Below, in pieces: positions 1 through 34,065 of a stretch of 34,065 bases of DNA. The stretch is taken from assembly GCF_003003795.1 (NCBI RefSeq), contig NZ_PVWK01000021.1, forward strand, positions 1 to 34,065. The letters run 5' to 3'. Positions within the stretch are counted from its first letter, which is position 1; every line of letters begins with the position of its first letter. Under the pieces are notes generated by a model, which had not been told where the DNA came from, made no database searches, and saw only the letters and a program-made list of their open reading frames with translations. The translations under genes were made by a program, and so were the position numbers. This stretch comes from Stenomitos frigidus ULC18. GTDB taxonomy: Bacteria; Cyanobacteriota; Cyanobacteriia; Leptolyngbyales; Leptolyngbyaceae.

Positions 1-80
1 CTCTGGCGATGTTGAGCATGCGCTGATGAATTGAGAAGGACTTTAAGGTTATTATCTCTTATAAAGCAACAGGTCTATTA

Positions 81-150
81 GTCAGCGGTCAGCGGTCAGC
101 GTCAGCGGTCAGCGGTTAAATCAAAACTCAAAACTCAAAACTCAAAACTT
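81..150. repeat. Short tandem repeat block (CAGCGGT units, then AACTCAAA units)
   Basis: Copies of a GTCAGCG-type heptamer are followed directly by four AACTCAAA-type units and a pyrimidine-rich CCCTCC stretch. The same two unit types recur at about 12072-12221, 12933-13013 and inside mfd, so this is a dispersed repeat family of this genome. Such short tandemly repeated repetitive sequences are known from filamentous cyanobacteria. Confidence 0.85.
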
Positions 151-174
151 TCATCCCTCCCCCCTCCCCCTCAC

Positions 175-255
175 ATGAATTTCCACATCGGCTGTGCTAT
201 TTGGGCGTACATAAGGTTGGCTAGGAGAGCATCCCTCTCGAAGTCCATGAACGGC
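175..255 (+). pseudogene. Remnant of the 5' end of a DUF72 gene
   Basis: Reading from the ATG at 175 gives MNFHIGCAIWAY, which matches the start of cyanobacterial DUF72 proteins (usual pattern MNF-IGCA-WAYK-W-GE). After TAC the frame is off by one base. Reading resumes one frame over as GWLGEHPSRSP and then stops. No further DUF72 similarity was seen downstream, so only about 25 codons survive. It begins right after the repeat block at 81-150. Recognition rests on memory of the family consensus. Confidence 0.45.
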
Positions 256-935
256 GTCAAAGTACGCAGCAATTAGTGTCAACCAAAGTGCTGCCATTAG
301 GCTAATTGGGGGCTTGCCAGAAGCGTAGTGTCTCTATTGACCGTTTGTTTGGGCGGTTTTAGCCATTTTCGTTCGGCTTTTCACCACTGTGTCGATGCAT
401 GATTCTAAAACGGCCTCCTCTCTGTCCAACTTGGACTCGTTTGCCGATCGTCTGCCACCCCTCATGAATACTGCAGGCTAAGGCAAACATGGCCGCTGCT
501 TGTAAAAAAATATGACGAAGACGTTAAATCCACAGTTTACTTATCGGAAAATGTGTGTATACGAGATTGGACATCCTTTCTGGTGGGGCAATTCTTAACT
601 AATTGCTGCTTTGGTAGTCATGGTGATCCTGTTTCTTCATAGAAGCGCAAGCGGCAAAGACCGTCTGTTTAGCCTTGAGGTCTGTAGCCATACCCATTTT
701 CCCATAGGGCTAAGAGGCGCTTTTGGGCGAGTGCTGTAGGCTACACGCAAAAGCGGCAGAGAGATGTTAACAAGAGATGAACCTGGGGTAATGTCCCGAG
801 TTTAGTGACCGCCTGAAGATTCGTTTTGGATCTTCGCAATGACGACTTTTCGGGAACGTTTCGAGGCAGTAAGTGACCACATGTCTTTCCTGTCAAATTT
901 ACAGTGCCAATTTAGATCCGGTGTGAGGAGTACCC
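256..935. other. Intergenic stretch without recognisable gene
   Basis: I see no convincing coding region on either strand. Short open frames exist, for example a 28-codon frame from the ATG at 395, but none has support from composition or family resemblance. The last 30 bases carry the ribosome binding site of the gene at 936. Confidence 0.6.
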
Positions 936-1460
936 ATGCTTGAGGCGATCGCGCGTACGCTCATTTGTCAATTGATGGTCGCCTGGTTATTACTAGTGCT
1001 TGGTGATTTTTTTTCTACCTTTTGCTATCACGTCCCTGAACATGTTTTTGGTAGCCTTCATCTCAAAACTCACCATTCCGCGAAAAAAACGTTTCGCCAC
1101 TACGCTATTTTGACGTTCAACATGCAAGTGTTGCTTGACGGCCTTTTGGGCGCGCTACCGTATTTGTTGGTTGCTGCCGCGCTGTGGTCATTTTCACCGA
1201 TCGGCGTGATCACTGGGCTACTGTTTGGTCAGTTTCATGTTTGGTGGCGACATGTGAATGCCCTGGGTTGGCAAACGCCAAAGCCGATCGTGCTTCTGTG
1301 TCAGCTTCTCTTCATCACCACCCCAGAACAGCACTGGTTGCACCATCAGAAAACAAATATGGGCTTTGGCGACATTTTCACTTTCTTTGAGCAGCCTGCC
1401 AGAGCCTGGATGCGATTATTACGCTGGCTCAGGCTCCAGCTGCGGTATTCGCCTGTCTAG
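936..1460 (+). CDS. Fatty acid hydroxylase / sterol desaturase-like membrane protein
   Basis: A 174-residue membrane protein with three histidine clusters: HLKTHH at about 42-47, HVWWRH at about 101-106 and HWLHH at about 133-137. These are the di-iron ligand boxes of the fatty acid hydroxylase/sterol desaturase superfamily. Hydrophobic segments lie at about 8-25, 65-88 and 117-128. Members hydroxylate or desaturate lipid or carotenoid substrates in membranes, but the substrate here cannot be read from the sequence. It is shorter than most family members (often 200-300 residues), so it may be a compact subfamily. The start is supported by GAGGAG six bases before the ATG. It converges with the gene at 1690. 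Confidence 0.75.
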   Translation: MLEAIARTLICQLMVAWLLLVLGDFFSTFCYHVPEHVFGSLHLKTHHSAKKTFRHYAILTFNMQVLLDGLLGALPYLLVAAALWSFSPIGVITGLLFGQFHVWWRHVNALGWQTPKPIVLLCQLLFITTPEQHWLHHQKTNMGFGDIFTFFEQPARAWMRLLRWLRLQLRYSPV

Positions 1461-1621
1461 GAAGTTTGATTAGCTCGCTGAGGGCGATCGTCTCAGTTAG
1501 TTCACTGCAGGCGATCGTACTGCTTTCCACTGCCATCAACAGCGCCTGAGACGTGAGAGCAACTCATAGCACCCACCCACGTTAGCGTTCCATTAGAGCA
1601 AGCTCATCTCAAATAGTCTTG

Positions 1622-1672
1622 CGTAGGGGCGTTTTGCGTTTCTTGTCTGCCGCAGGCTATCACGTCCCTACG
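1622..1672. repeat. Small palindromic element between convergent genes
   Basis: The arms CGTAGGGGCGT (1622-1632) and ACGTCCCTACG (1662-1672) are inverted copies with one mismatch. The interior TTTCTTGTCTGCCGCAGGC closely resembles a stretch inside the mfd insertion near 30530-30560, which suggests a shared mobile repeat family. It lies just downstream of both convergent genes and could act as a transcription barrier. Confidence 0.6.
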
Positions 1673-1689
1673 TCTTTGATGCTCACTCC

Positions 1690-2232
1690 TTACAGTCGAT
1701 CCACGGCCTTAAGCAAGGTCTCGATGCTGGCGTTGTGATCCAGGAATGAGAACAGGTGCTTGTAGCGGAGTTGACCAACCTTATTCAGCACAAATTGCGC
1801 GGGAAGTGGTGCACCCAGCGCTTGCCCAGTCTGATAAGCACGGAAGTTATTACAGCTTGGGTCGCTTAAAAGAGGCATTTTTAAGCCCAAATCCTTCACA
1901 ACGGTTTTGCTTTGCCGTAAGTCGGTGCTGGTGATCATCAATAGTTCAACATCGCGATCGAGAAACTCTTCGTAGCTCTCATTCAGCGCCTTGATATGTG
2001 GAAAGCAAAAGGGACAATACTGCTTTTCGGTAAAAATGCGCGTAAAAGCCAGTACAACGGGTCTACGACGGCGAAAGTCTGTCAGCGTCACCGATCGCCC
2101 ATTCGTCACATCTGTCAACTCAAAGCTAGGCGTGATCATGCCCTTTGCCAACGAGTTTGTCGCAGGAATAGGTAAGAAATTGTTGAAAAAACGCTGGTTG
2201 AGTAGTCCGCTAAAATCCGTAGACGTGAGCAT
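1690..2232 (-). CDS. Peroxiredoxin / AhpC-TSA-like redoxin protein
   Basis: 180 residues with a thioredoxin-fold redoxin layout. An N-terminal strand region (PSFELTDVTNGRSVTLTDF, about 35-53) precedes a hydrophobic strand, a C73-P-F-C76 pair at the expected active-site position, and the later strand VELLMITSTD. A third cysteine is C127. The expected role is thiol-dependent reduction of peroxides or disulfides in the cytosol. The canonical PxxxTxxC peroxiredoxin motif is not clear, so a more general thiol-disulfide role is possible. It follows the acetate kinase gene on the same strand with a gap of about 70 bases. Confidence 0.7.
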   Translation of the reverse strand: MLTSTDFSGLLNQRFFNNFLPIPATNSLAKGMITPSFELTDVTNGRSVTLTDFRRRRPVVLAFTRIFTEKQYCPFCFPHIKALNESYEEFLDRDVELLMITSTDLRQSKTVVKDLGLKMPLLSDPSCNNFRAYQTGQALGAPLPAQFVLNKVGQLRYKHLFSFLDHNASIETLLKAVDRL

Positions 2233-2299
2233 GGGAAAGGGTTAGAGGGTAAATGATACGTTCAGCTTGATTCTAGATGAAAAGGTTGCAGTCATGTGT

Positions 2300-3514
2300 C
2301 TACTGCATGAGGCGATAACAGTCCTGCGCGATCGCCCAATCTTCTTGAGTATGGATGACAAAGATGCGGGTGGTTGAATCTGCGGTCGCAATCTCTTGAT
2401 CAACAGGATGGTTTTGATTTTTTTCTAAGTCAAGTTTCAGTCCCATAAACTCAAAGTTCTGGCAGGCAAGGGCGCGGACGATCGGCGCATTTTCGCCCAC
2501 GCCTGCGGTGAAAACGAGTGCATCCAAGCCACCGAGACTGGCAAGCATGTCACCCATGCACGATCGCAGGCGATGAATGTAAATATCCAGCGCTAACTTT
2601 GCCTGGTTGTTTCCGGCTTCGATCGCGGCCAGCACCTGACGGAGATCGGCTGACACACTGGAGATGCCCATTAGCCCAGAGGCTTTGTTCAGTTCGTGAT
2701 CTAACTGATCGGCAGTGTAGCCTTCCTGCCGCATGAGGTAAATGAGAATACTGGGATCAACAGAACCGGAGCGAGTGCCCATCATCAACCCTTCCAGGGG
2801 AGTGAAACCCATTGTCGTATCGATACTGTGTCCATGCTGAATGGCAGAGAGGGAGCAACCATTACCCAGATGGCAGATGATTAGCCGCAGGTCGTGCAGA
2901 TCGCGGTTGAGCAGTTGGGCAGTCCGTTGTGCGCAGTACTGATGGCTGATGCCGTGGAACCCATAGCGCCGAATGCCCAGATCGACCCACTTGTAAGGAC
3001 CAGGATAAATGGCAGCCGCGTCTGGAATTTGGCTATGGAACGCGGTGTCAAAAACGGCGATTTGCGGCACGTCCTTACCCAACGCCAGTTCGATCGCGTC
3101 AATACCCTCCAGGTTCGCGGGATTGTGTACCGGAGCTAGCACTGCCAGTTGAGCGATCGCGGCTTTCACGTCTGGTGTGACGCGCACACTCTGTCGATAG
3201 TCTTGCCCGCCATGCACCACGCGATGCCCAACGACGTCGATCGCTGACGGGTGATCAATGACGTTGGTATCACCTTGCCACAGGGTTTCTAGCATGTGGG
3301 CAATGACTTCGGGGCGCTGCTGCACGGGTATCTTTTCCTCTAACACCGCGCCTGCTGACGTTTTGACCTTAATTTCTGCCAAACCCTGGTGATGCGTCCA
3401 GTCTACGCTCGCTTCCCACAGTGGTTCAGGAGGCTGTTCTGGTAGTCGATCGCCGACCTCATAAAGGCAACTTTTTTGGCTACTTGAGCCTGCATTCAGG
3501 ATCAATATTTTCAT
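2300..3514 (-). CDS. ackA: Acetate kinase
   Basis: 404 residues, the usual length for acetate kinase, which interconverts acetyl phosphate plus ADP with acetate plus ATP. The ASKHA-fold start ILNAGSSSQKS carries the metal/phosphate-site Asn7. The nucleotide-binding segments ICHLGNGCSLSAI and VFTAGVGENAPIVR are present. It lies downstream of phosphoketolase and lactate dehydrogenase on the same strand. Phosphoketolase makes acetyl phosphate, so this kinase would harvest its ATP. A 319-base gap holding a terminator-like hairpin and a palindromic element separates it from the dehydrogenase, so it probably has its own promoter. Confidence 0.97.
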   Translation of the reverse strand: MKILILNAGSSSQKSCLYEVGDRLPEQPPEPLWEASVDWTHHQGLAEIKVKTSAGAVLEEKIPVQQRPEVIAHMLETLWQGDTNVIDHPSAIDVVGHRVVHGGQDYRQSVRVTPDVKAAIAQLAVLAPVHNPANLEGIDAIELALGKDVPQIAVFDTAFHSQIPDAAAIYPGPYKWVDLGIRRYGFHGISHQYCAQRTAQLLNRDLHDLRLIICHLGNGCSLSAIQHGHSIDTTMGFTPLEGLMMGTRSGSVDPSILIYLMRQEGYTADQLDHELNKASGLMGISSVSADLRQVLAAIEAGNNQAKLALDIYIHRLRSCMGDMLASLGGLDALVFTAGVGENAPIVRALACQNFEFMGLKLDLEKNQNHPVDQEIATADSTTRIFVIHTQEDWAIAQDCYRLMQ

Positions 3515-3649
3515 GGGTCAGCTTTCTAAAAGGCGTGGATTAGATAACCGATCGCTCCAGGATATGACTGGTACGGCTAGACAGTAAACCCTGCAACCAG
3601 GGTGTTGCTACCCCGATTTAACCAGTTCTGGCGAAAAAGATAGTCAGTC

Positions 3650-3715
3650 GTAGGGGTGGATTTGGGCGATACGTGATCAGTTTTGGCATGGCTGAATGGC
3701 AAAACCTACCCCTCC
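3650..3715. repeat. Palindromic repeat element (MITE-like)
   Basis: The imperfect inverted ends TAGGGGTGGATTTGGGC and GGCAAAACCTACCCCT flank an inner GTTTTGGCAT/ATGGCAAAAC stem. The layout matches the element at 7743-7801 (arms AGGGCAGGTTTG and GGCAAAACCTGCCCT), so the two are probably the same family. Confidence 0.6.
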
Positions 3716-3744
3716 AGGTATTTGGTTACGAATCTGATTTGAAC

Positions 3745-3784
3745 AATAAAAGGCAGAATCCAGTAAGATCAAGCCTTTCTGCCT
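3745..3784 (-). terminator. Terminator-like hairpin after the lactate dehydrogenase gene
   Basis: On the minus strand AGGCAGAA pairs with TTCTGCCT across an 18-base loop and is followed by TTTATT. It lies about 50 bases past the stop codon at 3834, so it would end transcripts of the dehydrogenase before ackA. Confidence 0.55.
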
Positions 3785-3833
3785 CCTGCCCATTGCCGAC
3801 AACATACGTAGCTGAGAACAGCCCTGGAAGCAT

Positions 3834-4859
3834 TCACACAGATCCCATTACAGCTACTTTTTTAGTCGCTTTGATTTCATTAGCACAGGGGTGCCCCTGC
3901 TCAAAATCAGTGAGATTGGAAAGCGTTGTTCTGGCAATACTTTCCAGTGCATCTCTCGTAAAGAACGCCTGATGAGCCGTAATCACCACATTTGAAAACG
4001 ATTGGAGCTGTTGAAACGCATCATCCTGGATGACAGTATCGGACAGATCTTCAAAGAAAAGATTGTCTTCCTGTTCGTAAACATCAATGCCAAGGTACCC
4101 AATTTGACCCGTTTTGATACCCTTAATCACGGCTTTGGTATCGATGAGCCCGCCGCGACTGGTATTAATGAGCATCACTCCAGGTTTCATCTGATTGATG
4201 GTGTTGGCGTTGATCAAATGATGGGTTTCAGGCAGAAGAGGGCAATGGAGTGAAAGAATGTCAGCGTTTTCCAATAACTCAGATAATTCGACATAACGAG
4301 ATGCGCCGATCGCCTCAAATTCAGGATTGGGATAGGCGTCATAGCCCAGCAGCGAACAGCCAAAACCGTGCATAATACGGGCAAAAATCAGCCCGATTTT
4401 ACCTGTTCCAATGATGCCAACCGTGCGACCGTGGAGGTTAAAACCCAACAGACCATCCAGAGAAAAATTGTCATCGCGCACCCGGTTGTAAGCCCGATAC
4501 AGCTTGCGATTCAGCATTAAGATGAGTCCGACTGTGTGTTCCGCAACCGCATAGGGTGAATAGGCAGGGACGCGCACGACTTTAATCTCGACCGCCGCCG
4601 CCGCGTGCAAGTCTACGTTGTTGAAGCCAGCAGACCGCAAAGCGATGACGCGTGTGCCGTTTGCAGCCAGCGTTGCTAGCGTTTGGGCATTAGCGATGTC
4701 ATTGACAAAAAGGCAAACTGCCGGAAAGCCTTCTGCAAGCGAAGCGGTTAGCTCATTCAGTTGTGGTTCCAGAAACACCAGCTCATGATTGTGATCAACG
4801 TTAGCGGCTTCCAGAAACTGGCGATCGTATTTTTTGGTACTGAAAACAACAACTTTCAT
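3834..4859 (-). CDS. D-2-hydroxyacid dehydrogenase, probably D-lactate dehydrogenase
   Basis: 341 residues from the ATG at 4859. An upstream in-frame start at 4880 would add MRYRRKP, but family proteins begin MKVVVFSTKKYD. The NAD-binding motif GIIGTGKIG lies at about 148-156. The catalytic set is Arg in NTSRGG (about 235), Glu in the DVYEQE segment (about 262-264) and His in TAHQAF (about 296). It would reduce pyruvate to D-lactate with NADH, or act on a close 2-oxoacid. It lies between phosphoketolase and acetate kinase on the same strand, which fits redox balancing in fermentation. Substrate preference is inferred from subfamily resemblance (ldhA-like). Confidence 0.88.
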   Translation of the reverse strand: MKVVVFSTKKYDRQFLEAANVDHNHELVFLEPQLNELTASLAEGFPAVCLFVNDIANAQTLATLAANGTRVIALRSAGFNNVDLHAAAAVEIKVVRVPAYSPYAVAEHTVGLILMLNRKLYRAYNRVRDDNFSLDGLLGFNLHGRTVGIIGTGKIGLIFARIMHGFGCSLLGYDAYPNPEFEAIGASRYVELSELLENADILSLHCPLLPETHHLINANTINQMKPGVMLINTSRGGLIDTKAVIKGIKTGQIGYLGIDVYEQEDNLFFEDLSDTVIQDDAFQQLQSFSNVVITAHQAFFTRDALESIARTTLSNLTDFEQGHPCANEIKATKKVAVMGSV

Positions 4860-4918
4860 GGGTTTACGCCTGTATCGCAACGGTCAAACTTAAGCTTGCC
4901 TTCTCAGTTCAATGTGCT

Positions 4919-4959
4919 GCAAAGACCGCCGCTTTCTTGAAGAAAGTGGCGGTCTTTGC
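4919..4959 (-). terminator. Very strong hairpin between phosphoketolase and dehydrogenase genes
   Basis: GCAAAGACCGCC-GCTTTC pairs with GAAAG-TGGCGGTCTTTGC, an 18-pair stem with one G-T pair and a five-base loop. It begins three bases past the xfp stop. It lacks a clean T run afterwards, so it may be a factor-assisted terminator or a 3'-end stabiliser that lowers dehydrogenase expression relative to xfp. Confidence 0.65.
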
Positions 4960-4962
4960 TAC

Positions 4963-7398
4963 CTAATACGGCCATTTCCAGTTCAGCGTATCGGGTCGAT
5001 CTTCACCATATTCGTAGGCATAGTTACGGCAACTGATCTGTTCATTCTTGAACTTCTCCTTCGCATGAGCACCGGCCACCTTGAGTTTAGGCACGCGATC
5101 AATCACATCCATCGCAATGCTGAAGCGATCGATCTGGTTGTTAATCGCCAATTCCAACGGTGTGTTAATGTTGCCTTTCTCTTTATAGCCGCGCACATGC
5201 AGGTTGTCGTGATTGGTGCGGCGATACGTCAGACGATGGATCAACCAGGGATAGGCGTGGAAGTTGAAGATAATGGGCTTGTCGATCGTGAATAAGGAGT
5301 CGAAATCGCGATCGCTCAATCCATGTGGATGTTCCGTATGGGGCTGCAGCTTGAAGAGATCCACCACATTGATGAACCGAATCTTGAGATCGGGGAACTC
5401 CTCTCGCAGCATGACATTTGCTGCCAGTGCTTCTAGCGTGGGAATATCCCCCGCCGTTGCCAAAACCACATCCGGTTCTTCACCCTGGTCGTTGCTCGCC
5501 CAACCCCAAATGCCAATACCCTTCGTGCAGTGCTCGATCGCCGCGTCCATGCTCAGGAACTGCAGGTGGAGCTGCTTGTCCGACACGATGATATTGATAT
5601 AGTTCTTACTCTTCAAACAATGATCGGTAACCGATAGCAGCGAATTCACATCCGGTGGCAGGTAGATGCGCACCACATCGGGGCTTTTGTTCAACGCTAG
5701 ATCCAAAAAACCAGGATCTTGATGGGTAAAGCCATTGTGGTCTTGTCGCCAGACGGTAGAGGTGATCAACCAGTTCAGTGATGCCACATCCGCTCGCCAC
5801 GCAATGTGGTTGCAGATTTCCAGCCATTTAGCGTGCTGGTTGAACATGGAATCAATCACATGTACAAAGGACTCATAGGTCGAGAAGAACCCATGTCGTC
5901 CGGTGAGCAAATACCCTTCTAGCCAACCTTCTAGCGTGTGCTCGCTCAGCATTTCCATTACCCGACCATCGGGCGACAGTTCACCACCATCGGCATCTTC
6001 AGGTAAGTATTCAGCAATCCAAAACTTCTTGCTGACTTCGTAGATGGCTTGCAGCTTGTTGGAGGTATTTTCATCAGGCCCGAAGACGCGGAAGTTGGTT
6101 GGGTTCAACCGCATCACGTCGCGCAAAAACACACCCAATGGCTTAGTGTTTTCCACTTCAATCTGTGCAGGCTTGGGAATATCCACACCATATTGACGGA
6201 AATCGGGCATCCGCAAATCTTTCCGCAGCAGCCCCCCGTTCGCGTGAGGATTGGCACTCATGCGCCGAGTGCCTTCCGGTGCCAACGCCTTGAGTTCCGG
6301 TACCAATTTGCCACTCTTGTCAAACGCCGTTTCTGGATGATAGCTTCGCAGCCATGTTTCCAATTGTTTTAAGTGCTCCGGATTTTTGTGCATGCCTGAG
6401 AGCGGTACTTGGTGCGATCGCCAGAACCCTTCCACCTTATGCCCATCGACATCACCAGGGCCTGTCCAGCCTTTGGGCGTTCGCAGCACAATCATCGGGT
6501 AACGGGGCAGTTTCGCCTCGCCACTACTGCGAGCCTGTTCTCGAAGGCTCAGGATATCTTCGATGCAGCGATCGAGCGTTGCCGCCATCGCCTGGTGCAT
6601 GCTTTCGGGATCAGACCCTTCTACAAAGTAAGGCTGATAGCCATAGCCCAGGAAGAGATGCTCCAGATCGGCATGGCTGATGCGAGACAGAATCGTGGGG
6701 TTGTTAATTTTGTAGCCGTTCAAGTGCAGAATCGGTAGCACAGCTCCATCCCGCAGCGGGTTCAGAAACTTGTTAGAATGCCATGCGGTTGCTAATGGCC
6801 CCGTTTCCGATTCTCCATCACCCACCACGACTGCACTGATCAAAGCGGGATTGTCAAAGACCGTCCCAAAGCCATGAGAAAGGCTATAGCCCAGTTCCCC
6901 GCCCTCATGCACCGATCCCGGCGTCTCAGGCGTACAGTGGCTACCGATGCCACCAGGAAACGAAAACTGCCGAAAGAACTTCAGCATCCCCTCCACATCT
7001 TCGCTTTTGTCGGGATAGACTTCAGAATAGGTGCCTTCCAAATAAACCGGAGCCAGCACACCGGGCGCACCATGCCCAGGCCCTGACAGGTAGATCATAT
7101 CGAGGTCATATTTCTTGATCACCCGATTCAGATGAACCCAGATGAAGGCCTGACCGGGGCTTGATCCCCAGTGCCCCAACAAGCGACTTTTGACATGCTC
7201 TGTGGTTAACGGCTCACTCAATAGCGGATTGTGACGCAAATAAATCATCCCCACCGCCAAGTAACAGGCGGCTTGCCAATAAGCGTGCGTTTTACGGAGT
7301 GCTTCAGCACTGAGAGGCGCACCCTCAACCGTCGATCGCGCTATTCCAAAAGCACTAATAGAGGTATTACTCACTGCTTTAGAAGGTGTTGCTACCAT
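4963..7398 (-). CDS. xfp: Phosphoketolase (xylulose-5-phosphate/fructose-6-phosphate)
   Basis: 811 residues, within the usual 790-825. It cleaves xylulose 5-phosphate or fructose 6-phosphate with phosphate to acetyl phosphate plus glyceraldehyde 3-phosphate or erythrose 4-phosphate, using thiamine diphosphate. Diagnostic segments are GHWGSSPG at 75-82, GPGHGAPG at 106-113 and the thiamine diphosphate/metal motif GDGESETG at 193-200. GAGG stands about 12 bases before the ATG. It heads a same-strand series xfp, D-LDH-like, ackA. In cyanobacteria phosphoketolase supports carbon flow to acetate in dark or mixotrophic conditions. Which substrate is preferred cannot be read. Confidence 0.97.
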
Positions 7399-8258
7399 AA
7401 CTCGCCCTCGCGTAAGGTGGACTGAAATGACTGCAGTTAGACTTAACGACTTTCACTGAGAAAGGAAGTAGTGATACATGTTTAAGGCAATCACACCTGA
7501 ACTATTGAACGGTCAAACAACGAAATAGCCAACGCGGCTAATGATGCTGTCAGTTTGTGAAGTAAGCCTTACCTCTACGTTAAAACTTCTTTGCCGAGAC
7601 TCATTGACCAATGAGTAAACCATCAATCTCTATGTGAGAGTGTAAGTGGAAAACATCTAAAAAGGTAAATATAAAGATAAAAATGAGCTTAAGAAACGCA
7701 AACAGAATCTTAAGAAGATTTTTAGCCAACAAAAAATCCCTCAGGGCAGGTTTGACACAGAGCGATCGTCTACAGGCAAAGACGTTGGCAAAACCTGCCC
7801 TCTACCAAGCGGCACCTTTTTTCTCGGAAATCACCTAAAAGAAGAATAAGGATTCACTTTGCGCTGGTTGTAGCGCGTATCCGAGCAGCGAATTGCTCTG
7901 GCGATCGCTATAAAGCTGAGACTATTAGGTTCAAAGAGACTATGTAGACGTTGCTCCTAGACGGAGGTGGCACCCCTCTTCCCGTCTTCACTCATACAAT
8001 TACTGATAGATGGAACGGCTAATATTTTACCGTTTATAAGCTTCTGGCAGCCTCATTTTAAGCGTTATCCTAAATCTTGCGGATGACTTAATGACTACTC
8101 TATCCTGGTAAGGCTGTCAGCCTCATTAATATCTGATTAAGCTTACGCTAGCCTTGTTATTCCTAAGCTGTTATTCCTGAGAGTGTTAAAACTATGTAAT
8201 TTTGGCTCCTAACATTAGCTAAACGCTGCTACCGTTAATTGCCATTAAGTTTCAGATC
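7399..8258. other. Long intergenic region between divergent xfp and amidotransferase genes
   Basis: The region must hold the xfp promoter and leader on the minus strand and probably the promoter of the gene at 8378. I see no supportable gene. Visible structure is the palindromic element at 7743-7801, a HIP1 site near 7908, and two similar short segments (CAGCCTCATT near 8050 and 8117). No known riboswitch was recognised. Confidence 0.6.
7743..7801. repeat. Palindromic repeat element (MITE-like)
   Basis: The arms AGGGCAGGTTTG and GGCAAAACCTGCCCT are inverted copies around a spacer of about 32 bases. The element is related to the one at 3650-3715 by arm sequence and size. Confidence 0.65.
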
Positions 8259-8353
8259 TACAGCGGTTTTCAGGTGAGTGAGGTACAAAATAATGTCTGA
8301 AGCCCTTGTATAGGGTTCTTTGCCGTACCTCATCTAGGTCGAAACCGCTGTAT
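8259..8353. repeat. 95-base MITE-like palindromic element
   Basis: The outer arms TACAGCGGTTT and AAACCGCTGTA are perfect inverted repeats. A second inner pair is GAGGTAC/GTACCTC. It ends 24 bases before the ATG at 8378, so it may supply the promoter or leader of that gene. The terminal-repeat structure suggests a non-autonomous insertion element. No transposase is present. Confidence 0.75.
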
Positions 8354-8377
8354 AAGGTGTAAATAAATATTGCTTCC

Positions 8378-9166
8378 ATGTGTCAACTATTAGGAATGAA
8401 CTGCAACGTCCCGACCGATATCTGCTTTTCGTTTGAAGGCTTCTCGTCACGCGGCGGCAAAACCGATGAGCACCGAGATGGGTGGGGCATTGCTTTTTTT
8501 GAAGGTGTTGGCTGTCGCATTTTTCTGGATGAGAAACCATCAGTGCTCTCGCCGATCGCGGAGTTGGTGCGTCAATACCCGATTAAATCCACACATGTCA
8601 TTGCCCACATCCGCAAAGCGACGTTTGGTGTCGTTGCGCTTGAAAATTGCCATCCGTTTCAGCGAGAACTGTGGGGACGGTATTGGGTCTTTGCCCACAA
8701 TGGCGACTTGCCAGACTTTGATCCAGAAAACACGCCGTTTTACCATCCAGTCGGCCAAACGGATAGCGAACGAGCGTTCTGCTTGATCCTCAATACGCTG
8801 CGACAGTCTTTCCCGGCTGGGAAACCACCGTTGAGTCAGCTCTATCCAATCTTGCAAGCAGTGACACGCACGATCGCCAATAGCGGTAGCTTCAACTACT
8901 TGCTTTCTGATGGAGAGCATTTCTTTGCCCATTGCTCGACTAAGCTTTGCTACGTGGTGCGGCAGGCTCCCTTCGCAGCCGCACACTTGATTGATGCCGA
9001 CATCACGGTTGATTTTCAAGAACTGACAACACCGCGCGATCGCGTCGCCATTATCACAACAGTACCGTTGACCGACAATGAAGCCTGGACAACCCTGCAA
9101 CCCGGCGAACTGCTGGTGTTCCAGGACGGACTGCCACTGGCGTCTGATGTCTTGGGAGATGGTTAA
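8378..9166 (+). CDS. Class II glutamine amidotransferase (YafJ/EgtC-like)
   Basis: 262 residues beginning Met-Cys-Gln, where Cys2 becomes the N-terminal nucleophile after Met removal. Ntn-type amidotransferase segments follow: DEHRDGWGIAFF, HVIAHIRKAT, VFAHNGDLPDF and QTDSERAFCLIL. The protein would hydrolyse glutamine or a gamma-glutamyl bond. No synthase domain is attached, so this is the stand-alone YafJ-like type whose physiological acceptor is uncertain. The gene lies 24 bases after a palindromic element and converges with the EamA gene. Confidence 0.88.
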   Translation: MCQLLGMNCNVPTDICFSFEGFSSRGGKTDEHRDGWGIAFFEGVGCRIFLDEKPSVLSPIAELVRQYPIKSTHVIAHIRKATFGVVALENCHPFQRELWGRYWVFAHNGDLPDFDPENTPFYHPVGQTDSERAFCLILNTLRQSFPAGKPPLSQLYPILQAVTRTIANSGSFNYLLSDGEHFFAHCSTKLCYVVRQAPFAAAHLIDADITVDFQELTTPRDRVAIITTVPLTDNEAWTTLQPGELLVFQDGLPLASDVLGDG

Positions 9167-9200
9167 GGATCGGAACTGTATCAAGGTGCAATGCTCTGGG

Positions 9201-9226
9201 TAGAGACATGGATTGCGATGTCTCTA
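9201..9226. terminator. Hairpin between convergent genes
   Basis: TAGAGACAT (9201-9209) and ATGTCTCTA (9218-9226) form a perfect nine-pair stem with an eight-base loop. It lies between the convergent stops at 9166 and 9257 and could serve both as a bidirectional terminator. The GTAGAGAC-type palindrome is a common dispersed repeat in cyanobacteria. Confidence 0.6.
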
Positions 9227-9256
9227 TAGAAGCTTCAAGACGACTCATCGCGTTGC

Positions 9257-10330
9257 TTAAATGCCTTTGAAGCCCATGTTGGTTTCGATCGCCTGTTCTG
9301 CTGGCACAGACTCTGCCGTAGCCACGGCAAGTTGACGAGCCATTCGGCGCTGAAGACCGATTTGGCTGAGCAGCAACCCCAGCAAAATCACGCTGCCCCC
9401 AATATATTGAGCGAGCGTAGGCACTTCACCCAAGATCAAATACGCTGCCACAATACCGACGATCGGAGCAAAGGAACCCACAATAGACGCCGTAGAAACA
9501 GACGAGGCGCGTAAGCCAGTCAGCCAGAATGATTGCCCGACGACAACAATGATGACGCCATACAGCAGCATCCACTTCCACAGAAAGGGAGACAGTACTC
9601 CCATAAAATGGTTGTGGCCGTAAAGCACTAGCGCAACGATGAAAAAGACCAGGGTGCCGAGCCCTGTTCGCACCACGCTGTAAAGGCCTAACGGAACTTT
9701 AGATAACCGCTTTTTGCCAAGGATGGTGGAGACGGCTAGCGCGATCGCGCCCAGCGTTGCCAGCAGTTCACCGACACCAATATGAAACCCTCCCATGTGC
9801 ATCATGGAGTCTCTCGCTGGTTGCAAAAAGATCGTTAAGCCAACGCCAATGAAGGCCGCGATCGCACCCATAATTTCCCAAATATTGACGCGATCGCCTA
9901 AAAGCCAGATCGAGAGTGCCAGGGTTAACGGCGGTTCCAGACGGCTGACCAGCACCACATTCGTCACCTGGGTCGTTGCCAGGGCCTGGAAGATTAAGCC
10001 TGGAGCCAGCGCACCGGACAAAATGGCAACCATGATCAAACTCCGCCACTCCCGCCCAGAGCGTTGCCTCAACGTCGGCAGATGCCACTGTTGCCTGTAA
10101 ATGATGACCAGAACCAGTAAGGCGCAGAGATTACCGACAAACAAAACGTTGCAGAGAGAAATGGGATTTTGCCCATCGACAAAGTGCTGTGCGCCAATTT
10201 CTGTAATTTTGCGAGTCACTGCACTCGACGCCCCAAAGATGAGGACGGCGAACCAGAGGTACGCTTGTCCAGGTATCCGGTGCATGAATCGACTGAATGC
10301 TGTTGCTTGCTGCGGAGAAGAATGCCCCAT
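9257..10330 (-). CDS. EamA/DMT-family permease
   Basis: 357 residues with about ten hydrophobic segments arranged as two EamA repeats. Examples are YLWFAVLIFGASSAVTR near the start, LVSRLEPPLTLALSIWLLGDR closing the first half, and ASIVGSFAPIVGIVAAYLILGE in the second. These proteins are drug/metabolite exporters or importers of the inner membrane, and the substrate is unknown. A soluble tail of about 30 residues follows the last segment. It stands alone on its strand. Confidence 0.9.
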   Translation of the reverse strand: MGHSSPQQATAFSRFMHRIPGQAYLWFAVLIFGASSAVTRKITEIGAQHFVDGQNPISLCNVLFVGNLCALLVLVIIYRQQWHLPTLRQRSGREWRSLIMVAILSGALAPGLIFQALATTQVTNVVLVSRLEPPLTLALSIWLLGDRVNIWEIMGAIAAFIGVGLTIFLQPARDSMMHMGGFHIGVGELLATLGAIALAVSTILGKKRLSKVPLGLYSVVRTGLGTLVFFIVALVLYGHNHFMGVLSPFLWKWMLLYGVIIVVVGQSFWLTGLRASSVSTASIVGSFAPIVGIVAAYLILGEVPTLAQYIGGSVILLGLLLSQIGLQRRMARQLAVATAESVPAEQAIETNMGFKGI

Positions 10331-10631
10331 GCTTGCCTTTCAATTAAGTGACCTGTCCACAACGAATGCCGAAGCATTGCTGCTGTGCTCCACTACTAAT
10401 CATGATTGCAAACAAAGGGCTTGTTCAAAAATAAGCGTCTGGTTGGGGGCAATCTCCTGTCTCCCGCAGAGACGTAGGCGATCGCCGTCAGCCATTGACC
10501 ATCTCAGCCATTGATAGCCAGAAAAAACTTGCTAGCCAGAAAAACTGGAAAGACCGATGCGCCTGCAAGCGTATCAGTCAGCCTGGGAAGGCACTCTAAA
10601 CTTGTCATGGCTTGATGCAACCAAACTCAAG
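10331..10631. other. Intergenic stretch upstream of the EamA gene
   Basis: The stretch contains the presumed EamA promoter region. A short direct repeat (TAGCCAGAAAAA twice, near 10516 and 10533) and a small GTCTC/GAGAC stem near 10460 are visible. No gene is supported. Confidence 0.5.
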
Positions 10632-10988
10632 TCAGCCAAACCAATGAGATGTGGGCAAATACTCGTCCGCAGCATCAGGAATTTCGTGGCTTACTAACTC
10701 TGGATGAGCCTGAAGCACCTGCTGCATACCCTCATGAATAAAGGACTTTAAGTGAGTCTCTGATTCGTCCAGCGCAGGCGTTGTTTCGCTATCAGCTGCT
10801 ATAGGTTCTCCCTCTTCGACTGCCACATAGGCGTTGTGAATTTGAGAGAGCACATACGCAATTAATTCCTGCCGGATGTCAGGATTCGCAAACGCCTGCT
10901 GATAGGGATGGTGAGGATAGGTTTCAACAATTTGCTCAATTTCCCCCACCACCGTTGGCAGCGTTAGATTCACCAGGGCTTTAGTCAT
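10632..10988 (-). CDS. ComFB-family (late competence development) protein
   Basis: 118 residues. The first half, from VNLTLPTVVGEIEQIVETYP to IRQELIAYVLSQIHNAYVAVEEGE, matches the short ComFB domain seen in cyanobacteria. The second half is acidic and variable. ComFB-like proteins have been linked to natural competence and to cyclic-di-nucleotide signalling in cyanobacteria; the role of this copy is inferred from family only. A monocistronic unit is likely, with 228 bases to the nitrilase operon upstream. Confidence 0.82.
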   Translation of the reverse strand: MTKALVNLTLPTVVGEIEQIVETYPHHPYQQAFANPDIRQELIAYVLSQIHNAYVAVEEGEPIAADSETTPALDESETHLKSFIHEGMQQVLQAHPELVSHEIPDAADEYLPTSHWFG

Positions 10989-11216
10989 TGTTTCCTCCTG
11001 CCATCGCTCTAGTCAGGCTCATTTGGCAGCGCTCTAAACGTTGCTTCAAGGCTATCCTTCATTGGAAGCAGGTGAGAGCAAGGCTCAAATCTAGTTAGCT
11101 TGCAAATCTAGCTTAGGAAAACAAGTTGAGGAACTTGTGAGGATCGCCACTCTCTTTCCTCGAAGAGACAAAGGCAGGACAACTGGCCGATCGATGAAAC
11201 GCCTACTGCCGTCAGC

Positions 11217-12317
11217 TCATTTAACTGGGGCAAAGCCAGTGAGCGATTGCTCGGCAAGATCCCAAAAAACGGCAGTTTGCTCCTGGTGTTTGAGGATCAG
11301 CTGTGGGGTTGCTTGGACATCGCCGATCGCTTCACAAATTAGGTCGCGCTGATGAAACAGCGATCGCACCGCGTCAACGTTTTCAGGGCGAACACTCAGC
11401 AAAAAACCATAGCTGGGAAAACACAGCAGCCAGCGTTCCAGAAGCATTTCTGGCGGACAAGGAACGGCATCCAGATGCAGCACCGCACCACAGTTTGACG
11501 TTTCCAGCAACATCAGCAGCGTGCCGACGATGCCGCCCATGCTGATATCCTTACCAGCCTGACACAAACCCGACTCCGCCAGGTACGGTAGAAGCGCCAG
11601 ATCCCCACGCAGCTGCACCGGATCGGCTGTCGTTGCTGCGTTCCAAAACGGATGCTTGGGATGGGGTTTGCCGCGAAAGTCGGTGGCAATGAGTAGCCGA
11701 TCGCCCGGTTGTGCATCAAAGCTCGTCAACAGTTGGGTTGCGCGTCCCAAAATGGCAACCGACAGAGCATTGTAGTGACTGTGACCATTCGTGTGCCCAC
11801 CAACGATCGGCACACCATAGACCTCAGAGGCTGCCCTCATCCCATCCAATAATGAATCACTAAGGGTCTTTGCTTGACTCCATAGGGTATCCACCACCGC
11901 GATCGGGCGTCCTCCCATCGCATAGATGTCGCTCACATTCACCATCACCGCACACCAGCCTGCGAACCAGGGTTCTGTTTCCACCAACGACGGCAACATC
12001 CCTTCGGCTGCCATGAGGAGGTAGCCGGAACCATCGGGAATGGCGGCACAATCATCACCGAGGAGCGTGCGGGATGGGGGGTGAGGGGATGAGGACGTAG
12101 GGGAAGATGGGGAAGATGGGAAGTTTTGAGTTTTTAGCTTTGAGTTTTGAGTTTGACCTGAGCTTAAGCTGAAGGACGTTTTGAGTTTATTCTGACCGTT
12201 GACTGCTGACTGCTGACCGCCAACTTCTCCCAACCGACGCGCCACCGCTTGAATATCCTGCTTGTGCAAAATACCCAACGACTGCTGTAAGTGTGCGGTG
12301 AGCTCTGCTAGCTTCAA
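11217..12317 (-). CDS. AIR synthase-related protein of the Nit1 cluster (Sll0787 family)
   Basis: PurM/AIR-synthase-like ATP-binding fold with LGDDCAAIPDGSGYLLMAAEGM, the strand VMVNVSDIYAMGGRP and the glycine-rich GGIVGTLLMLLETS. The reaction in this family is not established. I chose the TTG at 12317: it overlaps the stop of the upstream gene, has AGGGA six bases ahead, and begins just before the conserved LLKLAELTAHLQQSLGILHKQDIQ. The open frame continues upstream to 12509, but that part only mirrors the neighbouring gene. About 50 residues at 12072-12221 (rich in S, Q, K, P) interrupt the domain before LGDDCAAI and are encoded by tandem repeats. Last gene of the five-gene set. Confidence 0.85.
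   Translation of the reverse strand: MKLAELTAHLQQSLGILHKQDIQAVARRLGEVGGQQSAVNGQNKLKTSFSLSSGQTQNSKLKTQNFPSSPSSPTSSSPHPPSRTLLGDDCAAIPDGSGYLLMAAEGMLPSLVETEPWFAGWCAVMVNVSDIYAMGGRPIAVVDTLWSQAKTLSDSLLDGMRAASEVYGVPIVGGHTNGHSHYNALSVAILGRATQLLTSFDAQPGDRLLIATDFRGKPHPKHPFWNAATTADPVQLRGDLALLPYLAESGLCQAGKDISMGGIVGTLLMLLETSNCGAVLHLDAVPCPPEMLLERWLLCFPSYGFLLSVRPENVDAVRSLFHQRDLICEAIGDVQATPQLILKHQEQTAVFWDLAEQSLTGFAPVK
12072..12221. repeat. Tandem repeat block inserted in frame in the AIR synthase-like gene
   Basis: AACTCAAA-type units (seen as GAGTTTTGAGTTT on the plus strand), a GACTGCTGACTGCTGACC block and purine-rich GGGGAAGATG units make up about 150 bases inside the coding region. The frame stays open, giving a peptide with SAVNGQ, SKLKTQN and SSPSSPTSS. 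The conserved domain resumes directly afterwards. Confidence 0.85.
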
Positions 12318-12922
12318 GAGGCTTCCCTGACGAAACTGGACAGGGCTGGGCGCTGCTCTGTGCCAGGTGGATAGTAGTTCAAGTCGGCTTCCATCAAGTG
12401 ATGTGGGAGCCCATGAATGGTCAATTCTTCGAGAGAATGCCAGTGTTGCCGTTGAAAGAAACGGACGTTTTGAAGCTGCACAGTCGCGAGAAAGCGATCG
12501 CATCCCCACGTATTGGCAGTAGTCACGGCTTTATAAATCAACCCCTTCCCAATACGGGCCGCACGACGATAGGTTTCATGCACACCCAGTCGCCCACCAT
12601 ACCAAAGACCGGGTTCTGGTTCATAGATTCTGACAACGCCCAGTACGGGAGAGTTTTGTAGACAATGAGTAGGATGTATTGAAAGTACAGGATGCTGCGC
12701 GAGCGGCAAGACAAGGGGTTCTCTAGTTTGACGATTCTGCATCTCGGCAGCTGCCTCTGCTGCCAGTGCCACGATCGGATAAGCGATCGCATCCATCTCA
12801 TCCACATCGCCACCCTGAAAGAGTTGCTGCTCCTCTACAAAAATCGAGTGCCTTAGCGCAAAGTAGCCACTCAATTTTGACGGAGATGTTGCTAATTTGA
12901 AGCAATAGGAATGCATGGACAT
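12314..12922 (-). CDS. GNAT-like N-acyltransferase of the Nit1 cluster (Sll0786/MSMEG_0567 family)
   Basis: 202 residues from the ATG at 12922 (a second ATG follows at 12916). The region YFALRHSIFVEEQQLF resembles acyl-homoserine-lactone-synthase/GNAT starts. The acetyl-CoA-binding core is LGVVRIYEPEPGLWYGGRLGVHETYRRAARIGKGLIYKA. A segment of about 30 residues (AEMQNRQTREPLVL to HCLQNS) just before LGVVRIYE looks like an insertion, but this is less certain. Upstream, the frame is open through a repeat to a GTG at 13015 that overlaps the radical SAM stop (TAGTG), so a leader of 31 repeat-encoded residues could be added by translational coupling. The downstream TTG start overlaps its stop. Confidence 0.83.
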   Translation of the reverse strand: MSMHSYCFKLATSPSKLSGYFALRHSIFVEEQQLFQGGDVDEMDAIAYPIVALAAEAAAEMQNRQTREPLVLPLAQHPVLSIHPTHCLQNSPVLGVVRIYEPEPGLWYGGRLGVHETYRRAARIGKGLIYKAVTTANTWGCDRFLATVQLQNVRFFQRQHWHSLEELTIHGLPHHLMEADLNYYPPGTEQRPALSSFVREAS

Positions 12923-12932
12923 GGGAAGGAGG

Positions 12933-13013
<81 letters not shown>

Positions 13014-13014
13014 A

Positions 13015-14100
13015 CTAAGACTCAAACGTTGAAAGCGCCGAACACGCACCACATTTGGCACAGCCTGCGTTGATGTCTTGAGAGAACATACCAGCGCGGT
13101 TGAGCATCGCACTGACCTGATGGTAGAGGGGCAGCATGAATTCACTGGTGGGTGGCGTGTGGTTTGCTAAAGGAGTGCCGCTGATGGGTACAAAGGGGAC
13201 GACAAAGGGGTAAACGCCGATCGCAATCAGGCGATCGCAAGCTGCCAGTAAGGTCGGCAAATCGTCGCCCAAACCTGCCAGCAGATAGGTGCTAACCTGT
13301 CCCCAGCCAAAGATTTTGACAGCGGCAGCAAACGCCTCGTAGTAATACTCCACGGGCACCGTCGCTTTCCCTGGCATGATGCGGGCGCGCACGTGAGGAT
13401 CGACGGCTTCGAGGTGCATGCCCAAGCTGTCTACCCCAGCAGCCTTCAGCCGCTCAAACCAGATGAAGTCATCGGGTGGTTCGCACTGTGCCTGGATGGG
13501 TAATGCAACCCGTTGCTTGATGGCTTTAGCGCATTCGGTTAGGTAGGCAGCACCCCGATCGCTCGTATTCGGCGTCCCGCTCGTCATGACCATATGCTTG
13601 ACGCCATCCAATCGCACAGCCGCTTCTGCGACTTCTGCAAGCTGGGCAGGCGTTTTGCGAGCGATCGTGCGCCCTGCTTCTAAGGACTGCCCGATCGCGC
13701 AAAACTGACAGGATGTCGCCGCATCGCTGTAACGCATACAGGTTTGTAGCACGGTGGTTGCTAGCACATCGTGACTATGCAGCAGCGCAATCTTCCAGTA
13801 GGGAATGCCATCTGCCGTCATCAAACCATAAAACTTCGGTTGCTGTGGAAACGCGATCGGCGCAACGGCTTCTTCGTTGCAATGCAGGGTGGCTTGTTCT
13901 GCAATGGAATCAAGCGTCACGGTATAGGGCGATCGGGATGCCGTACCCGTGTAGATCGGCACCATCACAGTGGTTCCATCTACCGTCACGGCTTTGTGGT
14001 CGGAGGGACCCGCACCCCCTTTGCGTCCAGTCACGCCACTCTCCTCCACTAATCGCAATCCATTGGTTTGGAGTTCTGTAATTAATTGCTGCTTGTTCAT
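13015..14100 (-). CDS. Radical SAM protein of the Nit1 cluster (Sll0785/MSMEG_0568 family)
   Basis: 361 residues. Cys121, Cys131 and Cys134 (C-x9-C-x2-C, with CQFCAIG) mark the likely Fe-S site, and a C-terminal CAKCGAC cluster could bind a second cluster or metal. A TIM-barrel-like pattern follows (MVMTSGTPN, QAQCEPPDD, GVDSLGMHLEAVD, STYLLAGLGDD), as in biotin-synthase-like radical SAM proteins. The reaction is unknown; the enzyme would act with the nitrilase, acyltransferase and AIR-synthase-like proteins of the same operon. There is no clear ribosome binding site before the ATG, and a repeat-rich gap of 81 bases precedes it. Confidence 0.87.
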   Translation of the reverse strand: MNKQQLITELQTNGLRLVEESGVTGRKGGAGPSDHKAVTVDGTTVMVPIYTGTASRSPYTVTLDSIAEQATLHCNEEAVAPIAFPQQPKFYGLMTADGIPYWKIALLHSHDVLATTVLQTCMRYSDAATSCQFCAIGQSLEAGRTIARKTPAQLAEVAEAAVRLDGVKHMVMTSGTPNTSDRGAAYLTECAKAIKQRVALPIQAQCEPPDDFIWFERLKAAGVDSLGMHLEAVDPHVRARIMPGKATVPVEYYYEAFAAAVKIFGWGQVSTYLLAGLGDDLPTLLAACDRLIAIGVYPFVVPFVPISGTPLANHTPPTSEFMLPLYHQVSAMLNRAGMFSQDINAGCAKCGACSALSTFES

Positions 14101-14112
14101 GGAGGGAGGGAA

Positions 14113-14180
14113 ATAAAGGCTAAAGGCTAAAGGAGTTTTTGGGAGGTTGATAGCTGATGGCTGATAGCTGACGGCTGACC
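14113..14180. repeat. Tandem repeat block at the nitrilase / radical SAM junction
   Basis: Three GGCTAAA-type units and several GCTGATA/GCTGACG units fill the gap between the nitrilase stop at 14182 and the radical SAM start. The units differ in detail from those at the neighbouring junctions. Confidence 0.75.
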
Positions 14181-14181
14181 A

Positions 14182-15198
14182 CTATGGCTCAAGCGTGAGA
14201 AATTCAGGCTGAGATAACGCGATCGGATTAATGCCGTTCTCTGTTTCCACTACATCGCCCGTTGTCTGCAAACCACTCACAACTGACCACTGACTGGGGT
14301 TCAACCTCAGTTGCAGCAAGTCTGGGCGAGAGTAATGCCCAACGCAATCCATCATGCGCTTACGCTTGGTGATGAGGGAAAAGTCCAGATCAGCGATCGC
14401 CATGCCCTCGCCTTCCGTAATGGGTGGGCAGAGGTGCGTGCCTTCGGGCCCAATAATGGCGGTATGACAACCTCCGCTCAGCACCTTCTGGAGCTTTTCA
14501 TCAGTGGTAATTTGCCCGACCTGCTCTGGTGACAGCCAGCCTGTGGCGTTAACCACAAAGCAGCCTGATTCCAGGGCATGATGGCGAATCGTCACTTCAA
14601 TCTGGTCAGCAAAAATCTGCCCCACCATCGACCCAGGAAACTGAGCACAGTGGATCTGCTCGTGCTGCGCCATCAGTGCGAACCGGGCTAGGGGGTTGTA
14701 ATGCTCCCAGCACGCCAGGGCACCGACTTTGCCCACTGCTGTATCCTGCACAGTTAAGCCTGCGCCATCGCCCTGTCCCCAAACCATTCGCTCGTGATAG
14801 GTTGGGGTAATTTTGCGTCGCTTCAGCAGCAGTGAACCATCGGCATCAAAAATGAGCTGCGTATTGTAGATGGAACCCCGATCGCGCTCATTCACACCCA
14901 ATACAACCACCATTTCGTACGATCGCGCCGCTCGACTAACCGCATCAGTCACAGCACCCGGCACCTCAACGGCTTCTTCATACAGCCGCATGTGCTCCTT
15001 ACCCATCATCACGGGCGGTTGGACAAAGGAAAAATACGGATAATAGGGCACAAAGGTCTCCGGGAAGACGACCAACTGTGCGCCTTCCTTGGCTGCGGTG
15101 GCGATCGCTTGCAGCACTTTCTCCGTTGTCCCATCCCGACTGAACAGCACCGGACTGATTTGTACGGCTGCGGCTCTAACGGTGCGTGAATAATCCAC
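14182..15198 (-). CDS. nit1: Nitrilase of the Nit1 cluster (Sll0784-like)
   Basis: 338 residues of the carbon-nitrogen hydrolase family. The triad is visible as Glu47 in [12 protein letters not shown], Lys129 in [11 protein letters not shown] and Cys163 in [12 protein letters not shown]. The CWEHYNPL signature is typical of true nitrilases, which hydrolyse R-CN to the acid and ammonia. The start is a GTG at 15198 with AGGAGG four bases upstream. Related Nit1C clusters in other bacteria have been tied to growth on cyanide as a nitrogen source, and the Synechocystis cluster responds to nitrogen starvation. Whether this strain does either is not shown here. The C-terminal [11 protein letters not shown] stretch may also derive from a CAGT-rich repeat. 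Confidence 0.93.
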
Positions 15199-15250
15199 AA
15201 TGCCTCCTAGAGCAAGTCAATAGCTTCGAGTTTTCAGCTAGATAACCACT

Positions 15251-15278
15251 TAACTCAAAACTCATCACTCAAAACTTT
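15251..15278. repeat. Short AACTCAAA-type repeat at the first Nit1 junction
   Basis: TAACTCAAAACTCATCACTCAAAAC lies between the Sll0783-like stop and the nitrilase start. It belongs to the same unit family as the block at 81-150. Confidence 0.6.
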
Positions 15279-15761
15279 CTACACCGTCCATGTATCCAGG
15301 ATGAAGGCATTGTCTCTACGATGCAGCAAGATCAAGTCCAGCACATCGAGAGGGCTGATGGGGCGAATCCCTGGCATTAAAGAAGGCTCACCGTGACCGT
15401 ATAACGCCTGAAGCGCGAAACGGCAGGCATAGACCTTGCCACCTTCGGTCATGAACTTGCTGAGCTGGTCATTGAAGTTTTGATGCCCAGGAAAAGCAGC
15501 GTCGCCAATTTTTGGAAACCCTCGCTGGATGCCAAGCGTGACACCAGGGCCATAGAGTAAGACAGAGGTTTCAAAGCCTTTCCGCAGCAGGCGCAGGGCT
15601 TGTAGCAGGTTGACGAGACCGATCGACCCTTCAAACGCAACGGTGTGGAACGTGACCAGCGCTTTTTCACCCGGTTCCGCTTTGACATCTTCAAAAACTT
15701 TTTCTTCGTAATCGACAAAAAAGTCGCCAGCTTTGTGAGCGGGAGTGGTTACTTCAGGCAT
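15279..15761 (-). CDS. Nit1-cluster conserved protein (MSMEG_0572/Sll0783 family)
   Basis: 160 residues, first gene of the nitrilase operon. The sequence has a DsrE-like flavour ([41 protein letters not shown], then a conserved cysteine in [16 protein letters not shown]), but no catalytic role is established. In Synechocystis the homologue Sll0783 is induced by nitrogen starvation and affects polyhydroxybutyrate accumulation. GAGG precedes the ATG by about eight bases. About 660 bases without an intact gene lie upstream, so the operon promoter should be there. I looked for an NtcA box of the GTA-N8-TAC type nearby and did not find one. Confidence 0.87.
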
Positions 15762-16419
15762 TCCTTTATCCTCAGTAAAAAGTTGTTAGCGGTTAGTGTG
15801 AGCAGTCAGTCAAAATTGCCGAAGCAATGGTGCAAAACCGACGTATTTTCTCACTCGAAATCTAGAACCGTTCGATCGATAGCTGACTTAGTTGATTAGT
15901 GCAATAAACAGATTCACAACACGTATGCAAAGCGCACATAGCCCTGTGAGCCTGCGATCGCGCAGTGATGATCAATCAGTGGCACGGTCGTAAGCGATAT
16001 TGATTTGGCGAAGGTTTAGCCGTCAAATGCGCGTGCCGCTAGTGAGCAGTTTGCAGCAGCCAGTGTAAGAAATAGAAGCCGAAAGTTGAACACTTGAACA
16101 TTCAATTGCTGCCGCTTCCGACTTCTCTATCCTCCTTAAAACCAGTTTTAACCGACAGTGTTAACTGCCTGCTTTGGTGAAGCTTAGAAGCAGGCTTTGA
16201 TCTAACCTGTGTACTTTGTTACAAACTTTTGAGGTCTAACACTATGGGCAGGGAAAGGCTGCATTAACTTTCAACGCTGTCTCAGTTTTGTTGAAAGAGC
16301 CTGTTGATTTAAACAGGTGTGAAGTGTCAAGCGATGCGATCACCCGTGTTGGAAACGCGGTAATGATCAGGAGTTGGGAGCTGACATAGCCTCATCTGTG
16401 TAGAGAGTGGCGAAAAGCG
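15762..16419. other. Upstream region of the Nit1 operon, no intact gene
   Basis: The region should contain the operon promoter. A GCCTGCTT/AAGCAGGC inverted repeat lies near 16168-16195. GTACTTTGTTAC near 16209 resembles an NtcA box but has a six-base rather than eight-base spacer. No coding region is supported. Confidence 0.5.
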
Positions 16420-16713
16420 TCACGATGCACGCAATACCGACTTTACGGAGGGATGCACCAATACGTCAGGTACCTGGTTACGCTCAATAGACTCATTAAT
16501 CTCTGCTTGATGATCAAAATAGAAACTAAGAGCATCAGACACTTGTGCCAAAGTGAGATGAGGCAAATGGGTCAAGATTTCTTCTGGCAGTACGCCTAAG
16601 CGTCACGGCCCGACAATGGCACGGATGGATGTACGAGTGCCGATAATAATTGGCTCACCGCCCAAAATCTCAGAATTACGGGTGACATAGCGAGAGAGGG
16701 TTTCGACAAACAT
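16420..16713 (-). pseudogene. DUF433 (antitoxin-like) gene broken by one TGA
   Basis: Reading from the ATG at 16713 gives MFVETLSRYVTRNSEILGG, then EPIIIGTRTSIRAIVGP, a TGA at 16603-16605, then RLGVLPEEILTHLPHLTLA and DALSFYFDHQAEINESIE. This is a clear DUF433 protein of 97 codons. Family members usually have tryptophan at the stop position, so TGG to TGA is the simplest lesion. DUF433 proteins are antitoxin-like partners of DUF5615 PIN-like toxins. No such partner was recognised beside it, which fits decay after loss of the toxin. Confidence 0.85.
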
Positions 16714-16829
16714 AAACTAAACCCATTGAGCAGAACTGGCTTCGCTTCTGGTTTAGCAATCATACGATCGCTCTCTACAATCAGTCAGGTTACAGCAAGC
16801 TGATCAGTCTGTGCTCCGCTATGTCAGAA
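16714..16829. other. Spacer between two gene remnants
   Basis: Short region between the DUF433 pseudogene and the STAS-like fragment. No gene is seen. Confidence 0.4.
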
Positions 16830-17010
16830 ACAGGTAAATCTGCGCTCCTTCATCTACCAGGGGTTATCGTTCCTCTCATTCCCACCCTTACAAGAATTAA
16901 AGTGATGCCTTTTCGTTCCAATTCATCTATCGCGTCTTTTAAGGATCTGGGATTACCTCGATCGCCAGTGATCCTGTGTAGTCGATGTGCGATCGTGCCT
17001 CTCAATCACT
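16830..17010 (-). pseudogene. STAS-like fragment, possibly the end of a SulP anion transporter
   Basis: On the minus strand one frame reads HIDYTGSLAIEVIPDP. After a frame change near 16950 another reads LKDAIDELERKGITLILVRV and then stops at TGA. The pattern IDYTGS followed by a helix ending in ELERKGI and the strand TLILVRV is that of STAS domains at the C-terminus of SulP transporters. No upstream transporter sequence is present. The sequence is short and shifted, so the call is tentative. Confidence 0.4.
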
Positions 17011-17029
17011 ACATTCAGGCTACTGCAAC

Positions 17030-17476
17030 TTAATGAGAGTTATCGACAGTGGTCTTTAAATGAGTAGACTGATGCCATATATCATAAAACTCCGGGTAAT
17101 CCATATTTTTAGCGCAGTGCCACATTACCTCGTAGCAGTACTTAAATTGAGCATAACTATTATGATATGTCTCTTCTGAAACACATTCTTTCAGCCCGTT
17201 AATTACAAGTGAATATAAATTATGTTTAGATGTATGACTATAGTCAAGCTCTATCATTACTGGCATTAGTTCTCTTTCTACCAAATCTCTTCTAAGGAGT
17301 GAAATAAGTCTTTCTGAACATTCTTGTAAGAACATCGTATCGTCTGGATCAAGTTTCATGAGTTGAATAAATTCTTCGGTTAACTCGTTTGCCTTGAATT
17401 GAAAAATATCAGAACCTTCTTCCTCTTCTTCATATTCTTCAAGCTCTTCATTAGTAGAAAGACTTTCAAAATACAA
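17030..17476 (-). CDS. C-terminal tail of the NACHT protein in a shifted frame
   Basis: 148 residues as a separate frame, but it is open up to 17563, overlapping the end of the NACHT gene by about 75 bases. The only local starts are weak (TTG at 17476). It opens with an acidic run (EELEEYEEEEEG) and ends with YEVMWHCAKNMDYPEFYDIWHQ, which resembles the last segment of cyanobacterial NACHT proteins. Removing one base from the A6 tract (17525-17530) would join the two frames into one protein of about 1010 residues. I read it as the detached tail, not an independent gene. AT-rich. Confidence 0.6.
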   Translation of the reverse strand: MYFESLSTNEELEEYEEEEEGSDIFQFKANELTEEFIQLMKLDPDDTMFLQECSERLISLLRRDLVERELMPVMIELDYSHTSKHNLYSLVINGLKECVSEETYHNSYAQFKYCYEVMWHCAKNMDYPEFYDIWHQSTHLKTTVDNSH

Positions 17477-17486
17477 AACATCACTT

Positions 17487-20027
17487 TCATTTTCCTGAGA
17501 GGAGTCTCGTGAAGTTTGTACAGATTTTTTGTTGAGGGAAGTTGACGCAGAAAAGCGCAGAATCTATGAACATTCTGCTATGCCTTCTAATCCAGTCATC
17601 TTCGCTATTAATCAAGTTGAATATAGTAGAAACAACCAAACGATCGACACCGGGAATCTCTTTACATCTGGAAGATGTTATTCTTCGCAAAAGCATCGCG
17701 ATCTCAAATCTACCATCATCGTTTTCTACTGTCATCAAATAATCAGTTAAACTTTTAACGACTAACTGATGGTTGAAAATATGAAGCAAATTTTGGGCTT
17801 CATAATCTAAGGGGTAAAGAAAAGAACTCCATTCTTGAGTATCAGAGTTGAATATACCAACAGCCATCTCTATTAAAAATTGTAAAACATCTTTTATGTG
17901 TCTAACGCTTCCAGATTCGGAGATTATTTCCACTAACAGAAAGAAAGCTCTATCACCGTAAAAGTTTGAGGAGTGGCACCCATCATTAAACTCTTTTAAG
18001 GTCTTGAAAAATTCTAATCTTTTCACACTCATTAATTTTCCCTCCATTCCTACCCATAGAGAAATTGCTTCTTTCCAGCGTGGTTCAAAAATTCGGTATT
18101 TGGTTTCGCCTTTAAGATTTTTGCTGGGTTTATCTTTATGATCACAAGGTAAGAAGTAGTCCCAATCATTGATCGCCAGTGCCGCAAAGTATTCCTGAAA
18201 CGTCGGATGGAAGAAGGCATAAACAAGCTCATCGGCATCTTTTTCCTCAACTGATGGTAAGCCAATGGGAATGAGCCAACCTAACTTGACTGCCCACCAA
18301 AATAGCGATTGCTCTTGCTTACGGCGACCTAAAAAATTCTCAACATAGCTTTCTCGTAGTCGGAAGCGAGCTTCTTCGCTGTCCAGGGCTGCTTTTGCTA
18401 GCTCTCCTAACTGTCGCGCTAGTTCATCTCGCCGCTCTTCAGGCATGACAAACTCTTGATGCTCTTCCTTCCACTGGTAATGTCCCTTGATAAGGCGTTG
18501 ATAGAGTCCTGCTTTTGTCTCCGGCAATTTGTCTCCTAAGCCATTCCAGGTGAGGCAAACCAGCATCAGCCGTAAAGGATTTCTGACTAAGCGGTTGATG
18601 CGATCGCCCTTTCTTCCCAACTCATTTTTTAACGCATTGCGAGACGAGTGCTCTTGCTGATCAGCAAACCATTTATCGATAAACTCCTCAACCTGTTCAG
18701 GGCTAAAATCCAGATTGCGATAAACATCAAACTGATTCTCTAGCCGACTGCCTTCTGCGCTCCAGACATTGACGCGGCAAGTTAAGACAATTTTTGCCTT
18801 ATCCACCCAACCATTCTGAAGTTCTTTGGCAATCCAAGACAGTGGTTGACCAATATTTACTGCCATCTCATCCACACCATCGAGCAGTAAGCAAATCTGC
18901 CCTTGCCCAAAGGCTTCTAAGAATGCGGTTTCTAATGCTTCCGTTGGCTCTTTTAGATTAGGCACAGCTTCCGGTGCACACTGACGAATGACAGAGAGTG
19001 ACGGCTTGAGCCACTTTTCCAGTAAATACTCTTGCAGCGTATCGTCTGGTTTCAGGTCTGCCAAATTGATCCAAATTGGGTAGCTGTCTATCTCCCAAGC
19101 AATCTTTTGCAAAAGGGTGGTTTTACCTGCACCGGGTTCACCCACGATCGCAATCCGCTTGCCCTGACTCTTCAAGCTTTTGCCCTGCTTAATGACATCC
19201 TCAAAGAACTGACTCAGCAAAATTGGTGTTGTCTTTTCTGTTTCCCGCACTGACCACTGCGCTGGATCAATTGGTTGATTAACTCTCGCTGGCTTTTCTC
19301 GACGTTCCACCAACTCCAACGGGACGTACATATCTGCTACACGTCGCGCCCCTGCTCCCAAAGGATGCGCCGTCAGCCATTGCCGATTTTGCTTTTCCAG
19401 CACGTCATAACAAACTTGTTTCCAATCAATTGCGATCGGTTGACTGGAAGCAGCGTCAGTACTCAACAAACAAGCTTTTTCGCGCTGAAGTGTTGCCTGT
19501 TCTTGTGGATCAGCTTCATAAATTTCTTCCCCATCGCCACGACGAATTAAGGCTGTATGCGGTGAAAATTCCTTTTTGGGTGTTTTTAATTGTTTAGAAA
19601 GCTTATGAAGGTATGGGCTTGGCGGAATCGAGACAACAAAGATATTTTTACCCTCAAGGAGCAAGGTTTGACAGTTAAGGTCGGGAAGACGAGGGTAACA
19701 ATACGAATTAATCTTGTCGTATATATCTCTGCACTTCGGCACACCAGATATATCTTGCAGGTTTGGAGTGCCATCTGCTCTAAGTTTGTCGTCGGCTCCA
19801 ATAATAAGATATGCAGTCTGCTTGGCTGTACCAACATTGCCATTAGTCAGAGCTATCACATCTTTGACCAGTTCACCCCACAGTTTTTCTCTATTATCTG
19901 TCCACTTCTGAATCTCAATAGGCTCTGTAGGTTTTGGTTCATTAATTTTATATAGGTGAAGCTTAAAGTCCAACTTCGCGCTCTCACGCGGGGAACTAAC
20001 TTTCTGCCGAAGTTCTTCAATGTCCAT
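17487..20027 (-). CDS. AlbA-like/NACHT STAND NTPase, candidate defence sensor
   Basis: 846 residues. Residues about 13-175 resemble an AlbA_2/Schlafen-like nucleic-acid-binding domain (KLWGELVKDVIALTNGN, AYLIIGADDKL, FVVSIPPSPYLH, TALIRRGDGEEIYEA). The NACHT domain follows with Walker A GEPGAGKTT at 296-304 and Walker B CLLLDGVDEM at 379-388. Then come LTCRVNVWS (sensor) and FFHPTFQEYFAALAI, typical of the C-terminal side of NACHT modules. STAND ATPases of this kind include anti-phage proteins (bNACHT). Here the N-terminal domain would be the effector and the C-terminal region the sensor. The sensor part is AT-rich compared with the NACHT core. The frame ends early at the A6 tract; see the tail at 17030. 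Confidence 0.88.
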   Translation of the reverse strand: MDIEELRQKVSSPRESAKLDFKLHLYKINEPKPTEPIEIQKWTDNREKLWGELVKDVIALTNGNVGTAKQTAYLIIGADDKLRADGTPNLQDISGVPKCRDIYDKINSYCYPRLPDLNCQTLLLEGKNIFVVSIPPSPYLHKLSKQLKTPKKEFSPHTALIRRGDGEEIYEADPQEQATLQREKACLLSTDAASSQPIAIDWKQVCYDVLEKQNRQWLTAHPLGAGARRVADMYVPLELVERREKPARVNQPIDPAQWSVRETEKTTPILLSQFFEDVIKQGKSLKSQGKRIAIVGEPGAGKTTLLQKIAWEIDSYPIWINLADLKPDDTLQEYLLEKWLKPSLSVIRQCAPEAVPNLKEPTEALETAFLEAFGQGQICLLLDGVDEMAVNIGQPLSWIAKELQNGWVDKAKIVLTCRVNVWSAEGSRLENQFDVYRNLDFSPEQVEEFIDKWFADQQEHSSRNALKNELGRKGDRINRLVRNPLRLMLVCLTWNGLGDKLPETKAGLYQRLIKGHYQWKEEHQEFVMPEERRDELARQLGELAKAALDSEEARFRLRESYVENFLGRRKQEQSLFWWAVKLGWLIPIGLPSVEEKDADELVYAFFHPTFQEYFAALAINDWDYFLPCDHKDKPSKNLKGETKYRIFEPRWKEAISLWVGMEGKLMSVKRLEFFKTLKEFNDGCHSSNFYGDRAFFLLVEIISESGSVRHIKDVLQFLIEMAVGIFNSDTQEWSSFLYPLDYEAQNLLHIFNHQLVVKSLTDYLMTVENDDGRFEIAMLLRRITSSRCKEIPGVDRLVVSTIFNLINSEDDWIRRHSRMFIDSALFCVNFPQQKICTNFTRLLSGK

Positions 20028-20133
20028 TTAGCCTGACAGACTTATAACGTTTCTTTCCGCTATTCTACTTACAGCAACAAAACAATGCCTTTGCGACAAT
20101 CCTTGCAACGTATCAAATAGTTGAAAAGCATTC

Positions 20134-20496
20134 ATGGATAGCGTGGAACTCAACGAAGGACTGATCGCACAAATCGCGCAAGCGAAACAAAATGCAGCAA
20201 GTCTCGGAACGAGAGGCTCCGCCAACGCCAGCCTCACTGAACCAACGGCTGAATCTGCCTTCTATGACCGCAATTCTGGCAGGGTTGTCATTCAGTTGCG
20301 CTATGGAGCAACGTTCAGCTTTCCGGCAGAGTTGGGTCAGGGGTTAGCAGGCGCATCACCCGACGATTTAGCTGACGTTGAAGTAACACCTTCCGGTACA
20401 GGACTCCACTGGGAAAAGCTGGATGCCGACCTGAGCGTTCCCGCCTGGCTCAACGGCATTTATGGCAATGCAGCGTGGATGGCGATTCACCAGTAG
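20134..20496 (+). CDS. DUF2442 domain protein
   Basis: 120 residues. The C-terminal half is a clear DUF2442 domain (VVIQLRYGATFSFPAE and VEVTPSGTGLHWEKLDADLSVPAWL). Residues 1-45 form a helical, Ala/Gln-rich leader. DUF2442 genes often pair with a DUF4160 gene in toxin-antitoxin-like modules. No DUF4160 gene is next to it. It is divergent from the NACHT gene (106 bases) and convergent with the oxidoreductase-epimerase gene. Function unknown. Confidence 0.87.
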   Translation: MDSVELNEGLIAQIAQAKQNAASLGTRGSANASLTEPTAESAFYDRNSGRVVIQLRYGATFSFPAELGQGLAGASPDDLADVEVTPSGTGLHWEKLDADLSVPAWLNGIYGNAAWMAIHQ

Positions 20497-20521
20497 TAGT
20501 ACCCGCTCCTACATGTAGAAA

Positions 20522-22669
20522 CTATGCAAAGAACTCATCGACAGGGGCGTGAATGCCTTCCTGGATGAGGGCGCTACGGTCTTTGACGGGTGTCCAGCCG
20601 AGTTGACGTTCCGCTTTAGATGCATCAAAGACAGACGCAAAGCTGCGGCCTTCCCAGTCGGCGTAGCTAGGGAACGCAGCATTCGGATCGCGTCCAAGAC
20701 TCTTGACTGCCCATTTGACGAGGGCTTCTGAATAGTTGCGCCAACTGGCAGTGGGCACACGACGCAGCTTCAACCCAGCACGGCGCTCAAACTCATCCAG
20801 ATAGTCATTGGCAGTCACTTGAGGTTCGCTGGTCAGATTGTATGTTTCGCCTTCGATACCCGGCACAGCGATCGCCCGTGCCATGGCATCCGCTACGTCA
20901 TCGACCAGAACGATCGGCAGGTTACTGTTACCATCACCCCACAGACGGCAAACCGAGTTATAAGGCCAGGCTGCGATGCCCCAGTGATAGGGATTGCCAC
21001 CGCGACCGAGCACCACACCCGGACGGAAAATCACGACAGGTAAGCCTTTTTCACGCTGCATCTGGAGCAAGGTGCGTTCGTTTTCGACTTTCGATCGGGG
21101 ATACGGCGCAACCCGCAGCATGCCTTCGTGAGGCTTTGTCTCTTCGGTAATGGTTCCAGCACCACTGCCAGCGTAATAGATGGCGATCGAGGACGCGTAG
21201 AACAAGCGCTTCACGCCATGCTCCAAACAGAGTTCCGCGACCTTGCGCGTGGGCTCCACATCCGTTTTGAGGTAGTCAGCCCAGGTTTTGCCCGTGCCGC
21301 GTGCTAAATGATAGACGTACTCAATGCCCTCCAGCGCCGCTTCGATCGCTTTGGCATCAGCGAAGTCACCTTTCGCCAGTTCGACTCCCATACTTCGTAA
21401 TGCAGGCGAGCAATTATTGGGATCACGAGCAAGAATGCGAACGCCATGCCCATCCTGACGTAGCCGCCGCACAAGTGCCTGACCAATGAAGCCCGTGCCG
21501 CCAATGACCAGCACGTTGGCTTTGGGCACGGCTTGTTCAGCGGTCTGGTTGAGCACAAACATGTCTGTTTTGGGCTCTGGCAAGTGAGTTTCGCGGGCAA
21601 TCCACTCAGCCAGCGAAATTGCACCCTCTCCCAGGGAGGCATCAACCCGCTCATCGAGTTTGCTGCCGCGTGTAGCGTAGAAACTTTCAACCGTTCGCGC
21701 AATGCTGTAGGGGAACGGGCCTGATGCCTTCGAGAGTCCTGCTTTGGAGAGCACGAAGTTCGCTAAGGTACCAGTGGCTTGCGAGACTGAATCTCGGGCA
21801 ACAGCGGCAACAGTGGCGAAGCGATCGACATCCAGTAAATACGGTGTGTGTTCCTGACAGGTGTAGGTGTTGTTCTCAAAGTCCACATGCGCGACTGCAT
21901 TGGTACCGCGCACGTGGATGTAATGCTCTGGATAACCATCAATGAACGAGAAGCGTAGCCGAATGCTCGTGTTACCTTTCCAGCCGCGAATTTCCCAGCG
22001 ACGGTAAAACTCTAGCCCACGCGGCAGATCAATGCGATCGTTGACATCCACCGATAGCGAATCCGGTTGCCCAATGAGGTGAACGAGGTGTGTAAACGAG
22101 TGCGGTGCGACTTCAAACAAAATGTTCTTCGGCGTTTGCAGCATCCAGGCACCGTAGGGCCCGCCGGACAACTGCCCCAACTCTTTGTTCCAGACAATAT
22201 CAATCTGGTCAATCCGTCCCAACCGTCCACTGCGTAGATCCGCAACCAGCTTTTCGTACACCGGAAAGTAGAGGAAATTGTGGCTGACGCCGATCGTTTG
22301 CCCCGTCGTCTCAGCCCGACGGCGAATTTCCTGACAATCGCTCACTCGATGGCAGAGCGGTTTTTCAATAAAGGCATCGACACCGGCTTCGACAACCTGA
22401 CAGCCAGTGGCAAAGTGCACATGGGGTGGCGTCAAAATGTGCACCACATCGAGGTTTTCGCGGGAGAGCATTTCGCCGAGGTCAGAATAAACAGTGGGGA
22501 TGCCTTTTGACTGGGCAAACTGTTCTGCGAGACGCTTGTTTAGATCGCAAATGGCTCGAACCTCAACGTTCGGCAACAACCGCAGTGCGGCAAAGTGGTA
22601 GTCAGAAATGTAGCCTGCGCCCAGAAGCGCGACGGCGACGGGTTTACTATTGCCGTTATGAGTTGCCAT
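20522..22669 (-). CDS. Fusion of a Gfo/Idh/MocA oxidoreductase and an NAD-dependent epimerase
   Basis: 715 residues with two complete NAD(P) modules. Residues about 10-360 are Gfo/Idh/MocA-like (VALLGAGYISDYH at 14-25, EKPLCH at 102-107). After a linker, residues about 384-715 are an extended SDR sugar epimerase/dehydratase (GGTGFIG at 390-396, Tyr523-x3-Lys527 in YPRSK). Each half alone would be a nucleotide-sugar enzyme, and fusion suggests sequential oxidation/reduction and epimerisation of one sugar. AGGGAGA stands six bases before the ATG. It starts four bases after the glycosyltransferase stop, so the two are co-translated. The exact sugar is unknown. Confidence 0.9.
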   Translation of the reverse strand: MATHNGNSKPVAVALLGAGYISDYHFAALRLLPNVEVRAICDLNKRLAEQFAQSKGIPTVYSDLGEMLSRENLDVVHILTPPHVHFATGCQVVEAGVDAFIEKPLCHRVSDCQEIRRRAETTGQTIGVSHNFLYFPVYEKLVADLRSGRLGRIDQIDIVWNKELGQLSGGPYGAWMLQTPKNILFEVAPHSFTHLVHLIGQPDSLSVDVNDRIDLPRGLEFYRRWEIRGWKGNTSIRLRFSFIDGYPEHYIHVRGTNAVAHVDFENNTYTCQEHTPYLLDVDRFATVAAVARDSVSQATGTLANFVLSKAGLSKASGPFPYSIARTVESFYATRGSKLDERVDASLGEGAISLAEWIARETHLPEPKTDMFVLNQTAEQAVPKANVLVIGGTGFIGQALVRRLRQDGHGVRILARDPNNCSPALRSMGVELAKGDFADAKAIEAALEGIEYVYHLARGTGKTWADYLKTDVEPTRKVAELCLEHGVKRLFYASSIAIYYAGSGAGTITEETKPHEGMLRVAPYPRSKVENERTLLQMQREKGLPVVIFRPGVVLGRGGNPYHWGIAAWPYNSVCRLWGDGNSNLPIVLVDDVADAMARAIAVPGIEGETYNLTSEPQVTANDYLDEFERRAGLKLRRVPTASWRNYSEALVKWAVKSLGRDPNAAFPSYADWEGRSFASVFDASKAERQLGWTPVKDRSALIQEGIHAPVDEFFA

Positions 22670-22673
22670 TGGC

Positions 22674-23714
22674 TTATCTCCCTGTTACTTGCATAGGTTT
22701 TGTCGCGGGTGTTTGGGCACCCTTGTATTCAATAATTTCGTGCTGTCTGTGGAGCAGGCGATCGCCAGTGAATTTGGCAATCCCAAACGCTTCTGGAAAC
22801 ACAGACGCCCCACAGGACACTCCCCAGGGAATACTCTCATCCCAGGAAAAGCCGCGCTTGCGGGTACCAAGAATGGTTCGTAGTGCTGTTAGCGGGTAGC
22901 GCCCAAAGACCAGGAGTGAGAGCCCAAACGTAAAGGGACTCAGCGCGATCGCGCCCAACGGTACAATCATTCCCCACAGCCAGATCCGCCGTATTTCTTT
23001 GACAAACTTGCGTTCTGGCAATGCGCCATGCAGACTTGAAACCTGTGCGTACGCATAGCCGCAACGTTTCGCCCGCTGCCACCATTGCGACAGCCGCTGG
23101 ATATTGGCATCATGGAGCGTGCTGTTCTGATCAAGGCGGAGAATCGAGCCGTTTGCCTGCCGCAGACGGACACTCAGTTCGTCATCCTCAGCCGCAATCA
23201 CACTGTTGCCATAGCCACCAACGGCGGCAAAGGCGCTGGCACGGATCATCACATCGCCGCCGAAATGAGTGGTTTCACCGACAGGCCCCATCCGCCATTC
23301 GACATCGCAAATCCGATTGTAGGGGCTGAGATCGGGGTAGCGTTCTCGCCGCCAGCCACACACTGCGACAACGTTAGGGTTTGCGTCTAACGCCATCGCC
23401 GCTGCGTCCAACCAGCCTGCAACGACTTCGCAGTCACCGTCTATAAATTGGACATACTCGACGTCAGAGTACTGTTCGCGCAAGCGATCAAAGCCAGCAT
23501 TACGGGCGCGGGCGGCTGTAAAGGGAATAGACAGATCGAGATTGACCACCATCACACCACGATCGTGCGCGGCCTCACAGCTGCCGTCCGTGGAGCCAGA
23601 GTCAACATACACAACCGGGCGTGTGCCGTTGACCACTGAATCAAGACTGCGAAGCAGGCGATCGCCCTCATTCCGCCCAATGATTACGACCCCAATGTTA
23701 TGTGAGCTAGTCAC
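22674..23714 (-). CDS. Family 2 glycosyltransferase
   Basis: 346 residues, GT-A fold. The N-terminal GVVIIGRNEGDRLLRSLDSV and VVYVDSGSTDGS are followed by the DxD-like QFIDGDCEVVAGWLD and VIAAEDDELSVRLR. A hydrophobic C-terminal stretch (LWGMIVPLGAIALSPFTFGLSLLVFG) would anchor it at the membrane. The start is a GTG at 23714 preceded by GGGAGG. It transfers a sugar from a nucleotide donor to an unknown acceptor, with the fused oxidoreductase-epimerase just downstream probably supplying or modifying the donor. A cell-surface glycan role is inferred. Confidence 0.9.
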   Translation of the reverse strand: MTSSHNIGVVIIGRNEGDRLLRSLDSVVNGTRPVVYVDSGSTDGSCEAAHDRGVMVVNLDLSIPFTAARARNAGFDRLREQYSDVEYVQFIDGDCEVVAGWLDAAAMALDANPNVVAVCGWRRERYPDLSPYNRICDVEWRMGPVGETTHFGGDVMIRASAFAAVGGYGNSVIAAEDDELSVRLRQANGSILRLDQNSTLHDANIQRLSQWWQRAKRCGYAYAQVSSLHGALPERKFVKEIRRIWLWGMIVPLGAIALSPFTFGLSLLVFGRYPLTALRTILGTRKRGFSWDESIPWGVSCGASVFPEAFGIAKFTGDRLLHRQHEIIEYKGAQTPATKPMQVTGR

Positions 23715-24012
23715 GCACCCTCCCTATCAACGCCATTGCCATTGTGAGACGCTTCCTATCCTTGTTTAATTCAGTCACTCTGCGGGAATCAGGCTAAACG
23801 TCTCAGTACTACAAATCTCAGTGCTACAAAAACGTTGAGCCTAGAATGCCCAAAAAAGCGTATCGTTTTCATCTCAGATTAATAGAGTCGCCTTGAATCA
23901 TCTGCCGACTTCAAGTACAACACAGAATTTGTCGGGGTCATCACCGAAACCGTTACTTGGAACGCAAAATTATCAGTACCCACTGAGTTTGTGAAGCAAT
24001 GGTTAAGAATTT

Positions 24013-24060
24013 AGCCATCAGCCATCAGCCATCAGCCATCAACCGTCAGCCATCAGCCGC
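24013..24060. repeat. Tandem CATCAGC heptamer repeat
   Basis: About six near-identical seven-base units (ATCAGCC with variants CAACCGT and CGTCAGC). This is the same structural class as the other tandem blocks in the window but with a different unit. Confidence 0.85.
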
Positions 24061-24174
24061 AGCTCGAGAGTTGCTCAATCCTGCATAAACGCAATCTGAA
24101 GCCGTCAGCAATGGCTCAAAAACTAATAGCTGATACCAAAACATTCTCTCTAGCTATAGCCATGCTGGGAGAAC

Positions 24175-24217
24175 GGGGTGCAGGCGTGGAACCCCTGGCT
24201 GGGGGCACGCCGCCCCT
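24175..24217. repeat. GC-rich palindrome downstream of uvrC
   Basis: GGCGTG (24183-24188) and CACGCC (24206-24211) sit inside GGGG/CCCC ends. It lies about 50 bases after the uvrC stop and could help end transcription. Confidence 0.45.
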
Positions 24218-24264
24218 ATGACCCCTTTGATCCAATGTCCTAAGGTTGGGGCAACAGCTAATGG

Positions 24265-26226
24265 CTAATTCATTGTCGCTGACTCTGGTGCCGTTGTTTC
24301 TTGGGCAGGGTGAAAGTAGTCATAGATTTGCTGCGCGAGACGAGGCCCAATACCCGGCACCGTGGCAATTTGTGCGGGTGTCGCTTCACGCAGGTAATCG
24401 ATCGACCGAAAGGTAGCCAGCAGTTGTTTCTGGCGATGGTGCCCCAGCCCTGGAATCTCATCAAGACGCGATCGCCGCATGCGATCGCTACGCTGCTGGC
24501 GATGGAAACTGACAGCAAAACGGTGCGCTTCATCCCGTAGCCGACGCAGTACCTGGACGCCTGGTTGTTCTGCCTCCGTCTTCAACGGGAAGGATTCTCC
24601 TGGCAGAAAAATTTCCTCTCGCTGTTTGGCAAGGCTGACCACTTTCACATCGTCCAGTAAGTTCATCTCTCGCAAGACCGCCACCACCGCTGAAAGTTGT
24701 CCTTTCCCACCATCAATCATCACCAGATCAGGGAAATCAGCCGTCGCGGACACATGCCGACTGAGCACTGAATCCTGCGATGCCCTGACCAACTCCCCCT
24801 TCTCTTTGAGCGCTGCATACTTACGGAAACGCCGACGAATGACCTCTGCCATACTGGCGAAGTCGTCCGAGTGCCCAGAGACAACAGTAGGCGTTTTGAT
24901 TTTGTAATGGCGATAGTGCTGCTTGGCCGGTAACCCGTCAATGAAGACCACCTGAGACGCGACCGCATCTGACCCCTGAATGTGGGAAATATCGTAGCCT
25001 TCAATGCGGCGAGGCAGTTCGGGTAGATCTAGTATGGCGGCGAGGTCGAGCATGGCCTGAGCGTTACGATCGGCAAACCGCTGCGTGCGTGCCAATTCAT
25101 ACTCCGCATTGCGCTCCACCATCTCGATCATCTCGGCTTTCATCTGACGTTGAGGGGTCACGATCGCGACCTTACGCCCCTTCGTCTCACTCAAGAACTC
25201 TGCCAGCATGTCGCCTTCGGGTAAGTCATGCTGCACCATAATCTCCGCCGGAATTTCGACCGCATCCACGGTTTGATAATGTTCTTCGAGGACACGCTGC
25301 AAAATGGCCCCTGGTTCACCCGATTGGGCATCGGCAACAAACCCCAAACGTCCGACTAAACGACCCGCACGGATTTGGAAGAGCTGCACACAAGCGTATT
25401 GGTCATCGGCCGCAAGGGCGATCGCATCTCGCGAAATGGTATCGTCCGCCATCGATACCTTCTGGTCAGCACCTAATAGCTTCAGCCCCGCAATCTGATC
25501 GCGAATTCTTGCTGCTTGCTCAAAGTTCAGCGCCTCGGCCGCCTGCTCCATTTGAGCCGTGAGAATGTCCGTTAGCTCGCGAGTGCGTCCCTGAAAGATC
25601 ATCGCCACCTTTTGCACGATCTTGTGATAGTGCTCTGGGGTAATCAATGCCTGACAAACACCGGGGCAGCGACCAATATCGTAGTTCAAGCAAGGTCGAT
25701 CCTTAAACAGCGGCTGGGGACGTTGCCGCAAGGGGAAAATGCGTTTTACCAGATGCAGCGTTTGCCGTAGCAGTCCGGTATCCACATAAGGCCCGTAATA
25801 GCGGTCTTTTTCCTTGCCCAATCGCCGTTTGCGAGTGATAAAGATGCGCGGATACGCCTCTGACCAGGTAATGCAAAGATAGGGATACTTTTTGTCGTCC
25901 TTCAGCAACACATTGAAATGGGGCTGGTGCTGCTTAACCAGGTTTGCTTCCAGCGCCAGCGCCTCAGCCTCAGTATCCGTAACAATAAACTCGATTTCTG
26001 CAACCTGCTTGACCATCAACGCAATGCGCGGACTCAGCCCCTGGTTGTCGCGGAAGTACGAGCGGACACGCGATCGCAGTTTTTTCGATTTACCGATATA
26101 GAGGATCTGATCGGTTGCATCCCGCATGTAATACACGCCTGGTTCCGATGGAATTTCCTTAAGGCGGTTTTCCAAACGGTCTGGATCTTTAACCAGGGTC
26201 AGAGCTTTAGCAGAGGTCACAGGCAA
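24265..26226 (-). CDS. uvrC: Excinuclease ABC subunit C
   Basis: 653 residues, near the usual 600-650. It makes both incisions flanking DNA damage after UvrB loading. The GIY-YIG nuclease is at the N-terminus (PGVYYM at 29-34, [12 protein letters not shown] from 42). A UVR motif for UvrB binding follows ([20 protein letters not shown]). The RNase H-like endonuclease has [15 protein letters not shown] and [11 protein letters not shown]-terminal helix-hairpin-helix pair carries [13 protein letters not shown] and [12 protein letters not shown]. It is divergent from the small gene at 26362 and lies 3 kb from mfd, another nucleotide-excision repair gene. Confidence 0.98.
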
Positions 26227-26361
26227 GAGCTTCGTTGTAAGGCTTCATCTCAATTTTAAACGAATCTATCGAGACTTCAAACGCCGCTAGAGACTTATGC
26301 CTCCGTAGTCGCTAAGATCAAAGTGTATCCAATTAAACATCTACATACTGAACTTTGTCAT

Positions 26362-26541
26362 ATGACGCTCGAAGAGTTTGAATCGCAAACCCGTGAGGAA
26401 CTGGAACAGACCCTCAATCAACTGCAAGCCGCAACGCTGCTTATTGCGGAGTTGACAACCCAAATTTCCCAGACAGGCAGAACTGTGCAGGTACTCAGTC
26501 ATCACATTGAAACGTTCGTTACCGAACAGAGAAGCCAATAG
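26362..26541 (+). CDS. Small conserved coiled-coil protein
   Basis: 59 residues from the ATG at 26362; an upstream in-frame start at 26323 is less likely, since MTLEEFESQTREELEQ looks like the natural beginning. The whole protein is helical with heptad-like leucines (EELEQTLNQLQAATLLIAELTTQI) and no membrane segment. I recall similar short proteins in other cyanobacteria, without known function. It converges with the response regulator, with 12 bases between stops. Confidence 0.65.
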   Translation: MTLEEFESQTREELEQTLNQLQAATLLIAELTTQISQTGRTVQVLSHHIETFVTEQRSQ

Positions 26542-26553
26542 GTTGCGAACCGC

Positions 26554-26970
26554 TTACTGCACCATCAGATACTTTAATTCATCGCAAATCACCTGCCGCA
26601 CGTGGGGGAGCATCACAGGTTTAACTAGATATTGGCGGGCACCTAAATTCAAAGCATGGTCTCGATCGGCTTGAAAGGCAAACGCTGAAATCACCACAAT
26701 GGGTGTTTTCGACCACTCTAAGGTTTGTTGAGCTTGCTCTAGTACGGCAAAACCATCAACGTCTGGCAACTTTAGATCAAGCAAAACCAGATGTGGGCGA
26801 AACTGCGCCATTTCTTGAGCGAACTTAGAACCGCTAGAGAGGGTCTGAATCGAGTAACCACAATGCCTCAAATAATCACTCATCAGCTGACGACTGATCT
26901 CGTTATCTTCTACCAGCAAAATGCGAATGCTAGAGCTTAAATTAAACCCAGGGGCGACTGTTGTTTGCAT
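26554..26970 (-). CDS. Single-domain response regulator (CheY-like)
   Basis: 138 residues from the ATG at 26970; a TTG 27 bases upstream would add MARGRVKNS. Receiver domain only: the acidic pair E21-D22, phosphoacceptor Asp65 in LVLLDLKLPDVDG, Ser95 in place of the usual Thr, and Lys117 in YLVKPV. No output domain is present, so it should act through protein partners. No histidine kinase is encoded in the window. This type commonly occurs as a stand-alone or hybrid partner in cyanobacterial phosphorelays. Confidence 0.9.
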   Translation of the reverse strand: MQTTVAPGFNLSSSIRILLVEDNEISRQLMSDYLRHCGYSIQTLSSGSKFAQEMAQFRPHLVLLDLKLPDVDGFAVLEQAQQTLEWSKTPIVVISAFAFQADRDHALNLGARQYLVKPVMLPHVRQVICDELKYLMVQ

Positions 26971-27297
26971 AGAGTTTTTTACTCTGCCGCGAGCCAATCC
27001 GACGTTGCCATTTTGGGAGTTGCAGGTACAGATAAAAAAGAGGCGCGCGTAATCGATGCTTGGAAAACAGCTTATTACGGCTCAGCCCATAATTAATCTA
27101 TAAGGAAGACTATACAACATGTAGAGGGCATGGTCAGCGATCCAGATCACTCCACTCAGTATTTTCATCAGAGCGCTTGTGCTAATGGTAACTTGTATTT
27201 GATCGGTAGACGTCAGTACGTGTCGATTTCTGCCAAAAAGTGACTGAGTTTTAACATGAGAAACTGCTGTAACGGCATTTAGAGGGTTGGGAAGGGT
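26971..27297. other. Intergenic region between mfd and the response regulator
   Basis: Likely promoter region of the response regulator and 3' end of the mfd transcript. No gene, repeat or clear terminator is seen. Confidence 0.5.
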
Positions 27298-30200
27298 TCA
27301 AACGATCGCAGACTCTGGCAATGCCCCCTGCATTCTAGCAAGCCAGTTGAGTAGACTATCAAGCTGCTGATCGGCGTTGAGTGCGCCCAATCCCCGTACC
27401 GTCACTTTGCTGGGCGTATAGACAAAGCGTGAGTGTAAGTGGTCTGGCAAATTGGCTTTGAGCAAATTCCAGGCAGGTTCTGCCATCGGCGTTTCCAGTA
27501 CAATGTGCTGAGTGCCGTCAGGCTTGATGCGAGAGAAGCCGAGCTTTTTAGCAATTTGCTTAAGCTCGACAATCCGCATGAGTTGCAGGGCCGCAAGCGG
27601 AATCGACCCATAGCGATCGCTCCAGTCTGCTGCAATTTCCGTGAGTTCTTGTTTGCCACTGGCAGAGGCAACGGCGCGATAGGCACTCATCTTTTGATCT
27701 AGATCAGGAATGTAGTCAGCGGGAATAAACGCCGTCAGGTTGAGGTCAATCTGCGTATCATCGACGGTAGGAATTTCTTGACCACGGATTTCGCCGATCG
27801 CTTCTTCCAGCATTTCGATGTAAAGGTCGAAGCCGATCGCATCCATTTGACCCGACTGTTCTGCACCCAACAGATTCCCCACGCCACGAATCTCCATATC
27901 ACGCACCGCAAGCTGGTAGCCAGAGCCAAGCTGCGCGAATTCCTGAATGGCTCGAAGGCGCTGCCGTGCCGTATCGGTCAACTGGTTTTGCTTCGGGTAA
28001 AACAGCCATGCGTGTGCCTGAATGCCTGCTCGTCCTACCCGTCCCCGCAACTGGTAAAGCTGCGACAGCCCAAACTTCTGGGCATCTTCAATCAGAATGG
28101 TGTTAACGCGAGGAATATCCAGCCCCGATTCAATAATCGTGGTGCAGACGAGGATATCAGCTTCACCTTCGCTAAAGGTCAGCATCGTGGTTTCCAACTC
28201 GGCTTCGGGCATTTGACCGTGGGCGATCGCAATGCGAATACTCGGTATCATTTCTCGCAGCCGGGTGGCAATTTCCTCAATGCCTTCTACACGGGGCACC
28301 ACGTAGAAAATCTGTCCTCCGCGATCGAGTTCCTGCCGCATGGCCGTGCGAATCGCCTCTGGATCATAGGGGGATAGATGGGTTTTAATCGGACGACGTG
28401 AGGGTGGCGGGGTCGTAATCAGGCTCATCTCGCGCACACCCGAAAGCGCCATGTAGAGCGTTCGTGGAATGGGCGTGGCGCTTAACGTCAACACATCTAC
28501 CTGCGTTCGCAGCGATTTGATTTTCTCCTTCTGGTTGACCCCAAACCGCTGCTCTTCATCGACCACCAGCAAGCCCAAGTCCTTTGGCTGCACATCTTTA
28601 CTCAGCAGTTGGTGCGTGCCCACGACAATGTCCAGTTCACCCGTTTTCAGGCGCTGCATGATGTCCTTGCGCTCTTGCGGTGTGCGAAAGCGGTTGAGTA
28701 AGCCAATCTGAATCGGGTAAGGGGCGAACCGTTCTTTCAGCGTATGGTAGTGCTGTTGCGTCAGGATAGTGGTTGGAGCCAACATGGCCACCTGTTTACC
28801 AGCCGTCACCGCTTTGAAAATAGCGCGAATGGCCACTTCGGTCTTGCCGAAGCCGACGTCCCCGCAGACGAGACGATCCATTGGGCGATCGCTCTGCATG
28901 TCTTGTTTGACATCTTGAGTTGCCTTGAGCTGATCGGGCGTCGGCTGATACGGGAAGGACTCTTCCATTTCCTCTTGCCAGGGCATATCAACGGGATAGG
29001 TAAAGCCGACCTGCTGGGCACGCTGGGCGTACAGTTGAAGCAGATCGACTGCCACTTTTTTGATCGCTTTGCGAACCTTGCTCTTGGTCTTTTCCCAGGC
29101 TTTGCTGGACATTTTGTTCAGTTCGGGTGTGGTGTCGCCTGCCCCTCGGAAACGCGAAAGCGAACTGAGCTGATCTGCTGCCACGCGTAGCAATCCATCG
29201 GCATACTGCAAGACCAGATATTCACGGGTTTCGTGGTTTAGCATCAGGCTTTCCAGCTTTAAGAAGCGACCAATACCATGATTTTTGTGCACCACATAAT
29301 CGCCCGGACGCAGTTTGTTTGGGTCAACCTGCTTGGATGCCGCACGGCGACGTTTCCGCACATAGCTAGGCGTTGCCAGAGAATGCTGCCCAAAGAACTC
29401 TCGGTCTGTAATGACGGCTAGCCGGAAGGTTGGCAGAATGAAGCCTTCGAGTTCCGCTAGCCCGGAATACTTCACCGCAACCGGGACGTGCTGCACCTGA
29501 AGCTTGTCGATCGCCAGGTAATCACGCGGATTGGGAATGAATTGCGCTGGGCAATCATGCTCTTGCAGCAACGACACCGATCGCGATGGTTGCGCCGACA
29601 CCAGCCAGATCGAAAAACCGCGATCGCGTTCATCCCGCAAGGTTTCTGCCAGCCTGCCAAACTGATGCGGAATCGCAGGCACTGGACGACTCGCCAAATT
29701 AATCGGCGCAGGCCCCTTATCTTGTGCCGTACGAACTTTCGGCTCTTCTGCCAGTTCTGATAAGTAGAGGTGATCGAACAGTTTGATCTCTGTCAAAGAC
29801 TCCGTAAACGGGCGATGAATGCGGGATAACTGCTGACCGCTGACCGGTGCCCGCTGACCGCTAATTTCCCCATATTGTTCTTCGGCGTGCTCAAACCACC
29901 GATCGCCATGCGCTTCCGATTGCTCTGGTTCGTCCATGGCAATCAGCGTGTCTTCTGGTAGGTAATCTAGCAGTGAAGCGGGTTTGTCGAAGGCAATGCC
30001 CAGAAAGCGACGAGAGCCTTCCAGCAGTTGCCCTTGATCAAATTTCTCTTGATCTTCTTCAGAGAGAAACGCCTTCACTGCAGCCGCTTTGCTACCTGTC
30101 AGCGCTGCTTGAATAATGGGGCCAAAATGGGTCGGTGTGAGTACAAGCTGTTCAATGCGATCGAGTGATCGTTGCGTTGCCGGGTCAAACTCCCGAATTT

Positions 30201-30996
30201 GGTCTAGCTCATCGCCAAACAATTCCAGTCGTATCGGCAGTTCAGACGCCACCGGAAACACGTCAATGATATCTCCACGTCGGCTCCACTGCCCTTCTGT
30301 TTCGACCAGCGGGACGCGATCGTAGCCCAGTCGAGCCAGTTCATGCCCCAATGTATCCAGATCGATTTCTGCGCCTCGCTTTAGCGTCAGACAGTAGGGC
30401 TTGAGGGCAGCGACAGGCGGCAAGTGAGGTTGGAGAGCACGTTCGGTGGTGACAATTGCCAGTGAGGAGTGAGGAGTAAGGGGTGAGGGGGAAGAGTTTT
30501 GAGTAGCGCTAGCTCCGAAGGAGCCACTTTGTGTTTCTTGTATGCCGAAGGCTTTACGCGCCGACAAGCTAGAGAGTTTTGAGTTTTGAGTTTTGAGTTC
30601 TGCTCCTCCTGCCTCCCCTGCTCCCATCTCTTCCTGACTCCTCTCTCCTCTCCCCTCTCCCTTTACCAAATCCGCCAACACCTGCAACTGCCCCCAAACC
30701 ATCTCCGATTCAGGATCAAACGGCTCGTAGGGCGATGACTCTGAAGTGGGGTAGAAGTGAATGGTTTGCCAGCCCATTGCTTCCAGTTGGGCAGTCCAGC
30801 GTCCGGCTTCTTCGAGCGTGGCGGTGACGACCAACAGGTTGCGGGATTGAGCTTGCGCCAGGGCAGAACTGACCAATCCTTTGGGCAATCGTGCCAAGCC
30901 GTTCAGCTTCAAATGCTTATGCTGCTGAAGTTTCGCTAAGAGTTCTGTTGTGAGGGGCGATCGCCCCAGGGCACGAGTGATGGAAGAAAACGCCAT
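27298..30996 (-). CDS. mfd: Transcription-repair coupling factor
   Basis: 1232 residues, longer than the usual 1150 or so. It removes RNA polymerase stalled at lesions and recruits UvrA. The UvrB-like N-terminal region is followed by the RNA polymerase-interacting CarD-like part ([14 protein letters not shown]). The superfamily 2 motor has Walker [16 protein letters not shown] in [23 protein letters not shown] and [14 protein letters not shown]-terminal domain closes the protein. Two stretches do not fit: residues about 113-178 (30463-30660) and about 14 residues near 29826-29868. Both are encoded by tandem repeats inserted in frame. The promoter and first codons are duplicated at 31701-31832. 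Confidence 0.97.
29826..29868. repeat. Short CGCTGAC repeat in frame inside mfd
   Basis: CTGCTGACCGCTGACC and CCGCTGACCGCTAA units encode [14 protein letters not shown], placed between the YGE and RIHRPF segments. It is the same heptamer family as at 12933-13013. Confidence 0.75.
30463..30660. repeat. 198-base composite repeat inserted in frame in mfd
   Basis: GTGAGGA-type units, a core with GCTAGCTCCGAAGGAGC and TGCCGAAGGC hairpins, AACTCAAA-type units and CTCC-rich units add about 66 low-complexity residues (positions about 113-178) to the UvrB-like domain. Part of the core matches the palindrome at 1622-1672. Confidence 0.85.
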
Positions 30997-31086
30997 GTTG
31001 AAGCTACGCAGTCTAATGAGAAGAGTTACCTATCTTCATCATAGATGGCTTGTTGTGTGGCTTCAGTTCTAAGTGAAGCGATCGCA
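30955..31086. repeat. Duplicated segment, copy 1 (mfd promoter and first codons)
   Basis: This copy is aligned without gaps to 31701-31832 (offset 746), with about 117 of 132 bases identical by eye. It covers the first 14 codons of mfd and about 90 bases upstream. Confidence 0.9.
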
Positions 31087-31121
31087 CGTTCTGAGTCGAT
31101 CGCACACTTAAAGACACTAAA

Positions 31122-31304
31122 TTACAAATCCTCTGGTTTTAGCCCTGTGCGTTTGGCAATGCGCGCCAACATTTTTGGACCAATTTCCTCACCGTCGTGA
31201 AAGGCAAAAACAACCTTTGCCCAATCTGGACGCGACAGGACTTTATGAGAGCCACCTGCTTTACGCTCAATACTCCAACCAATGCGTAACAAAGCCGCCA
31301 ACAC
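31122..31304 (-). CDS. hicA: HicA-type toxin
   Basis: 60 residues from a GTG at 31304. LLRIGWSIERKAGGSHKVLSR matches HicA, a small double-stranded-RNA-binding-fold mRNA interferase, with the active His about residue 20 in GGSHK. The conserved N-terminal segment seems to start a few residues earlier (SGSLSKQV), but no ATG is available before the HicB stop, 24 bases upstream in the same frame, so the true start is uncertain and could be non-canonical. It follows its antitoxin gene. Both lie between two copies of the mfd start region. Confidence 0.8.
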   Translation of the reverse strand: MLAALLRIGWSIERKAGGSHKVLSRPDWAKVVFAFHDGEEIGPKMLARIAKRTGLKPEDL

Positions 31305-31328
31305 TTGCTTTGACAGACTTCCACTGTC

Positions 31329-31535
31329 TCATGCTGCCAGAAACGCAACGTGATCGAACTCGGCTACGCTTTCACCCTGTTCAAGACGGTCAGCCAAAAC
31401 ACGAAGCGCTAATGCTTTGACTCGTACTACTGCGTCTTCACGACTTTGCCCATAAACAAGCACTCCTGGCAGGTCTACCACCTCCGCAAGCCAGCGCCCG
31501 TCTTCTTCTTGTTCAAGCTCAATGGTCAGATCCAT
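31329..31535 (-). CDS. hicB: HicB-type antitoxin
   Basis: 68 residues from the ATG at 31535. DLTIELEQEEDGRWLAEVVDLPGVLVYGQSREDA is the classic HicB partial RNase H-like fold (G-W-A-E-PG-G-E-A). The open frame extends to 31664, but the extra part shows no family resemblance. The short form has no obvious DNA-binding tail beyond EFDHVAFLAA. It would neutralise the HicA toxin encoded directly downstream; antitoxin-first order is common for this system. Confidence 0.85.
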   Translation of the reverse strand: MDLTIELEQEEDGRWLAEVVDLPGVLVYGQSREDAVVRVKALALRVLADRLEQGESVAEFDHVAFLAA

Positions 31536-31700
31536 AAACTTTTCCGCTAGTACGATTAGTCCCAACCGAAAGGACATGCAGAAATCGATCGCTGCTTCAA
31601 GCTTACCTGTTATGCAAACAGTCGGCTCAACCGAGAGATAGCGATCGCCACCACACCGACTCACCGCTTGGGGTTCTTACCGTTAATTCAAAGAGGGCGG

Positions 31701-31832
31701 GAGCGATCGCCCCAGAGCATGAGTGATGGCAGAAAACGCCATGTTGAAGCTACGCAATCTAAGGAGAAGAGTTACCTATCTTCATCATAGAAAGCTTGTT
31801 GGGTTACATCAGTTTTGAGTGAGGCGATCGCT
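31701..31832. repeat. Duplicated segment, copy 2 (mfd promoter and truncated start)
   Basis: This copy contains an ATG at 31742 (minus strand) that reads MAFSAITHALGRS, like the start of mfd, then diverges and stops at a TAA a few codons later. The upstream part copies the mfd promoter region, so it may still fire toward hicBA. Confidence 0.9.
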
Positions 31833-31964
31833 GCGGTCTCTGTCCGTCACACACCACATTGACTTGTCTCCGTACCCCTGACCGATCGCAGCATAGTGCT
31901 TTCTAGACCTCAATGATCGGCTCAACTTTGTGGTTAGACCGTGCTTCAACAGATAATTTCTCAA

Positions 31965-32336
31965 CTACTCGATCGCCTTGATTGTGACGTTACCACCTTC
32001 CACTGCTCGAATTTGCAAATCATAGCCGTAAAGTAAACTCATCCCAACTAACGGATCAGTCTCTGCTTCGTTGACGGGAATATTTCGGTATTGCCCATCC
32101 CAGATGATGGTTGACGCATAAACTTCAAAGGTCACTTCGCTGCCATCGCCCAATGTTCCACGATCGATCCCCGTCCAGGGTAAGTCCAAGGCAACAATGA
32201 CCTCACGCGGTAGGCTCAGAAAGCCTGTATAGCCTGTATCGATCACCGCATCAATCAAGCGCGTCTGACGCTTTCCGTTACTCAAGACCAGTGAAATGGT
32301 TGCTTCGCAGCTTGCATTTACAACACCGTGCATCAT
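31965..32336 (-). CDS. Clan AA (retropepsin-like) aspartic protease
   Basis: 123 residues with the single active-site motif IDTGYTGFLSLP (Asp33-Thr-Gly) and the later strand-turn VGMSLLYGYDLQI, as in retroviral-type proteases that work as dimers. It is annotated in many cyanobacteria as a clan AA aspartic protease, and its substrates are unknown. The start ATG at 32336 overlaps the stop of the gene upstream (ATGA); a second ATG follows at once. The overlap indicates translational coupling with the 91-residue partner. Confidence 0.88.
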   Translation of the reverse strand: MMHGVVNASCEATISLVLSNGKRQTRLIDAVIDTGYTGFLSLPREVIVALDLPWTGIDRGTLGDGSEVTFEVYASTIIWDGQYRNIPVNEAETDPLVGMSLLYGYDLQIRAVEGGNVTIKAIE

Positions 32337-32608
32337 ACAGGGTTTCTCAAGCTCCGTGCGCCAAAGCGATGAACAGCACGGTGTCCAATACGGACGATCC
32401 AGGGTTGAGCGTCGGGAAGTCGTTCAAATAAGCGATCGGTTGCAGTCAAGATCTCGTCAGCCACTTCAAAGGCTCCGGTTTCAATGTCGATCGCAACAAT
32501 TTTGCCGTGGTTCCCTTCCTCCACTTGTGGGCGGACTTGAGTCTCATAAAGTTGATCACCGCGTCGGGTAAATTCTTCTTTGCTATAGCGGGGTTGTCGA
32601 ACCGTCAT
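32333..32608 (-). CDS. Conserved hypothetical partner of the aspartic protease
   Basis: 91 residues. YSKEEFTRRGDQLYETQVRPQVEEGNHGKIVAIDIETGAFEVADEILTATDRL is a pattern I recall from small cyanobacterial proteins next to clan AA proteases. It has a basic C-terminus (HRAVHRFGARSL) and no membrane segment or known catalytic motif. It overlaps the protease gene by four bases. An accessory, substrate or inhibitor role is possible but not shown. Confidence 0.75.
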   Translation of the reverse strand: MTVRQPRYSKEEFTRRGDQLYETQVRPQVEEGNHGKIVAIDIETGAFEVADEILTATDRLFERLPDAQPWIVRIGHRAVHRFGARSLRNPV

Positions 32609-32674
32609 CGCCTTACCCTTACTTTGATGGTTGCTCTTTCATTTTAATCTGAGCGATCGCATCCGCACTGACTC

Positions 32675-33505
32675 CTAGGCTTCTTCCTCCAGAGGGTATG
32701 GAATATATTTACGAAAGCCTTCCAGTATATCTGTATGTCTCTGCTGACTCAGATGTAGATATGCCTCCAAACCATCCATCGTGACTAAATCGACTCGATA
32801 TGAGCTTCGACTATAGTTCCTAGTTTTGAATTCAAAAGTAAAAGGCGCTGAAGTAACTTCCTCAAGAACAATCTTCCCAGAGTTTGATAACTCAGCTGCG
32901 ATAAGAGTGCCATCTAAAATAACTACAGGCTGAAAAAAACTGAACTCAGTTGGTTCTGCTAATATATCGCGGCTAATCTTTTCCCCTTCAGTAGTATTAG
33001 CTTCACACTCATCTTCAGCAGCTTTACATACACTTGTAAAGGCTTTATACCACTGCGAGGGCGCAGATGGATCTTTGAAAGCATGATGTACCCCTGTACC
33101 TTCCCATCTTTGAGAAATGAGTAATGAACTTTTCGACATAAATGCTGTTAATTTTGTAGGATGTTCTGGAAGATTTATGCTGGTCGTTATATTGTTCCAA
33201 GCACAGAACTGAGCCATCGGATGGAGATGAGATCGAAATACAATCCAAGGCTGCTCAGCCTTTTTAATTTCAGCAATAATATTAAAAAAGCTACACACGC
33301 ATACAGAATCTTTGTATTTTAGGTTTACGGGGTAGTATGCAGAAAGGTCAATCTCTCGTGTAATATTCTCGTCCCTGTCAAAGTAGCCTTTTCCCAATTT
33401 GGCATCCCAACCTAGAGAATGAAATATTTTTACAGCCTGCATCTCTGAAACAAAGCCAGTTTTTTCCAGATCCTTAATCAGCTTCTTTTCGAATTCTTCG
33501 TTCAT
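32675..33505 (-). CDS. Unknown protein with PD-(D/E)XK nuclease-like signature
   Basis: 276 residues, not assigned to a named family. Residues 14-90 look like a restriction-endonuclease-like core: a helix with Glu21, LGWDAKLGKGYFD, then REID with Asp53 starting a strand, and IIAEIKK with Glu79-x-Lys81 on the next strand. The rest is a mixed region with no recognised domain. AT-rich with few HIP1 sites compared with the neighbouring core genes, which suggests transfer. It follows an unknown gene by 47 bases. Possible roles are DNA cleavage in defence or in a mobile element. Nuclease activity is inferred from motif spacing only. Confidence 0.65.
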   Translation of the reverse strand: MNEEFEKKLIKDLEKTGFVSEMQAVKIFHSLGWDAKLGKGYFDRDENITREIDLSAYYPVNLKYKDSVCVCSFFNIIAEIKKAEQPWIVFRSHLHPMAQFCAWNNITTSINLPEHPTKLTAFMSKSSLLISQRWEGTGVHHAFKDPSAPSQWYKAFTSVCKAAEDECEANTTEGEKISRDILAEPTEFSFFQPVVILDGTLIAAELSNSGKIVLEEVTSAPFTFEFKTRNYSRSSYRVDLVTMDGLEAYLHLSQQRHTDILEGFRKYIPYPLEEEA

Positions 33506-33552
33506 ACTTCTGGAAGTGATGTGTCTTTACGGGCAATTAATTCTAAGGACTC

Positions 33553-34032
33553 TCAGCCTAATGCAATATGTTTATAGAAATATTCCCTTGAAACCTCAAA
33601 CTGCTCAGTGAACCATTCGAGAAGCTCAGCATTTTCTTCGGCTACTTTATTCCGTTCCTCCCCAATTGGAAGCCGTTGATCTGATAACTTTTCACGAGAA
33701 AAGTGTAATTTAATTCCGTTTCTGTAAATCAGCTGAAGATACTGAGAAAGTTCCCTATCAAAGATAAAGAGGGCTTCATCTGTATCATTTGCAAATTTCA
33801 AAAGTGGTTCGATTTCAACATTCCCCTCATCAACTATCATTCCTAAAAGCTGCCTTACTATTCGATATGTCCGAATTTTATATTCATAGATCTCTAAAGA
33901 TAAAAGCTCCCTGTCAAGAGATTCAGAAACTTGCTTCAGCTCTGGATAATCAGTCCAAGGAAGATTTTCCTCACTTTTTATACTTGATATAAGTAGCTGA
34001 GGGTTACAAAGCTCAGGTATGTAACGGTTCAT
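33553..34032 (-). CDS. Unknown helical protein
   Basis: 159 residues, not recognised. Predominantly helical and charged (SESLDRELLSLEIYEYKIRTYRIVRQLL, RNKVAEENAELLEWFTEQFEVS), with no signal peptide or membrane segment. It shares the AT-rich composition of the nuclease-like gene 47 bases downstream, so the two are probably one unit. More of that unit may lie beyond the window edge. A regulatory or partner role is possible but unsupported. Confidence 0.6.
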   Translation of the reverse strand: MNRYIPELCNPQLLISSIKSEENLPWTDYPELKQVSESLDRELLSLEIYEYKIRTYRIVRQLLGMIVDEGNVEIEPLLKFANDTDEALFIFDRELSQYLQLIYRNGIKLHFSREKLSDQRLPIGEERNKVAEENAELLEWFTEQFEVSREYFYKHIALG

Positions 34033-34065
34033 GAATGAGCCAATTTCGAGGGAAACCGAAATCGT

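Follow-up and report, generated by a model that had tools for sequence, protein, structure and literature searches.

Heptanucleotide repeats and a nested small dispersed element read in frame within a predicted loop of Mfd in Stenomitos frigidus, with repeat-filled loops in other cyanobacteria

The 66 residues encoded by positions 30463-30660 in the mfd gene of Stenomitos frigidus ULC18 were best explained as a translated cluster of heptanucleotide repeats that encloses a small dispersed hairpin element, the whole captured by a surface loop of the N-terminal (UvrB-like) region of Mfd that is predicted to be disordered. We give this explanation a probability of about 0.8. The segment is made of repeats that are dispersed in the genome, it is open in frame and sits in a permissive loop, and different 7-nt repeats fill the same loop elsewhere. 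Positions are those of the window, the whole analysed stretch of 34,065 nt, which sits on contig 58 of the genome (7.0 Mb, 167 contigs).

Results

Structure of the mfd segment

The mfd gene is located at 27298-30996 on the minus strand and is intact, encoding the transcription-repair coupling factor (1232 aa) without an internal stop. The protein showed Pfam matches to UvrB_inter, CarD_TRCF_RID, DEAD, Helicase_C, and TRCF. A sequence-only reading of the window had proposed that a composite repeat adds about 66 residues to Mfd, and the segment was found to comprise exactly 66 codons in an open frame, corresponding to residues 113-178. The row of repeat types read through in frame, including two small hairpins, was also recovered, as both hairpins were found and no internal stop interrupts them. 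The same reading called Mfd an essential-type repair protein, which needs correction from general knowledge, since Mfd is not usually an essential protein. On the coding strand, the segment runs from purine-rich heptads through AAAACTC heptads, the 73-nt element, and a heptad remnant to pyrimidine-rich heptads. The features are as follows.

30460..30669, minus strand: variable loop of 70 aa (LVK...SSL), between the anchor WGQLQVLAD and a 15-residue anchor
30602..30660, minus strand: purine-rich tract on the coding strand, GGGAGAGG-type heptads, encoding a 20-residue peptide
30574..30601, minus strand: AAAACTC heptads on the coding strand, encoding the peptide ELKTQNSKL
30501..30573, minus strand: 73-nt form of the small dispersed element, TCTAGC...GCTACTC, with two hairpins
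30534..30559: module TTTCTTGTATGCCGAAGGCTTTACGC, which includes the second hairpin
30543-30552: second hairpin, TGCCGAAGGC
30512..30524: first hairpin, GCTCCGAAGGAGC
30463..30500, minus strand: heptad remnant and pyrimidine-rich tract on the coding strand, encoding a 15-residue peptide
29813..29862, minus strand: second mfd repeat, degenerate GCGGTCA heptads in another variable loop (residues ~379-394), encoding a 13-residue peptide

The uninterrupted AAAACTC run in the segment extends over three to four units only. The GCGGTCA heptads of the second repeat fell under the strict array threshold in the window genome and over it in relatives. When the fold of the whole segment was compared with shuffles, the coding strand gave a z of -1.7 (7 of 200 shuffles were as good) and the other strand -0.6. 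A large stem of the purine and pyrimidine tracts was accordingly rejected; its arms pair, yet barely better than expected from composition. An Rfam scan of the segment returned three matches, every one of them far under the gathering score. In addition, the mfd 5' end together with the region preceding it (30954-31085) is directly duplicated at 31700-31831, about 750 bp upstream of the gene, with 89% identity.

In an AlphaFold2 model built with 44 sequences, pLDDT was below 50 at residues 116-175, as well as at 85-89 and 437-450, and above 80 across most of residues 181-410. In the UvrB-like N-terminal region of the model, the segment is preceded by a helix (103-116) and followed by a strand (179-184). 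In Mfd of M. smegmatis, whose residues 140 to 152 aligned to 112 to 179 here, about 11 residues were present at the loop site. From their pLDDT, residues 116-175 are predicted to form a disordered surface loop, which would be a permissive site.

Dispersed copies of the composite and its modules

The genome search for the same composite that the sequence-only reading had suggested recovered a near-identical core at no fewer than five other places (15 of 144 first-look candidates scored). The 93-nt core at 30493-30585 was matched over 91-93 nt at 99-100% identity on contigs C19, C133, C129, C105, and C7, and a further match on C89 showed 95% identity; with Mfd included, the genome holds at least six near-identical copies. 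This recurrence is far beyond chance. The core copy number is a lower bound because 15 of the 144 candidates were scored, and the searches with the composite (40 of 387 candidates scored) and with the L144 loop described below (40 of 465) likewise gave lower bounds.

The two hairpins were then compared as separate patterns. GCTCCGAAGGAGC occurred 11 times in the 7.0-Mb genome versus 0 for the reversed control, and all 11 places fall within matches of the mfd composite. The TTTCTTGTMTGCC module, which is the first 13 nt of TTTCTTGTATGCCGAAGGCTTTACGC and adjoins the second hairpin, was found at 28 genomic places (reversed control, 2), 9 of them within composite matches and 19 outside. None of these 19 outside places had both element ends within 60 nt; many of them resemble each other and other repeat families, often with GCCGCAAGGC replacing GCCGAAGGC. 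In related genomes, the stretch 30534..30559 was matched without the remainder of the core. Since GCTCCGAAGGAGC is confined to composite matches and the TTTCTTGTMTGCC module also occurs elsewhere, the two hairpins differ in behaviour, and the composite is therefore a mosaic and no single palindromic element. Another interspersed family of the window genome, GTAAGTGCAAAGCACTCGCT...TTTCTTGTATGCC...GGCTTTACGCAC, carries the module adjoining the second hairpin (L309, L310, L312, L313, L315, L319, L321, and L323-L325), and so does a third repeat set (L308, L317, and L326). At 1639-1669 and 1007-1037 of the window, a copy of the TTTCTTGTCTGCC module was seen within a repeat pair that ends in GCTATCACGTCCCT.

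A minimal form of the element had 25 genomic copies (control, 0), all of 28 nt although the pattern permitted other lengths, and these 28 nt include a CTC that is possibly a target duplication. AAAACTC was found immediately to the left in 23 of the 25 copies and AAAAC immediately to the right in 23 of 25. One of the five stem pairs varies on both sides (GC 6, AU 4, other 2; 12 distinct rows) and four are invariant. Of 500 shuffles, 4 equalled the covariation score and 25 the paired percentage, whereas the pair count was reached by 464 and the type count by all 500. The double changes in the one pair are a modest hint, short of proof, that the hairpin may be conserved. At the 13 of 19 element loci that could be printed in register, the element was bounded by AAAACTC-type units with unrelated outer flanks. 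Identity among the copies ends in the flanking heptads, and the outer tracts vary from copy to copy. The heptad pattern AACTCAAAACTC gave 490 matches in 7.0 Mb, in which overlapping matches within an array were counted separately; its reversed control (369 matches) is a rotation of the same array and hence an invalid control.

These copies bear on whether the composite might move autonomously and insert whole, as a MITE or as a REP mobilised by a RAYT transposase. The near-identical 91-93-nt copies at six places including Mfd, the 25 copies of the 28-nt form with heptads on both sides, and the Y1 transposase-like genes of the genome (5 Y1_Tnp matches) are consistent with such an element. However, the end of identity in the flanking heptads, the outer tracts that differ among copies, and a whole-segment fold of only z -1.7 argue against insertion as a unit, which we regard as rather unlikely. 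The element ends were found at none of four Y1_Tnp loci (four of the five matches), though L221 has one AAAACTC pair, and a link to RAYT transposases was rejected on this ground. At L222, a palindrome whose arms are 12 bp long, AGACCTCCGAGG...CCTCGGAGGTCT, was seen in two copies close to a Y1 transposase-like (RAYT-type) gene.

A misjoining of short repeats within mfd was also considered, given the draft state of the genome (167 contigs) and the presence of the core at no fewer than six places. The identical tract is just 93 nt, however, the frame is kept across the join, and related fillings were found in the same loop in the assemblies of relatives, which makes an assembly artefact extremely improbable.

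The same Mfd loop in other cyanobacteria

The loop was examined in a named set of Mfd genes (L081-L160, the best 80 of 471 relatives) and in a relatives set (L031-L060, the best 30 matches); the two sets share genomes, and their counts were not summed. Among the matches listed, the nearest named relatives were Tildeniella nuda and Leptolyngbya-like cyanobacteria, which places the host among the filamentous cyanobacteria of that group. In all 80 named genes (best 80 of 471), the loop was present in frame between both anchors, with a length of 8-85 residues and without a stop in any of them.

The period test was carried out on the 62 loops of at least 60 nt, the other 18 of 80 being shorter than 60 nt. 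A 7-nt period (lag-7 z > 3) was detected in 45 of the 62 loops, as against 4 of 310 windows taken elsewhere in these genes as controls, and the remaining 17 of 62 showed no significant 7-nt period. The mean self-match in the loops was 0.49, 0.43, and 0.41 at lags 7, 14, and 21, respectively, with the next highest value at 0.32, and the lag-7 mean of the controls was 0.25. In the relatives set, 11 of 21 loops and 6 of 105 control windows were periodic. A strict array test on whole Mfd genes gave lag-7 arrays in 38 of 80 (best 80 of 471), compared with 4 of 80 at lag 8, 2 of 80 at lag 9, and 0 of 80 at lags 5, 6, 10, and 11. As read off the array list, 28 of the 38 genes have the array in this loop and 10 only elsewhere; further arrays were located near residues 270-315, 340-410, and 440. 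Because lag 7 was found in 38 genes, lag 6 in none, and lag 9 in two, the arrays arise from a process with a 7-nt step at the DNA level rather than from the addition of codon units.

The fillings differed among lineages. Typically, Anabaena and Nostoc carried SQQSTVN arrays from AGTCAAC heptads, Nostoc also GDWGLG...NPQSPIP from GGGGACT and CCCCAAT, and close relatives GEGRGER...PHPTPHT. The loop of L144 (Nostoc) had at least 43 other matching stretches in its own genome, some of them overlapping (40 of 465 candidates scored). Within the window's genus, four species had a loop of 70-73 residues and three had one of 25-26, with differing repeats. The Mfd genes of G000, G004, and G005 have the element ends in common, thereby indicating that some filling was inherited and not gained repeatedly; loop counts are not independent, because the loops of related species share ancestry. 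The sequence-only reading had held that conservation in Mfd of many genera would speak against an added repeat. The repeat sequence is not conserved in Mfd, whereas the loop position is, and in many genera repeats fill the loop. Large tblastn spans in L095, L101, L136, and L137 were rejected as loop inserts, as they come from second partial mfd 3' copies. These partial copies (from residue 1101, 1128, 1167, or 1182 to 1232) follow the intact gene in all four of these cyanobacterial genomes.

Three loops, from L103 (Hassallia), L129 (uncultured cyanobacterium), and L140 (Tolypothrix), showed a 21-nt period, with self-matches of 0.82-0.84 at lag 21 and 0.54-0.62 at lag 7. Their arrays encode the heptapeptide QELSLNA and carry a TAA in another frame. 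Each is apparently a heptad array fixed in one frame, and its 21-nt period could be growth of the peptide unit under some selection.

Repeat arrays of units other than 3n in coding sequence resemble the layout of phase-variable genes, as reportedly with heptanucleotide repeats in Haemophilus, and a change of 7 nt would shift the frame. Heptad slippage in mfd, and in priA, might thus toggle repair as a contingency, or mutator, switch. A regular switch should show off states; however, none of the 80 named Mfd loops (best 80 of 471) was out of frame, and the pure AAAACTC run in mfd has just three to four units. Phase variation of mfd was rejected on the first of these counts, and we consider a switch of this kind very unlikely.

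Open frames of heptad arrays

As 7 and 3 have no common factor, the same seven codons turn up in a heptad array whichever frame is read. A heptad without a stop thus leaves all three frames of its strand open, and one with a stop closes them all once the array is long enough. Of all heptamers, 69% are stop-free on a chosen strand and 87% on one strand or both, and dinucleotide shuffles of the 198-nt segment had at least one open frame in 38% of cases and two or more, as observed, in 5.7%. The sequence-only reading had suggested a repeat family whose units tend to stay open in at least one frame; as a property of the family this was not upheld, since the heptad arithmetic and the shuffles account for it and a special openness had to be rejected. 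The pattern is broader than that reading could see, and its generalisation is mostly arithmetic. Exact tandem heptamer pairs in the 80 Mfd loops gave 21 loop-counts closed only on the antisense strand and 2 closed only on the sense strand (tallied from the list); 7 more loop-counts were of heptamer types closed on both strands, evidently in pairs too short to include the stop. The same loop is probably filled by heptads in many cyanobacteria because stop-free repeats can be open in all frames of one strand.

The element core has two open frames on the coding strand and a TAG in the third, and both open frames are in use. For the full-length element, frame A is used in Mfd, whereas frame B is used in an amidohydrolase-like protein (L006) and a WD40 protein (L007). 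Of the shorter or diverged forms, those of L015, L016, L024, and L027 are in frame A and those of PriA (L012) and L019 in frame B; the element of L016 sits right where its frame begins and is possibly not translated. If the peptide had a function, it would scarcely withstand the reading of one element in two frames as different peptides, which speaks for tolerance. This observation also weighs on the proposal that the loop peptide is functional, as a tuned flexible linker or interaction segment kept for its length or charge. The loop is long in Mfd of many lineages, and the regular QELSLNA heptapeptides from the 21-nt arrays (L103, L129, and L140) would suit such a role. Against it stand the two frames of the element, the range of 8-85 aa in loop length with widely different composition among species (best 80 of 471), the nearly three-fold difference in length among species of the same genus, and the disorder predicted by AlphaFold2. 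A functional peptide is unlikely on this evidence, and the loop peptide most likely has no specific function.

PriA, UvrC, and other host proteins

Because one composite copy falls in PriA, this protein was examined in the same way; the PriA and UvrC sets each comprised the best 30 matches. In PriA, the loop between the DEAD domain and the zinc region showed z > 3 in 12 of 26 loops versus 2 of 130 controls, a count that omits the 4 of 30 loci without anchors. In the strict test, lag-7 arrays were present in 10 of 30 genes and lag-6 arrays in none; as in Mfd, a few genes scored at lags 8 and 9, with lag-9 arrays in two. The PriA array of L241 is a run of masked letters and was uncounted (hence 10 of 30, not 11). 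None of 30 UvrC genes had a lag-7 array in the strict test; UvrC, itself encoded in the window, was the sole control, was picked once the Mfd result was known, and is a shorter protein than Mfd.

A census was made of 62 AACTCAAAACTC arrays, 61 from the first 100 of the 490 matches (contigs C1-C35) and one in a nurA-like gene, with genic and intergenic counts based on pattern matches and 58 genome stretches. Twenty of the 62 arrays lay inside a spanning stop-to-stop frame of at least 150 aa. Eight of these sit no more than 35 aa from the frame's upstream end and may not be translated; the other 12 are flanked on each side by at least 60 aa. The earlier suggestion that dispersed composite repeats are in frame in Mfd and in other proteins was thus borne out by 20 spanned arrays, 12 of them well internal. 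All 20 (frames of at least 150 aa) are in the stop-free orientation, which is forced because the reverse heptad GAGTTTT contains TGA.

A Pfam match was obtained for all 12 proteins with internal arrays. They are PriA, NurA, an RlmN-like radical SAM protein, a GNAT, a PLP decarboxylase, and an amidohydrolase, followed by a hydantoinase, a GT2, a kinase-WD40, a TPR, a NACHT-TIR, and an HTH/GrpE protein. The arrays of the TPR (C20) and NACHT-TIR (C22) proteins are a lone 12-nt match with no surrounding repeats and may be due to chance. A preference for DNA-repair genes was rejected, as PriA and NurA alone among the 12 internal census cases are too few to claim one.

An AIR-synthase case raised in the sequence-only reading was real. 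The repeats at 12113-12228 correspond to residues ~94-132 of the AIR-synthase-like ORF 11220-12509, and PF00586 begins at residue 151. Because they are N-terminal to PF00586, these repeats could be partly upstream of the true start. At 11220-15198 of the window, AIR-synthase-like, GNAT, radical SAM, and nitrilase genes are adjacent, several of them with heptads at gene edges, a group that may resemble a nitrilase-associated cluster.

Discussion

The best reading of these results is a recurrent capture of heptad and small-dispersed-repeat DNA by disordered loops, which is tolerated and filtered by stops and frame. Heptads and small elements would be copied around cyanobacterial genomes by slippage, by recombination or conversion between arrays, or by a mobile process. 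Selection would then retain only copies that are stop-free on the coding strand and sum to a multiple of three. As 7 is 1 modulo 3, the gain or loss of heptads could restore the downstream frame after an insertion.

The element has counterparts among known repeat systems. Elhai and colleagues are said to have described, in 2008, small dispersed repeats (SDRs) of Nostoc and its relatives that are embedded in tandem heptamers. SDRs are reportedly very short hairpin units of 21-27 nt, dispersed and inserted into one another. The 28-nt minimal unit found here, with its 25 copies flanked by AAAACTC, is similar to them in form, its length including the possible CTC target duplication, and it too is embedded in tandem heptamers (23 of 25 copies on the left and 23 of 25 on the right). 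Read-through as protein in conserved genes is added here.

Heptanucleotide repeats have also been reported from cyanobacteria. The GGGGA(C/T)T repeats (STRR) of Nostoc are described as 7-nt tandem arrays spread over the genome; in Nostoc PCC 7120, 68% of the G-rich arrays are given as intergenic, with more intragenic ones than in xanthomonads (PMC4692102). Tandem heptad arrays of TAACTGA are likewise described in another cyanobacterial study (PMC4679880). Our segment shares with them the tandem 7-nt units (lag-7 peaks in the loops and arrays at 30463-30660) and the many dispersed copies (490 AACTCAAAACTC matches, overlaps counted separately). However, the consulted parts of these papers deal with regulation, G-quadruplexes, and intergenic placement, and no fixed protein loop refilled across genera appears there (PMC4692102 and PMC4679880).

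Small repeats within proteins are known from other bacteria. Rickettsia palindromic elements (RPEs) and other MITEs are presented as small repeats tolerated in frame in conserved protein genes, with in-frame palindromic elements in conserved genes of both Rickettsia and enterobacteria; RPEs are palindromes of 105-146 bp with terminal inverted repeats (PMC2229807). Unlike an RPE, the mfd segment is a mosaic pieced together from heptads and hairpin modules, and its loop is filled in many genera. A single palindrome of 105-146 bp beyond composition was not found in the mfd segment (z -1.7 and -0.6; mosaic structure). Intragenic GTAG/CGTC REPs are reported to lie in many DNA synthesis and repair genes (uvrA, uvrB, recB, etc.), with flexible linkers or loops discussed as perhaps their sites and mutator effects speculated upon, and recB of two Xanthomonas is noted to have a REP at about the same site (PMC3733652). 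Our case resembles these in that repeats lie within nucleotide-excision and replication proteins, whereas heptads dominate here and mfd and priA are absent from the main text of that paper (PMC3733652). In the titles and abstract beginnings of open-licence papers, no description of heptad-filled loops in Mfd or in cyanobacterial proteins was found. The filling of the same Mfd and PriA loops by 7-nt repeats across cyanobacteria seems to be new.

A more speculative possibility, which we put forward tentatively, is that arrays of heptads serve as frame shims; with all three frames open and with length changes of 1 modulo 3, they may allow the capture of any small element in a coding loop, because heptads gained or lost afterwards would restore the frame of the host gene. 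Intragenic tandem repeats are expected to have three-base units. If heptads do act in this way, the dominance of 7-nt over 3n-nt units within these genes would be explained, and cyanobacteria would have a standing mechanism by which the loops of conserved proteins, Mfd and PriA among them, keep gaining or exchanging peptide.

The prevalence of 7-nt units in loops of Mfd and PriA ties a genome-wide repeat process of cyanobacteria to protein evolution and gives a simple rule for where heptads can go, namely where the strand is stop-free and all frames are open. It also calls for caution among annotators and structural biologists, as what is translated in such stretches is repeat DNA. For two helicases of DNA repair or replication, the filled loops provide a natural map of permissive sites.
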